Source: Rhodothermales bacterium (lineage in GTDB: Bacteria > Bacteroidota > Rhodothermia > Rhodothermales > UBA10348). From it: DNA of 64,000 bases. Shown here in pieces: positions 1 through 64,000 of this stretch; the stretch's first letter is position 1, and the number at the start of each line of letters is the position of its first letter. The notes below the pieces were generated by a model, which saw nothing but the letters and a program-made list of their open reading frames with translations, did no database searches and had not been told where the DNA came from. The translations under genes were made by a program, and so were the position numbers. The stretch is taken from positions 1 to 64,000 of the forward strand of contig JANJTM010000022.1 of NCBI GenBank assembly GCA_024711125.1. The letters run 5' to 3'.

Positions 1-1
1 G

Positions 2-3000
2 GAGGACGGCCTGACCGGGGACGAGGTGCGTTCGATCGCCCAGGACCGGAACGGTCTCGTGTGGATCGGCACCACCCGGGGTCTCAACCGGTTCGACGGG
101 GAACGCTTCGAGCACTATTTCCCGGATCCGGGTGATTCGACGAGCATTCCGCACCTTCGCGTGGACGCGCTGCTGTCCACCCGATCGGGCCGGTTGCTGA
201 TCGGCTCGCAGGACGGGCTTGCCCGTTACGACGAAGCCACCAACTCTTTCCGCACGTACCCTGTACCCCGGGTCCTTCCCGACGCTCGCGTGGTCGCGCA
301 TGCGTTCCACGAGTCGTCCGACGGTACGGTGTGGATCGGAACCTGGGAAAACGGGCTCCTTCGACTTGACCCGGGTTCGGACGTGCCCGTGTCCGTGACC
401 GTTACCGGCGGAATCCCGTTGACGGGACCCCGTCCGGGAACGACGACCGTCCGCGCGGTGGCCGAGGACGCGTCCGGTTGCCTCTGGATCGCCTCGCTGC
501 GCGGCGTTGCCTGCCTCGACCCGGAAACCGGACGCCGCGATCTCCCCGCGTGGCCGGACGCCACGATCCGCACGCTGCAGCAGGTCATCTCGTTCGCCAT
601 CCACAGCGATGAGCGGGGTTATCTCTGGGTGGCCTCCACGGAGGGATTGCACCGCGTCGAGCGGACTACGGGCCGCCTCAAGACGTTCTTCGCCGATTTT
701 CCGGACGATTTTCGTAGGGTTCGGAGTCTCGCCACGGACGAAACCGGTGGGCTCTGGGCGGCGACCGGTGGCGGCCTGGCCCGATTCGGGCCGGACAGGG
801 ATCGGTTCGTCGCGTACGTGCACGACCCCATTCGCCCCGGTTCCCTTCCCGACGGTGGCATCTCCTCCCTGTTCCGGGATGCGTCGGGCATCCTGTGGGT
901 CGGAACCGACCGACAGGGCATCGCGCTGGCCGACCTGGAAGCCAGGCCGCTTCACTCCGTCCGTTCCGTACCGGGCGACCCGACCTCCCTGCCGCCCGGT
1001 AACGTGAACGGCATCGTCACGACCGGGGACGGAACCGTGTGGGTGGGCACGGACAGCGGATTCGGGACCTGGGACCCGGCCAGCGAGCGATTCACGAGGC
1101 GTCCCATCAACGGCGCGTTCAGGGGGACGACGGCCCTGTACATCGACCGTCGGGATCGTCTCTGGGTTGCGTCCGCACCGGTCGGACCCTGCCTGTTCGA
1201 CCGGCGATCGGGTTCGTGTACCCCGTGGCCCGGTTGGCCGGCAGGGACCGGTGCCGTGTATGCGATGGCCGAGACCCCCGACGGCCACCTGTGGGCGGCC
1301 ACGTACGAAGGCCTCTTCCGCTATTCCGAGGGAGAAGGGCGTCTCGAGTTGTTCCGCAGCGACCCCGACGATCCGGCGACTCTCAGCAACTCCTTCGTGC
1401 TTGCCCTGCTGCCGGATCCGTCAGGCCAGCTCTGGATCGGGACGGAATCGGGATTGGATCGATACCTGTACGCCGGCGGACGCATGGAACGCGTGCTTCG
1501 GGCGGACGGAAGACCGGGGAGCCTGGCCGACGGCGCGGTGGGCCACCTGAGCCTGGACGGTTCGGGCAGGATCTGGATCGCGGGTCACGGCGTGCGCAGA
1601 CTCGACCCCAAGTCCGGTCGGGTCGAGGACCTGGATCCGCTCCTGCCCGAGCAGCGCACCGGCATGCCCAAGTCGCTGATCCTCGATCACGCCGGTCGGG
1701 CATGGATCGACTACGACGGCACCGTCGTCGCCCTGTCCGTGCAGGATTCCGTCGTCAAGCGCTTTGACGGCCTGCCCGGCCGCCGGTCCCTCTCGAATCC
1801 GCTGGCAGCGCAGCACCGCGCTGCTGACGGGCGGCTATACCTGGGGTTCGACGACGGGTTCTACGTGTTCCACCCCGATTCCGTGGGTGCCAGCCCGTAT
1901 CCCGTGCGCGCCGTGGTCACCGGGGTTTCCCGGAACGGGGTCCGCACGGCGGGAGTGCTGCAGGAGGGCGCGGACCTCTCCTTCGGTCCTGATGACCGCA
2001 TCGTCGCGTTCGAATTCGGGTCGACCCACTTCGGGGATCCGTTCGCCCACCGGTACCGATTCCTGCTGGAGGGCTTCGATCCCGACTGGCGTTGGAGCGA
2101 CACCGGGATCGGAACGTACACCGCGCTGGCCCCGGGCTCGTATCGGTTGCGCGTGAACGCGGTCGAGCCGGGCGGGCAGATCGCCACGACGGAAACGACG
2201 CTCCATGTCCGTGTACGTCCGGCGTGGTGGGCGACCCTGTGGTTCCGCGTGCTCGCGGCAATTGCAGGGATCGGAGTCGTCGCGTTCGTGGTGACGCTGC
2301 GACTGCGATCGATCGTGGAACGTAATCGCGAGTTGGACCGCCTCGTCGCGGAGCGTACCGACCGTATCGCGGAACAGTCCGAACAGCTCGCACGCCAGGC
2401 GGCCGACCTGCTGGAAGCCGACGCCGCGAAATCCCGGTTCTTCTCGAACGTGAGCCACGAGCTGCGCACGCCGCTGACGCTCATCACCGGGTATCTCGAC
2501 GACATGCTCGAGTCCGGGCAGCCCGCCGATCGATCGCGGCTTCAGCGTGTACACGAGCTTGCGGAGCGGATGGGGCTGTTGGTCGGCCAACTGCTCGACC
2601 TGGCGCGTTCCGACGCGGGCAGGCTCCAATTCGCGCCGAAGCGTGGTGAGTTGACGGCCTTCGTACGCCGGGTGGTCGAGCATTTCGCCGTTTCCGCACG
2701 CTCCGCCGGCATCGAACTGGTGCTGGAGCACGACGACCGCGAACTCTGGCTCGACTTCGACCCGGACAAGATCGACCAGGTCCTGGCCAACCTGCTGGGA
2801 AACGCCCTGAAGTTCACCCCGACCGGCGGTTCCGTCTGGTTGACCGTCTCCGCGACCGAGGACGACGTGCTGGTTCGGGTTGCCGATACGGGTCCGGGGA
2901 TTCCGGGCGAATCGACGGAGCGCATCTTCGACCGATTCTACCAGGTCGAGGACACGCTCACCCGGTCGAAGGGCGGATTGGGGATCGGCCTTTCGTTGTC

Positions 3001-3913
3001 GCGGGATTTCGCCCGGTTGCACGGCGGCTCGCTCACGGTCGACAGCGAGCCGGGAAGCGGCAGCGTGTTCACGCTCGCGCTCCCGATGCCTACCGGCGTT
3101 CCTGCCGGGGAAGATCCGCCCCCTCCGACCGTCTTCTTCCGACCGGACGAATCGATCGCGGAGGCCCCGGGCGAACTACGCCCCATGGTCCTGGTCGTCG
3201 AGGACGAACCCGAACTTCGGCAGTTCCTCGTCGACCTGCTACGCGGGGAATTCCGGGTCGTGGCGGCCGCGGACGGCAAGGAAGCGTGGGAGCGTCTTCA
3301 GTCCCTCCGCCCCGACGCAATCCTCAGTGACGTGATGATGCCGGGTCTCAGCGGTCTCGACCTGCTGCGGGCGGTGCGGCAGCACGACGAGCTGTTCACC
3401 GTTCCCGTGGTCCTCCTCACGGCCCGAGCATCGCTTGCGGACCAGCTCGAAGGGCTCGAGGCCGAAGCCGACGATTTCGTGCCCAAGCCGTTCAACGGAC
3501 GGCTTCTCAAGCGCCGTCTCCTGAACCTGGTCGCCCTGCGACACCGACTGCGGCTGGACCCCCCGGCCCATCACACGACGAATCGCCCATCCGAGGACAC
3601 GGAGTTCCTGGAACGCGTCGAGCGCGCCGTTTCGGAACGAATCGCCGATCCGACGCTCCAGGTGGCCGACGTTGCCGACGCCGTATTCATGAGCGAACGC
3701 ACGTTCCAGCGCCGGATCAAGGACCTGACCGGTCTGTCCGCGGGTGCGCACCTTCGCCTCCTGCGGCTCGAACGAGCGCGCGCCCTGCTGGACGCGCGAC
3801 AGGCGAGAAGCGTCACGGCCGCCGCACAGGCCATCGGCTTCGTGAACGTGTCCCACTTCGCCCGGGCGTTCGAGCAGACATTCGGCGTTTCGCCGAGATC
3901 GTTCGTGGAGTGA
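2..3913 (+). CDS. Hybrid two-component sensor/regulator (HTCS), 5' end outside the window
   Basis: One polypeptide carries a periplasmic sensor, a histidine kinase, a receiver and a DNA-binding output. The frame is open to the window edge, and a GTG at 26 lies inside the first propeller blade, so the true start is upstream. Numbering from 26: two-component-regulator propeller repeats to about residue 620 (recurrent WIGT, LWVAS and DGTVWVGT strings), a Y_Y_Y domain at about 640-730, and a membrane segment at about 737-760. The HisKA box has H811 in SHELRTP, and the ATPase has N926 and D954 in DTGPGIP. The receiver phospho-acceptor is D1102 in SDVMMPG, and an AraC-type double helix-turn-helix occupies about 1190-1295. 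In Bacteroidota such proteins usually sense oligosaccharides and switch on nearby utilisation genes. The target here is unknown; the GH81/GH5 genes are more than 40 kb away. Confidence 0.95.
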   Translation, partial: EDGLTGDEVRSIAQDRNGLVWIGTTRGLNRFDGERFEHYFPDPGDSTSIPHLRVDALLSTRSGRLLIGSQDGLARYDEATNSFRTYPVPRVLPDARVVAHAFHESSDGTVWIGTWENGLLRLDPGSDVPVSVTVTGGIPLTGPRPGTTTVRAVAEDASGCLWIASLRGVACLDPETGRRDLPAWPDATIRTLQQVISFAIHSDERGYLWVASTEGLHRVERTTGRLKTFFADFPDDFRRVRSLATDETGGLWAATGGGLARFGPDRDRFVAYVHDPIRPGSLPDGGISSLFRDASGILWVGTDRQGIALADLEARPLHSVRSVPGDPTSLPPGNVNGIVTTGDGTVWVGTDSGFGTWDPASERFTRRPINGAFRGTTALYIDRRDRLWVASAPVGPCLFDRRSGSCTPWPGWPAGTGAVYAMAETPDGHLWAATYEGLFRYSEGEGRLELFRSDPDDPATLSNSFVLALLPDPSGQLWIGTESGLDRYLYAGGRMERVLRADGRPGSLADGAVGHLSLDGSGRIWIAGHGVRRLDPKSGRVEDLDPLLPEQRTGMPKSLILDHAGRAWIDYDGTVVALSVQDSVVKRFDGLPGRRSLSNPLAAQHRAADGRLYLGFDDGFYVFHPDSVGASPYPVRAVVTGVSRNGVRTAGVLQEGADLSFGPDDRIVAFEFGSTHFGDPFAHRYRFLLEGFDPDWRWSDTGIGTYTALAPGSYRLRVNAVEPGGQIATTETTLHVRVRPAWWATLWFRVLAAIAGIGVVAFVVTLRLRSIVERNRELDRLVAERTDRIAEQSEQLARQAADLLEADAAKSRFFSNVSHELRTPLTLITGYLDDMLESGQPADRSRLQRVHELAERMGLLVGQLLDLARSDAGRLQFAPKRGELTAFVRRVVEHFAVSARSAGIELVLEHDDRELWLDFDPDKIDQVLANLLGNALKFTPTGGSVWLTVSATEDDVLVRVADTGPGIPGESTERIFDRFYQVEDTLTRSKGGLGIGLSLSRDFARLHGGSLTVDSEPGSGSVFTLALPMPTGVPAGEDPPPPTVFFRPDESIAEAPGELRPMVLVVEDEPELRQFLVDLLRGEFRVVAAADGKEAWERLQSLRPDAILSDVMMPGLSGLDLLRAVRQHDELFTVPVVLLTARASLADQLEGLEAEADDFVPKPFNGRLLKRRLLNLVALRHRLRLDPPAHHTTNRPSEDTEFLERVERAVSERIADPTLQVADVADAVFMSERTFQRRIKDLTGLSAGAHLRLLRLERARALLDARQARSVTAAAQAIGFVNVSHFARAFEQTFGVSPRSFVE

Positions 3914-3998
3914 GGACCGGCGGTTGCCCGTCGCGGCAGCGCCGTTGCGAATTTGGCTCGGAGGCATGGCAGGGGTTTTTCGTTGGGCCGCTTGTGGC

Positions 3999-4006
3999 TA
4001 GGTTCC
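3999..4006 (+). promoter_or_regulatory. Candidate -7 box TAGGTTCC of the S9 peptidase gene
   Basis: The box resembles the Bacteroidota TAnnTTTG element. TTTT lies 19 bases upstream at 3976-3979, which is the expected place for a -33 element. It sits 25 bases before the ATG at 4032, implying a short leader. Confidence 0.35.
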
Positions 4007-4031
4007 GGGATCAAGCCGACCACCCACGTCC

Positions 4032-6893
4032 ATGACCACGATTCGCCCGGCAGCCTGCATCGCGTTGATCCTGCTGGTTGTCGCCGTCCCGTCCGTCCAC
4101 GCCCAGCGCCGCTCCCGTCCCGCGCCTCCCCCACCGCCGAAGAAGGCCATGGACCACGCCGACGTGGACCGGTGGCGGTACGTCTCGGGCCAGCGGTTGT
4201 CGGACGACGGCGCCTGGGCCGTCTGGCGCGAGTGGCCCGATACGATCGGAGACGGCGAGGTCGTCGTGCGCTCGACCGACGGGCGCACGACGCACCGCAT
4301 CGTTCGCGGCGACAACGGGCAGGTAACCGCCGATTCGCGCTTCGCGGTTGCGATCGTCAAGCCGCCCTACGACTCGACCCGGGCGGCGAAGATGGCGGGA
4401 AAGAAGGGCGACAAGCTGCCCAAGGACTCGCTCGTGGTCATCGACCTGGCTACCGGCACCCGGTTCGGGTACGGTCGCGTGAAGTCCTATGCCGTTCCGG
4501 AGCGCGCCGGTGGCGTGCTGGCCGTGCTGTTCGAGGCCGAGCCGGATACGGCGAAAACGAAGGCAAAGCCCGATTCGACGGCCAACGGGGCGAAGAAGGA
4601 TTCGACCGCCGTGAAGCATGACAAGACCGACGGTACCCGGCTCGTGCTGCGTCATCTCGCCACGGGTGCGGAGGCCGCGTTCCCGTGGGTGCGCGAGTAC
4701 CGGTTGAGCCGCGACGGCGCCTGGCTCGTGTACACGGCCGAGAACAAGGCGGGTACGGCCGACGCGGCGATCGCGGTGCACACCGACGCCGGTGTCGTGG
4801 ATACGCTGCTCTCCGGGGCCGGATACTACCGGCAGCTCGCGCTCAGCGACGCTTCCGACCAGGTGGCGTTCCTCTCGAACACGGCCGATTTCGCGGCGAA
4901 ACAGCCGGTCTTCACGCTGTACCGGGCGACGCTCGGCGAACCCGTGGCGGCGCTCGCGAGCGAGGGCCAACCGGGCCTGGCGCAGGGGTGGTGGGTGAGC
5001 GAAAACGCGTCGCTGGATTTCTCCCGCGACGGGTCGCGGCTCTTCTTCGGCACGGCTCCCCGGCCGGAACCGGAGCCCGAGGAGGACAAGCGGCCGGACG
5101 AGGAAAAGATCAAGCTCGACGTGTGGGCCTGGACGGATCCCCTCCTGCAGCCCATGCAGCTGGTGCAGAAGGACCGGGAGCTCAAGCGCACGTACCGGGC
5201 GGTGGTCTTCCGCTCGGACAACCGGATCGTGCAGCTGGCCACGCTCGACATGCCGGAGGTCAGCGTGCCCGGCAACGGCAACGCGGCGACGGCGATCGGC
5301 ACCTCGAATCTGCCCTATCGACAGGAGATCAGCTGGGAGTCACCCGGCTTCACCGACATCTATGCCGTGGACGTCGCGACCGGCGCCCGCCGGCTGCTGC
5401 TCGAAGCGAACCGCTCGTTCCCGCAGGCCTCGCCCACGGGGGCGCACATCGCCTGGTTCGACGGCGCCGAGCGCGTCTGGAAGGTCACCGATACGGCAAC
5501 CGGAGCGACGAATGCATGGCCGACGGGTACGGCCGTGCACAACGAACTGGATGACGAGCCGATGCTGCCCGGTTCGTACGGTTCGGCCGGCTGGTCTGAC
5601 GACGGGGGCGCGTTCGTCTTCTACGACAGTCACGATCTCTGGATCGCGTCGCCGCGTGGCCCGATGATCGCGAACATGACCGACGGCAAGGGCCGCGAGC
5701 AGGGCGTCCGCTACCGGTTCGTGCAGCTCGATGCCGACGCAACCGGCATCGACCTCACGAAACCGCTTTTCCTGACGTCGTTCGACCTGGAGACCAAGGC
5801 GAGCGGCTTCGCGCTGCTCTCGCAGGGGTCGGAAGGGCCGGCGCCCCTCGTGACCGGCGCGGCAGACTTCGGCACTCCGCGCAAGGCCCGCTCGGCCGAC
5901 CGGCTGCTGTATACCCGCGAGACGTTCGTCGAATTCCCCGACCTGTGGACGGCCGGGCTCGACCTGAAGACGCCGCTGCGCCTCTCCGACGCCAACCCGC
6001 AGCAGGCGGAATACCGCTGGGGCACGGCCGAGCTCGTGCACTGGACGAGCGTGGACGGCATTCCGCTGGACGGCATCCTGTTCAAGCCGGACGGCTACGA
6101 CGCCTCGAAACCCCATCCGACGATCGTCAACTTCTACGAGCGCGATTCGGACGGGCTGCACTCGTGGCGCTCTCCCCGGTTCGGAGGTTCATCGGTGGCG
6201 ATCCCGTTCTACGTGAGCCGCGGGTACGTCGTCTTCATGCCCGACGTGCCCTACAAGGCCGGATACCCGGGCGAGTCGGCCATGAACGCCGTGATGCCGG
6301 GCGTCACGATGCTGATCGACCGCGGAATCGCCGACCGGGAGCGCATCGGCGCCCAGGGACACTCCTGGGGCGGGTACCAGCTGACCTACATGATCACGCA
6401 GACGAACCTCTTCGCCGCCGTCGAGGCCGGCGCGCCGGTCGTCAACATGACGAGCGCGTACGGCGGCATCCGCTGGGGCTCGGGCATGAGCCGGGCGTTC
6501 CAGTACGAGCGCACGCAGAGCCGGATCGGCGGATCGCTCTGGGAGCGCCCGTTGCACTACATCCACAACTCGCCGCTCTTCCAGCTCGACAAGGTCGAGA
6601 CCCCGCTGCTGTACATGCACAACGACCAGGACGGCGCCGTGCCGTGGGAGCAGGGTATCGAGCTGTTCTCGGCGCTGCGCCGACTGCAGAAGCCGGTATG
6701 GATGCTCAACTACAACGGCGCCGACCACGGGCTCTCGAACTACTTCCAGCGCAAGGACTTCGCGCAGCGGATGCAGCAGTTCTTCGACCATTACCTCCTG
6801 GGCACCCCGATGCCGGTCTGGATGGCGGAAGGCATTCCGGCCGTGAAAAAGGGCCGGACGCTCGGTCTCGAAACGGTAGGCGGCGACCGCTGA
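4032..6893 (+). CDS. Secreted S9-family (prolyl oligopeptidase-type) serine peptidase
   Basis: Predicted exported peptidase of 953 residues. The N-terminal signal peptide ends VHAQ, with Gln as likely first mature residue. The next 640 or so residues form the propeller/TolB-like part typical of S9 enzymes, interrupted at about 175-200 by a Lys/Asp/Ser/Thr-rich linker. The C-terminal alpha/beta hydrolase carries nucleophile S778 in GHSWGGY, an acid in the NDQDG loop (D865 or D867) and H899 in GADHG. The family cleaves short peptides, often after Pro or Ala, in the periplasm or outside the cell; the exact specificity cannot be read. It stands alone downstream of the sensor gene, and its 3' end is shared with a terminator hairpin. 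A second, divergent relative lies at 30689-33481. Confidence 0.93.
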   Translation: MTTIRPAACIALILLVVAVPSVHAQRRSRPAPPPPPKKAMDHADVDRWRYVSGQRLSDDGAWAVWREWPDTIGDGEVVVRSTDGRTTHRIVRGDNGQVTADSRFAVAIVKPPYDSTRAAKMAGKKGDKLPKDSLVVIDLATGTRFGYGRVKSYAVPERAGGVLAVLFEAEPDTAKTKAKPDSTANGAKKDSTAVKHDKTDGTRLVLRHLATGAEAAFPWVREYRLSRDGAWLVYTAENKAGTADAAIAVHTDAGVVDTLLSGAGYYRQLALSDASDQVAFLSNTADFAAKQPVFTLYRATLGEPVAALASEGQPGLAQGWWVSENASLDFSRDGSRLFFGTAPRPEPEPEEDKRPDEEKIKLDVWAWTDPLLQPMQLVQKDRELKRTYRAVVFRSDNRIVQLATLDMPEVSVPGNGNAATAIGTSNLPYRQEISWESPGFTDIYAVDVATGARRLLLEANRSFPQASPTGAHIAWFDGAERVWKVTDTATGATNAWPTGTAVHNELDDEPMLPGSYGSAGWSDDGGAFVFYDSHDLWIASPRGPMIANMTDGKGREQGVRYRFVQLDADATGIDLTKPLFLTSFDLETKASGFALLSQGSEGPAPLVTGAADFGTPRKARSADRLLYTRETFVEFPDLWTAGLDLKTPLRLSDANPQQAEYRWGTAELVHWTSVDGIPLDGILFKPDGYDASKPHPTIVNFYERDSDGLHSWRSPRFGGSSVAIPFYVSRGYVVFMPDVPYKAGYPGESAMNAVMPGVTMLIDRGIADRERIGAQGHSWGGYQLTYMITQTNLFAAVEAGAPVVNMTSAYGGIRWGSGMSRAFQYERTQSRIGGSLWERPLHYIHNSPLFQLDKVETPLLYMHNDQDGAVPWEQGIELFSALRRLQKPVWMLNYNGADHGLSNYFQRKDFAQRMQQFFDHYLLGTPMPVWMAEGIPAVKKGRTLGLETVGGDR

Positions 6894-6910
6894 TGGTGGC
6901 CGCCTACCGT
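6873..6910. terminator. Bidirectional hairpin built into two convergent gene ends
   Basis: A 16-base inverted repeat (6873-6888 and 6895-6910, one mismatch) has a 6-base loop containing the peptidase stop codon. The left arm encodes the last peptidase residues and the right arm covers the stop of the opposite gene. There is no T-run on the plus strand. Confidence 0.6.
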
Positions 6911-9900
6911 ACCAGGACCGCCGGACGCAGGTCGCGCAGCCGGCCCGAGCTAAGGCTGAACAGGTATACGCCGCTGGCTGCCGGGCGGCCGGACGAATCC
7001 CGGCCGTCCCAGGCCAGCAGGTGGCGGCCCGGAGGCGACGAGCCCTCGGACAGCACGACCACCTCCCGGCCGAGGAGGTCGTAGACGCTCACCCGTACGT
7101 CGGCGGCTTCGGACAGCGTCATCACGAGCGTCGTGGTCGTTCGGAACGGATTGGGGAAATTCCCCTCGATCCGGGTCCGGGCGGGAACGTCGGCCGCCGG
7201 TGCCGCCGCGGTCGGAACCAGGACGGTACTGCGCGAGGCCAGGAGCCACGTCTCGAAAAAGGTCGTGTAGGCTGCGGAGACCGACCGGTTCGCCCGGTCG
7301 AGCGTCGAGGGGAGCGCCTCCAGTTCACCGCTCAGCGGGTTGAAGCCGGCCACGACGAGCGAATCCTCCAGGAACGCCGGGTCGGCCGGGAAGTCGCGCG
7401 AGGGCACGTACGTGAAGGCGACGCGGGCCACCGTCGACGCCTCGGGCAGCGTCCCGAACAAGGTCCAGTGCGTCCGGATAGGCAGTAACCCCTCCGCCAG
7501 GTAATCGGTCGGGACGAGCGGCGGGAAGGCGTTCTTCGACGCGGTGAGCGGCCCGTCGAACCGATGGGCGGTGGCCGTTCCGCCCACCGGATTCGCGGTG
7601 AAGGCCAGGGCTGCGCCGACGATCCCGAACGATGCCGAGACTGCCCCCGGCGCCACCTGCACGGTCGAAGCCTGGGCGGGAACACGCACCTCCACCTCGA
7701 CCGAGTCGCGGGCCATGAGACGCTGCGACCCGTCCCGCAGCCGCGCGACGAAGCGGACCCGGGCCGCACCCGACGGGACTTTCCGTCCGGGTGCGGAGAC
7801 GTCCACCCGGCCGAAGACGTCGTCGGTCGTCGTCGCGATCGATCCGACGTGTCCGGTCGCATCCACCCGTTCGAGCGGGGCGCCGGTGGGTCCGTAGGTC
7901 TCGATCCGGTCCACGTCCACCTGCCAGCCCGTGGCGCCGGGGAGATTGACGCGCCAGGTGAGACCGGCATTCGCCGCCAGGTCGTCGCCCGCCACGAAGT
8001 ACGAGCGTCCGAGACGGAGTTGCGGCTGGCCGGCCGTGTACGTCGTCGGGAAGACCGACGGCGCGTCGTCGTCGACGTCGCTGTCCTCGCGCCGGTCTCC
8101 GAAGTTCAACAGGCCCGGCGACCGCACGTTGACGCCGGCGCTGTCCGACGCCACCATCCGTCCCTGGTCGTCGAAGAGCCGGATGTGCATGAAGAACTCG
8201 CTCTTGGTCGGCGTCGCGTGGAGCGGAAAGACCGGATCGATGCGCTGTTCGGCCGCCAGGTCCGTTCCCGGCGGCACGGCCAGCGACCGCGAGCCGAGCG
8301 ACGTGAGCACCGTGTTCGTGCCGCGAAGGCGCTCCTCGAAGGTCATCTCGAACCGTCCATTCCCGCCTGCCGTCGAAAGCGTGTACTGGAACCGGATCAG
8401 CGCGGCGGCGGTCGTGCCCTGGACCGGGGAATCGAGACTGCCCCGGGTCACGGGGTGGACGGCTTCGAAACGGAAGCGACTCCGCGGACCCTTCACCAGG
8501 AAGCGCTCCACGTTCGAACTTTCCCCCTCGGACTCCCCGTCCGGGATCAGTTCCGCGTTCACCTCCACGAAATCCCCGTTGGCCGGGACCACGGCACCGA
8601 TCTTGCCGAGTTCGGCCGCGGTTTGGTCCTGCGTGAGGTCTACGGGTTCCGAAGACGCGATGATGGCGCCCTTCGGATCCTTGAGGTGGACCACGACCCG
8701 CCCCCGTTCGGCGGTCCGGAAGCGGATGAAGTCGGCGACGACCTCGACCTCGACGCTGTCGCCGGCCGCGAACTCGGTCGCATCCTCCCGGGTCAGGTCA
8801 CCGTGGTCGTCCTCGAAGATGCGCGACGCGCCGACGACGATGTGGATGTCGTCCGTATACACCGCACCGCCGCCCACGAACGGCACGTAGTCGACGCCGT
8901 CCCCGACGACGATCCCCTTTCCGCGCGAATTCTGCAGGCCGTCGGCGTTCGACCGGTCGAGCGGACCCGAAGGATCACCCCACCAGTTGTTCTCGGCGTT
9001 CACGTAGACGCCCTGCGTGTATCGGCCGCCGAACGTCGGCGCGTTCACGTTCGAACCCTCGAGCGAGAACCGGTTTCCGTGGATTCTCAGGCCGTTTCTC
9101 CGGATGTTCTGGCTCGGATACGCCGCAAAGGCCGTCGCGAAATTCGAGACTTCGTTGCCGCTGACTTCGACGTCCGCGTCCATCACGAGGACCATGGCTC
9201 GTCCGCCCGGAGTCCCCTTCGACGGGTTGTTCGTTCCGCGAAACGTATTGCCCGCGATGGTCGCGCGGAAGTTCACGCGGTCGTACCCGCGAACCGTCTC
9301 GAGAACGGTGGTGCCGTTTTCCATCTCGAGACCCGTCGTGGTCTCGAACGTATTCCCGGTCACGACGGCGCTGCCCGTGACCGGCCCCCAGGGCGTCGAC
9401 TCGGGATACCCCATGTTCTCGGCCACCGGGCCGATGACGAGGCCGACGGTGATGACGTTGGACCCTTCCGGGTAGGATCCCCCGGGCACCAGCAGGCTGC
9501 GCACCGTATTGCCGGAAAAGACGGGAGACTTGCCTCGCAGATCGAGGCGGGACCCGCCGCCCGAGGGAAAGGCCAACTCGAATTCGTTGTCCGTGATCAC
9601 CGGCGACGTGTTCACGAGATTCTGGGCCGACACGTCGCTCATGCCCCCGAAAACCAGGAACCGGTTCCCCGTGATGCGCATGTCGCCGACCGACCAGACT
9701 GCGCCGCAGTACTTGATCGTGCTGTTCGTGATCCGGTTGTCGCCGCGCGCATTGAACTGCAGGCGGTACGCCATGCGGGGCGGGTCGGCCGGACCGTCGA
9801 TCGGGATCACGGCCCCCACCGAATGGTCACGCACGTCGGTGATCGTGGCCCCGTCGATCCGGATCGACGTCCCGGGCTGAACGGCCCAGAGGCGCTGGTC

Positions 9901-10227
9901 GGTGGAGTACAGCGCCGGGACGCATTTCGTGATCCTCCCCTCGGCGTCGATCGAGCAACCCTGGGCGAGCTTCACGACGGCTCCGGCCTGGATGACCAGT
10001 TTCTCGGTTCCGTAGAGGTCGCAACCGTCCGTGACGTGCGTCTTTCCTCCGCCCCAGGTCAGGATCCCGTTCTTCACCCCGTCATCGTCGTGTCTGGGGT
10101 CGCCGTCTTCCCAGGAGTGGACGCAGGAGTGGAAGACGGCATTCTGGGCCTGAACCTGGCTCGCCTCGGGCATGGCGAGCGACCAAGCGAGCGACACGAC
10201 GGTCGCGATCCGCACCACGATGCGCAT
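6904..10227 (-). CDS. Secreted right-handed beta-helix protein with T9SS C-terminal sorting domain
   Basis: Exported protein of 1107 residues. The start at 10227 is chosen because AGGGAGG lies 8 bases upstream and a signal peptide ending VQAQ follows; an upstream in-frame Met at 10284 lacks both. Residues about 130-440 contain the serial pattern ITGNxF/VSGNEV and the phrase NNWWGDPSGP, typical of parallel beta-helix (right_handed_parallel_beta_helix/NosD-like) proteins. The middle consists of beta-rich Ig-like stretches. The last 85 residues begin NFPNPF and contain YDLLGREV and GVYLF, the type A sorting domain recognised by T9SS and usually removed at the surface. No catalytic motif is visible. 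It may be an adhesin, a carbohydrate-binding protein or a structural surface protein; a polysaccharide lyase role is possible but unsupported. Confidence 0.88.
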   Translation of the reverse strand: MRIVVRIATVVSLAWSLAMPEASQVQAQNAVFHSCVHSWEDGDPRHDDDGVKNGILTWGGGKTHVTDGCDLYGTEKLVIQAGAVVKLAQGCSIDAEGRITKCVPALYSTDQRLWAVQPGTSIRIDGATITDVRDHSVGAVIPIDGPADPPRMAYRLQFNARGDNRITNSTIKYCGAVWSVGDMRITGNRFLVFGGMSDVSAQNLVNTSPVITDNEFELAFPSGGGSRLDLRGKSPVFSGNTVRSLLVPGGSYPEGSNVITVGLVIGPVAENMGYPESTPWGPVTGSAVVTGNTFETTTGLEMENGTTVLETVRGYDRVNFRATIAGNTFRGTNNPSKGTPGGRAMVLVMDADVEVSGNEVSNFATAFAAYPSQNIRRNGLRIHGNRFSLEGSNVNAPTFGGRYTQGVYVNAENNWWGDPSGPLDRSNADGLQNSRGKGIVVGDGVDYVPFVGGGAVYTDDIHIVVGASRIFEDDHGDLTREDATEFAAGDSVEVEVVADFIRFRTAERGRVVVHLKDPKGAIIASSEPVDLTQDQTAAELGKIGAVVPANGDFVEVNAELIPDGESEGESSNVERFLVKGPRSRFRFEAVHPVTRGSLDSPVQGTTAAALIRFQYTLSTAGGNGRFEMTFEERLRGTNTVLTSLGSRSLAVPPGTDLAAEQRIDPVFPLHATPTKSEFFMHIRLFDDQGRMVASDSAGVNVRSPGLLNFGDRREDSDVDDDAPSVFPTTYTAGQPQLRLGRSYFVAGDDLAANAGLTWRVNLPGATGWQVDVDRIETYGPTGAPLERVDATGHVGSIATTTDDVFGRVDVSAPGRKVPSGAARVRFVARLRDGSQRLMARDSVEVEVRVPAQASTVQVAPGAVSASFGIVGAALAFTANPVGGTATAHRFDGPLTASKNAFPPLVPTDYLAEGLLPIRTHWTLFGTLPEASTVARVAFTYVPSRDFPADPAFLEDSLVVAGFNPLSGELEALPSTLDRANRSVSAAYTTFFETWLLASRSTVLVPTAAAPAADVPARTRIEGNFPNPFRTTTTLVMTLSEAADVRVSVYDLLGREVVVLSEGSSPPGRHLLAWDGRDSSGRPAASGVYLFSLSSGRLRDLRPAVLVR

Positions 10228-10235
10228 GGCGGCAT

Positions 10236-10242
10236 CCTCCCT
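10236..10242 (-). promoter_or_regulatory. Shine-Dalgarno AGGGAGG for the beta-helix gene
   Basis: A near-perfect ribosome binding site 8 bases before the ATG at 10227. It decides the start against the upstream Met. Strong sites of this kind are rare in the window. Confidence 0.7.
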
Positions 10243-10443
10243 GTGTGTTGGGGGTGATCGGCGAGGCCGGATCACGATCCGCACACTACGGCCAGGGCGG
10301 ACGGAATCCGACCACTATCCGGGCAGCACAGCAAAACCACATCGAACGGGGGCGAGCGCATGGTACAAATCCGCTCGGCCGTAGTAAACTCAATTCCTGG
10401 ATCCCGCCCCTGGAAACGAAATCCGAAAGGTCGCGACAAGCCG

Positions 10444-11577
10444 ATGCGCCGCAAGGTCCTATACGTGATGGTCCTCGCGCTGCCGGCGCTGTTCCCGGCG
10501 TGCGCGCCGGGATCCGGGTCCGACCCGCGCTCGACCCTCGATTCCGCCTCGGTCGACTCCCTCTTCGCGGCCTACGACGGCGACGTGCCGGGCGCCGCGG
10601 TGCTCGTGCTGCGGGACGGGGAGCCCGTCGTGGCCCGCGCGTACGGCCTCGCCGACCTCGCGACGGGACGTCCGGTCGAGCCCGCGACCAACTTCCGCCT
10701 GGCGAGCGTGACCAAGCAGTTCACCGCCACCGCGGTGCTGCTGCTCGTGGCCGAGGGCCGGCTTTCGCTGGATGACCGCCTTACGGACGTCTTTACCGGC
10801 TTCCCTCGGTACGGAGCAGCCATCACGGTCCGCCACCTGCTGACGCACACGTCGGGCCTGCCCGACTACGAATCGTTGATGCCGGACACGACGACCGTCC
10901 CGGTTCTCGATGACGACGTACTACGTTTGATGGCGTCGGTCGACTCGGCCGACTTCGAGCCCGGAAGCGCGTACCGCTACAGCAATTCCGGATACGCCGT
11001 GCTCGCCCGCATCGTCGAGGAGCGCTCGGGCGCACGCTTCGCCGATTTCCTCCGGGACCGGATCTTCGTGCCGGTCGGAATGGACTCGACCGTCGCTTTC
11101 GAGAATGGGCGGAATCGCGTGCCCAAGCGGGCCTTCGGATACGTCGCGACCGACTCCGGCTTCGTATTCCGGGACCAGAGCACGACGAGTTCGGTGCTCG
11201 GCGACGGCGGGATCTACTCGTCGGTGGTCGACCTCGCGGCGTGGGACGCGGCGCTGACTGCCGGCACGCTGGTCGACCCGGAGCTGTGGCGGCAGGCATG
11301 GACGCCGCAGGTTCCCATTCCCGCGAGTGGGGCCGATGCCGACGACGTGGCGCCCCTGCCGGCCGATTCCGACGTCGCCTACGGCTTCGGATGGCGCCTG
11401 GACCTGTTCGAGGGACACCGGCGCATGCACCATACGGGCTCGACGAGCGGCTTCCGCAACGTCATCCAACGGTACCCGGAAGCCGGCGTGACGATCGTGA
11501 TCCTGACGAACCGGGCGGGTCCCGACGTGGCGCCGCTGGCCGACCGCCTGGCCCGACGGTTGCTCGTGCCGCGCTGA
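10444..11577 (+). CDS. Serine hydrolase lipoprotein of the beta-lactamase/DAC (class C) family
   Basis: 377 residues from the ATG at 10444, which opens directly into a lipoprotein signal (positively charged MRRK, hydrophobic core, LFPAC). An upstream in-frame ATG at 10360 would put 28 hydrophilic residues before it and is disfavoured. The penicillin-binding fold motifs are present: S88-V-T-K91, YSN in YSNSGY, and HTG near the C-terminus. Members are D-alanyl-D-alanine carboxypeptidases, esterases or amidases, and only a few are true beta-lactamases. Anchored in the envelope by lipid, it could trim peptidoglycan or hydrolyse esters. A second family member, in an odd fusion, is at 60968-62473. 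The gene is monocistronic and upstream of tRNA-Lys. Confidence 0.9.
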   Translation: MRRKVLYVMVLALPALFPACAPGSGSDPRSTLDSASVDSLFAAYDGDVPGAAVLVLRDGEPVVARAYGLADLATGRPVEPATNFRLASVTKQFTATAVLLLVAEGRLSLDDRLTDVFTGFPRYGAAITVRHLLTHTSGLPDYESLMPDTTTVPVLDDDVLRLMASVDSADFEPGSAYRYSNSGYAVLARIVEERSGARFADFLRDRIFVPVGMDSTVAFENGRNRVPKRAFGYVATDSGFVFRDQSTTSSVLGDGGIYSSVVDLAAWDAALTAGTLVDPELWRQAWTPQVPIPASGADADDVAPLPADSDVAYGFGWRLDLFEGHRRMHHTGSTSGFRNVIQRYPEAGVTIVILTNRAGPDVAPLADRLARRLLVPR

Positions 11578-11589
11578 TCCCGGTCCGGG

Positions 11590-11621
11590 TTGGGTGTCGG
11601 GCTGTTCGAGCCGTATTTTTG
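11590..11621 (+). promoter_or_regulatory. Bacteroidota-type promoter of tRNA-Lys
   Basis: TTGG at 11590-11593 is followed after 20 bases by TATTTTTG at 11614-11621, an exact match to the TAnnTTTG -7 element. The tRNA begins 26 bases further on. The same octamer precedes tRNA-Leu at 36066. Confidence 0.7.
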
Positions 11622-11646
11622 CGGGTCTGCGGGCACCGCCCGCGTC

Positions 11647-11719
11647 GATCCCGTAGCTCAGTTGGCAGAGCAACTGACTTTTAATCAGTGGGTCACAGGT
11701 TCGAATCCTGTCGGGATCA
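11647..11719 (+). tRNA. tRNA-Lys (anticodon TTT)
   Basis: 73 bases fold as a cloverleaf. The acceptor arm is GATCCCG with CGGGATC, followed by discriminator A; the D arm is GCTC/GAGC. The anticodon stem ACTGA/TCAGT encloses loop CTTTTAA with anticodon TTT, and the T arm is ACAGG/CCTGT with loop TTCGAAT. CCA is not encoded. Confidence 0.97.
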
Positions 11720-11729
11720 CGAAATGGAA

Positions 11730-11760
11730 GCGCCCCGCCGGACTCGATCCGGCGGGGCGC
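11730..11760. terminator. GC hairpin between tRNA-Lys and the convergent OmpA gene
   Basis: A perfect 13-base stem (11730-11742 with 11748-11760) and 5-base loop CTCGA. No clear T-run follows on either strand, but its place between two converging transcripts suggests termination in both directions. Confidence 0.7.
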
Positions 11761-11785
11761 CATTCTGCAGAGGCCTTCAGGCGGC

Positions 11786-12454
11786 TCAGTTCCCGTTCGG
11801 GTTCTGCTGCTGCGCCTGCTGCTGGAATTCCTCGTTGGCCGTGATCGCGATCTCGACGCGCCGGTTCTGCGCACGTCCCTCGGCCGTCGAGTTGTCGGCG
11901 ACCGGCTGGGCTTCGCCGTAGCCCACGATGGTGAGGCGATCGGACTTGACGCCGCTCGCGGCCAGAAACTCGGCGGCGGCCATGGCGCGGCGTTCCGAGA
12001 GGGCCTGGTTGTACGAATCCGAACCCGTGGCGTCGGTGTGGCCGCCGATCAGGATGTTGGTGTTCGGATAATCGGCCAGGCTTTCGGCGAGCTTGCGCAG
12101 GCTCTCCTTCGACGAGTCGGACAGGTCGCTCTTGTCGACGGCGAAGAGAATCGCGCTGTCGAAGGTCAGCACGATGCCCTCACCCACGCGCTCGACTTCG
12201 ACTCCCTCGAGGTCCTTCTCGAGCTCTTCGGCCTGCTTGTCCATCTGGGCGCCGATGATGCCGCCCGCGATACCGCCTACGGCAGCGCCTACCACGACGC
12301 CGGTCGTGGTCTTGTCGGCCGTGGTCTTGCCGATCACGCCGCCCAGCACGGCGCCGGCAGCGGCGCCGATGGCGGCGCCCTTCTCGGTGTTGCTCATGCT
12401 GGCGCAGCCGGATACGGCGACGACCAGCACGGCAGCGATGATTTTCTGGACCAT
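11786..12454 (-). CDS. OmpA-family lipoprotein with glycine-zipper region
   Basis: 222 residues from the Met at 12454. A lipobox gives C17 (AVSGC), followed by a Gly/Ala-rich double glycine zipper at about 25-72 (GAAAGAVLGGVIG and GGIAGGIIG), and then an OmpA/MotB peptidoglycan-binding domain at about 100-208 containing GHTDATGS and NQALSERRA. A Gln/Asn-rich tail ends the protein. Such proteins tether the outer membrane to peptidoglycan. An in-frame extension to 12553 would add 33 residues in front of the lipoprotein signal and is rejected. The gene diverges from the DUF900 gene across 105 bases and converges on tRNA-Lys. Confidence 0.93.
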   Translation of the reverse strand: MVQKIIAAVLVVAVSGCASMSNTEKGAAIGAAAGAVLGGVIGKTTADKTTTGVVVGAAVGGIAGGIIGAQMDKQAEELEKDLEGVEVERVGEGIVLTFDSAILFAVDKSDLSDSSKESLRKLAESLADYPNTNILIGGHTDATGSDSYNQALSERRAMAAAEFLAASGVKSDRLTIVGYGEAQPVADNSTAEGRAQNRRVEIAITANEEFQQQAQQQNPNGN

Positions 12455-12559
12455 GGGTCTTGGGGTCTGGTTACGGGCCGCGAAACACCGCGGTCCCTGC
12501 GATCGAAAACTGTTCGCCGGATGCGGAGTTTCGTCTCCGGGGTAGCGACACACTTCAAG

Positions 12560-13720
12560 ATGACGCGGATTTCGCCCTTCCTCGCCGCGCCGGCGGTCAC
12601 GTTTCTGGCGTTTCTCGGCCTTTCAGCCTGTACGACGACCCATGAACTACCCGCGCCGGCGCCGATCGTGACGCCTCCGCCGCCTCCGCCGTCCTACGGC
12701 TGGTACCCGGGTGGAACGCTCGACACGCTGTTCGCAGATCGATTCGACGGAACGCGCACGGTCGAAGTCCTCTACGCGACCAACCGCGCCCCGGGCGAAC
12801 GGACCGGCTGCGGCGAGGATGCCTATAGGACCGAAAGGGCCGACTCGCTGGCGTTCGGCACGTGCCGGATCAACGTGCCGGCCCGCCACCCGGTGGGATC
12901 GGTCGAATCGGCGCCCAATCCGCGTTCCGACCCGGACACGTACTACCGCGTGCTCGGCCACTCGGCGCTCGATCGCCGGTCCTTCGCGCGCGTGCTGGCC
13001 GACGGCCGACCCGACGTGCTGGTGTTCGTGCACGGCTTCAACGTGCGGTTCGAGGACGCGGTGCTGCGGGCCGCCCAACTCGCGTACGACCTCAAGTTCC
13101 AGGGCCGGGTGGTGCTCTTCTCGTGGCCCGCGGGCGCCCCGCCCGGGCTGCTGGCCGGCGCGAGGCTCCAGCGGACCTACGAACACAACGGGCGTAATGC
13201 CGCGGCGTCGATCGGCCAGGCCGTCGTATTCCTGCGACTTCTGGCCGACGCCGGGCGTATTCCGCACCTCGTCGTGCACTCGATGGGGCACCAGGTCATG
13301 GTGCCCGCCGTGGCGGCCGCGTTCGCCGACTCGGCCGGAATCAGGGTGGGCGAACTCGTGCTGAACGCCCCGGACTACCCGGTGGAGGACTTCCAGCGCG
13401 TGGCGCCCGACCTGGTCCGCGTGGCGCGCCGGGTTACCGTCTATTGCTCGTACAACGACACCGCGATCGCGGCCAGCGAAATGCGCAACGACAACCGCCG
13501 GCTCGGCGGATGCGAGCGCGCCGAGGGCGTCGACGTGGTGAACGTGGGCGAAATCGACGCGCCCGCGCTTGGCGTCGGCGGGTTGGGCCACGGATACTAC
13601 GCGTCCCGGCCGATCCTGACCGATGTTTTCCAGGTCCTCCTCGGCATCGACGCGCCGCACCGGCTTTTCGTGCGGAAGGCAGAAACCAACGCGACGCAGG
13701 ATTATTATCTGCGCCGTTGA
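12560..13720 (+). CDS. Alpha/beta hydrolase lipoprotein (DUF900-like)
   Basis: 386 residues from the ATG at 12560, where the protein starts as a lipoprotein (C24 in LGLSAC) followed by a Pro-rich linker. The body matches the DUF900 alpha/beta hydrolase pattern: VLYATNR near the start, VFVHGFNVRF as oxyanion-hole strand, FSWPAG, and nucleophile elbow VVHSMGHQ with S241. The substrate is unknown for the whole family. The frame is open for 522 bases upstream, antisense to the OmpA gene, but that part is not coding. The WlbA-like gene follows after 29 bases, so the two could be co-transcribed. Confidence 0.88.
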   Translation: MTRISPFLAAPAVTFLAFLGLSACTTTHELPAPAPIVTPPPPPPSYGWYPGGTLDTLFADRFDGTRTVEVLYATNRAPGERTGCGEDAYRTERADSLAFGTCRINVPARHPVGSVESAPNPRSDPDTYYRVLGHSALDRRSFARVLADGRPDVLVFVHGFNVRFEDAVLRAAQLAYDLKFQGRVVLFSWPAGAPPGLLAGARLQRTYEHNGRNAAASIGQAVVFLRLLADAGRIPHLVVHSMGHQVMVPAVAAAFADSAGIRVGELVLNAPDYPVEDFQRVAPDLVRVARRVTVYCSYNDTAIAASEMRNDNRRLGGCERAEGVDVVNVGEIDAPALGVGGLGHGYYASRPILTDVFQVLLGIDAPHRLFVRKAETNATQDYYLRR

Positions 13721-13749
13721 CGAGGGCCGACCTGCCACCGACTGCCGCC

Positions 13750-14688
13750 ATGCACAATTTCGCCCTGACCGGCGTCGCCGGATACATCGCGCCCAGGCAC
13801 CTCCAGGCGATCCGGGACACCGGAAACCGGCTCGTGGCGGCCGTCGATCCGCACGACTCGGTGGGCATCCTCGATCAGTACTTTCCGAAGGCGGCGTTCT
13901 TCACCGAGTTCGAGCGGTTCGATCGGCACCTGGAGAAGCTGCGCCGGGGTCCGGCCGGGGACCGCGTCTCGTACGTCACCGTCTGCTCTCCGAACCACCT
14001 ACACGACGCCCACGCGCGCCTCGCGCTCCGCGTCGGCGCGGACGCGATCTGCGAGAAGCCGCTGGTGCTCAATCCGTCCAATCTCGAGGCGCTGCGGGTG
14101 TTGGAAGACGAATACGGCCGTCGCGTGTGGAACGTGCTGCAACTGCGGGTGCATCCCGCCCTGCTTGCGCTGCGCGAGAAGATCCTGGCCGACGGCGGCC
14201 GACGCCACGAGGTCCGGCTCACGTATCTCACGTCCCGCGGAACGTGGTACCGCTACTCGTGGAAGGGCGACGTGGAGAAGTCGGGCGGCGTGGTGACGAA
14301 CATCGGGATCCACTTCTTCGACCTGCTGATCTGGCTCTTCGGACCGGTGCGGCACAGCGAAGTGCACGTGTCGGAGCCCGACCGTATCGGCGGATTCCTC
14401 GAGCTCGAGCGCGCCGACGTGCCGTGGTTCCTGTCGGTGGACGCCGCCGACCTGCCCGAACACGTGCGCGGTCTGCAACCCACCTACCGCTCGATCACGG
14501 TCGACGGCGAGGAAATCGAGTTCTCGGGCGGATTCCGCGACCTGCATACGCGGGTCTACGAGGAAACGCTCGCGGGGCGGGGTTTCGGCCTCGAAGACGC
14601 AAGGCCGTCGATCGAGCTGGTGCACGGGATCCGCATGGCCCGCGTGGTGGCGCCCTCAGGGCCCGTTCACCCGTCGTTGCGGCGCTGA
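13750..14688 (+). CDS. wlbA: Gfo/Idh/MocA oxidoreductase, probable UDP-N-acetylglucosaminuronate 3-dehydrogenase (WlbA/WbpB type)
   Basis: 312 residues. The family oxidises C3 of UDP-GlcNAcA with NAD as the first step to UDP-2,3-diacetamido sugars used in O-antigen and surface glycans. The N-terminus GVAGYIAPRHL, then AAVDPHDSVG and FFTEFERFDRH, is characteristic of the WlbA/WbpB subgroup rather than generic Gfo/Idh proteins. CEKPLVLNP carries the catalytic Lys region, and a central GGVVTNIGIHFFDL segment follows. The partner aminotransferase, acetyltransferase and epimerase are not in this window. It ends 31 bases from the convergent PLP-enzyme gene. Confidence 0.88.
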   Translation: MHNFALTGVAGYIAPRHLQAIRDTGNRLVAAVDPHDSVGILDQYFPKAAFFTEFERFDRHLEKLRRGPAGDRVSYVTVCSPNHLHDAHARLALRVGADAICEKPLVLNPSNLEALRVLEDEYGRRVWNVLQLRVHPALLALREKILADGGRRHEVRLTYLTSRGTWYRYSWKGDVEKSGGVVTNIGIHFFDLLIWLFGPVRHSEVHVSEPDRIGGFLELERADVPWFLSVDAADLPEHVRGLQPTYRSITVDGEEIEFSGGFRDLHTRVYEETLAGRGFGLEDARPSIELVHGIRMARVVAPSGPVHPSLRR

Positions 14689-14719
14689 CCCCGCCCGCCG
14701 CCCCGGCGCGACGGGCCGC

Positions 14720-15655
14720 TCAGCCTAACCACTCCGCCCGGCGCCGTTCGTCCAGGTTGCGTCCGCAGACCGGGATCAGGACGTCGCCCGGTCCCGACGG
14801 GCCCGAGGTCAACGCGCCCGCCAGCGCGACCGCACCGGCCGGCTCGCTGAGCAGTTCTTCTTCGGTCCACAGGAGGCGCATGGCTTCGACGATCGCCGAC
14901 TCCCCGACGAGTACGCAGTCGTCCAGCACCTCGCCGAGCGGACCCAGCGACTCCGGAACCGGGACCCGGACGGCGATGCCGTCGGCTATGGTGTCGGCGG
15001 TGGGCGTGACGATGATCGCGCGGGATCGCCAGGAACGCTCCATCGCCGGCGCGGCGGCCGCCACGACACCGACGATCCGTGCAGCCGGGCAGGCGTGGCG
15101 TACCCAGGAGCCGATTCCGCCCGCCAGCGATCCGTTTCCGATCGGAACGTAGACCGTCTCGAACTCGACGTACTCGGTACATTCGAGCGCGATGGTGCCG
15201 GCGCCCTCGGCGATTTCCGGCTCCCGGCCGTCCTCGAGGAAGAAGGCGCCCGTGCGGGCCGCCTCGGCGCGGGCCGCCTCCTTCGCGGCGTCGAAATCGT
15301 CACCCTCTAGTACGACCGTCGCACCGAAGCGCCGCATCGCGTCGATCTTGGCGGGGTTCGCGTTTCGCGAGGCGAATACCGTCACGTTCCGGCGCTGCGC
15401 CGAGCCGATGCGGGCGACCGCCTGGCCGAAGTTTCCGGCCGAAGCGCAGACGATCCGTTCGACGCCGGGGTTTTCGTGCATCCACCAGGACACGCCGCGA
15501 CCCTTGAACGACCCGATCGGGGTCGCCGTCTCGTCCTTGACCCAGGTGCGGGCGCCCACGCGACGACCCAGCACCTCGCTCCGGAAAAAGGGCGTGTCCC
15601 GGTATTCAGGATCGATGGCCTCGTGGGCGGCCCGTATGCGGTCCGGGACGAACAT
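14720..15655 (-). CDS. PLP-dependent lyase of the threonine dehydratase family
   Basis: 311 residues, fold type II. K51 in GSFKGRG is the Schiff-base lysine, SAGNFGQ (72-78) binds substrate and GNGSLAGG grips the PLP phosphate. No ACT domain is present. The family includes threonine/serine dehydratases, threo-3-hydroxyaspartate ammonia-lyase and relatives, and the motifs do not decide among them. The start at 15655 lies 25 bases after the stop of the upstream BNR-protein gene on the same strand, so the pair is probably one transcript. The role is likely cytosolic amino-acid catabolism. Confidence 0.88.
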   Translation of the reverse strand: MFVPDRIRAAHEAIDPEYRDTPFFRSEVLGRRVGARTWVKDETATPIGSFKGRGVSWWMHENPGVERIVCASAGNFGQAVARIGSAQRRNVTVFASRNANPAKIDAMRRFGATVVLEGDDFDAAKEAARAEAARTGAFFLEDGREPEIAEGAGTIALECTEYVEFETVYVPIGNGSLAGGIGSWVRHACPAARIVGVVAAAAPAMERSWRSRAIIVTPTADTIADGIAVRVPVPESLGPLGEVLDDCVLVGESAIVEAMRLLWTEEELLSEPAGAVALAGALTSGPSGPGDVLIPVCGRNLDERRRAEWLG

Positions 15656-15680
15656 AGGCGAACGGGATTCGGTGGTCGGG

Positions 15681-18600
15681 TCAGGGTCCGGCAAGCGCGG
15701 CGTCCACGCGCGCCAGCCAATCGTCGAGCCGATGGGTGAGTTCGACCAACCGCTCGCGCGCGTCCCGGCCGACCGCCTGGTCGGCCCCCGAGGTCTGCCC
15801 GGCCAGGTGGCTCCACTGCGCGTCCATCCGGCGTGGCGGATACGAGTCGCTGTTGTCGGTGACGGCCTCGGCACGAAGCGCCTTGAGGATTTCCCGCTTC
15901 GCCCCCAGGGCCGACGTCTCTTCTCCGACCGGTTCGCCGAGCGCTTTCAGACCCTCGTCGAGACGACCGAGCCCGCGCTGGAACCGGCTGACCTGGTCGC
16001 GCACGGCGAGGTTGTGCACGAATTGGCCTTCGATGTCCTCGAGCGTCACGCCGGACGCCAGTACCCGCGGATCGGCGACCACGGCGAGCGGCGCCTCCAG
16101 AACGGTACCGTCGGCGGTCAACCGCACCGTGTAGGTGCCCGGCGGCACTGCGGGGCCCGCGCCCGTGCGCCCTCCGGCTCCGACGGCGCCCGTCGTCCGG
16201 AAGTCCCACGAGAACCGGTGCAGGCCCGCCTCGGCCGAGAGACCGGTGGATGGCGGAGCGGCCTGGACCGGTCCGCGCATGCCCTGGTCCGGAGCCGCAT
16301 TCGGACGCCGCGATGCGCCGTCGACCCGCGCGGTGGCTTCGTAGCTGCGCACCACGACTCCGGCCGACTCGAGGATCTCCAGGCGAACCGACTCGACGTC
16401 GCTCGCCAACCGGTACCATATCGACGCTCCGGCCGCCGGGTATTCCGGGGAGCCGTTCGACCCCCGCGAGCCCGAGTGCCGCATGCGTACGGCCTCGCGC
16501 GGCGCGAAGAGGTGCACGGGGACGCCGGCGGCCTCGGCCGTCCACTGCCGGAGCCATGAGACGTCGTCGAGCACCCAGAATCCTCGCCCCATCGTCGAAA
16601 TCGCCAGGTCGGCGCCCCGCACCTTGAGGTCGCTCACCTGGACGACCGGGAAGTCGCCGTCCAGGCTGCGCCAGTGGGCGCCGGAGTCGAGGGATACGTA
16701 GAGCCCGTAGTCGGTCCCTGCGTACAGCAACCCGGGGCGAACGGGGTCCTCGCGCACGACCCGCACCGGTTCGTCGGGCGCGATGCCGTTCGTGCCGTCC
16801 GTCATCAGGGTCCACGTCCTGCCGTAGTCGTCCGTCCGGAAGGCGTACGGGCGGAAATCGTCCAGGTACACCCGGTTGGCCGCCACGAACGCGGTGCCCG
16901 GGCGGTGGGGCGAAACGTCGATCTGGTTCACGCGCCCCTCCGGTGGCATGGGCGGCGTCACGGCGTTCCACGTCGCTCCTCCGTCCCGCGTCACGTGTAC
17001 GGGTCCATCGTTCGAGCCCGCCCAGATCACGCCGGGTTCGAGCGGCGATTCCTCGATCACGTAGAGTACCGAGAAGTGCTCCTCGCCCGTGATGTCTCGG
17101 GTGATCGGACTTCCGCTGTATACCTGCCGTTCCGGGCGGAACGCCGTCAGATCGGGGCTGATGCGCTCCCACGTGACCCCGCCGTCGGTCGTGCGGTGCA
17201 CGTACTGGCTGCCGTGGTACACGGTGTTCGGGTCGTGCGGCGACACCTCGATCGGCACGACCCGCTGGAACCGGTAGACGAGATCCTTCGGATTGGCGCC
17301 GTACAGGTCAGAAGCTCCGACCGCGTAGTTGCGCTCCTGCCCGGTGCGCCGGTCGTAGGCGGAGAAAAGGCCCTTGCAGTTGGCGTAGACGACGTTCGGG
17401 TCGCCGGGCTTCGGCACGACCGGGCCGGTCTCGCAGCCCCCGATCTCCTCCCACCACGCGTTGGCCCCCGCGGGGCGCGGCACGTCGGGCAGGTACGGCA
17501 CGGCGATCGTCGAGTTGTCCTGCTGCCCGGCGTACAGGTACCACGGGAACCGGTCGTCGAGATGGACCTGGTAGAGTTCGGCCGTAGCCTGGTTCTCCTG
17601 GGTCGACCACGTGCGTCCGCCGTCGCGCGTCACGTTCGCGCCCCCGTCATTCGACTGGATCATGAGGTCCGGGTCGTCCGGGTTGATCCACATGTCGTGG
17701 TTGTCCCCGTGCGGGGTCGAGCGGCGTTGCCAGGTCCTGCCGCCGTCTTCCGATCGGAAGAAAGCCTCGTTGTTGACCCAGACGACGTCGGCGTTCGTGG
17801 GGTCGGCGTCGACGTTGGTATAGTAGAAGGGCCGCCGCATCAGGCCCGGCTCGTTCGAAACGAGCTGCCAGGTCTCCCCCTCGTCATTCGATCGGTAGAG
17901 CCCTTCTTCGGCCGGCACGGTTTCGACCAGCGCGTACACGCGGCTCGGGTCGGCCGGGGAAACGGCGAGGTCAGACTTGCCGACCAGGCCCTTCGGCAGG
18001 CCCGCCGTGAGCTTCCTCCAGGTGGTCCCGCCGTCCGATGACTTGTAGATGCCGCTCTCGCGGTCGTCTCCGCTCACGATGGTCCAGGGGTCGCGGCGGG
18101 TATGCCAGAAGGACGCGTAGATCGTATTGGGGTCGCCCGGCTTGAGTTCGAGGTCGACGGCTCCCGTTGCCTCGCTCACGAAGTGCATGCGCTGCCACGA
18201 GGTGCCCCCGTCCACGGTGCGGTACACGCCACGCTGGGGGCCCGGTCCGAACGGACTGCCGAGGGCCGCCACCCAGGCCACCTCGGGGTTGGTCGGATGC
18301 ACGACGACCGCGCCGATCTGGCCGGCGTCCTTGAGGCCGAGATCGAGCCAGGTGGCTCCTCCGTCGTTCGAACGGTGGATACCACGCCCGATGATCACGT
18401 TGGAGCGCGTACCGTCGCTGCCCGTTCCGACGTAGACCACGTCCGGATCGCTGTCGGCGACGTCGATCGACCCGATCGACCCGGTGTGGAAGTACCCGTC
18501 GGACACGTTGGCCCACGACTGCCCGAAATCCGACGTCTTCCAAACGCCGCCGCCCGTCGCGCCCATGAAAAAGGTGCCCGGGGTCGCGCGGTGACCCGCC

Positions 18601-18740
18601 ACGGCCGTGACGCGCCCCCCGCGCGAGGGTCCGACCATGCGGAAATCGAGGCCTGACGTGAGACCATCGGGGAGGACCTGGCCGACGGACGGAGCGGCGG
18701 CGAGCAGCGGCAGGAGAACGAGAAGTGGTAGACGGCGCAT
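15681..18740 (-). CDS. Secreted VPS10/sortilin-like BNR-repeat propeller protein
   Basis: 1019 residues from the Met at 18740, with a signal peptide ending SVGQ. About ten BNR/Asp-box blades fill residues 30-700, recognisable by recurring strings such as SxDGGxTW (DGGATWLDL, DGGTTWRKL, DGGRTWQR). A C-terminal part (about 750-1019) has an Ig-like unit with PPGTYTVRLTADG, followed by a helical tail. Proteins of this build are frequent in marine Bacteroidota and Acidobacteria and are annotated glycosyl hydrolase or sortilin-like, but a catalytic site is not evident. The start is chosen at the signal peptide; 19 codons upstream are ignored. The amidohydrolase gene diverges 128 bases away and the PLP-lyase gene follows. 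Confidence 0.9.
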   Translation of the reverse strand: MRRLPLLVLLPLLAAAPSVGQVLPDGLTSGLDFRMVGPSRGGRVTAVAGHRATPGTFFMGATGGGVWKTSDFGQSWANVSDGYFHTGSIGSIDVADSDPDVVYVGTGSDGTRSNVIIGRGIHRSNDGGATWLDLGLKDAGQIGAVVVHPTNPEVAWVAALGSPFGPGPQRGVYRTVDGGTSWQRMHFVSEATGAVDLELKPGDPNTIYASFWHTRRDPWTIVSGDDRESGIYKSSDGGTTWRKLTAGLPKGLVGKSDLAVSPADPSRVYALVETVPAEEGLYRSNDEGETWQLVSNEPGLMRRPFYYTNVDADPTNADVVWVNNEAFFRSEDGGRTWQRRSTPHGDNHDMWINPDDPDLMIQSNDGGANVTRDGGRTWSTQENQATAELYQVHLDDRFPWYLYAGQQDNSTIAVPYLPDVPRPAGANAWWEEIGGCETGPVVPKPGDPNVVYANCKGLFSAYDRRTGQERNYAVGASDLYGANPKDLVYRFQRVVPIEVSPHDPNTVYHGSQYVHRTTDGGVTWERISPDLTAFRPERQVYSGSPITRDITGEEHFSVLYVIEESPLEPGVIWAGSNDGPVHVTRDGGATWNAVTPPMPPEGRVNQIDVSPHRPGTAFVAANRVYLDDFRPYAFRTDDYGRTWTLMTDGTNGIAPDEPVRVVREDPVRPGLLYAGTDYGLYVSLDSGAHWRSLDGDFPVVQVSDLKVRGADLAISTMGRGFWVLDDVSWLRQWTAEAAGVPVHLFAPREAVRMRHSGSRGSNGSPEYPAAGASIWYRLASDVESVRLEILESAGVVVRSYEATARVDGASRRPNAAPDQGMRGPVQAAPPSTGLSAEAGLHRFSWDFRTTGAVGAGGRTGAGPAVPPGTYTVRLTADGTVLEAPLAVVADPRVLASGVTLEDIEGQFVHNLAVRDQVSRFQRGLGRLDEGLKALGEPVGEETSALGAKREILKALRAEAVTDNSDSYPPRRMDAQWSHLAGQTSGADQAVGRDARERLVELTHRLDDWLARVDAALAGP

Positions 18741-18813
18741 GAAATCCGGTCTCGGGTTCGTGCATGGAAGATGCGCCGCAGCCGGATCAACATCCACCCG
18801 CGAATGTGACGCT

Positions 18814-18845
18814 TTTGTCGCAATCCGGGGCAGTGCGTACCATCA
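18814..18845 (+). promoter_or_regulatory. Candidate promoter of the amidohydrolase gene
   Basis: TTTG at 18814-18817 and TACCATCA at 18838-18845 are separated by 20 bases, matching the Bacteroidota -33/-7 arrangement. The ATG is 23 bases downstream. Confidence 0.45.
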
Positions 18846-18868
18846 AGGCCCACCGTCGGCCCATCGCC

Positions 18869-20137
18869 ATGACCCGCACCCTCCTCGCCTTGCTCTCGGT
18901 CCTGCTGCTTTCCGCTCCGTGCGCCCGGGCGCAGCAGACTACACTGCTTCGCCCCGCCTCCGTCCTCGACGTGCGCACCGGCCGCCTGCTCGACGGCGCG
19001 CGTGTGCTCGTCCGCGACGGCCGGATCGCGGCGGTCGGCCGCGACGTGGCCGCGCCGGCCGGCGCCGAGATCATCGACCTGCCGGGCCACGTGCTCCTGC
19101 CGGGCCTCATCGATGCGCACACGCACCTGCTGATCCAGCCCGACTACGCGTCGAACAACCCGATCCTGTACAAGTCGATACCGTACCGCACGCTCGAGGG
19201 AGTCGCGGCGGCGAAAGCGACCCTGGAAGCCGGCTTCACGACGGTCAGGGACGTGGATTCGGAAGGTGCAGACTGGGCCGACGTCGCCCTGCGGGACGCC
19301 ATCGAGGACGGCCTCGTTCCGGGTCCTCGCATGCAGGTCGCGACGCGCGCGTTGTCCATCACCGGCGGGTACATGAACCAGAACGGCCTCGCCCCGCAGA
19401 TCGACGTGCCGCAGTACGGGGCGCTCGTCGACAACGCCGACGACATCGTCAAGGAGATCCGCACCGAGGTCAAGTACGGAACCGATCTCATCAAGCTGTA
19501 TGCCACGGGGACCACGCGGCACATCGACCTGAAGGACATGACGCCCCTGCCGCAGTTCACGACCGAGGAAATCGGACTCGTGATGCGGGAAGCCGCGCGG
19601 TTCAAGATCCCCGTCGCGGCGCACGCCTACGGCGGCCAGGGAGCCTACGACGCGGTCGTGCTCGGCGCCCGCTCGATCGAGCACGGCATGCTGCTCGAAG
19701 ACCGGGTCCTCGACGAGATGGTCGCGCGCGGGACCTGGTGGGTGCCCACGATCTCGGTGTACTTCGAACCCGGTCCGCGGGACTCCTGGAGCGCCAGGGC
19801 GCGCGCGATCGCCGACGCGCACCGTGCCACGTTCGGCCGCGCCCTGGCCAAGGGCGTCCGCATCGCGTTCGGAACCGACGCGGGAGCCATTCCGCACGGA
19901 TCCCAGGCGACGGAATTCCAGGTAATGGTCGAATACGGGATGCGTCCTTTGCAGGCGGTCCAGTCGGCGACGCTGGAGGCAGCCGAGCTCATGGGCTACG
20001 GCGAAAGCCTGGGCGCGGTCGAAGCAGGGCGCATCGCCGACCTGATAGCGGTTCCTCGCAACCCGTTGGAGGACATCACGGTACTGCAGGACGTGCGTTT
20101 CGTGATGAAGGACGGCGTCGTCCACCGGCGGCCGTAG
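18869..20137 (+). CDS. Secreted amidohydrolase (imidazolonepropionase/prolidase-like)
   Basis: 422 residues from the ATG at 18869, with a signal peptide ending RAQ. A metal-dependent TIM-barrel amidohydrolase: H84 and H86 in IDAHTHL, a Lys in DLIKLYATG that is probably carboxylated, His in PVAAHAYGG and in SIEHG, and the catalytic Asp in FGTDAG. The closest family feel is the Xaa-Pro dipeptidase-like and imidazolonepropionase-like exported enzymes, so N-acyl or dipeptide hydrolysis in the periplasm is plausible. The small lipoprotein gene follows after 53 bases but appears to have its own promoter box. Confidence 0.9.
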
Positions 20138-20157
20138 GGGATTCCCCGGCCGCGCCG

Positions 20158-20165
20158 TATTCTCC
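20158..20165 (+). promoter_or_regulatory. Candidate -7 box TATTCTCC of the small lipoprotein operon
   Basis: The same octamer occurs at 30014 and, with one change, at 58356, each 24-28 bases before an ATG. No -33 match is seen. Confidence 0.3.
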
Positions 20166-20190
20166 GCCGCGCACCCAACTGCCCTACCCC

Positions 20191-20808
20191 ATGTCCTTCC
20201 ACCGCCTCGGTCCCGGTCTGGCCGCGATCGTCCTGCTTCTCGGTGCCGTATCGCTTCGATGCGGCGGCTCTTCCACGGCCCGCATCGCCGACGAGGCGGA
20301 ACAGATCGCGGCAGCCGTCCAGGCGGCGCCGGCCGAGTTCGCGGACGGCGCCCGCGTGATCGGGCACGCCCCGGACGGCACCCCCGTCGACCTGCGCTCC
20401 GGAACGAACGATCTCGTGTGCCTTTCGGACGATCCGACGGGCGACGGGTTCAGCGTCGCCTGTTACCACACCTCGCTCGAGCCGTTCATGGCGATGGGCC
20501 GCGCGCTGCGGGCCGAGGGAATCACCGACGCGGGCGAAGTACTGAAGAGGCGCAACGAGGCGGCCGATGCCGGCTCGCTCGCCATGCCGTCCGCGCCCGC
20601 CACGCTCTACGTGCTCACCGGGGAGTCCTTCGACGCGACCACCGGCACGGTCGCTGGAGCCTACATGCGCTGGGTGATCTACACGCCGTACGCCACGTCC
20701 GAAACCACGGGCCTCGCGTCGAGCCCCGAGTTCGAGGGGCAGCCGTGGATCATGTTCCCCGGCACGGCGAGCGCGCACATCATGATTTCGCCCCCGCAGC
20801 CGGAATGA
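20191..20808 (+). CDS. Putative lipoprotein of unknown function
   Basis: 205 residues. A signal segment ends in SLRC, giving a possible lipidated C24 although Arg at -1 is unusual. The body is rich in Ala, Gly and Asp and contains two further Cys, CLSDDPTG and VACYHTS, about 20 residues apart, which might form a disulfide. I do not recognise a family. The stop overlaps the next start (ATGA), so translation of the CYCGC-type protein is probably coupled to it, suggesting a shared envelope role. Confidence 0.75.
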   Translation: MSFHRLGPGLAAIVLLLGAVSLRCGGSSTARIADEAEQIAAAVQAAPAEFADGARVIGHAPDGTPVDLRSGTNDLVCLSDDPTGDGFSVACYHTSLEPFMAMGRALRAEGITDAGEVLKRRNEAADAGSLAMPSAPATLYVLTGESFDATTGTVAGAYMRWVIYTPYATSETTGLASSPEFEGQPWIMFPGTASAHIMISPPQPE

Positions 20809-21212
20809 GCTCCGCGTTTCGTCCCTCGACGCGGAGGGCTTTCCTGGCGCTCGCGTCCGGTCTCCTGGCGCTGCCGAAGGCCGTACGAGCCGCCGTTCCG
20901 CACCCGGATCCGCGGCCGGGCATCGACGCGTCGCTCGTCCTCACGAGGGAACAGCTCGGCCGCGCCCCCGAATCGGTGAAGGCGGTGTACGACATGGTGC
21001 GGGAGATTCCGCAGATCGCCGACGGCCTCGGGTGCAACTGCGGGTGTTCGGCCCTGCCGTCGTACCGCTCGCTCCTGACCTGCTTCTACGAGAACAGGAT
21101 GGCGATCGGCTGCGTGATCTGCCAGGGCGAGGCGAAGCTGGCGTACCGCCGCTTCAAGGACGGACAATCGCTCGAACAGATCCGCCGTGCCATCGACGCC
21201 CGATTCGGCTGA
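20805..21212 (+). CDS. CYCGC-motif small exported protein with Tat-like signal
   Basis: 135 residues. The N-terminus has a twin-arginine motif (TRRAFLAL) followed by a hydrophobic stretch to VRAA, suggesting Tat export of a folded, possibly metal-bound protein. The mature part has GCNCGCSAL, a CF pair, GCVICQGEA and a C-terminal GQSLEQIRRAID, the layout of the PCYCGC-motif family: six Cys arranged CxCGC, C and CxxC. The family function is not settled; metal or cofactor handling is inferred from the cysteines. It overlaps the upstream gene by four bases and the DUF2911 gene follows seven bases after its stop, so all three are likely one operon. Confidence 0.85.
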   Translation: MSSAFRPSTRRAFLALASGLLALPKAVRAAVPHPDPRPGIDASLVLTREQLGRAPESVKAVYDMVREIPQIADGLGCNCGCSALPSYRSLLTCFYENRMAIGCVICQGEAKLAYRRFKDGQSLEQIRRAIDARFG

Positions 21213-21219
21213 ACCGCCC

Positions 21220-22122
21220 ATGCCTCGCACCCTCGCGCTCCTGCTCACGACCGCAGCAGCGGTCACCGTGGCGGTCACCCCGGCGTTCGCCCAGGTCAAG
21301 GCATCCGAAGCGGCGTCGGTCACCCAGACGGTGGACGGGACCACTCTCCGGATCGAATACTCGCGCCCGTCGCTTCGGGGTCGCAGCGGGGTCTTCGGAA
21401 GCCAGGTCGCCTACGACACGCTGTGGACTCCCGGCGCGAACAACGCCACGACACTGACCGTCAACAGGGACATCCTGCTGCTCGGAAGAGTGGTCCCGGC
21501 CGGCACCTGGTCGTTGTGGATGGCCGTGCGCGACGGGGACTGGGACCTGGTCCTCGATCCGCGGGACCGGATGTTCCATACCGACCACCCCGCTCGATCC
21601 GACAGTCAGCTCGTTTTCACGGTAAGACCCGACACGACCGCGGCGTTGCGTGAAACCCTGCTCTGGTCGTTCGAAACGGTACGTCGCACCGGCACCGACC
21701 TCCGTTTCCACTGGGACCGCACGGTCGTCGACCTGCCCATCGAGGTCCAACCGAGCCGTGTGCTGACCATGACGGCCGAGCAGGCCGGGCCGTATGTCGG
21801 CGTGTGGCGCGCCGAAGGCACCCTTCCCGACAGCAGTGCGACCGCGTGGGGGTTCGACCTCGAACTGACCCACGAGAACGGATTCCTGGGCGGCATGATG
21901 AGCTTCGGCCCGGGCATGCCCTCCGAACTCATGATCCTGGCTCCGAAGGCCGACCAGGTGTTCACGCCGGTCTATACCGTGAACGGGACCGTCGGCGAAC
22001 CCATCGACGACGCGTATTTCGAGTTCACGTTCGGCTCCGACGGTCGAGCGGAGACCCTCGAGGTGCGGTTCGGTCCCGAGGACACGCTCTGGATGAGCGC
22101 CCGGCGCGTCCGGGACCCCTGA
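21220..22122 (+). CDS. Exported DUF2911 protein
   Basis: 300 residues with a signal peptide ending AFAQ. The first domain, about 28-165, matches the DUF2911 pattern: sequence around RIEYSRPSLRGR, YDTLWTPGANNATTL, an ETAGTWSL-like PAGTWSLWM, and a WDR segment. The second half, about 180-300, resembles a small beta-barrel with TVNGTVGEP. The biochemical role of DUF2911 is unknown; such proteins are common in Bacteroidota secretomes. It is the last gene of the short operon starting at 20191 and is closed by a hairpin. Confidence 0.88.
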   Translation: MPRTLALLLTTAAAVTVAVTPAFAQVKASEAASVTQTVDGTTLRIEYSRPSLRGRSGVFGSQVAYDTLWTPGANNATTLTVNRDILLLGRVVPAGTWSLWMAVRDGDWDLVLDPRDRMFHTDHPARSDSQLVFTVRPDTTAALRETLLWSFETVRRTGTDLRFHWDRTVVDLPIEVQPSRVLTMTAEQAGPYVGVWRAEGTLPDSSATAWGFDLELTHENGFLGGMMSFGPGMPSELMILAPKADQVFTPVYTVNGTVGEPIDDAYFEFTFGSDGRAETLEVRFGPEDTLWMSARRVRDP

Positions 22123-22125
22123 GAC

Positions 22126-22170
22126 GCGGAAAGGGCCGGCGAGACGTACATCCTCTCCGGCCCCTTCCGC
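22126..22170. terminator. Bidirectional hairpin between DUF2911 and PorV-like genes
   Basis: Arms 22126-22139 and 22157-22170 pair over 14 positions with one mismatch, which becomes a G-U pair in the minus-strand transcript. It lies between convergent stops. Confidence 0.6.
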
Positions 22171-22190
22171 TTCGCGTGACCGACAGCCGT

Positions 22191-23336
22191 TCAGAACGAC
22201 AGGCTTACCCCGAACCGGTGCACGTCGTCGAGCGTGCGGATGCGCGAGTAGGCGTAATCGAAGCGGAAGCCGAGGCCCGAGTTCGGCAGCACGTAGTCGA
22301 TGCCCATGCCGAGGTTGTAGATCGCCTGGCCGTCGCGCAGGTCGGCACGGGTGATCGTGGTCGGATTGACGTAGCTCGGACCGATGCCGGTGTTGTCGGC
22401 GGCGTCGCGGCCCTCGATGACCACGTCGTCCCCGCCGCCGAACGGGCTGCCTTCGATCAGGAATACGTTCGTCCCGGCCCGGAGGAAGAACGAGTCCAGC
22501 ACCTTCAGTTCCGCCCCCAACCGGATGTCCTGGTTGAAGTCGCGGGCGTCGCGCACGTCCAGCATCGTGGTCAGGGCCAGCGACTCCGACGTGTACGGCG
22601 TCACCGCGACCCCGAACTGGAACTGGATGGGAAGCGAGAAGGTCTCGGTCTCCAGGAAGAGCGGAACGTCGTCGGGGTTGTCGCCCGTCGACGGGTACGG
22701 ATCGAGTTTCGTTCGCAGGTTGTCTCCCGTCATCTGCAGGTCGGGCCCGAAGTTCGAGATCGTGGCGCCGATGCGCAGGCCGTTCCATTCGCTGGTGAAC
22801 AGCAGGCCGAGGTCGAATGCCACTCCGCTGGCCGTCGACTTGGCAATCGACTCGCGAACGAGCTTCGCCTGGCCGCCGAGCGCGAGGCGATCGGTCAACT
22901 GGCGTCCATAGGCGAGGCCGAGGGCCACGTCATAGGCGTTGAAGAACAGCCCGGTGCCCTGCGGAGCCGACGGCGAGGTTTCCTCCATCTCGCCCATCGA
23001 CAGGTAGGATACCGAGAGCCCGAGGCGATCGTTGGGGCCTATCGAGAATACGCCCGATACGAACTCGTGCTGGAGATCCAGCAGCCATTCGTTGTGCACG
23101 AAGGCTACCTCGTGTTTGGACACCCCGAGCATGCCGGCCGGATTCCAGTAGAGGCTCGACGCGTCATCGGCCATCGCCGAGTACGCGCCGCCGAGCGCGG
23201 TAGCCCGCGGTCCGACAGGGATCTTGAGGAAGTTCGCGACCGACGTTCCGGCGTTGTTGAACTGCTGCGCCCGGGCCGGCACAGGGCCGGCGAACCACGT
23301 CGCGAGGGCGACAAGGGGGACCAGGAATCGTTTCAT
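22191..23336 (-). CDS. PorV/PorQ-family outer-membrane protein
   Basis: 381 residues, with a signal peptide ending ARAQ. The segment after it, GTSVANFLKIPVGPRATALGGAY then ADDASSLYWNPAG, is the hallmark of the PorV/PorQ (UPF0164) branch of FadL-like barrels, and the protein ends on Phe as outer-membrane barrels do. PorV is the T9SS shuttle that hands cargo to the sortase at the surface. Many Rhodothermia and Ignavibacteria carry extra copies next to particular cargo genes, which is the arrangement here. Last of three minus-strand genes. Whether it is the general shuttle or a dedicated one cannot be told. Confidence 0.9.
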   Translation of the reverse strand: MKRFLVPLVALATWFAGPVPARAQQFNNAGTSVANFLKIPVGPRATALGGAYSAMADDASSLYWNPAGMLGVSKHEVAFVHNEWLLDLQHEFVSGVFSIGPNDRLGLSVSYLSMGEMEETSPSAPQGTGLFFNAYDVALGLAYGRQLTDRLALGGQAKLVRESIAKSTASGVAFDLGLLFTSEWNGLRIGATISNFGPDLQMTGDNLRTKLDPYPSTGDNPDDVPLFLETETFSLPIQFQFGVAVTPYTSESLALTTMLDVRDARDFNQDIRLGAELKVLDSFFLRAGTNVFLIEGSPFGGGDDVVIEGRDAADNTGIGPSYVNPTTITRADLRDGQAIYNLGMGIDYVLPNSGLGFRFDYAYSRIRTLDDVHRFGVSLSF

Positions 23337-23364
23337 GGTTTGATCTCTCGTAGGTGGAGAGGCT

Positions 23365-23389
23365 CCCGGGCGGGCGGGACCCGCCCGGG
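23365..23389 (-). terminator. Perfect GC hairpin in the spacer before the PorV-like gene
   Basis: A 10-base perfect stem (23365-23374 with 23380-23389) and 5-base loop in the 70-base spacer between two operon genes. No T-run follows, so partial termination or processing is more likely than a full stop. Confidence 0.5.
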
Positions 23390-23406
23390 GTGCGCCGCAG
23401 TTGCCG

Positions 23407-26400
23407 TTACTTGATGACCGCGAACTTGCCGGTCCGCTCGTGGCCCGAAGGCGTCTGCACGATGTAGAGGTAGACACCGAAGCCCACCTCCTGGCCGTTG
23501 TAGCTCTGAAGGTTCCAGGCCTCGATCGAGCCGCCGTCGTGCTCGAGCTTCTGCACGAGTTCGCCGGCCGTCGTGTAGATCCGGATCGTGGCTTTCTCGG
23601 GCAGCTGGTGGAATTGCAGGATGCGCTGCACGCCGAAGCGGCCACGTTCGTACTCGCTCGAGACCACGAACGGATTGGGCACCACGGTCACGTTCTCCAG
23701 GTCCAGTTCGAGCTGCGCCTCGGTGAACGTGGGACCCGTGACCATGAACTCGAACCGGTCGGCGGGCGAGAGCGGCTTGTTCGATACGATCTGCAGCACA
23801 TCGCCGGCGGCCCAGGTCGAGCCGGTTCCGAACCAGACCCGGTACGTGTAATCGTCCGGGTAGGCGCCCAGCCAGCTCCCCGCGTCGGCCTCGACCGCCG
23901 GGTAGGCCGTGTTCACGATGTAGATGCGCTCGCCGGGCTCCCACACGCCGTCGGTCGATCCGTCGGACTCACGGATCTCGGCGTGCACCTTCTGCCCGGT
24001 CGTCGTGTTGAAGATCTCGAACGGAGCAAGGCTCGGATCCCCGTCGAAGTAGTCCGTGTACGTCCAGAGCTTCGCTGTGAACCGGATCTCGTAGTCAGCC
24101 GAGAGGCCTTCGGGCGTACCCCAGCCTGCGTAGGCCATGTTCAGCACCTGGTCGACCTCCAGACCGGTTCCGACGGTCTGTTCGGCCGACTTGACGTCGT
24201 AATCGACATTCTCGACGTACAGCCGGAGACCCTCGAAAATCGGCGCGAAATCCTGGTTCGCGTCGTACAGCGCTACGCCCTCCATGGCTCTCCCCGACAT
24301 GTCCTGGACGACGGTGCCGCCGCGCTTCACCGCGTAAGCCACTCCCCCCTCCCCGTCGTCGGCAAAGCTCACCTCGTACGTCCCGGTGACGAGCGCCGTC
24401 TCATCGACCACCTCGATCTCGAGCTCGGCGACATCGGCGGTGCCGGCGACCCGGATCGCCACGTCCCGCTGGTCGTCGGCGTTGTAGACGGCGCCGGAGG
24501 CCACGCCCGAGGCCATCGGCATCGGCACCACGCGCACGGTATTGTCGCCCGGAGCGTCCGGATCGGCCGTGTTGATCGGGGTCTCCAACGGAGGCACCGG
24601 CCCGTCCTGCCGATCGAAGGCAACGACCGCGTAGAGGTATTCCTTGCCGTTCTGCACGTCGTTGTCGACGTACATGTGCTTCAGGCCGGAGTCCTGCCCC
24701 TGGTCGAAGTAGCGGCGGGTGTCGCTCTCGCCCTTGATGCCGTTGGCGATGTCGAACACCGCGAGCGGGATGTAGCCCTGGACCCCACCGTAGAGATCGA
24801 CGATCGACTTGCCCCAGGTCGCACCGCCGTCGTCGGAACGGAAGATCTTGTAGCCCTCGAACGCATTCTCGCCGGTCAGCGGGTCGCCGTACGAGCCGTC
24901 GGGATAGACCCCCAGTTCCGCCGTGTCGTCCCAATACAGGGTCACGCTGCCGTTTCCGGGAACCGCCGTCACGCGGGGCACCGGCGGGCCCGAGGCCGCC
25001 TTGTAGTCGGCGTCGAACAGGATCTGGGTGAGCTTGGCATTATTGAGGATGTCGGTACGGCTCGACCCGTGCACCGACGCGAACGTGAAGGGCAGGCTCT
25101 GTCCGGGTTCGAGCCGGTACGGACCCGAGGCCGCCGTGATCGTGATGTCCGGGCCGTAGGAGTTCGCGATCTGGAATTTGTCGTCCGGCGCGCCGTTCGG
25201 CCAGTCCGGGCGCTGGATGGGCGTGGAGCCCCCCTGCTGCGGGTCGCTCGGAGACAGCCCGACGTGCAGGATGCCTGCCATCTGGTCGTAGCCCGTCACG
25301 TCGCTGTTGGGCGCCGCCGAATACTGGAAGATGTCCAGCGTCGTCACGCCACGCTCCTCGCCGGTCGCCGGGTCGCGCGGTGTTTCCAGGAACTTCAGAC
25401 CGATCCACCCCACGCCGTTCGGAATGAAGCCCTCGGCCTTGTCGTCGCCGTCCCACAGGTAGATCGTGTTCCACAACAGCATATCCTCGTGGGTATACAC
25501 TCCGTCCCCGTCCACGTCGCTTCGCGGATCGGCATCCGCGTCGGGCGTGCCGTCCCCGTCCGAGTCCTTTCCGGGCGGAATCAGGTAGGCATAGTCATCC
25601 GTCCATTCGTTCGAGCCCTGCTCGGGCGCGTCCGGATCGTCGTGGATGCCCACGTATACATCCTCGATCGTCTTCGACCCCACGTTCGTGAACACCAGCC
25701 GGTAGATGATGAAGTTGCGGTTGACGAAGTCGTCCCACTGCATCGCCCAGACGTCCACGCGCACGTTCATGGGAGACGGCGCGGCGGGCTGGGCCGGATC
25801 GTTGTCGGTGATCACGAAATACGCCTCGCGCGGGGCACGCACCTCACCGTCCACCACGCCCGGAAAACCGTTCGGGCCTACCCGGGCCGTGCCGGTAGCC
25901 AGATCGTCGAAAACCGGGTTGGCGAGAAATGCCGTGCGTGCCGCGGCGTTCAGGACCTGCTGGCCGTTCGCGGCGACCATCGCCTCTACCGTCGGCCACG
26001 AAGCGGGCCACGAAGCCGGTTTGTCACTGAACGCGATGCCGATGTTCTGCTCGGCGCGGTACTCGCCCGAGTCATAGCCCGAAAGCGGACGGAACTCGTC
26101 TTCCGTGGTGCCCCGGACCGCGCCGAGCGCCGCGCCGGACACGAATTTCTGCCCGTCGATCTTGCCGGCGATCATCGGGGCCATCGTCCACCGGTACGTT
26201 ATGCCCGAGTTGAACGGGTACTCGTAGCACAGCAGGTCGCGATCATACCCCAGCGTGCCCGTATTCCGGATACGCGCCCGCACGTTGCCGATGTCGAGTA
26301 CGCTCAGCTTGAGGTCCGAAGGACCCGCGAACTTGCCCTGGACCTGCGGCGCCCGGGCGATGAACCCCGTACGGGCCAGGTAGTCCAGGTATTCGGCCTT

Positions 26401-26505
26401 CGTCATGCCCCGTTGGGCCGAGGCCGGGATCGCGACGAGGGTCGCGAGCGCCAGGAAGAGGGTCAGCGACCGGAGCCGGCGCGTGGAATCTTGGATTCGC
26501 TTCAT
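23407..26505 (-). CDS. Large T9SS-type secreted protein, function unknown
   Basis: 1032 residues from the Met at 26505 (GGAAAG lies five bases upstream), with a signal peptide ending ASAQ. The following MTKAEYLDYLARTGF is a helix that I do not recognise. About residues 300-360 hold a D-rich stretch (KDSDGDGTPDADADPR, then DVDGDGV) like thrombospondin type-3 calcium loops. Fibronectin/Ig-like segments follow (VPRVTAVPGNGSVTLYWDD and EGYKIFRSDDGG). The C-terminus, VVPNPFVVSSEYERG through IYTTAGELVQKL to GVYLYIV, is a T9SS-type sorting domain. It lies between a TonB receptor and a PorV-like protein, so it is probably surface-exposed cargo, perhaps a partner of the receptor. Confidence 0.88.
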   Translation of the reverse strand: MKRIQDSTRRLRSLTLFLALATLVAIPASAQRGMTKAEYLDYLARTGFIARAPQVQGKFAGPSDLKLSVLDIGNVRARIRNTGTLGYDRDLLCYEYPFNSGITYRWTMAPMIAGKIDGQKFVSGAALGAVRGTTEDEFRPLSGYDSGEYRAEQNIGIAFSDKPASWPASWPTVEAMVAANGQQVLNAAARTAFLANPVFDDLATGTARVGPNGFPGVVDGEVRAPREAYFVITDNDPAQPAAPSPMNVRVDVWAMQWDDFVNRNFIIYRLVFTNVGSKTIEDVYVGIHDDPDAPEQGSNEWTDDYAYLIPPGKDSDGDGTPDADADPRSDVDGDGVYTHEDMLLWNTIYLWDGDDKAEGFIPNGVGWIGLKFLETPRDPATGEERGVTTLDIFQYSAAPNSDVTGYDQMAGILHVGLSPSDPQQGGSTPIQRPDWPNGAPDDKFQIANSYGPDITITAASGPYRLEPGQSLPFTFASVHGSSRTDILNNAKLTQILFDADYKAASGPPVPRVTAVPGNGSVTLYWDDTAELGVYPDGSYGDPLTGENAFEGYKIFRSDDGGATWGKSIVDLYGGVQGYIPLAVFDIANGIKGESDTRRYFDQGQDSGLKHMYVDNDVQNGKEYLYAVVAFDRQDGPVPPLETPINTADPDAPGDNTVRVVPMPMASGVASGAVYNADDQRDVAIRVAGTADVAELEIEVVDETALVTGTYEVSFADDGEGGVAYAVKRGGTVVQDMSGRAMEGVALYDANQDFAPIFEGLRLYVENVDYDVKSAEQTVGTGLEVDQVLNMAYAGWGTPEGLSADYEIRFTAKLWTYTDYFDGDPSLAPFEIFNTTTGQKVHAEIRESDGSTDGVWEPGERIYIVNTAYPAVEADAGSWLGAYPDDYTYRVWFGTGSTWAAGDVLQIVSNKPLSPADRFEFMVTGPTFTEAQLELDLENVTVVPNPFVVSSEYERGRFGVQRILQFHQLPEKATIRIYTTAGELVQKLEHDGGSIEAWNLQSYNGQEVGFGVYLYIVQTPSGHERTGKFAVIK

Positions 26506-26543
26506 TGCTGCTTTCCGTTGATCTGCATCCCATGCATGGATCG

Positions 26544-26572
26544 GACCGCCCCGGCGGGTTGCCGGGGCGGTC
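26544..26572 (-). terminator. Perfect GC hairpin in the spacer after the TonB receptor gene
   Basis: A 12-base perfect stem (26544-26555 with 26561-26572) and loop GGGTT, in the 76-base gap between the receptor and cargo genes. There is no T-run. It may act as an attenuator or protect the receptor mRNA. Confidence 0.5.
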
Positions 26573-26581
26573 GCGCTCCGG

Positions 26582-29500
26582 TCAGAATCCGAGGGTGAAT
26601 CCCATCTCGAAGTGACGCGGCGGCCCGAACAGGTTGGGCCGCTGGGCATCCTCGAACTGGGTGCCCGGATCGAGCGTGAAGGACGGCGAGCCCGTGTCGC
26701 TGTAGACGGCGAGCACGTTTTCGCGGTCGAGCAGGTTGGTCACCTCGAAGAACGGCGTGATCCACCCGCGCTCCTTCAGGTCGAACCGGTACTGGAGCCG
26801 GGCGTCGATCGTACCGGTCCACGGACGCCGTGCCGAGTTCTTCGGCCCGAGCGGAAGCCCGCGCGTCGTCGTCGGCGTGTACGGAAGCCCGCTTCCGAAA
26901 CGCGCGAGCAGGTTCGCGTCGAACGCACCGAACTGTACGTTCACGGTGGCATTGACCGTGTGCGGCTGGTCCCAGTCGAGCGGTTGGGCCTTCTTGGCCG
27001 GGATGGTCCCGCTCACCGAGTTGTTGTACCAGTCGTCGAACCGGCCCGCGTAGTCGTCGGCATTGCCGATGGCACGGCTGTACGTGTAGCTCAGCGTAAA
27101 GCCGAAATGCTCCTCGAGCCGCTTCTCGGCCCGCAGTTCGAGCCCGCGCGAGTTCGCGTAGTCGAGGTTGTCCATCACCCACAGGAACTGGCCGCCCTGG
27201 CTCAGGATGCGGCTCACCGCGACGTAGTCGTAGATGTCCTTGTAGAACATCGACGCGCCGAGCTTGAACGACTCGGAGACAAGGAACTCACCGTCGACCT
27301 GGTAGAAGATGGTGCGCTCGGGCTGGATGTCCGGGTTGCCCACGAACGTCTCGAAACCGAGGTCGAATCCGAACTCGTCGAGCGGAACGTAGCCGGTACC
27401 CGGTACCCAGCTGGCCGTACGGTAGCTTTCGTAGAGCCGGTTGTACTCGGGGTACTGCAGGAACTGGCCGTAGTTGAAGGAGAGCCGGGCGCGGTCGGTG
27501 AGCGGGAAGGCGACTCCGAAGCGCGGAGACAGGCGGCGCTTGACCTTGGCGTCCACCGGCGTCGGTTTCGGATCGTTGGGTTGCGACGGCCGCTGCACCA
27601 CCGTGACCTGCCCGTAGTCAGCCAGCGTGGCCATCGCCGGGTCGAGCACGTCCAGGCGGAGTCCGGGGCGCAGGACCAGGTTTCCGAACTCGATCTTGTC
27701 CTCGACGTAGGCCGACAGTTCCATCGGACTCACGTCGACGTAGTACTCGTCGTCGGGGCGATGCGTGAGCGTCGCCGGATCCGACGGGTCGGTCTGTGGA
27801 TCCCAGGCGTTGTTCGCGAAGAGCAGGTAGCGGAAGAGGCTCATCTTCCGGTACTCCACGCCCGCCTGGATCATGTTTCGGCGGTCGAGCTGCGAGGTAA
27901 CGTCGATGCCGAGCTGCAGGTCCCCGATGTCCCGTTCCTCGTAATCCTGCGAGGTGGGCGGAGCCAGGATCGGGATGAGGCCGATTCCGCCCGGTCCCCG
28001 GTTCAACCCGCGGGCTTCCAGCTCGGCGTCGGTCAGCGTGTCGAAGAGCTGTTCGAACCGGTCGACCAGCTCCTGCGTGAGCCGGTCGCCCTTGTAGAAG
28101 TCGAGCGTGCCGTCACCGTCCAGGTCCAGGTTGCGCGAGAGCTGGAATCCCTGGTCGAGGTCGCCCGTCAACAGGTAGGGGTAGTCCATCCGGATGGAGA
28201 CCGGCGAGTACCCGTTGAAGTCGTAGTTGCTGCCGCCCTCCGCGTCAGACAGCCCGTCGGTGTTGAAGGCGCCGACGATCGCGAACGGGTTGAAGATGCG
28301 TCCGAAACGCCACGGGTTGTCGGCATCCTTCTGCTCGTCGTAGACGAACTCGTAGTACCGGTTGCTCGTGTACGCGGCGCGCGCCTGGTAGAACGTGTTG
28401 TCGGTGACCCGGTGCGTGACCTGCAGGTTGAAGGCGTCGATCTGCCGCTGGGACCGGTCGTTGTACTGCGGAAGGAACTTGTAGCCGTGGTTGTAGCCCC
28501 TCCACTCGCGCCGGGTGAGCTTGTAGCCGAACCGGGCATCGATGTCGTCGGTGATCTTGGCCCCGAAATTGGCCACCAACCGCGTACGATCGTCGTAGAG
28601 GCCGAGTTGGTGCTGCATGCGATAGTCGCTGACAGCGGCTTTCGCGAGGCGATCCACGTCGACGCCGGCCTCCCGCAGCTCGGAAATCATCTCGGGCGTG
28701 ACTACGGCCCCTTCCACGAGACCCAGCGACTCCAGGTCGACGTCGACCGGCTGCCCGTTGGCGTCAAGCAGCGATTCCGTGCCCGGTCGCAGGAACGTCA
28801 GGCCCTCCAGCGACGCCCACGGAAGCACGGCGGGACGCATGGGGCCCTCGAATTCGCTCAGGTACGTGTCGCTGTCCAGCCGGTCGGCGTTGACGAAGAA
28901 CGTGAGCCGGTCCTTGAGGATGGGCCCGCTCACGGTGGCCTCGAAGAGCCGCGTTCCCCAGTCGTTGCCGTTCGGGCGCCGGTAGTCGAGCGAGGGTCCA
29001 CCCTGCCCGATGCCCTCCATGGACAGCCCGTCGGTCTGCAGCCGGATCGTTCCGCGAAGCTCGGGGCCTCCGGCCGGCGTGTTCACCAGCACGATGCCCG
29101 ACATGGCCTTACCGTACTTCGCGCTGAATCCGCCCGTCAGGACCTGCAGCTCGTCGATCGACTGCCGGGCCACGTCGAATCCGCCCAGGCTGCCGCTCAA
29201 CGGGTCCTGGATGAGCACGCCGTCGACCAGGTAGGCGAGTTCGCCCGTACGCCCCCCGCGTACGTGGATGCCCGCGTCGCCGCCGGCGCCGCTCTCCACG
29301 ACGCCGCCCGCCAGCGTCAGCGCATCCTGGAAGTTGTCCACCGGCAGCGCCTGTACCTGCTCGCCGCGGATCACGGTCGTCGTCGATACCTCGTCCTGGC
29401 GGATGAGCCGCTCACCGAGCACGACGAACTCCTCCATCTCGATGCCCTCGAGCAGCTCGAAATCGACGATCGTCGTGAAGTCCGAGTTTACCTGTACTTC

Positions 29501-29767
29501 CGTGATCGCCAGGGTGCCGTACCCGACGTAGGAGGCCCGCACCACGTGGATGCCGGGCGGAACATTCAGGATCGTGTATTCTCCGTTCACGTCCGTGGCC
29601 GCGCCGCGCGAGGTGCCCTCGACCACCACGGTGGCTCCGATGAGCCCTTCCCCCGTGGTACGATCGACGACCTTCCCGGCCACCTTTCCCGTCTGGGCCC
29701 AGGACGCTGGAGCGATGAGAGCCGTCGCCACAAGCAGGGCGACCAGGCGCAGGATTCTGGTTTCCAT
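26582..29767 (-). CDS. TonB-dependent receptor with N-terminal carboxypeptidase-regulatory domain
   Basis: 1061 residues. A signal peptide ending SWAQ is followed by a CarboxypepD_reg-like domain at about 27-110 (KVAGKVVDRTTGEGLIGATV, then DVNGEYTILNVPPG), a plug domain at about 125-235 (RGGRTGELAYLVDG) and a long barrel ending in Phe (GFTLGF). This is a SusC-like/TonB receptor layout: energy-driven uptake of a large ligand through the outer membrane. No SusD gene is beside it; the T9SS cargo and PorV-like protein occupy that place. First gene of the minus-strand operon 29767-22191. The 282 bases upstream hold its promoter and that of the divergent DUF3365 gene. Confidence 0.94.
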   Translation of the reverse strand: METRILRLVALLVATALIAPASWAQTGKVAGKVVDRTTGEGLIGATVVVEGTSRGAATDVNGEYTILNVPPGIHVVRASYVGYGTLAITEVQVNSDFTTIVDFELLEGIEMEEFVVLGERLIRQDEVSTTTVIRGEQVQALPVDNFQDALTLAGGVVESGAGGDAGIHVRGGRTGELAYLVDGVLIQDPLSGSLGGFDVARQSIDELQVLTGGFSAKYGKAMSGIVLVNTPAGGPELRGTIRLQTDGLSMEGIGQGGPSLDYRRPNGNDWGTRLFEATVSGPILKDRLTFFVNADRLDSDTYLSEFEGPMRPAVLPWASLEGLTFLRPGTESLLDANGQPVDVDLESLGLVEGAVVTPEMISELREAGVDVDRLAKAAVSDYRMQHQLGLYDDRTRLVANFGAKITDDIDARFGYKLTRREWRGYNHGYKFLPQYNDRSQRQIDAFNLQVTHRVTDNTFYQARAAYTSNRYYEFVYDEQKDADNPWRFGRIFNPFAIVGAFNTDGLSDAEGGSNYDFNGYSPVSIRMDYPYLLTGDLDQGFQLSRNLDLDGDGTLDFYKGDRLTQELVDRFEQLFDTLTDAELEARGLNRGPGGIGLIPILAPPTSQDYEERDIGDLQLGIDVTSQLDRRNMIQAGVEYRKMSLFRYLLFANNAWDPQTDPSDPATLTHRPDDEYYVDVSPMELSAYVEDKIEFGNLVLRPGLRLDVLDPAMATLADYGQVTVVQRPSQPNDPKPTPVDAKVKRRLSPRFGVAFPLTDRARLSFNYGQFLQYPEYNRLYESYRTASWVPGTGYVPLDEFGFDLGFETFVGNPDIQPERTIFYQVDGEFLVSESFKLGASMFYKDIYDYVAVSRILSQGGQFLWVMDNLDYANSRGLELRAEKRLEEHFGFTLSYTYSRAIGNADDYAGRFDDWYNNSVSGTIPAKKAQPLDWDQPHTVNATVNVQFGAFDANLLARFGSGLPYTPTTTRGLPLGPKNSARRPWTGTIDARLQYRFDLKERGWITPFFEVTNLLDRENVLAVYSDTGSPSFTLDPGTQFEDAQRPNLFGPPRHFEMGFTLGF

Positions 29768-30013
29768 GGATGCCGTCCCGTTCGATTCGTGGCAGCACCG
29801 TGGCGTGGAAGGCCTCCCCGCCCGGGGTGCCGGTTAATGGAGCCATTGATACCGAATCCTGCCCGACGTCCGGTAGCGGACGGGTGTGGCAAGACCTGTA
29901 GGATCTCGCCCCGGCCCCCCCCGGGTGCGCCCCGTGCCGATTGTGGGGATGCGGGCGATTCCCCTAGACTCCGAATGCGGAATCCTCGGATCCCCGGACC
30001 GGCGCCGGCTCCC

Positions 30014-30021
30014 TATTCTCC
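30014..30021 (+). promoter_or_regulatory. Candidate -7 box TATTCTCC of the DUF3365 gene
   Basis: Identical to the octamer at 20158 and 28 bases before the ATG at 30050. No clear -33 element. Confidence 0.3.
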
Positions 30022-30049
30022 ATGGGTCGACATCCCCCGGAATCCTGCC

Positions 30050-30625
30050 ATGCCAGCCATTCGCCCCGGACCCGCCGTCCTTGCCCTCGTGTTCGCCGCG
30101 GCCTGCGCCGAGCCCGCTCCTCCCCCGTTCGACCCCGCGCCCTATCTCGAACGGGGCCTCGCCGCCACCGCGGCCTCGTTCCAGGTCATGTCGGGACAGC
30201 TGCAGGGCAAACTCGCCGAAGGCGGCGTGCCCGCGGCCATCGACTACTGCTCGCTCGCGGCCTATCCTCTGACCGACAGCCTCTCGGCGGCGTACGGGGT
30301 GCGCATGCGCAGGGCCGCCGTGCGCTTCCGCAATCCGGCCAACCGGGCCGATTCGCTCGAATCGCTCGCGATCGCGCGCTTCGCCGACCTCCTGGCCGCG
30401 GGCGAAGCTCCCAAGCCCGAGGTGCACCGCCTGGACGACGGCTCCGTGGCGTGGTACGGCCCGATCGTGACGCTCGAGCCGTGCACGAAGTGCCACGGAA
30501 CGGTCGGAGACGATCTTTCCGAGGCCGACTACGCGCTCATCTCGGAACGTTATCCGGAGGACCTGGCCGTCGGGTTCAAGGCCGGCGACCTGCGCGGCAT
30601 CTGGAGCCTGCGGTTCGACAGGTAA
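30050..30625 (+). CDS. DUF3365 (Tll0287-like) lipoprotein with a CxxCH haem motif
   Basis: 191 residues. The lipoprotein signal gives C20 in FAAAC. The body matches the Tll0287-like/DUF3365 domain: AIDYCSLAAYPLTD near the front, RRAAVRFRNPANRAD in the middle and EPCTKCHG towards the end, a c-type haem attachment site. Family members are haem-binding redox or gas sensors, often fused to kinases; here it is a free periplasmic lipoprotein. No cytochrome maturation genes are in the window. It diverges from the TonB operon, and the S9 peptidase gene follows after 63 bases. Confidence 0.9.
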   Translation: MPAIRPGPAVLALVFAAACAEPAPPPFDPAPYLERGLAATAASFQVMSGQLQGKLAEGGVPAAIDYCSLAAYPLTDSLSAAYGVRMRRAAVRFRNPANRADSLESLAIARFADLLAAGEAPKPEVHRLDDGSVAWYGPIVTLEPCTKCHGTVGDDLSEADYALISERYPEDLAVGFKAGDLRGIWSLRFDR

Positions 30626-30688
30626 GGCCCGCTTGAATTCGGCGCGGCCGGATGCGATTCTACGGGCGCACTCGCCCCGGAATCTGCC

Positions 30689-33481
30689 ATGCGCCGTCTC
30701 GTCGCCTTTCTGCTGTTCGCCGCGCTCGTCGCGCCCGCTCTCGCCCAGAAACCGCTCACTGTCGACGACTACGCGCAGTGGCAGCGCCTTTCGGGCGGCG
30801 AACTGTCGCCGAGCGGCGCGCACGTGGCCTACGGCATCTCGCTCGTCGAGGGTGACGGCTGGCTCGTCGTGCGCCGCGTAGGGGCGGTGGACCCAGGCAA
30901 ACGCCTCGACCTGGGTTCCGCCCCGCGCTTTTCGGGCGACGGCCGCTGGCTCGCGTACACGATCGGAATCAAGGAGAGCGAGCGGAAGAAGCTCGAGAAG
31001 GCCAAGAAACCCGTGCAGGCCGACCTGGGACTCGTCGACCTCACCGACATGGAGGTCGACACCGTCAAGTCGGTCCAGTCGGCCGTCTTCCACGAGGATG
31101 GCCGTTGGCTCGCCATGCGCCCGTACCCGCCCGAGGGGGCCAAGGGGGCGGGAGACCTCGTGGTGCGCGACCTGGCGACGGGCGAGGACATGGCCTACGG
31201 GAACGTGTCCGAATTCGCGTTCAGCGAACACCACCCTCTGCTCGCCCTCGTCGTGGCTCCGCAGGCCGAGGCGGGACACGGCGTACACCTGGTGGACCTC
31301 TCGCGCGGTACCGTGCGCGTGCTCGAATCGGGCCGCTCGAAGTTCACCGGGCTGCGGTGGAACGAGGACGGCAACGCCCTGGCGTTCCTCGAGGAATACG
31401 AGGACAAGGGGTACGAGGAGAAGAACCACGTCGCGTACGCCTGGACCGACGTCGCCGTGCGCCCGACGCGCCATGCCTTCGACCCCCGCGAGCAGACGGG
31501 GGTGCCCGACGGTCTGCGCATCGCGGCCGAGGGGGGCATCTCCTTCTCGAAGAACGGGCCGGTCGCGTTCCTGGGCCTGAAGGAGCGGACCGCCAAAGAT
31601 GAACCTGCGGCGACCGTCGCCACCGATTCGACGCGAACCGACTCGACCAACGTGGCCCCGTCCGATTCGACCTCGGCCGCAGACCGACCGGCCAAGGCGA
31701 AGAAGGACGAGGACCTCGACCCGCCGGGCGTCGACGTCTGGCACTGGAAGGACGACCGCCTGCAGGCCGAGCAGCAGGTCCGGGCCGCCCAGGACCGCCG
31801 CTTCACGTGGACGGCCGCGTGGCATTACGACGGTGGCCTGCTCGTCCGCCTCGCCGACCCCGAGCTGCGTACGGTGCAGCCGACCGGTTCGGCGCTCTGG
31901 GCGGTCGGATTCGACAGCCGTCCGTACGAACCCACGTTCCGCGAGGAGTGGCGGGACGTGTACGCGGTCGAACTCGCGACCGGCGCGCGCACGAAGATCC
32001 TCGAGCGCATCGAGTCGGTATCGACGTCGCCGGACGGCCGCTACGCCCTCTATTTCCGGGGCGGAAACTGGTTCACCTACGACTTCACGACCCGCCGCAC
32101 GGCGAACCTGACCGCGTCGACCGGTGCGCGCTTCGACGACTTCACCCAGGTCTACGGACGCGAGGAACATCGCCCCTTCGGCAGCGGCATGTGGGCAGCC
32201 GGCGACGCGTGGGTGCTCCTGTACGACCAGTACGACGTGTGGCGGGCCCGGCCGGACGGCTCGAAGACCGAGCGGCTGTCGGCCGGCGCCGTCGACCGCA
32301 TTCGCCACCGCCAGCAGCGGTTCGACTTCACGCAGGACGCCGTCGAACCCGACGAAACCGTCTTCTTCTCGCTCTACGGCGATCGCACCAAGGACTCGGG
32401 CTGCGCGCGCATGCGCCCCGGCAAGGCATTGGAGACCCTCGTGTACGAGCCGCGCATGGTCCAGTGCACGGGCCGGGCCGAGGACGCCGAAGCCTACCTC
32501 TACACGACGCAGAAGGCCGACGAATCGATGAACCTGCACGTCGCGTCGTTCGACGGCTCGGCACCCTGGCAGGCCTCGGACACCAACCCCCAGCAGAAGG
32601 ACTTCCTCTGGGCCGGTTCCGAACTCATCACCTACCAACGGGTGGGCGGAGACACGCTCCAGGCCCGCCTGCTGTATCCCGCGGGTTACGAACCCGGCAA
32701 GCAGTACCCGATGATCGTCTACATCTACGAACTGCTCTCGCAGGGCCTGCATTCGTATACGCTCCCCTCACGGAGCAGCGCATACAATGCCCGCCGGTTC
32801 TCTGCGGAGGGCTATTTCGTGCTCGAGCCCGACATCACGTACCGCCTTCGAGACCCCGGCCTCTCGGCCGTCGAATCCATCGTGCCGGCCGTCGAGAAGG
32901 TGCTCGCAACGGGTAGGGTCGACCGCGACCGCATCGGCCTCACGGGCCACTCGTGGGGCGCGTACCAGACCACGTTCGTCATCACCCAGACCGACCTCTT
33001 CAAGGCCGCCGTCGCGGGCGCCCCGCTGACCAACCTCGAATCGATGTCGCTCTCGGTCTATTGGAACTCCGGCTCGCCCGACTCGCAGATCTTCGAGGTC
33101 AGCCAGGGCCGATTCCCCGAGCCGTTCTGGCAGGACGCGGAAAGCTTCCGCAGGAACAGTCCGATCCACAACATGCTGAACGCGCGTACGCCGCTCCTCG
33201 TGGCCTTCGGCGACAAGGATGGAGCGGTCGAGTTCAACCAGGGCATCGAGCTCTACAACACGATGCGGCGCATGGAGAAGCCCTTCGTCCTGCTCGTGTA
33301 CGAGGGCGAAAACCACGGCCTCGCGAAGAAAGAGAACCAGGTCGACTACGCGACGCGCACCCACGCGTGGTTCGACCACTACCTGCGGGGCGCCGAGCCG
33401 GCCACGTGGATCACCGAGGGACTGCCGTTCCTCGAGAAGGAGCTCGAGAAGAAGAAGCAGAAGGAGGCGGGCAGGCGCTGA
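30689..33481 (+). CDS. Secreted S9-family serine peptidase (second copy)
   Basis: 930 residues with a signal peptide ending ALAQ. The N-terminal two thirds are a propeller, split at about 305-350 by an Ala/Asp/Ser/Thr-rich linker with repeated DST triplets. The alpha/beta hydrolase domain has S755 in GHSWGAY, an acid in GDKDG (D842 or D844) and H876 in GENHG. It shares the overall architecture, the DST linker and the HSWG elbow with the protein at 4032-6893, but the two are clearly diverged. Likely periplasmic or extracellular peptidase; specificity unknown. Its start context GGAATCTGCCATG closely matches that of the gene before it. Confidence 0.93.
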   Translation: MRRLVAFLLFAALVAPALAQKPLTVDDYAQWQRLSGGELSPSGAHVAYGISLVEGDGWLVVRRVGAVDPGKRLDLGSAPRFSGDGRWLAYTIGIKESERKKLEKAKKPVQADLGLVDLTDMEVDTVKSVQSAVFHEDGRWLAMRPYPPEGAKGAGDLVVRDLATGEDMAYGNVSEFAFSEHHPLLALVVAPQAEAGHGVHLVDLSRGTVRVLESGRSKFTGLRWNEDGNALAFLEEYEDKGYEEKNHVAYAWTDVAVRPTRHAFDPREQTGVPDGLRIAAEGGISFSKNGPVAFLGLKERTAKDEPAATVATDSTRTDSTNVAPSDSTSAADRPAKAKKDEDLDPPGVDVWHWKDDRLQAEQQVRAAQDRRFTWTAAWHYDGGLLVRLADPELRTVQPTGSALWAVGFDSRPYEPTFREEWRDVYAVELATGARTKILERIESVSTSPDGRYALYFRGGNWFTYDFTTRRTANLTASTGARFDDFTQVYGREEHRPFGSGMWAAGDAWVLLYDQYDVWRARPDGSKTERLSAGAVDRIRHRQQRFDFTQDAVEPDETVFFSLYGDRTKDSGCARMRPGKALETLVYEPRMVQCTGRAEDAEAYLYTTQKADESMNLHVASFDGSAPWQASDTNPQQKDFLWAGSELITYQRVGGDTLQARLLYPAGYEPGKQYPMIVYIYELLSQGLHSYTLPSRSSAYNARRFSAEGYFVLEPDITYRLRDPGLSAVESIVPAVEKVLATGRVDRDRIGLTGHSWGAYQTTFVITQTDLFKAAVAGAPLTNLESMSLSVYWNSGSPDSQIFEVSQGRFPEPFWQDAESFRRNSPIHNMLNARTPLLVAFGDKDGAVEFNQGIELYNTMRRMEKPFVLLVYEGENHGLAKKENQVDYATRTHAWFDHYLRGAEPATWITEGLPFLEKELEKKKQKEAGRR

Positions 33482-33502
33482 GCCCTGCCGTCCGACGCCG
33501 GA

Positions 33503-34261
33503 TCAGTCCAACAGGGTCTCGATCCGGTCCACCCAGCTCCGGCTTTCGACCGACCAGGCACCGTCGGCCTGCGCGATCGCGCGCAGGTCGCGGGCGAGCG
33601 CGGTCACCTGGTGCGCGGGCAATACCCGGCGGAGTCGGTCTACCAGCCCGGAAAGCCGCTCGCCGTCCATCGGTGTTCCGTACTCCGCCAGCGCCTCCCG
33701 CACGAGGACATCCAGCGGACCGGTCGGAAGGTTGGGCAGCCACTGCCCCACACGCGCGGTAATCACTTCCAGCTCGGCATCCGACAGATCGCCGTCCGGC
33801 TCCACGGCGACGGCGATATACAGCGTCGCCAGGTCCATCGCCGTACGGCGCGCAGATTCCACGTCTCTGCTGCGCAGCACGGTCCAGAACGCTCCCTGTC
33901 CGTCGGCCGGGGGATGCACGCCCCATTCTTTCGCGACTCGCCCGATGAACTCGGCCTCGGTCTTCAGGAATCGCCGGTCGGCGAGCGCCACCTCGCTCAT
34001 CTGTTCGAGGGCGCGGCGCTTTTCTCCCTCCGACAGTGCATGCCCCAGTGTCTCCACGGCCTGCAGCACCCGGACCGGGTCGTAGACCCGAACGGCGTCG
34101 TCGACCACCTGGGCGACACCGGGCATTTCGCTTCCGGTGCGCCAGGCATCGAGCAGCCCCGATATCGCGGCAAACTCGTGGAAATTGAGCCTTCCGTCCG
34201 ACCCACGGGCGAGCCCGAGGTACAGCAGGGCGAGTTCGAGGAGGCGGTCGTCCGGCGACAT
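33503..34261 (-). CDS. Duplicated TerB-like/EF-hand-like cytosolic protein
   Basis: 252 residues, no signal peptide, mostly helical and acidic. Two halves look homologous: LLYLGLARGSDGRLNFHEFAAI at about 12-33 resembles TLYIAVAVEPDGDLSDAELEVI at about 146-167, each followed by a WRT/GQW turn and several helices. The DGRLNxxE and DGDLSxxE stretches are like TerB or EF-hand metal sites. TerB-like proteins bind metal or sit in stress and membrane complexes, but a function cannot be given. The gene is convergent with the S9 peptidase (21-base gap) and divergent from the sulfatase (42 bases). Confidence 0.75.
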   Translation of the reverse strand: MSPDDRLLELALLYLGLARGSDGRLNFHEFAAISGLLDAWRTGSEMPGVAQVVDDAVRVYDPVRVLQAVETLGHALSEGEKRRALEQMSEVALADRRFLKTEAEFIGRVAKEWGVHPPADGQGAFWTVLRSRDVESARRTAMDLATLYIAVAVEPDGDLSDAELEVITARVGQWLPNLPTGPLDVLVREALAEYGTPMDGERLSGLVDRLRRVLPAHQVTALARDLRAIAQADGAWSVESRSWVDRIETLLD

Positions 34262-34265
34262 GGCG

Positions 34266-34273
34266 TACCTTCC
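34266..34273 (+). promoter_or_regulatory. Candidate -7 box TACCTTCC of the sulfatase gene
   Basis: Located 30 bases before the ATG at 34304 and just outside the divergent gene start. Similar boxes precede recQ (39440), the GH5 gene (51705) and mntA (62521). Confidence 0.3.
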
Positions 34274-34303
34274 TGCGCTTCACGGAATATACACGTTCGA
34301 CTG

Positions 34304-35959
34304 ATGCCACGCTCTCTGCCCTTAGTCGCGCTTGCCGCGCTCCTGCTCGCCGGCTGCACGGCCGAGACCCGCCGTCCGAACATCGTCTTCATCTTCTCGG
34401 ACGACCACGCGCGGCACGCCATCTCGGCCTACGGTTCCGCGATCAACGAGACGCCGAACATCGACCGGATCGCTTCCGGAGGCCTCCTCTTCACGCACAA
34501 CCTCGTCACGAACGCCATCTGCGCCCCGAGCCGGGCCACCGTGCTGACGGGCACCTACAACCACGTCAACGGCCAGATCACCAATGCGGAGCGGTTCGAC
34601 GGCGGGCAGGTCACCTTCCCCAAGCTGCTGCAGGCCGCCGGCTACCAGACCGCGCTGGTCGGAAAATGGCACCTCGGCACCGCCCCGACGGGTTTCGATT
34701 ACTGGCGGGTCCTCATCGACCAGGGACCGTACTACAACCCGCAGATCGGCTCTCCCACTGATACGACGCGGTTGCCTGGCTACACGACCGACCTGATCGC
34801 CGACCTCTCGTTCTCGTGGCTCGAGCAGCGTGATCCGGAGCGGCCGTTCCTCCTCATGTTCCAGCACAAGGCCCCGCACCGCAACTGGAAGCCCGGTCCG
34901 GACCACCTCGGCGACTACGCCGATGTCGACGTGCCCATGCCCGAAACGTTCTACGACGATTACTCGGGACGCACGCGCGCCGCGGCGGAGGCCAACATGC
35001 GCGTCGACCGCAACCTGAACGCCCACGACCTGAAGATCTCGCGCCAGGGGGAGATGGACGACGAGCAGCGCGCCACTTGGGACGCGGTCTACGAACCCCA
35101 GAACGAGGCGGTTAGGGCGGCCGGCTTGACCGGTGAGGCGCTCGACCGGTGGAAGTACCAGCGCTACGCGAAGGACTACCTGCGCAGCGTGCAGTCGCTC
35201 GACGACAACATCGGACGGCTGCTCGACTGGCTCGACGCCTCCGGGCTGGCGGAAAACACCATCGTCGTCTACGCCAGCGACCAGGGCTGGTACCTCGGCG
35301 AGCACGGCTGGTACGACAAGCGCTGGATGTACGACACCTCGCTGCGCGCCCCGCTGCTCGTGCGCTGGCCGGGCCGCGTCAACGCGGGCACCGTATCGGA
35401 CGCCCTCGTGTCGAACGTCGACTTCGCGGCGACCCTCCTCGACGTGGCCGGTGTCGAGGTACCCGCCACCATGCAGGGGCGCTCGCTCATGCCCATCTTC
35501 GAGGCCTCGACCCGCGCCGAGGGTCGCCCGCTCGTGCTCGCCGCATCCCAGCTCGTGCCCGCCGGACCGCCCGGGGCCGAGGTACCGTTCCTCACCGTTC
35601 CGCCCGACCCTGCGCCGAACGTCGCCACCCCCGACGATTGGCGAAAGAGCTTCTACTACCACTACTACGAATACCCCGCCTCGCACTGCGTGCGGCGGCA
35701 CTACGGCGTGCGCACCGAGCGCCACAAGCTGATCCACTTCTACACGCTCGGCGAGTGGGAGCTCTTCGACCTCGAGCGCGACCCGGACGAGCTGCAGAGC
35801 GTCTACGGCGATCCGGCGTATGCCGAAGTGCAGGCTGCGTTGACGGCCGAGCTTTCCCGGCTGCGGTCGGAATTGGCCGTTCCGGAGGATACCCGGCCGG
35901 GCGGAGAGGACGAATGCACGTCGGACAGCGAGGGCTGGGACGGGTTCGAGTCGGAGTGA
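34304..35959 (+). CDS. Sulfatase lipoprotein (type I, Cys-formylglycine)
   Basis: 551 residues from the ATG at 34304, where a lipoprotein signal begins (C18 in LLLAGC). The alkaline-phosphatase fold of sulfatases is clear: NIVFIFSDDH supplies two metal Asp residues, and C73 in ICAPSRATVLTG is the CxPxR site to be oxidised to formylglycine. VGKWHLG carries the active-site Lys and His, and YASDQGWYLGEHG supplies further metal ligands. It would hydrolyse sulfate esters, most likely on carbohydrates such as algal polysaccharides, at the cell envelope. The maturation enzyme is not in the window. The protein ends in an acidic Asp/Glu/Ser tail. Confidence 0.95.
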   Translation: MPRSLPLVALAALLLAGCTAETRRPNIVFIFSDDHARHAISAYGSAINETPNIDRIASGGLLFTHNLVTNAICAPSRATVLTGTYNHVNGQITNAERFDGGQVTFPKLLQAAGYQTALVGKWHLGTAPTGFDYWRVLIDQGPYYNPQIGSPTDTTRLPGYTTDLIADLSFSWLEQRDPERPFLLMFQHKAPHRNWKPGPDHLGDYADVDVPMPETFYDDYSGRTRAAAEANMRVDRNLNAHDLKISRQGEMDDEQRATWDAVYEPQNEAVRAAGLTGEALDRWKYQRYAKDYLRSVQSLDDNIGRLLDWLDASGLAENTIVVYASDQGWYLGEHGWYDKRWMYDTSLRAPLLVRWPGRVNAGTVSDALVSNVDFAATLLDVAGVEVPATMQGRSLMPIFEASTRAEGRPLVLAASQLVPAGPPGAEVPFLTVPPDPAPNVATPDDWRKSFYYHYYEYPASHCVRRHYGVRTERHKLIHFYTLGEWELFDLERDPDELQSVYGDPAYAEVQAALTAELSRLRSELAVPEDTRPGGEDECTSDSEGWDGFESE

Positions 35960-36065
35960 GCGCGGTCCGGCTCCTGCTCGTGGTCTGGCCGGGGGTCCCG
36001 CGTCCTTCCGGTGGCATCTGCCGGTAAATTTCCGATGCAGGTGGCGCTCGGCCCCGTCGGTTTGC

Positions 36066-36073
36066 TATTTTTG
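36066..36073 (+). promoter_or_regulatory. Bacteroidota-type -7 box TATTTTTG of tRNA-Leu
   Basis: Exact TAnnTTTG match 12 bases before the tRNA, identical to the box of tRNA-Lys. The expected -33 position reads TGGC, a weak match. Confidence 0.65.
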
Positions 36074-36085
36074 ACGTCCTCCGAT

Positions 36086-36169
36086 GCCCAGGTGGTGAAA
36101 TTGGTAGACACGCCATCTTGAGGGGGTGGTGCCCGCAAGGGCATGCTGGTTCGAGTCCAGTCCTGGGCA
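36086..36169 (+). tRNA. tRNA-Leu (anticodon GAG)
   Basis: 84 bases, class II cloverleaf. The acceptor is GCCCAGG with CCTGGGC and discriminator A. The anticodon stem CCATC/GGTGG closes loop TTGAGGG with GAG at 36120-36122, and the long variable arm is TGCCCGCAAGGGCA. The T loop is TTCGAGT. CCA is not encoded. Confidence 0.97.
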
Positions 36170-36172
36170 CTC

Positions 36173-36210
36173 AAAGCCCGTGTCCCTTGGGGACGCGGGC
36201 TTTTTTCTTT
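36173..36210 (+). terminator. Strong Rho-independent terminator of tRNA-Leu
   Basis: A 12-base stem (AGCCCGTGTCCC with GGGACGCGGGCT, one G-U pair), a tight loop and a run of six T at 36201-36206. It is the only terminator in the window with a clear T-run. Confidence 0.9.
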
Positions 36211-36464
36211 GTGGCCGCGCGGCGAACGCGAGACGCGTTTCCTCGGGCCGGCGACGGATGCGTTCAAGGGGATGTCGAGCCCGTACGGATCTCCGCGCAG
36301 CCCCGACGGGAACGGCCTGCCCCTGGTCTGGAATTGGCTGATCCCGTACCTCGCAGCGCAGCGCCGGGTCTGCCCGGTTGCGGGTCGGAAATCCATGGAG
36401 CCTGGACGCCCGATTCACCCTGCCGGAGGCTTCCGTGGCGCTGGCGTGGAATGAATGGCTGCTT

Positions 36465-36607
36465 TTCGACGTATTGGGCCTGTTTTGGGTGTCAAAACGT
36501 CGCATTTGGGCTCGCATGCGATGTTTTGGGCGTTTTTGGGGGTCAAAACGTCGCAATACGGTCGGAATGCGATGTTTTGGGGCGTTTTTGGGGGTCAAAA
36601 CGTCGCA
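36465..36607. repeat. Three tandem imperfect-palindrome units, 51-52 base period
   Basis: Units at 36465-36504, 36517-36555 and 36568-36607 share the core GTCAAAACGTCGCA exactly at their right ends (36491, 36542 and 36594). In units two and three a left arm TGCGATGTTTTG pairs with CAAAACGTCGCA around a G/T-rich loop of about 15-16 bases, giving a 12-pair hairpin with one wobble. Unit one is degenerate on its left arm. Spacers between units are 12 bases and differ from one another. Confidence 0.85.
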
Positions 36608-36744
36608 TTTGGGCCGAAATTCCAATTTCGCCCTTCACTTGCCCTGCTGGGTATCTGCTCTCGTCGCGTGGGGCGAGGCCGGCCGGCGCTCACAGGATCG
36701 AGCAGGTGCGAGCGCCGAACGCCATCGGCGGGTGCGAGCGGCAT

Positions 36745-36774
36745 GTGCGAACGGGGCAAGTGCGAACGGGGCAA
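36745..36774. repeat. Two tandem copies of a 15-base repeat
   Basis: GTGCGAACGGGGCAA occurs twice head to tail. Related fragments (GGTGCGAGCG at 36731, CAGGTGCGAGCG near 36703) suggest a decayed longer array. Possibly a variable-number repeat. Confidence 0.75.
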
Positions 36775-36894
36775 GCGAGCGTGAACACGCCCCGGGCCGG
36801 CTGCGCTCTTCTCCGAGCCTCCACACCATCTCGGAAACGAAGCGATCGCTGTTGCAACAGATAACGGTATCCCAACGGCAACCCGCTTTACTCC

Positions 36895-39396
36895 ATGGCT
36901 TCCGCCCTCCGTTCGATTTTCGCGCTTCTTGTGCTCCTGATCGTCTCCTCGGCGCCGGCGACCGCCCAGTACTCCGGCCCCAGCGTGCCGGCGGTAGACA
37001 CCACGGAGCGTGCCCCATCCATCGGCACCATCGAGGGCACCGTCCTCGGCTCCGACTCCCGCGACGCCCTCCCTACCGCCACCGTGGCGGTCCTCAGCCT
37101 CCCGGACTCGGTACTCGTGACCGGCACCACGGCCGACGCCGACGGGCGGTTCGCGATCGAACGCCTCGCGCCGGGCCGGTATTTCGTTCGCGTGTCGTTC
37201 GTCGGGTACGAGCCGTTCGCGTCGGAACCCTTCACGATCACGCCCGGCAACCCCCGCATCGAGCTCGCGGCGATCAGCCTCGCGCCCGTCGCGGCCATGC
37301 TCGAGGGCGTGCAGGTCGAGGCCGAGCGCGCGGAGGTGGCCTTCGAGATCGACCGCACCGTCTACAATACGCGGGACCACATCGCGGCGCGGGGCGGAAA
37401 CGCGACCGACCTCCTGCAGAACATCCCGGCCATCGAGGTGGACGTGGACGGACGCGTTTCGCTGCGCGGCAACCAGAACGTGGGCATTCTCATCAACGGC
37501 AAGCCGGCGCCCGCCCGCGGCGACTTCCTGACGACGTTCCTGCAGCAGATTCCGGCCGATCTCGTCGAGCGCGTCGAGGTGCTTCCGAACCCGTCCGCGA
37601 AATTCGATCCCGAGGGCATGGCGGGCATGATCAACATCGTGCTCAAGCAGGGCTCGGAGCTCGGCACGAGCGGCGGCGTGATCCTGTCGGCCGGCACGGC
37701 CGACGAGCGCAACGCGTCGGGCAGCCTGAACGTGCAGAAAGGCCCGTGGACGGTGTTCTCGAATTATGGATACCGGTCGGAAGACCGCTCGTCGAACGGG
37801 TACAATTTCCGCGAGAACCGCTACCTGGATCCGCTCACGTTCCTCGAGCAGAACTCGGTGGGACAGCGCAGCTCGCGGTCCCACGTGGGAAGCATCGCGG
37901 CTGACTATGCCATCGACCCGAAGTCGACGTGGTCGGTCTCGGGGCTCGTCTCGCGCCGCGACGGGTCGAGCGACGATCTCAACCGATACGTCGAACTGGG
38001 GACTCCCGTCGACGCGACGGGTCGTTACGACCGCATTGCCGCGAATTCGGGGTCGGGAACGAACGTCGATCTTTCGACCGGTTTCCGCCGCGTCACCCAG
38101 CCTTCGGAGCGCGAACTGACCGCCGAGCTGCGCTTCAACCGCTCGGTGAACGGCAACTTCGACCGCTTCACCGAGAACCTGGTGTCGCTCGACGGAAACG
38201 AAACGACCGGCCTGCGGGAGCAGTCCCGCGACGACCTCGACGTGCGGGAGAACGAGTGGAACGGCCAGGTGGACTGGATCCGTCCGCTGGCAGGACTCAA
38301 GCTCGAGACCGGCTACAAGGGCACGGCGCGCTCGATGCAGAACGACCTCCTGACCGAGCGCATGGACCTCGCGACCGGGGTCTTCTCGACCGACGTAACG
38401 CGCACCAACGCATTCGCCTACGACGAGCAGGTGCATGCCGCCTACGCGCTCGTTTCCGGTCGCGTGGCGGGCCTCGACGTGCAGGCCGGCCTTCGCGCCG
38501 AGCAGGCACTGACCGCGTTCGACCTCTTCACCTCTGGCGAGACCTTCGACGGCGACTACCGGTCGCTCTTCCCCAGCGGCGTCGTGGCGTGGAAGCCGAC
38601 CGCGGCCCGGCAGGTAAAGCTTTCCTACAGCAAGCGCGTGAACCGTCCGCGCACGTCGATGCTCAACCCCTTCACGTCGTACGCCGACCCGCAGAATCTC
38701 TTCGCGGGCAATCCGTACCTGCGCCCCGAGTACACCCACGCGTTCGAACTCGGACTGCAGCAGTTCTCCCGCACGGGGTCGCTGTCGATCACGCCGTACT
38801 TCCGCCGCACGGTCGACCAGATGGAGCGCTTCAAGACCGTCAACGAGGACGGCACCTCGCTCACGACGTGGCGCAACTACGACCGCAGCGATTCCTTTGG
38901 CGCAGAAGTGATCGGAAGCCTTCGCGTCGGCCGCTCGCTGTCGGGTTTCGCGTCGTTCGACGCGTACCGCATCGTGACCGACGCCTCGGGCATCGACGAC
39001 GGCCTCGGCAGCAACGCGTTCTCGTGGTCGGCCCGGGCAAACCTCACCTGGACGGTGCGGGAAGGGCTCGACGTGCAGGCGTTCTACCTGTACCGCGCAC
39101 CGCGCGACGTGGCGCAGGGCCGCATCTCGTCGTTCACGGTGGCGAACCTCTCCATCCGTCAGAAGCTCATGGACGACAAGGCGTCGCTGACGCTGCGCGT
39201 GAGCGATCCGCTCGACCGGATGGGCTTCCGCTTCGAGATCGACAGCCCGACGTTCTACCAGCTCGGCGAGCGCCGCTGGGAATCGCGCCGCGCCACGCTC
39301 AGCTTTTCGTACAACTTCGGACAGGCCCCGAAGCGCTCGCAGCGCACCGACCGCGAGCGCGGCGACGGCGGCATGGGGGACGTAGGCATCAACTGA
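36895..39396 (+). CDS. TonB-receptor-like outer-membrane beta-barrel protein (OMP_b-brl_3 type)
   Basis: 833 residues. A signal peptide ending ATAQ is followed by a carboxypeptidase-regulatory-like domain at about 45-125 (GTIEGTVLGSDSRDALPTATV and DADGRFAIERLAPG). A plug-like region at about 140-240 contains NIPAIEVDVDGRVSLRGNQNVGILINGKP and LVERVEVLPNPSAKFDPEGMAG. A large barrel makes up the rest. This is the family of Bacteroidota barrels that resemble TonB receptors, probably importing or binding a ligand unknown from sequence. It lacks a terminal Phe and ends in a charged Arg/Asp/Gly tail. The gene is separate from the TonB operon and sits just after the repeat region. Confidence 0.92.
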   Translation: MASALRSIFALLVLLIVSSAPATAQYSGPSVPAVDTTERAPSIGTIEGTVLGSDSRDALPTATVAVLSLPDSVLVTGTTADADGRFAIERLAPGRYFVRVSFVGYEPFASEPFTITPGNPRIELAAISLAPVAAMLEGVQVEAERAEVAFEIDRTVYNTRDHIAARGGNATDLLQNIPAIEVDVDGRVSLRGNQNVGILINGKPAPARGDFLTTFLQQIPADLVERVEVLPNPSAKFDPEGMAGMINIVLKQGSELGTSGGVILSAGTADERNASGSLNVQKGPWTVFSNYGYRSEDRSSNGYNFRENRYLDPLTFLEQNSVGQRSSRSHVGSIAADYAIDPKSTWSVSGLVSRRDGSSDDLNRYVELGTPVDATGRYDRIAANSGSGTNVDLSTGFRRVTQPSERELTAELRFNRSVNGNFDRFTENLVSLDGNETTGLREQSRDDLDVRENEWNGQVDWIRPLAGLKLETGYKGTARSMQNDLLTERMDLATGVFSTDVTRTNAFAYDEQVHAAYALVSGRVAGLDVQAGLRAEQALTAFDLFTSGETFDGDYRSLFPSGVVAWKPTAARQVKLSYSKRVNRPRTSMLNPFTSYADPQNLFAGNPYLRPEYTHAFELGLQQFSRTGSLSITPYFRRTVDQMERFKTVNEDGTSLTTWRNYDRSDSFGAEVIGSLRVGRSLSGFASFDAYRIVTDASGIDDGLGSNAFSWSARANLTWTVREGLDVQAFYLYRAPRDVAQGRISSFTVANLSIRQKLMDDKASLTLRVSDPLDRMGFRFEIDSPTFYQLGERRWESRRATLSFSYNFGQAPKRSQRTDRERGDGGMGDVGIN

Positions 39397-39439
39397 CCGC
39401 GTTGCGTGTGGGGGCGGATCGGCCTCTATGGGGTAAGCG

Positions 39440-39447
39440 TACCTTGC
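39440..39447 (+). promoter_or_regulatory. Candidate -7 box TACCTTGC of recQ
   Basis: Nineteen bases before the ATG at 39467. The same octamer is found 24 bases before the GH5 gene. Confidence 0.35.
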
Positions 39448-39466
39448 CCGACCCCGAGCCGCCCCC

Positions 39467-40993
39467 ATGCCCACCCCCGAACAGATCCTCCGCGTCGTAT
39501 TCGGCTACCCGGAATTCCGGCCGGGGCAGAAGGAGGTCATCGAGGCGGTGCTCGCCGGGCGCGACTGCATCGCGCTCATGCCGACGGGCGCCGGCAAGTC
39601 GCTGACATACCAGGTCCCGGCCCGCCTGCTGCCGGGCACGGTGCTGGTCCTTTCTCCGCTCATCTCGCTGATGAAGGACCAGGTCGACGCGGTGGTCGCG
39701 CTCGGCTTCCGGGCGGTGGCGATCAACTCGACGCTCACGCCGGAGGAGCGCAGGGAGCGGCTGGCAGCCTTCCGCAACGGGCAGTACGAGCTGGTGTACC
39801 TGGCGCCCGAGGCGCTCGACGGACCGCTGCAGGACTTCGTGCAGGGATGCCCGATTTCGCTGCTCGTCGTCGACGAGGCGCACTGCATCAGCCAGTGGGG
39901 GCATGATTTCCGCCCGTCGTACCGGCGGTTGCAGGGGCTGAAGGCCCAATTGGACGTGCCGGTGCTCGCCCTTACCGCGACCGCTACGCGGCAGGTCGCG
40001 CTCGACATCCTGCGCCAGCTGGGCATGCGGAAACCGGCCGGCTACAAGGGCTCGTTCTTCCGCCCGAACCTGCACATCTCGGCGCGGAAGAAGGGGCAGG
40101 GCGGGCACACGCGGTCCGAGATCCTGGCGCTCGTGCGGCTGCACCGGGGGGAAAGCGGCATCGTGTACTGCCAGAGCCGCAAGGCGGTCGAGCAGATGAC
40201 CGATTTCCTCGTTGAGCACGGGGTGCGGGCACTGCCCTACCACGCGGGACTCGACGCGGAGGCGCGCTCGCGCAACCAGGAAGCGTTCCAGCGGGACGAC
40301 GTCGACGTCATCGTCGCGACCATCGCGTTCGGCATGGGCATCGACAAGTCGAACGTGCGCTTCGTGATCCACCGGGACATGCCGAAGGACGTGGAGTCCT
40401 GGTACCAGGAGATCGGGCGCGCGGGACGCGACGGGCTACGGTCCGATTGCGTGCTGTTCTACTCGTGGGCCGACGTGAAGGCGCACGAGCGCTTTCTCGA
40501 CGGGTTGGAGGACGAATCCCTGCGGAAGCGCCAGCAGGCGGCGACGGCGCATCTCTTCCGGCTGGTCGAGGACGCGACCTGCCGCCACCGGGCCATCGTG
40601 GCCCATTTCGACGAGCGCATCGAGGCCTGCGGCTCCTCCTGCGACGTGTGCACGGGGGTGAGCGTGGAGGACCGCGTCGCCGCGGCGACGCCCGTCCGCG
40701 GCAAGCGCCGGAAGACCGGCCCCACCCTCCTGCCGATTCCCGAACCGGAGCCGCGGGGCGACGAGCACCTGCTCTTCGACCGGCTGCGCGGCCTGCGGCG
40801 GAAGGTGGCCGACCGCGCCGGCGTGCCGGCCTACGTGGTGTTCAACGACCGCACGCTGCAGGAAATGGCGGTGCGACGGCCCCGCACGACCGCCGAGCTG
40901 CTCCAGGTCTCCGGCGTGGGCGCGGCCAAGCTCGAACGGTTCGGCGAGGCCTTCCTGGACGCGATCCGCGACTTCGAGGACGGGGCGGGCTGA
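39467..40993 (+). CDS. recQ: ATP-dependent DNA helicase RecQ, short form
   Basis: 508 residues, against about 610 for the Escherichia coli enzyme. Motif I is [11 protein letters not shown] and motif II is [16 protein letters not shown]. Motif V/VI are [15 protein letters not shown] and [10 protein letters not shown]. The zinc site begins at C372 and continues as [10 protein letters not shown]. The HRDC domain follows almost at once, from about residue 432 ([17 protein letters not shown]), leaving only about 35 residues where the winged-helix part of RecQ normally lies, so that domain appears absent. It unwinds DNA 3' to 5' in recombination and fork repair; loss of the winged helix would alter DNA-end recognition. 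It converges on the methyltransferase gene with a single base between stops. Confidence 0.96.
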
Positions 40994-40994
40994 G

Positions 40995-41870
40995 TCAGAC
41001 CTCGCCCAGCGCTTCCCGCACGGCTCGGATGAATGCCGGCGTCGTCCCGCAACACCCTCCCACCACCGTCGCGCCGGCCCGGACCATCGCGACGAGGTCC
41101 GCGGCGAACGGGCCCGCAGGCGCCTCGACGACCCGCCCGTCGGCGCCGAGGACCGGGGGACCGGCGTTCGGCTCGGCAAGCAGCGCTCCCCCGACCGACC
41201 GGACCGCATGCTCCAGCATGGGCCGCATGACATCGGACGGTACCGAACAGTTCATTCCGACCGTCGTGGCCCCGGCCTCGCGCAACGCGACGAGCGACGC
41301 CGCCAGTTCGTCGCCCATCATCGTATACCACCCGTCCGGCGCGGGTTCGAACGTCATCGACGCCCAGACCGGAAGCCCGGTGGCAATCGCCGCCCGGACC
41401 GCGCAGAGCGCCTCGCGCACGTCGAACATCGTCTCGATCGAAACCAGGTCGGCGCCCGCCCCGGCGAGGGCAGAGGCCTGCTCGCGGAAACCGGCCTCGA
41501 CTTCCTCCTCACCCGCCGTGCCCATCGGAGGCAGCAGCAAGCCCGATGGACCGATGTTGCCGGCCACACGCACGCCCGGGCCCGCGGCACGCCGTGCCAC
41601 GCCCACCGCGATCGCATTCAGTTCCGCACAGCGCCCCGCGAGCCCGATCGTCGCCAGTTTTGCCGGTGAAGCGCCGAACGTGGCGGTCTGGATGACGTCC
41701 GACCCGGCCTCGACGTAGGCCCGGTGGGCCGCTTCGATACGTTCCGGGGCCTCAAGGAGCCAGGTTTCCGGGGCCTTCCCCGCCGAAAGACCCATGGCCT
41801 GGAGCAGGGTGCCCATGCCGCCGTCGAGGAGGAGCGCCTCCCCCGGCCGGGTCGCATCGTCAAGCCGCAT
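40995..41870 (-). CDS. mmuM: Homocysteine S-methyltransferase
   Basis: 291 residues. The zinc-binding cysteines of the family are present: C208 in VGMNCS and the C273-C274 pair in GGCCGT. Other family landmarks are LLDGGMGT at the N-terminus, TATFGAS and ETMFDVREA. It transfers a methyl group to homocysteine, probably from S-methylmethionine or a betaine-type donor, to make methionine in the cytosol. Length is close to YagD/MmuM (about 310), without the cobalamin domains of MetH. Conserved single-gene arrangement; nothing else from methionine synthesis lies nearby. Confidence 0.92.
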   Translation of the reverse strand: MRLDDATRPGEALLLDGGMGTLLQAMGLSAGKAPETWLLEAPERIEAAHRAYVEAGSDVIQTATFGASPAKLATIGLAGRCAELNAIAVGVARRAAGPGVRVAGNIGPSGLLLPPMGTAGEEEVEAGFREQASALAGAGADLVSIETMFDVREALCAVRAAIATGLPVWASMTFEPAPDGWYTMMGDELAASLVALREAGATTVGMNCSVPSDVMRPMLEHAVRSVGGALLAEPNAGPPVLGADGRVVEAPAGPFAADLVAMVRAGATVVGGCCGTTPAFIRAVREALGEV

Positions 41871-42064
41871 GTCGCGAACCGATGAGGTGTCGAGGGATCA
41901 ATCGCCTCGGCGCCGCGGGGTTTCCCCGGGACGAATCCGGGCATAATGCGGAAGCAAGTTCGCGCAGCGCCCCGTCATCGATTCCGATCCGGTTGTTGTA
42001 CTCACCCTCTGTCTGCGGGGCCGGCCCCGGGCGGAGGTCCCGTGCGCGCGACCCCGACCCATCC

Positions 42065-42069
42065 GGAGG
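42065..42069 (+). promoter_or_regulatory. Shine-Dalgarno GGAGG of the giant propeller gene
   Basis: Five bases before the ATG at 42075. It decides this start over an in-frame ATG at 41946, which would add 43 residues before the signal peptide. Confidence 0.75.
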
Positions 42070-42074
42070 ACCTC

Positions 42075-45000
42075 ATGAGGCGCCTTCTTACGGCAGGCCT
42101 GCCGGCCGTCGTCCTGCTATCGGCCGTTTGCATGACGCCATCGGCCGCTGCGCGGCAGGACGACCACCTCGTCATCGGCTACAGCCACGGCGACACCGGG
42201 GCCTGGCGCATCGCCCGGCTCAACGTGAACGGGGGTGGCCCAATGACCATCCTCGACCGGCCGTGGCCGAGGGGTCCCGTAACGGACCTGTATTATTCCG
42301 AACCGTGGGTGTACGCCCGCATCGCCGACGAGATAGTCCGGTTCGGTCCAGACGGGAAAGCCATCGAATTCTTGATGGCCGGCCTGTCAGAGGGGGACGC
42401 CAGCAGCATCGCCCGGGCCGGCAGCGCCGTGTACTGGTCGGAGTGGCCCTTGGACAGAGGACCGTGGATTCGCCGACTGGACCTATCGACCGGGGAGATC
42501 GCCGATGTCTACGCCGACGGCACGCCGATCCTCGACCTGGATGCCCATGTGAGCAACATGGGCGTTGACCTTGCCTTCGTGCAGAACGGCAGCGTCTTTC
42601 TCCTGGAGAGCGGAGAATCCACCCCACGGCTGCTGTACGATTCGGGCGGAGGATCGACGCAGCCGGGTGTGCTGAAGCTGGACCAGGACTTCTCGACAAT
42701 AGTCGCCGCGACGTCTAACGCTATCCTATCGATCACCGCCACGGGTCCGCCGTCCACGGTGTTTGATTTCGCGACGATCGGCCAGCCGACGATGAACGTG
42801 ACGGCACTCCAGATCGACCCGATGAATTCCTGGGTGTACTGGGCCGGCCGCATCTGGAACGGTCAATCGCTTTCGGGGGTCTGGCGCGTACGCCGGGACG
42901 GCACCGGCTTCGAGGAAGTCTGGCGTGCCTCGACCGAGGATATCTTTATCCACTCGATGGCCCTGGTCCCGGTCATCGTCCCCCTTGGAGATCACGTCAC
43001 TGTTGAACGCATCGCAGCTCCGCGAGCGTGGGGGCGCGCCGCGGACGGCTCTCCCGCCCCGACTGAATCGACGGTAAGGGCCGTAATCAAGGCGGCCGGA
43101 GACACGCCGGCAGGAACGGAGGTGGTACTGGCGCTCACCACACCCGGTCTGCGGCTCTCGCCCGGCGAAACGCGAACGCGCATGCTCGGAGCACTGTACG
43201 CCAACCAGCGGGTCGAACTCGACTGGCGCCTGCAGATCGACCCAGCGGCTTACGGGGAGGCCGAGTTCGAGGTCCGGGCAACCCGTCAACAACACGCAAG
43301 CCCGCCGTGGAATATCCGAATTCCGGAACCGGACCACGAGTGGACGGACGCCCTGGCCGCCGTGTACTTCACGCAGGCCGTGACCGGGCCGGGCGGTGAG
43401 ATATCGCGACCGCTGGTTCGATTCGGTACCGACGGATCCTTCCGCCATGCGGTTGCCGTCCCGTACCTGGACATCACCGCGGCAGCCTTCGACCCGGTGG
43501 ACCGCCGGTTGTACTACGCCGCGTGGACCGTGCGCTCCTCGACGCCCGCCGGAGCCGATACCCGGGTCGTGCTCTCCCCCGGAGAAACCGTCCGAAATTT
43601 TGCCATCGACTCCTACCGTAGATGGCTCTACTACGACGGGTGGGGATCGCTGCGGCGAATGGCGCTCGACGGAAGCTCGGCGTCGGTGCTCGCCTCCGGG
43701 GAGGCGAAGACCGCGCCGGTCGCAGTCGACGAAACGAGTGGTCGCGTGTACTGGGCGGAACAGAGTCTGACCGACCGTCCGACCCTCCAGCGGGCCAACG
43801 CATCGATATCGGATCGCTGCGAACTGGACAGCCGAAGACTGCACCTCGTCGAGGGTCTTGCATTCGACGGAACGACGGAACGTCTGTACATCGCCGACCA
43901 CCGCGACGAAGGTCTCTTCCTCCTGGAGATGAATACCTTCGAGGAGTGCGACCGCTTCGCGCCCATGAGGCTCGTCACGCCGCCGCGCCCGGGTGGCCCG
44001 GCCGGATCGCTTGCGATCGACTCCAATACAGGCACCCTGTACTGGGCCGAGTCCGACACGGGACCGAACGACGTTGCGAGGGAACGCGTCATGGCCGTTT
44101 CGGTGGCCGGCGGTCTGCCGTACCAGATTTCGGAAGGACCCCGAGGAATGCTTCCGCCCCCCATCGCCCTCGCTCACGGAGGCGGTCGCCTCTCCTACGA
44201 ACTGCGCCCAGGTCAGACTCCGACGCTGACGCGGGGCGCGGGCGGCGGTCTCGAACCGGAGACCTTCAGATTGCCGGTGACCCTCGCGAACCTCGGCGAC
44301 ATCGACGGCACGTCCCTCCAGGTGGAGCTGTCGGTGCCCTCCGGATTGGTGGTGGACGGCGCGGCCGCCCAGTCCGTGAACCTGCTGGAAGCCGGTCTCT
44401 CGACGGATCTCGAATGGACCGTGTCGGTCACGGACCTGGTGTACGGCCCGATTCCGTATACCGTGACGGTTCGATCGGGAGCAACCGTGCTTGCGCGCGC
44501 GTCGGGTTCGATAAGCGTTCCGGAGCCCCCTGTCGCGGCGATCTACTGGGCCGAAAGCCCAGGGAACTGGGGACCGGCCGCCGTGCTGCGGGCGGGGCCT
44601 GACGGGGGAGACGTGCAGACGGTGGTCAGTACGGTGAATCTCGGAGGCCTCGCCCTCGATTCGGGTCGGGGTCGGCTGTACTGGGGTCGCAGCGACCAGG
44701 TGCGGGAGTCGGACTTCGCCGGCCAGGGGGAACGACTCCTGGCGAGCTGCGGGGCCCTTCCGGGCTTCCCGTGCTGGGTCGACGAGCTTACCCTGAACCC
44801 GTCATCGGACGAACTTGTGGCCGGGCTACTCTACACCGTAGGCGCCGGGTCGTACCGAACGGACGTGGGGTTTGCGGACCTCGCGTCCGGGTCGGGTTGG
44901 GAGGACGAAGCGATGCGCGCCCGGATCGACACCGACGCCGATTCGACGTATCTCGCCTTCGACCCCGGGTCCGACACGGTGTTCTGGACGCGGTACTGGA

Positions 45001-46301
45001 CCGGCGGCGTATATGCCCGGCCGCGCGCACCGACCGGGGGTGGCGCGCGCACGGTGGTGCCCCCTTCCCACGCACGCCGCCCGCAGGGCCTGACCATCGA
45101 TGCCGTCAGCGGGAGCCTGCTCTTCATCGACGAGCCCACTGCGGGCTCCTGGCGAATCCGACGCGTCTCCACCGGGGGTTCCGGTCTGGAAACCCTGTAC
45201 GAGTGTGGGGCCTGCCGGCCGGTCGACCTGGCGTGGTCCAGCGGCGAATCCCGCCTCTACTGGACCGACAATCTGCTCGACCGGATCCTCGCTGGTGACG
45301 TGACCGCACAGGGACTGGAAAACGTGCGGGTGCTCGTACAGCGGCCGGCCAGTCCGCGAGGGGACGGTCCATTCCACCTCGCGCTTGCGTACGCGGTGCC
45401 GGGAGGTGAAACGGAAGCCCTGCGGCATTTCGACCCGACCGCCGAACCCAACGCCCCGACACTCGACCCGGGCGGCGGCTCCTCCCTCGGGTACCTGACC
45501 GGCACGAACGCCGACGCCGACCAGGCGGCCGCCACCTCCTTCCTCGCGCCCTCGGCGGGCAAGACGGCCGGAAGCGTCGATCTCCTGACCGACGTCCGGG
45601 TCTGGTTCGCGGCCCGTCGGGCGGATGTCGGACAGGAAACCTACCGGTTGGTCGTGCGCACGGTCGATTCGGAAGGCCGACCCACCGATGACGTTCTCTT
45701 CGCCCGGGAATACCCGGTTTCGGCGATTCCGCTGCCGATTTCGGGGGCAGACACGGAACCGGTCGGGCACCGCATCGAGCCGCCCGTCGAGGTGCCGACC
45801 CCGTTCTCGATCGCCGTCGAGTATCCGCAGGGCGCTCCCGTCGACCTCTTCGCCATCGGGGCAACAAACCTGATGGGCGAGCCGATCGACGACGCGTGGG
45901 TGCGACAGGCCGACGGCACGTGGCGCACGCTCACGGAGGCGCGCTTCGGCGGAACCGACGGGGTGCAACTCTGGATCGAGGCCACCCTGAGGCGAGCGCT
46001 GTCGGTCGGAACCGTCCACGAGGACGCCGCAATCCCATCCCGGACCGAGTTCGTCGCCCTGTTCCCGAATCCGACCCTGGGGCCGACGACCGCCGACGTG
46101 TCGCTCTCGACCGGCGGCCGCGTACGCATCCGGCTTTACGACCTGCTCGGACGCGAGGTCTTCGCGATCCGGTACGAGGAGCTGCCGGCCGGCGTGCACC
46201 GGATTCCGATCGACCTCTCGCGACTGGCGGCGGGCATGTACGTCGCGCGTATCGAGGCCGCCTCGGGCTCGGCGTCCCGATTGCTCGCGAAGCTGCGCTG
46301 A
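42075..46301 (+). CDS. Giant secreted YWTD-propeller protein with T9SS sorting domain
   Basis: 1408 residues from the ATG at 42075. The signal peptide ends near SAAARQ. Many repeats carry the LDL-receptor class-B/YWTD signature: VYWSEWPLD, WVYWAGRIW, RVYWAEQSL, TLYWAESDTG, AIYWAESPG, RLYWGRSDQV and RLYWTDNLLD, spread over both halves. This gives at least two six-bladed propellers, separated near residues 710-820 by an Ig/CARDB-like segment (LPVTLANLGDIDGTSLQVEL). A jelly-roll-like region follows, and the tail LFPNPTLGPTTADV through YDLLGREVF to GMYVARIE is a T9SS sorting domain. YWTD propellers bind proteins or peptides, so a surface-binding role is plausible; no enzyme motif is seen. Codon and base use match the neighbours. 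Confidence 0.87.
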   Translation: MRRLLTAGLPAVVLLSAVCMTPSAAARQDDHLVIGYSHGDTGAWRIARLNVNGGGPMTILDRPWPRGPVTDLYYSEPWVYARIADEIVRFGPDGKAIEFLMAGLSEGDASSIARAGSAVYWSEWPLDRGPWIRRLDLSTGEIADVYADGTPILDLDAHVSNMGVDLAFVQNGSVFLLESGESTPRLLYDSGGGSTQPGVLKLDQDFSTIVAATSNAILSITATGPPSTVFDFATIGQPTMNVTALQIDPMNSWVYWAGRIWNGQSLSGVWRVRRDGTGFEEVWRASTEDIFIHSMALVPVIVPLGDHVTVERIAAPRAWGRAADGSPAPTESTVRAVIKAAGDTPAGTEVVLALTTPGLRLSPGETRTRMLGALYANQRVELDWRLQIDPAAYGEAEFEVRATRQQHASPPWNIRIPEPDHEWTDALAAVYFTQAVTGPGGEISRPLVRFGTDGSFRHAVAVPYLDITAAAFDPVDRRLYYAAWTVRSSTPAGADTRVVLSPGETVRNFAIDSYRRWLYYDGWGSLRRMALDGSSASVLASGEAKTAPVAVDETSGRVYWAEQSLTDRPTLQRANASISDRCELDSRRLHLVEGLAFDGTTERLYIADHRDEGLFLLEMNTFEECDRFAPMRLVTPPRPGGPAGSLAIDSNTGTLYWAESDTGPNDVARERVMAVSVAGGLPYQISEGPRGMLPPPIALAHGGGRLSYELRPGQTPTLTRGAGGGLEPETFRLPVTLANLGDIDGTSLQVELSVPSGLVVDGAAAQSVNLLEAGLSTDLEWTVSVTDLVYGPIPYTVTVRSGATVLARASGSISVPEPPVAAIYWAESPGNWGPAAVLRAGPDGGDVQTVVSTVNLGGLALDSGRGRLYWGRSDQVRESDFAGQGERLLASCGALPGFPCWVDELTLNPSSDELVAGLLYTVGAGSYRTDVGFADLASGSGWEDEAMRARIDTDADSTYLAFDPGSDTVFWTRYWTGGVYARPRAPTGGGARTVVPPSHARRPQGLTIDAVSGSLLFIDEPTAGSWRIRRVSTGGSGLETLYECGACRPVDLAWSSGESRLYWTDNLLDRILAGDVTAQGLENVRVLVQRPASPRGDGPFHLALAYAVPGGETEALRHFDPTAEPNAPTLDPGGGSSLGYLTGTNADADQAAATSFLAPSAGKTAGSVDLLTDVRVWFAARRADVGQETYRLVVRTVDSEGRPTDDVLFAREYPVSAIPLPISGADTEPVGHRIEPPVEVPTPFSIAVEYPQGAPVDLFAIGATNLMGEPIDDAWVRQADGTWRTLTEARFGGTDGVQLWIEATLRRALSVGTVHEDAAIPSRTEFVALFPNPTLGPTTADVSLSTGGRVRIRLYDLLGREVFAIRYEELPAGVHRIPIDLSRLAAGMYVARIEAASGSASRLLAKLR

Positions 46302-46312
46302 TCCTCCCGGAC

Positions 46313-46339
46313 GGTGCCCCGCGAACGCCCCGGGGCACC
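46313..46339. terminator. Hairpin between convergent propeller genes
   Basis: A 9-base perfect stem (GGTGCCCCG with CGGGGCACC) and 9-base loop fill the 38-base gap between two stops. No T-run. Confidence 0.6.
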
Positions 46340-47395
46340 TCACTCGGGAAGGGTAACCACGTACAGCCCGCCGTTCATGGCATAGGCAAGGTGCGCCGCG
46401 TCCGGAGAAAATGCCAGCTTGACGAAGCCGCCGGATGTGGGAGTCAGCTCCTGCACAGCCACCCGGCGCCATTCCGACCATTCCGCTTTCCACACGTGGA
46501 AGAGGAATTGGGTGCGTGCACAACCGAGAATCCCTTCGGTCTGTGCGCAAAACCGGGTGACATGGGCTATGGATCGGCCGTCGGCCGACCAGGCGACGTA
46601 CGGGGTGCTGGACTCGCCCGTCGTCGCGGTCCAATTCGTGGAACGGGCGGACCCTGCGTCCAGCGAGACGATCCCTTCGAACGAGATATGCTCGATCCCG
46701 TCTTCGCCCCATCGGAAACCACCCCACACATACTGCAGGGCCGGATGGCCTCTCGGGATGGCCAGCCCTGATCCGAGGTCGACCGTAACCAGGCCTCCGA
46801 ATCGGCCCTGGTCGGCTCCGCACAGCAACGACGAATCGTCGGGCGAAAAATCGAAAAGGGTTCGGCATCCCCGGGCGACGAACCGAACAACCGATCCCTC
46901 CAGCAGGTACAGCGAATCCGGGTCGGCCACGAAGGCGATGCGATCCGAGACCCTGCCGGCGAGCACGGGGCTCCCGTCCTGGGGAGCACCGAAGCCGCTC
47001 ACGGGACGATGAGCGATTTCGATGCGTTCTCCCGCGGTATGGCGGAACAGCCTGTATCCGCCCGCCGCGCTCTCCACGACAAGTGCGGTCTTGAGATCAC
47101 GGGTCGTGGCATAGGTCAGGAGCTGTCCTTCGCCCCATGCCAGTTGTTCCGAGCCGCGGACCTCGGTGTCCACGGCGGAAATGCTCGTGCTGCCCGGGTT
47201 GGTGATCACGATATGCCTGTGTTCCGGCCAGTATACCTGGCCGAACTCGGACGCCGGGGTGATGAACTGCCCCGGACTCCCGGTAATCGAGCGGTCCGGT
47301 CCTGGGCCGTCCAAGCCGAGATCCGTGGAATCGCACGCGGGACACGCCCAGCATGCAGACAGCAGAAGAGCGTACTTCCAGAAGTTCGACGACAT
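46340..47395 (-). CDS. Putative lipoprotein with TolB/WD-like propeller
   Basis: 351 residues from the Met at 47395. The signal core is Cys-rich (LLSACWACPAC), and the lipidated Cys is probably C21. Repeated strings such as LFDFSPDDSSLL, VAWSADGRSIAHV and LAFSPDAAHLAYAMNGG are TolB/WD40-like propeller blades. It ends shortly after the last blade. No catalytic motif was recognised. Its neighbour across the hairpin is also a propeller protein, and it diverges from the GH81 gene across 231 bases. Confidence 0.78.
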   Translation of the reverse strand: MSSNFWKYALLLSACWACPACDSTDLGLDGPGPDRSITGSPGQFITPASEFGQVYWPEHRHIVITNPGSTSISAVDTEVRGSEQLAWGEGQLLTYATTRDLKTALVVESAAGGYRLFRHTAGERIEIAHRPVSGFGAPQDGSPVLAGRVSDRIAFVADPDSLYLLEGSVVRFVARGCRTLFDFSPDDSSLLCGADQGRFGGLVTVDLGSGLAIPRGHPALQYVWGGFRWGEDGIEHISFEGIVSLDAGSARSTNWTATTGESSTPYVAWSADGRSIAHVTRFCAQTEGILGCARTQFLFHVWKAEWSEWRRVAVQELTPTSGGFVKLAFSPDAAHLAYAMNGGLYVVTLPE

Positions 47396-47626
47396 GGCCG
47401 GGTCCTCGACGGGTTGGTGCAAATCAAGGCAATCCGGCCCCGCATGAACCGGTCATCCTGGCCGGACGAATGGGACATTGTCTCTCCCGATCGCGTGGCC
47501 CGTCGAAGGCGGTACCGAATGCCGATTGCGTGTTGATCGGGGTCGAGGCCGAAACGAGGCGCCGCCGATATTTCGCTTGCAATCGCATCAGGCGCGTCGG
47601 TTCTTTGGTCGGAACCGGAAATCACC

Positions 47627-50176
47627 ATGTCGAGACGGTCTCTTCTCCTTCTCCTCCTTGCGGGCGTGTTCGGCAGTTCCTCCGCCCAGGTCGTCACCCT
47701 CGGCTCCGGCACGTACTCCCTGACCAAACCCGGCGGGGCAACCGGCCCGTCGACCGACGCCGGCGCGCCGGTGCTGCCGCTCGTCACGCCCGACTGGACG
47801 GGGCCCGTCCCCACCAACGAGTGGTACAGCTCGCTGGTCTTCGACCGGGCGAACGACGTGCTGTCGCCGTGGTCGCGTCCGATGTACGCGCATCCCCTGG
47901 TATTCCAGGCGCGGCCCGACGGGCTTGAACTGCGGTATCCGACCGACGTGTCGACGTTCTCGAATTTCTACTATCACGGGACCTCCTGGGACATCCGGCT
48001 CGCGGTAGACGGACTGTCGGCGCCCGACGCGCGCCTGGCGCGGGCGAGCGACTTCACGGCGACGGCGGCATGGACCGACGGAACCCGGAGCCTCGAAGCC
48101 ACGATGGGCCACGGCCTCCCGTTCGTGTATTTCAAGGTCACCGGAGCCCCGGTCACGCTCACTTTCGGCGCGACCCCCATCGTGCGCGAGCGGCGCGACG
48201 GGGCCGCCTGGGTGACGGTGAACGGGCATCACTATGGCATTTTCGGTCCGCTGGGCGCCACGTGGACCGGGTCGACGAACCTGAAGTCTGACCTCGCGGG
48301 TCGCGATTTCCTGTCGATCGCCCTGCTTCCCGACTCCAGGGCCGAGACGTTCGAGACGTATCGCCGTCGCGCCTATGCGTTCGTAACCGGTTCCCGCGTG
48401 GAATTCGAGGTCGACCCGGTCACGCAGCGCGTCACGACGACTTTCGACGTGACCACGGAACCGAAGGAGACCGGGCCGGACCTCCTCAATACGACCGTTC
48501 TCGCCCTGTACCGCCACCAGTGGCGCAATTCGACGACCCCGCGGACCACGTGGACGTACGTCTCGCCGCGCGGGACCATGCGGGTGGTCGACGGCAACAC
48601 GTTCACGACCGAATTGGCGTTCGGCGGTGTGCTTCCGGGTCTTCCGACGCCCTGTGCCGGCACGCCCGACGCCGGGCTGTACGCCCTGGTGGACGCGGTG
48701 CACAAGGAAACGAACTACTACCCCGGCAACCAGGACGCCTACTGGAACGGCAAGGCGATGGGGCGGCTGGCGGCGCTCCTTCCGATCGCGGAACAGGTGG
48801 GGCATACCGCGGCGGCGGCGCGCTTCACCGACGCCCTGAAAGCGCGGCTTCAGCAGTGGTTCAGCGTGCTCGACGGTTCGCCCCGCTTCTGGTACGAGTC
48901 GTCCTGGGGCACGCTGCTGGCCTTCCCGGAGTCGTTCGGCTCGGCGTCGGAACTCAACGACCACCACTTCCACTACGGGTTCTTCGTGCAGGCGGCCGCC
49001 GCGGTCGCGCGTCGGGACCCCGATTGGGCACGGGCCGAACGCTGGGGCGGCATGGTCGATCTCCTGATCCGCGACGTGGCGAGCGACGACCGGGCCGACC
49101 CACTGTTTCCGTACCTGCGCACGTTTGATCCGTACGCGGGCCATTCGTGGGCGTCCGGCACGGCGAACAACGTCGACGGCAACAACCAGGAGTCGTCTTC
49201 CGAGGCGATGAACCTGGCGACCGGGATCATTCTCTGGGGACTCGAAACCGGGAACGAACGGCTGCGCGACCTGGGTATCTACCTGTACGCGACCGAGCGC
49301 AGCGCCATCGAGCAGTACTGGTTCGACGTGGAGGACGCGGTGTTTCCGACCGGTTTTCCGCAGAAGGCCGTCGCCCTCGTCTGGGGCAACAAGGGAGCCT
49401 ACCAGACCTTCTTCGGGGGCGAAGCCGAGTACATCCACGGCATCAACTGGCTTCCGATCACGGGCGGATCGCTGTACCTCGGCCGGCACCCCGAATACGT
49501 GCGCGCCAACTACGACAACCTCGTCGCTTCGAACGGCAACCGCGAGCCCGACCGGTGGGCCGACATCGCGTGGCAGTACCTGGCCCTGTCGAATGCCCCG
49601 TCGGCCCTGAACCGCCTGCCCGACGCGGGTGTCGCCGATCCCGAAACGGGCGAATCACGCGCCCACACCCGGCACTGGATCACCTCGCTCGTCGGCCTCG
49701 GTCGCGTGGACACCACCGTAACGGCCGACCACGCCGCCGCGGCCGTATTCAACAAGGACGGGCGGAAGAGCTACGCCGTCTACAACCCGGATACCGACGC
49801 CCGCACGGTGCGTTTTTCGGATGGGTTCGAGACGACCGTCGACGCGGGCGCTCTCGTCGCGATGTGCGCTTCGGGCACGGCAAACGAGGATGGGCCGGCT
49901 CCCGAGCCGGGTCTCCGCTGGACCGCTGCGTGGCCGAATCCCTTCGCGGGCGAGACTCGATTCGAACTGTCGGGCCACGACGGCCGATCCGTACGGGTCG
50001 CGCTGTTCGACGTGCTCGGACGCCTCGTTTCCGTGCTGCACGACGGCCCGCCCGCCGCAGGAGCCACGCTGGATCTCTCGCTCGACGGAGCGTCCTTGCC
50101 GGCCGGGGTCTACCTGCTGGAAGCGACCGCCGGCTCGCAGCGGGCGACGCGGGTCCTCACCAAGGCCTCACGATAG
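47627..50176 (+). CDS. Secreted GH81 endo-beta-1,3-glucanase with T9SS sorting domain
   Basis: 849 residues with a signal peptide ending SSAQ. The N-terminal GH81 beta-sandwich has PLPTNKW-like PVPTNEWYSSLVF and RPMYAHPLVF. The helical catalytic barrel contains LNDHHFHYGFF (D445) and the E522-SSS-E526 motif of GH81, where the second Glu is the presumed base. HSWASGTANNVDGNN lies just before it. GH81 enzymes cut beta-1,3-glucans such as laminarin or fungal glucan internally. Residues from about 765 (WPNPFAGETRFEL, FDVLGRLVSVL, GVYLLEA) form the T9SS domain, so the enzyme should be displayed or released at the surface. A GH5 glucanase gene lies 1.6 kb downstream. Confidence 0.95.
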   Translation: MSRRSLLLLLLAGVFGSSSAQVVTLGSGTYSLTKPGGATGPSTDAGAPVLPLVTPDWTGPVPTNEWYSSLVFDRANDVLSPWSRPMYAHPLVFQARPDGLELRYPTDVSTFSNFYYHGTSWDIRLAVDGLSAPDARLARASDFTATAAWTDGTRSLEATMGHGLPFVYFKVTGAPVTLTFGATPIVRERRDGAAWVTVNGHHYGIFGPLGATWTGSTNLKSDLAGRDFLSIALLPDSRAETFETYRRRAYAFVTGSRVEFEVDPVTQRVTTTFDVTTEPKETGPDLLNTTVLALYRHQWRNSTTPRTTWTYVSPRGTMRVVDGNTFTTELAFGGVLPGLPTPCAGTPDAGLYALVDAVHKETNYYPGNQDAYWNGKAMGRLAALLPIAEQVGHTAAAARFTDALKARLQQWFSVLDGSPRFWYESSWGTLLAFPESFGSASELNDHHFHYGFFVQAAAAVARRDPDWARAERWGGMVDLLIRDVASDDRADPLFPYLRTFDPYAGHSWASGTANNVDGNNQESSSEAMNLATGIILWGLETGNERLRDLGIYLYATERSAIEQYWFDVEDAVFPTGFPQKAVALVWGNKGAYQTFFGGEAEYIHGINWLPITGGSLYLGRHPEYVRANYDNLVASNGNREPDRWADIAWQYLALSNAPSALNRLPDAGVADPETGESRAHTRHWITSLVGLGRVDTTVTADHAAAAVFNKDGRKSYAVYNPDTDARTVRFSDGFETTVDAGALVAMCASGTANEDGPAPEPGLRWTAAWPNPFAGETRFELSGHDGRSVRVALFDVLGRLVSVLHDGPPAAGATLDLSLDGASLPAGVYLLEATAGSQRATRVLTKASR

Positions 50177-50182
50177 GCCCGA

Positions 50183-50983
50183 TCAGCCCTCTTCGGTGCG
50201 GTACCGCGACTCGGCGTACTCCCGCCGGAACCGGATACCCGTGCCCGACTCCTCGAGCCACGGCCAGAGGTCTTCGGGCACCCGCGGCTTGAGCGCAACC
50301 ATGGCGAAGGAGTTGCACTGCTTCGGGAAGAGGGTCGTGAAGGCGCGCAGCCCCAGGTCGGCTGCACGAAGCACCCGCAGCTTCCACGGGCTCCTTTCCA
50401 TCGCCGCGACCTGGTACGGCAGGTTCAGGCCGTAAAAGTACCGGAATCCCGGATTTCCGTGCGGAAGGAACGACCGCACCGTCTTCTCGAATTCCCTCTC
50501 GGTCCACCGGTAGATGTAGTTCGGCGTGCCGGTGTTGTTCACCCCTCCGAAGTCGAACCCCTCGTCGACGACGGCCTCGAGTTCGTAGTCGGGCGAAAGC
50601 CCGAGCCGGGTCGCGAGGCGCATCAGCGCGTTGTCACGGGACTCGAAGACCAGCACCCCGCGCCGGGCCACGCGCACCATCTCGACGAGGGCGCGGTGGG
50701 GAGAATCGCAGTGGTGCAGCCCGTCCGATACGAACACGAAGTCGAACGAGCCGTCCGGAAGGTCGAGCCGCTGCGCGTCCTGGAAACTCCAGGCGAAGGG
50801 GGCGAACTCGTTGCCGGTGAGGCGCGTGTCGAGGTTGGATATCGTCACGTTCGTGAAGCCGAGCTCCAGGAACAGCCCGCGCTCGGCGTCGGCCGCCGCC
50901 ACGGCGAGCAGCGACGCCGAGCGGTCGAGCACCCCCTCGCGCACGAGGCGCTCGAGGGTCGATTTCACGAAAGCGTGGCGCAC
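50183..50983 (-). CDS. Class I SAM-dependent methyltransferase
   Basis: The frame is open well beyond 51000 but has no ATG in the gap after the DinB gene; the most likely start is GTG at 50983 (266 residues), and this is uncertain. It has a Rossmann methyltransferase core: LLAVAAADAERGLFLELGF as motif I region, NLDTRL at the end of strand 2, SFDFVFVSDGLHHCDSPHRAL as motif IV, and VARRGVLVFESRD after it. A C-terminal part follows with YIYRWTEREFEKTV. The pattern is that of methyltransferases with small-molecule or surface-glycan substrates, but the substrate cannot be named. It ends six bases from the convergent GH81 gene. Confidence 0.8.
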   Translation of the reverse strand: MRHAFVKSTLERLVREGVLDRSASLLAVAAADAERGLFLELGFTNVTISNLDTRLTGNEFAPFAWSFQDAQRLDLPDGSFDFVFVSDGLHHCDSPHRALVEMVRVARRGVLVFESRDNALMRLATRLGLSPDYELEAVVDEGFDFGGVNNTGTPNYIYRWTEREFEKTVRSFLPHGNPGFRYFYGLNLPYQVAAMERSPWKLRVLRAADLGLRAFTTLFPKQCNSFAMVALKPRVPEDLWPWLEESGTGIRFRREYAESRYRTEEG

Positions 50984-51048
50984 GGGGTCCCGGGACTGGC
51001 TGGAAGACCGGCAAAATACGGTCGCCGGGACCCCGCGATACGCCCCGA

Positions 51049-51588
51049 TCAGCGTGAGGAGGGCGGCACGATGCCGTTCATCCGCATGTACGTCGTGAGG
51101 TTGCCGTAGTGCTCGTAGTTGTGCGTCGTGTTGAACGCCAGGATGCCCGCGACACTCATCGGGTTTCCGAAAAACGTCTTCATGCCGGCGGCCTCGGCAT
51201 CGGTCGTCGCCGCGAAGACCCGGTTGCAGTAGGCGATGCCGTCGGCGAGCGCCTTGCGAAGCTCGTCCCGGGTGCCGTTCATCTGTTCGGCGTCGGCGGC
51301 ATGGGGATTCTCCTCGCCGGCGGCCGCCGAGCAGAACATGAACTGTGCGGCCGCGATGTGGCCGATGATCTCGCCGGCGGTACGCACGTCGGGAGTCGGG
51401 CGATACGCGTACATCTTCTCGTCGAGCAGGTCGGCCGTGGCCGTGATCTGGGCGTTCGTCATGTCGTACAGGCCCTTCAGCGACGACACGATGACGTCGG
51501 ACGAGGCCTGGCGCGCCTGCACCGCGGTCGGAGTCAGCGCAAGGCCGAATAGCAGGATTGCCGGGACCAGGGAATTCGGGTTCTTCAT
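51049..51588 (-). CDS. Exported DinB-family protein
   Basis: 179 residues from the second of two close ATGs (51588), which has GAGAGG about eight bases upstream; the first (51594) is too near that site. A hydrophobic leader ending VQARQ suggests export, unusual for the DinB/YfiT four-helix fold. The metal-binding His are placed as expected: GHIAAAQ near residue 77 and THNYEHYGNL near 157-161, with the typical ending MRMNGIVPPSS. DinB-like proteins are metal-dependent thiol transferases or hydrolases; no specific role is assigned. The methyltransferase follows on the same strand. Confidence 0.87.
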   Translation of the reverse strand: MKNPNSLVPAILLFGLALTPTAVQARQASSDVIVSSLKGLYDMTNAQITATADLLDEKMYAYRPTPDVRTAGEIIGHIAAAQFMFCSAAAGEENPHAADAEQMNGTRDELRKALADGIAYCNRVFAATTDAEAAGMKTFFGNPMSVAGILAFNTTHNYEHYGNLTTYMRMNGIVPPSSR

Positions 51589-51704
51589 GACCATCACCTC
51601 TCGGCTGGTTGGGGGTAGCGCCGTGCAATGTAGGGATCGGGTGCCGGGAAACTGCGGGCCTCGCGAGGAGGGCCCGCCCGATGGGACGCCGGGACGGACC
51701 GGGC

Positions 51705-51712
51705 TACCTTGC
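51705..51712 (+). promoter_or_regulatory. Candidate -7 box TACCTTGC of the GH5 gene
   Basis: Twenty-four bases before the ATG at 51737 and identical to the box before recQ. Confidence 0.35.
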
Positions 51713-51736
51713 GGCATCCGCACCCTGATCCCTGCC

Positions 51737-52981
51737 ATGCGATTCCTCGCGTTGCTGCTCTTCCTTGCCGTGTCCTGCGCTCCGCCCCCGGAATCCCCGC
51801 GGGGCTGGACGACGCGAGGCCGGGACATCATCGACCGCGCGACGGGTGAACCCGTTCACCTTGTCGGCTTCGGCCTCGGCGGATGGCTGCTCCCGGAGGG
51901 TTACATGTGGGGCATCCGGGAGCTGAACCGCCCCCGACATTTCGAGGCGGCGATCGAGGATCTTCTCGGATCCGCCGACGCCGCGGAATTCTGGCGCCTC
52001 TACCACACCCACTTCACCACCTCGGCAGACTTCGCGGCGATGAAGGCCATGGGGGCCAACTCGATCCGCATTCCGCTGCTCGCCTCGCAGCTCATGCCAC
52101 GCGAGCAGCCCGCGGCCCCGCCGTACGTCTACAGCGACTACGGTTTCTCCTGGCTCGACAGCGTGGTCGTCTGGGCGGAACGACACGATCTCGGCGTCAT
52201 CTGGGACATGCATGGCGCGCCCGGCGCGCAGAACCGCGAGAACATCTCCGATTCGGACGGCGAGGCAAGGCTCTGGACCGAGCCCGACGTCTACTGGCCG
52301 CAGCTCGACTCGCTGTGGCTGAAGATCGCGCGTCGCTACGCGGGCAACCCGGTCATCATCGGGTACGACCTGCTCAACGAGCCGCTCCTCCGCCGGTACG
52401 AGGGCGTCGACGTGGGACTGCTGCGCCGGCTGTACGTGCAGCTGACCGCCTCCATCCGGACCGTCGACCCCACCGGGATCCTCTTCGTCGAGGGGGACGA
52501 CTGGGCGCAGAACTTCTCGATGCTCGAGCCCATCGACTGGGACCCGCACCTCGTCATCGCCTTCCACTCGTATCCGCCGACGGCCGATTCGACGGGCCTT
52601 GCCCGGTGGGACTCCCTGCGCGTCCGGTACGACATCCCGCTCTGGCACGGTGAGACGGGCGAAGTGGGCGCTCCGTACGAGCGGAACGTCCAATCAACCG
52701 GATTCCTGCGGGAGGCGAACGTCGGCTGGAGCTGGTGGACCCACAAGAAGATCGACCGCGCGACGCAGCCCTGGGTCTGCCCGTCGACCGAGGGATTCCG
52801 CCGGATCCTGGCGTACTGGAAGGGGGAGGCGGAACGGCCCACGCGCGAAGAAGCCCGGGAGTGGCTTTTCGACATGGCCCGACGGTTGGATACGAAGGAG
52901 TGCGTCTACCACCCGGACATGGTGGCGTCGCTGATGGGGCTCGACCCCGGCGTTCCGCCGGAGACCGAGGTCACGCCTTGA
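51737..52981 (+). CDS. GH5 glycoside hydrolase lipoprotein, exo-beta-1,3-glucanase-like
   Basis: 414 residues from the ATG at 51737, with a lipoprotein signal (C14 in LAVSC). The front HLVGFGLGGWLLPEGY resembles the GxNLGGWxxxE signature of exo-beta-1,3-glucanases in GH5. NSIRIPL and VIWDMHGAPGAQN follow, then acid/base E215 in DLLNEP and nucleophile E306 in WHGETGE, and WSWWTHKK near the end. It probably releases glucose or short glucans at the envelope, complementing the GH81 enzyme; cellulase activity cannot be excluded. Its stop overlaps the TTG proposed as the gluconokinase start, so the two may be co-translated. Confidence 0.93.
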   Translation: MRFLALLLFLAVSCAPPPESPRGWTTRGRDIIDRATGEPVHLVGFGLGGWLLPEGYMWGIRELNRPRHFEAAIEDLLGSADAAEFWRLYHTHFTTSADFAAMKAMGANSIRIPLLASQLMPREQPAAPPYVYSDYGFSWLDSVVVWAERHDLGVIWDMHGAPGAQNRENISDSDGEARLWTEPDVYWPQLDSLWLKIARRYAGNPVIIGYDLLNEPLLRRYEGVDVGLLRRLYVQLTASIRTVDPTGILFVEGDDWAQNFSMLEPIDWDPHLVIAFHSYPPTADSTGLARWDSLRVRYDIPLWHGETGEVGAPYERNVQSTGFLREANVGWSWWTHKKIDRATQPWVCPSTEGFRRILAYWKGEAERPTREEAREWLFDMARRLDTKECVYHPDMVASLMGLDPGVPPETEVTP

Positions 52982-53490
52982 ATCCGCGGCCTGTCGTCCT
53001 CATGATGGGCGTTTCCGGCTCCGGAAAGACGACGGTCGGAAGGCTGCTGGCGTCACAGCTCGGCGTGCGCTTCGTGGACGGCGACGACCTGCATCCGCCC
53101 GCCAACGTCGCCAAGATGTCGGACGGAACCCCGCTCGACGACGACGACCGGTGGCCCTGGCTAGACCTCGTACGCGCCGAGATCGCCCGCGCGCTGGCAG
53201 GGTCGGAAGGCCTCGTCGTCGCCTGCAGCGCGCTCAAGTCGGCGTACCGGGCCCGGCTCGTCAAGCGCGGCGAGCCGGTATCCGTGGTGTTCCTTTCCGG
53301 GCCGCCCGAACTGATCGCCCGGCGGATGACGGATCGGAAGGGCCACTTCATGCCCCCCGGCCTGCTCGCGAGCCAGTTCGCGGCGCTCGAGGTACCGGAC
53401 GGCGCGATCGTCGCCCCGATCGACCCGTCGCCGGAAGCGATCGTCGCGCAGATCGTGGCCGTCGCGGGATTCAGCCCAGCACCAGGCTGA
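52978..53490 (+). CDS. gntK: Gluconokinase
   Basis: 170 residues from TTG at 52978, which overlaps the GH5 stop as TTGA; the next candidates are ATGs at 53002/53005, which would cut the first strand short. P-loop GVSGSGKTT (K17), FVDGDDLHPPANVAKMSDGTPLDDDDRWPWL and CSALKSAYR are diagnostic for GntK. It phosphorylates gluconate to 6-phosphogluconate with ATP in the cytosol. The permease and the 6-phosphogluconate dehydrogenase lie on the other strand, facing it; the 3' end overlaps the permease 3' end by 20 bases. Confidence 0.95.
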   Translation: MNPRPVVLMMGVSGSGKTTVGRLLASQLGVRFVDGDDLHPPANVAKMSDGTPLDDDDRWPWLDLVRAEIARALAGSEGLVVACSALKSAYRARLVKRGEPVSVVFLSGPPELIARRMTDRKGHFMPPGLLASQFAALEVPDGAIVAPIDPSPEAIVAQIVAVAGFSPAPG

Positions 53491-54799
53491 GCCCCAGCAC
53501 GACGACGAAGCCCACGACTCCCACGATCGTCTCGAGGCTCGTCCACACGCGAAAGGTGTCGCCTTCCGACAGCCCGAGATACTTCGAGACGAGCCAGAAG
53601 CCCGAATCGTTGACGTGGGACAGCACGGTCGCGCCGCCGGCGATGGCGATCGTGACGAGCGCGGGCAGCCAACCGGCCTGTCCTGCAAGGAGCGGGGCCA
53701 CGAGTCCGGCTGCCGTCACCATGGCGACCGTGGCCGAGCCCTGCACGACGCGGACCAGTGCGGCCGCCGAGAAGGCGAGCAGCAGTACCGGCAGGCCCGA
53801 GCCCGAGGCCAGGTCGGCCATGACCCGGTCGGCGCCCGCGGCGACGAGCACTTTTCCGAGCACGCCGCCGGCTCCGGTCACCAGGATGATCAGGCCGACG
53901 GGTTCCAGGCCGCGGTTGCACACGCTGACGACCTCCGCGGCGTCGAGCGTACCCCGCCGCCGCAGCACGACGATCGCGGCCAGCAGGCCCAGAAGCAGCG
54001 CGGTGAACGGGTGCCCGACGAGCCGCAGCCAGCCCGTTCCCCCGTCCGATGTTCCGAGCATCGTCCCGGCGAGTACGAGGACGAGCGGAAGCGTCACGAT
54101 GCCCACCGCAGCGACGGCAGTCAGCGGGCGTGCGGGAGGGTCGGGATCCGGCTCGAGCCACGCGACGGCGGCCGGGTCCGGCGCGACGCGTGACCCGGCG
54201 AACCGGCCGAACCAGACGCCACCGATCGCCACGGCCGGCAGTCCGGCCACGAGGCCTACGAGAACCACGCGGCCCAGGTCGGCTCCGACGAGTCCCGCGA
54301 CCGCCACGGGACCGGGCGTGGGCGGAACGAACGCGTGTCCGACGGCAAGACCCGCGAGCAGCGGAAGCGCATACCTGAGAACGGGCCTGCCCGCCTCCCT
54401 CGCGGCAGCGTGCGCGAAGGGGAGGAGCAGCACGAGCGCGACGTCGAAGAAGACCGGCGTCGCGACGAGGACCCCGGCCAGCGCGAGTGCCCACGGCGCA
54501 CGATCCGGCCCGAACCGCGCCACGAGCCCGCGGGCGATGGCCTGCGCCCCACCCGAGCGCTCGAGCAGCGCTCCGATCATCGCCCCGAGCCCGATCACTA
54601 CCGCGATATAGCCCAGCGTACCCGCCATGCCCTCCTGCACGCGGGCCACGACCTCCGAAGCCGGCGTGCCCGTCACGAGCGCCAGGGCTACGGCGGTCAG
54701 GAGAAGCGCCGGGAACGCCGGGACGCGGCCTTTCGTGACCAGGAGCAGCAACAGCGCCACGGCGCCTGCCGCGGCGAACAGCAGCGTCGGGCCGGTCAC
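53471..54799 (-). CDS. GntP-family gluconate permease
   Basis: 442 residues from GTG at 54799, which overlaps the stop of the upstream dehydrogenase gene as GTGA, so translation is coupled. It has about twelve hydrophobic segments with GntP-family landmarks: GLGAMIGALLERSGGAQ, VATPVFFDVALVLLLPF, VGHAFVPPTPGP, TGAGGVLGKVL and SHVNDSGFWLVSKY. It imports gluconate or a close sugar acid with protons across the inner membrane, supplying the kinase encoded opposite. Confidence 0.95.
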   Translation of the reverse strand: MTGPTLLFAAAGAVALLLLLVTKGRVPAFPALLLTAVALALVTGTPASEVVARVQEGMAGTLGYIAVVIGLGAMIGALLERSGGAQAIARGLVARFGPDRAPWALALAGVLVATPVFFDVALVLLLPFAHAAAREAGRPVLRYALPLLAGLAVGHAFVPPTPGPVAVAGLVGADLGRVVLVGLVAGLPAVAIGGVWFGRFAGSRVAPDPAAVAWLEPDPDPPARPLTAVAAVGIVTLPLVLVLAGTMLGTSDGGTGWLRLVGHPFTALLLGLLAAIVVLRRRGTLDAAEVVSVCNRGLEPVGLIILVTGAGGVLGKVLVAAGADRVMADLASGSGLPVLLLAFSAAALVRVVQGSATVAMVTAAGLVAPLLAGQAGWLPALVTIAIAGGATVLSHVNDSGFWLVSKYLGLSEGDTFRVWTSLETIVGVVGFVVVLGLSLVLG

Positions 54800-55710
54800 A
54801 GCGCGTCGGCCTTGTGCACGGCGTGCCCTCCGAATCGCCCGCGCATCGCCGCCAGAAGGCGGGCCGCGAGCGACGACTGGTCGCGCGACTGGATGCGGGC
54901 GATCAGCGACTGCGTGATGACGGGCATGGCCACGCCCCGCTCGATCGCCGTCTCCACGGCCAGTCGCCCGTGGCCCGAATCGTCCACATACGGCCGCACC
55001 CGCTCGAGGCCGCCCTCGGCCACGATCCCGGCCGTGAGATCCATGAGCGTCGAAGACACGATGCTTCCGTGGCGCCACGCCCTCGTCGCGGCCGCGACGT
55101 CCACCGTCGGGTTTCCGCCGCTCGACAGCAGGGTGATGCCCTCTGCATAGGCCTGCATGAGCCCGTACTCTATCGCGTTGTGCACCATCTTCGCGAAGTG
55201 GCCGGCCCCGCTGGGCCCGACGTGCGCCCATCCCTCCAACGGGGACGGCGCGAGCGCCTCGAATACCGGCCTCCACGCTTCGACGAGCGCCTCCGCCCCT
55301 CCGATCATCAGGGAATAGCCCTTCTCGGCACCGAGCACGCCGCCGCTCGTGCCCACATCCAGCATGCCGACGCCCTTCGCGGCGAACAGGTCGTGCCGAC
55401 GCATCGAGTCCCGGTAGTCGGAATTCCCGCCCTCGACCACCGAATCTCCCGGTCCGAGCAGGTCGGCAAGCGCCGCAACGGTCTGCTCGGTGACAGTGCC
55501 CGCGGGTACCATGACCCAGACTCGTCGCTCACCGGCGCCGGTCGAGCCGACCAGGTCCTCCAGGGTAAAGGCGGTGGAGATACCGGCGATTTCAGCGGCG
55601 AGGCGTGCCTCGGGTGCAGGATCGAAACCGGTGACCGTGTGGCCGGCACGCGACAGGCGGGCGCCGAGGCCGCATCCCATGCGGCCGAGTCCGACGAGCA
55701 GGAGGTGCAT
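54796..55710 (-). CDS. gndA: 6-phosphogluconate dehydrogenase, short NAD-type
   Basis: 304 residues, the short form rather than the 470-residue enzyme. The Rossmann motif is GLGRMG (7-12). D30 at the end of strand 2 (GFDPAP) favours NAD over NADP. EGGNSDYRDS and DVGTSGG follow, then the catalytic HFAKMVHNAIEYG with K174, N178 and E181. It oxidises and decarboxylates 6-phosphogluconate to ribulose 5-phosphate. It is the first gene of the pair with the permease. Upstream alternative starts add no conserved sequence. Confidence 0.94.
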   Translation of the reverse strand: MHLLLVGLGRMGCGLGARLSRAGHTVTGFDPAPEARLAAEIAGISTAFTLEDLVGSTGAGERRVWVMVPAGTVTEQTVAALADLLGPGDSVVEGGNSDYRDSMRRHDLFAAKGVGMLDVGTSGGVLGAEKGYSLMIGGAEALVEAWRPVFEALAPSPLEGWAHVGPSGAGHFAKMVHNAIEYGLMQAYAEGITLLSSGGNPTVDVAAATRAWRHGSIVSSTLMDLTAGIVAEGGLERVRPYVDDSGHGRLAVETAIERGVAMPVITQSLIARIQSRDQSSLAARLLAAMRGRFGGHAVHKADAL

Positions 55711-55766
55711 GGCGCTGTTGGGGGGCAATTTCGCAGGACGACCTGTGCAATATCGGGCGCCCGCAC

Positions 55767-55774
55767 TATAATCG
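55767..55774 (+). promoter_or_regulatory. Candidate box TATAATCG before the DUF4287/SRPBCC-like gene
   Basis: Twenty-one bases before the ATG at 55796, in the 85-base divergent gap with the dehydrogenase gene. It could also be read as a classical -10 box. Confidence 0.3.
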
Positions 55775-55795
55775 CGCTCCCCAATCCTCACGCCG

Positions 55796-56404
55796 ATGCA
55801 GTTCGATTTCCGCCCCGACCAGCCCGAAGACGACGACGCGTGCCTCGCCGCGACCGGAAGGACGTACGACCAGTGGTTCGAGGCCATCGAGTCCGCCGGA
55901 CTGGCTTCGAAGCGCCGCGACGCCATCCAGATGATCTACGATGCTACCGGTCGCGGAAAGGACGTCTGGTGGCCGACCACGATCTGGGTCGCATTCGACC
56001 GAGCCCGCGGCATCGTGCAGAAGGACGGGCGGCCCGACGGGTACCACATCTGCTGCACGAAGGGACTGAAGGCCGAGCCGGCGGCCGTATTCGCGCATTT
56101 CGCCGACGACGCGTCGCTGAACGCCTGGCTGCACGACTGGGTCGGACCGGTCGTCGAGGGCGCACCGTTCTCGTGCGGAACGTGCTCGGGCACCGTGGGC
56201 CGCATCCGGGAGGGCAAGGATATCCGCATGGCCTGGCAGAGCCCCGGCTTCGGACCGACCGACGTGGAGATCCAGTTTCCGTTCGCCGGCGGCAAGACCA
56301 CCGTTACCGTGAACCACAAGCGCATCGCGACCCGCGCCGAAGCCGACGGGCTGCGGCGGGCGTGGAACGAGGCGCTGGAGCGGCTGAAGGCGAAAGTGGG
56401 CTGA
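55796..56404 (+). CDS. DUF4287-like plus SRPBCC-like protein
   Basis: 202 residues, cytosolic. Residues about 15-65 (CLAATGRTYDQWFEAIESAG, then RRDAIQMIYD) look like the DUF4287 helical domain. Residues about 70-200 (DVWWPTTIWVAFDRARG through MAWQSPGF and TVTVNHKRIATRAEADGLRRAW) fit the SRPBCC/AHSA1 ligand-binding fold, which in similar proteins follows DUF4287. A CGTC pair near residue 126 could bind metal. The function is unknown. It is divergent from the gluconate genes and convergent with the transferase. Confidence 0.75.
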   Translation: MQFDFRPDQPEDDDACLAATGRTYDQWFEAIESAGLASKRRDAIQMIYDATGRGKDVWWPTTIWVAFDRARGIVQKDGRPDGYHICCTKGLKAEPAAVFAHFADDASLNAWLHDWVGPVVEGAPFSCGTCSGTVGRIREGKDIRMAWQSPGFGPTDVEIQFPFAGGKTTVTVNHKRIATRAEADGLRRAWNEALERLKAKVG

Positions 56405-56474
56405 ACTCCGTTCCTCCCGAACCGCGCTCGAAGGCCGATTGCGCGGGCGGCGCGGATCCCGACGCACGGCCATC

Positions 56475-58211
56475 TCAGTACGCCATGCCGTCGCACCGCC
56501 GCTCGGTGGCGGCGTATCGGTCCGAGAACAGGCTCTGCGTCGCGTCCCAGCCCGGCACGTCGATCCCGTAGAGGTCGACCAGCGAATGGGCGAGGCGGTC
56601 GGTCTGGTACGGCAGGCCGAGGTTGGCCTCGAGCGTGCCGACCTCGAGGCCGGCCCCGTCGCGGTACGAAGGCGATACCCAGAAGAGCAGCGGCACCTCG
56701 AACCCCTGGCGCGGACCGTCGGGCATGCTGTGGAACATGGCCGGGCCGAACTCGCCGAGGTTCTGCCCGTGGTCCGAGAGGAACGTGACCGAGGCGGCCC
56801 CGCTGCGGCGCGCCGCATCGACGATGCGCCCCACGACGTGGTCGGAATAGCGCACGGCGTTGTCGTAGCGGTTGAACTCGGCCCGGGGGAAGTCCGGGTG
56901 GTTCCGGCGCGGCACCGTGTCCGGAACGGGCGCCGCGTCGGACCATTCGGCAAATTCGGCAGGGTACCGCCGCGCGTAGTTCTGGTGCGCACCCATCATG
57001 TGCAGGACGACGAGGGTCGGGCCGTCGGCCTCGCCCAGGACCCGGTCGAGTTCCGGCACCAGGCGCCCGTCGAACGACACGCCCTCCTGGATTCCGCGCG
57101 TGGTCTTGAACACGCGCTCGTCGGCCTGCCGGGCCCAGGCCGAGGACATCGAGTCGAAATCCCCGGCCGGGGCCTGGTTCGAAATCCAGACGGTCCGGTA
57201 TCCCGCCTCGCGGGCGATGGAAATGAGCGACGCGCGGCGGGGCAGGTCGAGTCCCGCGTCGCCCCGGGCGGTCATCAGGTCGATCAGCGATTCGGTCGTG
57301 TTGTGCGCGGGCGAACAGACGTCGCGCCCCACGTACCGTTCGAAACCCGCGGCCTGGCCGGCCATGAAGGGCGTCGTGTCGCGCCCATAGCCGTAGGCCG
57401 ACATGTGCCGCGACGTCACGGACTCGCCAAGCACCAGCACGTGCACGGGCCGGTCGCCTCCGCGGAGGGTCATCGTCGCGCCCGTTCGGCGGGCCGCCTC
57501 TGGCGAGAATTCGCGGGCCATGTGGCGAACGCGGAAGGCCTGCGTCCCGTTCGTCCACGTGAAGAGGAACGGGTTGTTGAGGGCGAACGTGCCCACGGTG
57601 CGCTCCGCGACCACCGTCAGCGGGACGAACGCGCCGGCGGCAAGCACCAGGATCGCCGCGTGGCGGCGGTCCAGTCGTTCCGGGTTCGCGCCCTGCAGCG
57701 ACAACCGCGCGAGCAGGCCCAGCACGAGCGCGGCGACAGCCACGGCAAGACTGACCGCGACGCGGCCGAAGGTCACCGTGGACTGCAGGAATTCGCCGGA
57801 CTCGGCGGAATTGGAGTCCAGGACGGCGAGAACCGACGACACGCCCAGCTGCTCGCCGTAGATCGTGAGATGGTAGGTCGACACGCCGAGGAACAAGGCC
57901 GAATAGACGGCGCCGACCGCGACGGTGCGGGCCGCCCACCGGGCCGGCAGCACCGAAAGCACGACCGACAGACCGACGCTCCACGCCACGCCCACGGCCA
58001 GGGCGGCCGCGAGGTAGCGGAAGTGGACGGCCGAGGCGCCCGCCTGCGAGGCCTGGTAGAACGCCAGCGCGAACTGGAAGCACATCCAGGCGGCGACCCA
58101 CGCGTGCGTACGCCAGCGGCCGACACCGAGGTGCCAGGCCAGGCGAATCCCGTCCAGCAGGACGGCGGACGCCCGTCGGGTTCCGGGGAGCGTTGCGATG
58201 ACTGGATCCAT
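56475..58211 (-). CDS. Phosphoethanolamine transferase-like membrane protein (EptA/sulfatase superfamily)
   Basis: 578 residues from the ATG at 58211; a GTG at 58271 is possible but adds only a polar extension. Five membrane helices in the first 200 residues precede a periplasmic domain. Metal and catalytic residues: E263 in VLGESVTSRH, nucleophile Thr305 or 306 in CSPAHNTTES, LHMMGAHQNY, and FLSDHGQNLGE. The family moves phosphoethanolamine from phosphatidylethanolamine to lipid A or other envelope glycans, altering surface charge. The acceptor here cannot be inferred. It is monocistronic and divergent from the esterase gene across 176 bases. Confidence 0.9.
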   Translation of the reverse strand: MDPVIATLPGTRRASAVLLDGIRLAWHLGVGRWRTHAWVAAWMCFQFALAFYQASQAGASAVHFRYLAAALAVGVAWSVGLSVVLSVLPARWAARTVAVGAVYSALFLGVSTYHLTIYGEQLGVSSVLAVLDSNSAESGEFLQSTVTFGRVAVSLAVAVAALVLGLLARLSLQGANPERLDRRHAAILVLAAGAFVPLTVVAERTVGTFALNNPFLFTWTNGTQAFRVRHMAREFSPEAARRTGATMTLRGGDRPVHVLVLGESVTSRHMSAYGYGRDTTPFMAGQAAGFERYVGRDVCSPAHNTTESLIDLMTARGDAGLDLPRRASLISIAREAGYRTVWISNQAPAGDFDSMSSAWARQADERVFKTTRGIQEGVSFDGRLVPELDRVLGEADGPTLVVLHMMGAHQNYARRYPAEFAEWSDAAPVPDTVPRRNHPDFPRAEFNRYDNAVRYSDHVVGRIVDAARRSGAASVTFLSDHGQNLGEFGPAMFHSMPDGPRQGFEVPLLFWVSPSYRDGAGLEVGTLEANLGLPYQTDRLAHSLVDLYGIDVPGWDATQSLFSDRYAATERRCDGMAY

Positions 58212-58355
58212 GCGGTGCGCGTCGAGCGGAAGCGGTGTTCCGGGAACCGCTCCAAACCCCGTGCCGCGCACGTCCCGGGCGCGGAACGCCGCGTTTCGAA
58301 GCCCTTTTTCGAGACCCGCGCTTTCGCTGTCCCGGTTCGAGACTCGCGCGCGACG

Positions 58356-58363
58356 TATTCTCA
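58356..58363 (+). promoter_or_regulatory. Candidate -7 box TATTCTCA of the esterase gene
   Basis: Twenty-four bases before the ATG at 58388; one base different from the boxes at 20158 and 30014. Confidence 0.3.
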
Positions 58364-58387
58364 GCCCAATCGACGCCGAGACCCCCC

Positions 58388-60133
58388 ATGGAACATCCCT
58401 TCCCGTCTCGCACCCGGATCCGCGTCGGACCGGCGCTGTCCGTCCTCGCCGCGATCCTCGTGGCCGCCCTCACCCCGCGTCCGGCCGCATCGCAGGCCGC
58501 CGCCCACGCCGACGTCGAGGCGGCTCGCGCCGCGGCGGCACGACCGGGCGGAAACGGCGCCCGCTTCGAGGTATCCTTCGCCGCCTCGGCGCACGGAGGC
58601 CCGCTCACCGGCCGGGCGTTCCTCTTCCTGTCGAAGGACCCCGAGCCCGAGCCGCGCCTGCAGACGGGCCTGCACATGCGCAGCGGCACGCCCATGTTCG
58701 GCGTGGCCGTCGAAGCCGCGAATCCCGGAGACGCGGTCGTATTCGACGCCTCGGCCCACGGCTTTCCGTACACCTCCATCGATGACCTGCCGGCCGGCGA
58801 GTACTACGCGCAGGCGCTCTTCAACGTCTACACCGAGTTCCGCCGCGTCGACGGCCACACGGTCTGGATGCACGACGACCGGTGGGAAGGCCAGAAGCTC
58901 ACGGTTTCTCCCGGAAACCTGTATTCGCCCGTGCAACGCGTGTACCTCGACCCGGCGCAGCCGCAGACGGTCCGGCTCGTCGCCGACCGCGTGATCCCGC
59001 CCGTCGAGATTCCGCCCGACACCGAGTGGGTGAAGCGGTTCCGGTTCCAGTCGAAGATCCTGAGCGACTGGTGGGGGCGGCCGATCTACCTCGGCGCGAC
59101 CGTGCTGCTCCCGAAGGGCTATGCGGAACACCCGTCCGTGAAATACCCCGTCAACTACATCCAGGGGCACTTTTCGCTCGGCAATCCCGACGGGTTCAAC
59201 CCCATCGAGCCGGCCGAGGGCGAGACCCGCGGCCGCGCCGGGTACGAGTTCTACCGGTGGTGGACGTCCGACGAGGCCCCGCGCTTCCTCGCCGTGACAT
59301 TCCAGCATCCGACCCCGTACTACGACGACTCGTACGCGGTCAATTCCGAGAACAACGGGCCCTACGGCGATGCGATCCTGCAGGAGCTGATCCCCGAGGT
59401 CGAGAAACGCTTCCGCGTGATCGGCGAGCCCTGGTCGCGGGTGCTGACGGGCGGCTCGACCGGCGGATGGGAGTCGCTCGCGCTCCAGATCTTCCACCCG
59501 GACTTCTTCGGCGGAACGTGGTCGCTCTGTCCCGACCCCGTGGACTTCCGCGCGTACGGGCTCGTCAACATCTACGAGGACGAAAACGCCTACTGGCGCT
59601 CGTTCAACGGCATCAAGGCCGACCGCGGCGAGTCGCGCGAGACCGACGGCCAGCTGCGCTACACGATCCGGCAGGGCAATTCGTACGAGTGGATGCTCGG
59701 CCCGAACTCGCGCAGCGGGCAGCAGTGGCACATCTGGGAGGCGACCTACTCGCCGGTGGGCAGCGACGGGTACCCGCAACGGCTCTGGGACTGGAAGACC
59801 GGCGCGATCGACCGGCGGGTGGCCGAGGCGTGGCGCAAGTACGACCTGACGGACTACCTGAAGACGAACTGGTCGTGGATCGGTCCGAAGCTGGTCGGAA
59901 AACTCCACGTCTACACCGGCGACATGGATACGTACTTCCTCAACAACGCCGTCGTGCTGATGGAGGAGTTCCTCGAGTCGACCACGGCACCGTACTACGC
60001 CGGGGTCATTCGATACGGCGACCGGCAGCCGCACTGCTGGGGCCCGCGCGGCCGCGAGGTGTACGAGCTCTTCGACGCGCACATCCGCCTGCATGCGCCG
60101 GAGGGCGCCGATCTCGCATCGTGGCACTACTGA
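58388..60133 (+). CDS. Exported esterase D-like alpha/beta hydrolase
   Basis: 581 residues with a signal peptide ending AASQ. Residues about 55-205 are a beta-rich N-terminal domain (VSFAASAHGGPLTGRAFLF). The hydrolase domain has a putative-esterase layout: YLGATVLLPKGYAEHP, YPVNYIQGH, nucleophile S357 in TGGSTGGWES, HPDFFGGTWSLCPDPVDF, and PHCWGPRG, which probably supplies the His. Related enzymes remove feruloyl or acetyl groups from polysaccharides, or hydrolyse small esters, but the substrate is unknown. The TPR gene starts within its last 13 bases, so the two are translationally coupled. Confidence 0.88.
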   Translation: MEHPFPSRTRIRVGPALSVLAAILVAALTPRPAASQAAAHADVEAARAAAARPGGNGARFEVSFAASAHGGPLTGRAFLFLSKDPEPEPRLQTGLHMRSGTPMFGVAVEAANPGDAVVFDASAHGFPYTSIDDLPAGEYYAQALFNVYTEFRRVDGHTVWMHDDRWEGQKLTVSPGNLYSPVQRVYLDPAQPQTVRLVADRVIPPVEIPPDTEWVKRFRFQSKILSDWWGRPIYLGATVLLPKGYAEHPSVKYPVNYIQGHFSLGNPDGFNPIEPAEGETRGRAGYEFYRWWTSDEAPRFLAVTFQHPTPYYDDSYAVNSENNGPYGDAILQELIPEVEKRFRVIGEPWSRVLTGGSTGGWESLALQIFHPDFFGGTWSLCPDPVDFRAYGLVNIYEDENAYWRSFNGIKADRGESRETDGQLRYTIRQGNSYEWMLGPNSRSGQQWHIWEATYSPVGSDGYPQRLWDWKTGAIDRRVAEAWRKYDLTDYLKTNWSWIGPKLVGKLHVYTGDMDTYFLNNAVVLMEEFLESTTAPYYAGVIRYGDRQPHCWGPRGREVYELFDAHIRLHAPEGADLASWHY

Positions 60134-60915
60134 GAGCTTTCTTCCTCGCCCTCGCCCTGGTCGGCGCTCTCCCCGCCGCGGCCCGCCAGGCCCCGGACGA
60201 TCCGGAGTCCCGCGGCGACCGGCTCGCCGCGGCGTTCGACAACGCCGGCGCGATCGAGGCCTACGAGGAAGCGCTGGCGCGCCTGGGCGACCAGGCCGGG
60301 TACGAACTGCGCGCCAAGTACGTGCACGTCACGATCGACCGCGGCATGGACCTGGCCTGGGCCCGGGACCTCGAGGCCGCCGAACCCGTGATCACGCGCG
60401 GAATGGAACTCGCCCAGGCCCTGAAGGCCGACTACCCCGACCGCGCCGAAACGTGGCTCCTGCTGGCGATAGCGAACGGCTCGGCCGCCCAGTTCCGCAG
60501 CGGCCGCGAGAAGGTGCGTGCGGGATGGGACATCGAGGCCTACTGCAAGGAAGCGATCCGCCTCGATCCCTCGTTTCCGCTGCCCTATATCGCCCTGGGC
60601 AAGTTCTACGGCGAAATCGCAGGACTGAACTGGTTCATCCGCCAGATCGCACAGGCGCTGTACGGACGCATTCCGAAAGGATCCTACGAACAGTCGCTCG
60701 AGATGCTGGACCGCGCCATCGAGCTCGACCCGAACGTATCGATCGCCCACTACGAGCGGGGGGTGACCCTCTTCCACATGAAGCGGGACGCCGAGGCCGA
60801 AGCCGCCTGGCGGCGCGCGCTCGAACTGCCCCCTATGACCACGCGGGATGTCCAGCACAACCGGCGGATCCGGAGACGGCTGGGTATCGAGCCGCCTCCC
60901 GTCGAAGCCCCCTGA
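60121..60915 (+). CDS. Exported TPR-repeat protein
   Basis: 264 residues from GTG at 60121. This start gives a convincing signal peptide (MALLRAFFLALALVGAL to AAARQ) and overlaps the esterase stop. Helical repeats follow: AAFDNAGAIEAYEEALARLG, AETWLLLAIANGSAAQF, LPYIALGKFYGEIAGLNW and IAHYERGVTLFHMKRDAEAEAAWRRAL, a tetratricopeptide array resembling regulator-of-microtubule-dynamics-type proteins in bacteria. It probably acts as a periplasmic scaffold or chaperone, possibly for the esterase it is coupled to. Confidence 0.87.
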   Translation: MALLRAFFLALALVGALPAAARQAPDDPESRGDRLAAAFDNAGAIEAYEEALARLGDQAGYELRAKYVHVTIDRGMDLAWARDLEAAEPVITRGMELAQALKADYPDRAETWLLLAIANGSAAQFRSGREKVRAGWDIEAYCKEAIRLDPSFPLPYIALGKFYGEIAGLNWFIRQIAQALYGRIPKGSYEQSLEMLDRAIELDPNVSIAHYERGVTLFHMKRDAEAEAAWRRALELPPMTTRDVQHNRRIRRRLGIEPPPVEAP

Positions 60916-60967
60916 TCCCTGGCGCGCGAGGCCGCCCGTCGGCCCGGGACCGCCTGCTCCAACCGCC

Positions 60968-62473
60968 ATGAAGCCACCCTTCCGATTCGATTTCGACGAG
61001 ATCGTCACCATCGTGACGGACGACCCCGAGTACGCCGAGGTGAACGGCGAGCGGGGCGTGATCCTCGGGCGCACCGAGGACCCGGACGATGCCGAGTACG
61101 GCGTGTTCGTCTACCGCGAAGAGTGCGTCTGGCAGGTCCCCGAAGCGCACCTCGTCGCGACCGGGGAGCACGAGATCCGCGAGCCCGCGACCACGATCCT
61201 GAAGGTTCGCGTCGACGCGCAGGGGCGCGGGACGCTTCTCGCCCTGTTTTTCGCGCTCCTGGCGGGCCTCGGCTGCGGGCCAAAGCCGCCCGCACGCGTC
61301 GTCACCCCCGAAGTCGCCACCCGCATCGACTCGACGCTCGCCCGCTTCGTCGCCGACGGACGCGTCGCCGGCGTCTCGGCCGTCGTGTGGGAGAAAGGGG
61401 CGGAAGCCTATTTCGGGGCCTACGGATATGCCGACCGCGAAATGGGAGCCCTCATGGCTCGCAACACCCTCGTCCAGATCCGCTCGATGACCAAGCCGAT
61501 CACGGGTGTCGCCCTCATGACCCTGTACGAGCAGGGCGCCTTCGACCTCGACGACCCCGTGTCGAAATACGCTCCGGAATGGGCCGACCTCACCGTATAC
61601 GCCGGCGACGACTCGACCGGCGCGCCGATCTTCGAGCCGCTCGAGCGGCCCCTGACGATCCGGGACCTGACACGCCACACGGCCGGGCTCACCAACGATC
61701 AGAACGCGCCGGGCATCGGACCGCTGCTGCGGGCCGCCGACCCGATGAACCCGTCGAATACGCTCGAAGAGATGTCGCGGCGGCTGGCGTCGGTTCCGCT
61801 CCTGCACCAGCCCGGGGCCCGGTGGAATTACGGACCCGCCGTGGACGTGCAGGCCTGGCTCGTGGAGAAGATCTCGGGCGTACCGTTCGAACGCTACGTG
61901 CGCGAACACGTGCTGGACCCCCTGGGCATGGAGCACACCCGCTATCTCGTTCCCGAAGGTGAGCGGCACCGGTTGGCCGCCACGTACCTGCGGGACCAGG
62001 GTCCCGAACTCGTGCGTCAGCCCGATTCGATCGCCTTCGCGATCAACACCCGGGAATGGCCGCTGCGATCGGGCGGATCGGGCCTCACCTCGACGATCGA
62101 CGACTACCTTCGCTTCGCCCGGATGCTGCTCGGCCGCGGCGAACTCGACAGGGTGCGCATCCTGAAGCCCGGAACCGTGGACCTGATGGCGACGAACCAG
62201 CTCGACGACGCCGTCACCGACCGCATGTGGCTCCCCTCGAAGGGCCAGGTCGGGTTCGGAATCGACTTCGCCGTGCGCGTGCGACCGCCCGCCTCGCCGG
62301 AAGAAGCCGCCGGCGTGGTCGGCGAGTTCTTCTGGGACGGCGCCGCCTCGACCCTTTTCTGGGTGGACCCCGCCAACGACCTCGCCGCGGTGTTTTTCGT
62401 CCAGCTCCTCCCATTCGACGGCGTCGGACTGCACAAGGGGTTCCGCGACGCGGTGTACGGGGTGGCGCGGTAG
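60968..62473 (+). CDS. Imm31-like domain fused in frame to a lipoprotein-type serine hydrolase
   Basis: 501 residues with no stop between two parts that look like separate genes. Residues 1-75 (FDFDEIVTIVTDD, GERGVILGRTEDPDD, EYGVFVYREECVWQVPEAHL) resemble the small cytosolic Imm31 immunity family. Then comes a basic stretch, a hydrophobic core LLALFFALLAGLGC with a lipobox (C103), and a class C beta-lactamase/esterase domain with S173-M-T-K176, WNYGP as the Tyr motif and ending near residue 500. The hydrophobic core is what a lipoprotein start would look like, but no ATG, GTG or TTG lies in frame just before it. Either a real fusion with an internal membrane segment, a non-standard start, or a sequence error. 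Start chosen at the only upstream ATG that gives the Imm31 fold. Confidence 0.7.
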   Translation: MKPPFRFDFDEIVTIVTDDPEYAEVNGERGVILGRTEDPDDAEYGVFVYREECVWQVPEAHLVATGEHEIREPATTILKVRVDAQGRGTLLALFFALLAGLGCGPKPPARVVTPEVATRIDSTLARFVADGRVAGVSAVVWEKGAEAYFGAYGYADREMGALMARNTLVQIRSMTKPITGVALMTLYEQGAFDLDDPVSKYAPEWADLTVYAGDDSTGAPIFEPLERPLTIRDLTRHTAGLTNDQNAPGIGPLLRAADPMNPSNTLEEMSRRLASVPLLHQPGARWNYGPAVDVQAWLVEKISGVPFERYVREHVLDPLGMEHTRYLVPEGERHRLAATYLRDQGPELVRQPDSIAFAINTREWPLRSGGSGLTSTIDDYLRFARMLLGRGELDRVRILKPGTVDLMATNQLDDAVTDRMWLPSKGQVGFGIDFAVRVRPPASPEEAAGVVGEFFWDGAASTLFWVDPANDLAAVFFVQLLPFDGVGLHKGFRDAVYGVAR

Positions 62474-62520
62474 ACTGTATCGACGGCGAGTGAGCCTGAA
62501 CCCGGTCTGCGGGCATTTCG

Positions 62521-62528
62521 TACCTTGG
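62521..62528 (+). promoter_or_regulatory. Candidate -7 box TACCTTGG of the mntA-hepT operon
   Basis: Sixty-seven bases before the ATG at 62596, farther than in other genes of the window, leaving room for a leader. Confidence 0.3.
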
Positions 62529-62595
62529 CCCGTGCCGAATGATCGCGGCTGCCCGTCGCGGCCTTGGTCGATCTGCAAATCCGGCTTAGTCCGCC

Positions 62596-62907
62596 ATGGC
62601 CCAACCCGCAGTTCTTCCCCACGCAGCCATCGCCGAATTCTGCCGGCGGTGGAGGATCGTGGAATTCGCTGTGTTCGGCTCCGCCTTGCGACCGGACTTC
62701 AAGGACAGCAGCGATATCGACGTACTCGTGCGGCTCGCCCCCGAATCGGGCCATACGCTCTTCGATATGGTCCGCATGCAGGACGAACTGGAGGTAATGC
62801 TCGGGAGAAAGGTCGACCTTGTGAGCCGCAAGGGCATCGAAGCGAGTCGCAACGAGATTCGGCGAGAGGAGATCCTGTCCTCGGCCCAAGTGCTCTATGC
62901 AGCGTGA
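62596..62907 (+). CDS. mntA: MNT-domain nucleotidyltransferase antitoxin
   Basis: 103 residues. The minimal nucleotidyltransferase motif GSx10DxD is intact: G28-S29, D40 and D42 (FGSALRPDF, DSSDIDVLV), followed by the helix DMVRMQDELEVMLGRKVDLVS. In studied pairs this enzyme AMPylates a Tyr of its HEPN partner and so neutralises it. It overlaps hepT by 11 bases, the usual tight coupling. Confidence 0.94.
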   Translation: MAQPAVLPHAAIAEFCRRWRIVEFAVFGSALRPDFKDSSDIDVLVRLAPESGHTLFDMVRMQDELEVMLGRKVDLVSRKGIEASRNEIRREEILSSAQVLYAA

Positions 62908-63232
62908 CCGGGCCCACATACTCGACATCCGCGAGGCCGCGAGACTTGCGATCTTGTATGTGGAAGGTGTCGAAAAGGACGATTTCCTGACGGACTCACG
63001 AATTCAGGACTCCGTGATTCGAAGGATTGAGATCATCGGCGAGGCGGCGCGCCGGGTATCGGATCGGACTCGGACCTTGAATCCAGGTGTCCCCTGGCGC
63101 GAGATGATCGGAATGCGGAATCTCCTCATCCACGACTACGACGACGTCGATGCGGAGGTCGTCTGGCAAACCGTGAAGGACGGGCTTCCTCATCTGCTCG
63201 ATCAGCTCGCACGTTTGTCGTTTCCGGATTGA
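62897..63232 (+). CDS. hepT: HEPN-domain RNase toxin (HepT)
   Basis: 111 residues, all helical. The catalytic RX4HXY motif is R74-NLLI-H79-D-Y81; Y81 is the residue modified by MntA in characterised systems. The front (DIREAARLAILYVEGV) and RRIEIIGEAARRVSD are typical HepT. It cleaves RNA, tRNA in some cases, when freed from modification. It forms a toxin-antitoxin module with the overlapping upstream gene, with no prophage or plasmid genes around it. Confidence 0.94.
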   Translation: MQRDRAHILDIREAARLAILYVEGVEKDDFLTDSRIQDSVIRRIEIIGEAARRVSDRTRTLNPGVPWREMIGMRNLLIHDYDDVDAEVVWQTVKDGLPHLLDQLARLSFPD

Positions 63233-63343
63233 CTCGGGGCGACCCACGGCCTCGACCCGAACGTGGCCGATCTTTCACCATAATGGCCCGTTCCAGCCGA
63301 CGGCAGATTGACCTGTTGCCCTTACCTACCAAGGTATTGCATC

Positions 63344-64000
63344 ATGCTCGCCATGGTTCTTCCGGAAGGTGGCTCCGGTCGCGCCCGCTGCGCCGGGAGC
63401 GTACTCGCTGTAGCCTTTGCCTTCGCCGGGATAGGCCAGGTATTCGGTCAGGACGTGCGTTTTGAGCCCACGTCCGGACCCGATGGGGGTGTCGTGGTAG
63501 CGCTCACGGCGGCGCCCGATGGGACGCTTTACGCGGCAGGCTGGGGAGCGGAATCCCGGTGGCCTATCCTGCGGCCGGTAGTCGCACCGTTCTTTCGACG
63601 GTTGCCAGGCGATTCGACGTGGGAACGGATGGGTAACGTGAGCGGCGGCGTGCTGAGCCTTGAGATGGATGACGACGGTACGCTATATGCCGGTACGTCG
63701 ACCGGTCTTCGACGGTCGGTGGATTTCGGGGCGAATTGGCACCTCATCTCCCCCGGAAATGTGGAAATGACGAGCCTCGCGCGGGACGACATCGGGGTCC
63801 TGTCGGCCACCTCCGCTGGGCTATCCAGATACCGCGAGGACGCGTCCGCGTGGGAGAACGTCGCCCTCGAGGGCACCGCCCTGACCCAGGTCGCGACCCA
63901 CCAGGGGGCAGTGGCCGTGGTTTCACGCCAGGGAATCGTGTTCCGGTCCGAGGGCGGAGGGCCTTTCGTCCCGGTTCGTTCCGACCATGTCGGACCCATC
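63344..64000 (+). CDS. Secreted propeller protein, 3' end outside the window
   Basis: The frame from the ATG at 63344 stays open to the window edge (219 codons). A leader ending near VFGQ suggests a signal peptide. Repeated GGVVVALTAAPDGTLYAAG and GGVLSLEMDDDGTLYAGTSTG, followed by FGANWHLI, look like BNR or two-component-regulator-type propeller blades. Both the full length and any C-terminal sorting domain lie outside. The start is tentative because a second Met follows three codons later. Confidence 0.75.
   Translation, partial: MLAMVLPEGGSGRARCAGSVLAVAFAFAGIGQVFGQDVRFEPTSGPDGGVVVALTAAPDGTLYAAGWGAESRWPILRPVVAPFFRRLPGDSTWERMGNVSGGVLSLEMDDDGTLYAGTSTGLRRSVDFGANWHLISPGNVEMTSLARDDIGVLSATSAGLSRYREDASAWENVALEGTALTQVATHQGAVAVVSRQGIVFRSEGGGPFVPVRSDHVGPI

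Follow-up and report, generated by a model that had tools for sequence, protein, structure and literature searches.

Does a single open frame that runs from an immunity-type domain through a lipoprotein-type signal into a serine hydrolase encode a protein with a part on either side of the inner membrane, or does it combine two ordinary genes that have come to be read as one? The frame in question lies on the plus strand of the window (the whole 64,000-nucleotide stretch of DNA analysed here), where it extends from an ATG at 60968 to a stop at 62473 without an internal stop and encodes 501 amino acids. It contains, in this order, a complete Imm31-like domain, a short lipoprotein-type signal with a cysteine at residue 103 and a complete PF00144 hydrolase (Table 1). 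The open frame, together with Pfam matches to both domains, confirms the in-frame fusion of an Imm31-like domain to a lipoprotein-type serine hydrolase that an earlier note on this DNA had described. As set out below, the likeliest account is that two ordinary genes were joined locally and by chance, whether in the genome itself or in assembly, and that the fusion is no new conserved design.

Table 1. Features of the fused frame, in window coordinates
Feature	Position	Strand	Description
Imm31-like domain	60968..61237	+	Residues 1-90, complete to last conserved residue L90; PF15591 match and alignment to G031, Photobacterium and G323 proteins
Join	61232..61240	+	Residues 89-91 (ACG CTT CTC); Imm31 stop, any intergenic stretch and hydrolase start missing
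Hydrophobic stretch of lipoprotein-type signal with Cys103	61232..61276	+	Hydropathy reaching 2.5 over 13 residues; GLGC resembles a lipobox
Beta-lactamase/esterase-fold hydrolase (PF00144)	61325..62413	+	Residues 120-482, 219 bits (Pfam); S173-M-T-K176 and Y288
Catalytic SxxK motif (SMTK, residues 173-176)	61484..61495	+	S173 and K176 invariant in a 21-row alignment

The two domains and their relatives

Proteins of the Imm31 family (PF15591) are predicted to be all-beta and to confer immunity in polymorphic toxin systems (Zhang et al. 2012, PMC3482391). Residues 6-68 of the frame match this model with 25.9 bits when the whole frame is searched and with 29.7 bits when the N-terminal part is searched alone, values that are borderline but above the curated cut-off of 25 bits. 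Though borderline in Pfam, the domain assignment is sound, because residues 3-88 are about 50% identical to a stand-alone protein from a genome of the same order (G031), which scores 40.3 bits on Imm31 and to which the N-terminal part of the frame is most closely related. The last strands of this part are predicted, with low confidence, at residues 75-81 or 79-91, and a fold search with the Imm31 model (pLDDT 63) returned weak SH3/KOW-like matches alone, with E-values of 0.065 or worse. The domain aligns over its full length with stand-alone members of the family, including a protein from a polymorphic-toxin-like immunity cluster of Photobacterium; unlike these, it has no stop of its own and reads into the lipoprotein signal. 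Further, rather than being a stand-alone small protein that adjoins a polymorphic toxin, it is part of an in-frame fusion, and neither an Ntox17/Ntox7-type gene nor any other toxin gene was recognised among the neighbouring genes checked.

Imm31-like domains are rare, being found in 4 of 245 genomes of the class (2 above the cut-off) and, by protein search, in 4 of 394 genomes of the phylum, with none over the cut-off in 349 Pseudomonadota genomes. No relatives were found in phages and viral contigs, and a single one was found on plasmids, in Photobacterium. None of the other Imm31-like proteins in these three genome sets is fused to a hydrolase, and all of the relatives stand alone. On the plasmid of Photobacterium sp. 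GJ3 (positions 1756-7769 of locus L124), the Imm31-like gene belongs to a cluster that follows polymorphic-toxin-like genes and is made up of ankyrin genes and small genes of immunity type, and the same plasmid carries near-identical duplicated blocks at 1756-3068 and 3374-4686.

In the hydrolase, Y288 is invariant in the same 21-row alignment as the SxxK residues, and the predicted structure is confident (pLDDT mostly above 90). Its best solved relative is an esterase (PDB 7pp3, 237 bits), and its best NCBIfam model is the methyl acetate hydrolase AcmB, an identity that was rejected on account of a score of 190 bits, far under the AcmB cut-off of 550. Among solved structures and curated families it is nearest to esterases, and it may act as an esterase rather than a beta-lactamase. 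It retains the SxxK motif and the tyrosine of the family VIII-type esterases/carboxylesterases, which share the PF00144 fold, and differs from these relatives in its N-terminal extension.

Homologues of the hydrolase were read upstream in frame at 80 public-genome loci, mostly of Bacteroidota (about 53-63% identical), and at 3 loci from the same order (58-65%). Those with a readable N-terminus begin with a methionine of their own and a short signal, mostly of lipoprotein type. The stand-alone Bacteroidota lipoprotein serine hydrolases (53-65% identical) are the same enzyme as that of the window, with a hydrophobic signal that ends in Cys in most of them; the difference is that each of them has a start codon and a charged signal end of its own, both of which are absent from the window copy. 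A profile search recovered no Imm31-like frame within the hydrolase-homologue loci, with matches confined to the window itself and the Imm31 loci fetched. The search for homologues with the same domain order found the fusion in one genome only, and no second instance in about 80 public loci, 60 relatives and the 245 class, 394 phylum and 349 Pseudomonadota genomes. The possibility raised in the earlier note, that homologues always occur as separate genes, holds for the approximately 80 hydrolase homologues, none of which has an Imm31-like domain fused or nearby.

A pairing of separate genes was observed in G031, the one other genome of the order with an Imm31-like gene, where this stand-alone gene has, about 150 bp downstream in the same orientation, a gene for a Big_2 + PF00144 lipoprotein hydrolase (contig C238, locus L125, 4015-6213). 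This hydrolase is 28% identical to that of the window and is not its orthologue, which in G031 lies on another contig than the Imm31-like gene and has its own signal. With about 22 PF00144 genes in 6.2 Mb, and assuming about 1 gene per kb, the chance of such a gene at one given neighbouring position is about 0.4%, a figure to be read with the pairing having been noticed post hoc. No PF00144 neighbour lies beside the Imm31-like gene in either Photobacterium or G323. Imm31-like and hydrolase genes may sometimes be neighbours, an adjacency that would also be a route to fusion.

The join and the signal behind it

In the alignment, the window and the stand-alone Imm31-like proteins correspond as far as L90, and the latter end 2-11 residues further on, which places the join at residues 89-91. 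The aligned C-termini at this point read ...RVRVDKDGRGHLVEEGGSPPG-stop in G031, ...SVSVTQDGEGKLKQ-stop in Photobacterium and ...KVRVDAQGRGTLLALFF in the window. Over a longer span, the G031 protein ends in ...GTSIRVRVDKDGRGHLVEEGGSPPG-stop and the Photobacterium protein in ...GESISVSVTQDGEGKLKQ-stop, to which the window aligns as ...TTILKVRVDAQGRGTLLALFF; the relative in G323 is shorter and terminates earlier. This alignment with stand-alone proteins identifies ILKVRVDAQGRG as the conserved tail of Imm31, despite its likeness to a signal peptide's charged end. The hydrophobic part of the hydrolase signal directly abuts L90, and hence the frame lacks both a stop for Imm31 and a start, with a charged end, for the hydrolase.

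The signal, LLALFFALLAGLGC, terminates at Cys103 (61274-61276) and fits the loose PROSITE-like pattern {DERK}6-[LIVMFWSTAG]2-[LIVMFYSTAGCQ]-[AGS]-C. The strict lipobox L-[AS]-[GA]-C is absent at Cys103, the sequence there being an atypical GLGC (-3 Gly, -2 Leu), and residue 103 is far past the usual position of a lipoprotein Cys. The hydrophobic stretch before it comprises 13-14 residues, a size typical of signal peptides and short for a lasting membrane pass. The earlier statement that no standard start precedes the signal closely is borne out: there is no in-frame ATG, GTG or TTG within the 56 codons before Cys103, the closest upstream in-frame standard starts being 57, 72 and 78 codons away, all within the Imm31 domain, and none of these codons occurs in any frame at 61126-61272. 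In a lipoprotein, the start and the positive end would be expected no more than about 35 residues ahead of the Cys, and the window has two further clear lipoprotein signals, whose starts precede their Cys by 17 and 23 residues.

Origin of the fused frame

Of the two readings offered in the earlier note, the starts of the homologues, the stand-alone Imm31 proteins and a join that falls exactly where the Imm31 domain ends speak more for the one in which two genes have been deprived of a start or stop. The frameshift or missing single base envisaged in the same note does not account for it: no start would return in any of the frames, and the two alternative frames have no nearby stop to end the Imm31 domain. 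As no change of one base can turn the frame into two separate genes, the explanation requires that more sequence is missing. We tentatively favour, with a little less than even confidence, the loss of a short stretch in this lineage that joined neighbouring Imm31-like and lipoprotein hydrolase genes in frame, with a product that is exported and cut at Cys103. What was lost would be the stop of the Imm31-like gene, any spacer, and the beginning of the hydrolase gene with its start and the charged end of the signal. The fused product would be translated from the ATG at 60968, and K79, R81 and R87 of the Imm31 tail could provide the signal with its positively charged side, such that the Imm31 part would stay cytosolic while the hydrolase is exported. 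Processing by Lgt/LspA at Cys103 would then cut the chain into an esterase-like enzyme, by then a normal lipoprotein, and a separate Imm31 piece, which would stay in the cytosol with a short hydrophobic tail attached. Judged from its sequence, the protein, if expressed, would probably undergo this cut into an ordinary lipoprotein hydrolase and an Imm31 remnant, because a stretch of 13-14 residues is more in keeping with a cleavable signal than with a stable pass; the atypical lipobox makes the cut uncertain. A chromosomal deletion, expression of the frame and cutting at Cys103 are the three events that we infer here.

The same missing piece could instead have been lost from the contig, tens of bases or more having dropped out at the join by an assembly or consensus error while the two genes are separate in reality. 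The piece absent is exactly that required by two separate genes, the genome is an 81-contig draft, and the fusion occurs in one genome only, with no second genome from the genus, for which reason an assembly loss stays in consideration. Yet an in-frame, stop-free outcome is not guaranteed by chance, both flanks are coding-like in their codon-position GC with an even GC3 of 0.86-0.94 across the join, and the assembly is rated 99.3% complete and 0.09% contaminated. Further, a search of the genome found no collapse-prone repeat or second copy at the join, the 201 bp around which are unique, and the join lies away from the edge of its 65.8 kb contig, with sequence continuing on both sides. This mildly favours a real deletion, and we regard the error as somewhat unlikely. 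An unlikely explanation, too, is that one frame gives two products, with the hydrolase initiating within the Imm31 gene at a non-standard ATC (61196), CTG (61199) or ACG (61232), such that MLKVRVDAQGRGTLLALFFALLAGLGC or a shorter form would be an ordinary signal peptide while the Imm31 protein would still continue into the hydrolase. These codons are in frame at a suitable distance, and a start at 61196 or 61199 would put K and R ahead of the hydrophobic stretch. However, CUG is a poor start, accounting for about 0.024% of bacterial start codons with an output of 0.86% of that of AUG (PMC11497404), and residues 77-88 belong to the conserved Imm31 tail and so did not originate as a signal.

The proposal of a selected working protein, with a cytosolic Imm31-like domain and a periplasmic hydrolase connected across the inner membrane, stands insofar as there is one frame with both domains complete, and the G031 pairing could be taken in its favour. 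Against it, the fusion recurs neither in the hydrolase homologues (about 80) nor in Imm31-like proteins from the class, phylum and Pseudomonadota genomes, the G031 hydrolase is not orthologous and its pairing was spotted after the fact, and the hydrophobic stretch is short for a lasting pass; we consider such a protein quite improbable. That it would supply the cytosolic Imm31-like part and the periplasmic hydrolase in equal amounts, as a two-sided protein or as a precursor split by signal peptidase II, building on a G031-type pairing, is a very remote prospect. With a chance local join as the most likely origin, the frame is a useful case of two ordinary genes turning into one, and a caution against taking singleton fusions in draft genomes for new architectures. 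If it is expressed and cut at Cys103, it would also indicate that a folded cytosolic domain can stand ahead of a lipoprotein signal.

Neighbouring genes

Upstream of the fused frame, just after a PF00756 esterase gene, positions 60121-60915 encode an exported repeat-type protein, probably starting at GTG 60121, which has no match in Pfam or NCBIfam. Directly downstream lies an MNT/HEPN toxin-antitoxin pair (62596-63232; PADLOC match PDC-S09), in which the genes for an MntA-like nucleotidyltransferase (62596-62907) and a HepT-like (HEPN) protein (62897-63232) overlap by 11 bp.
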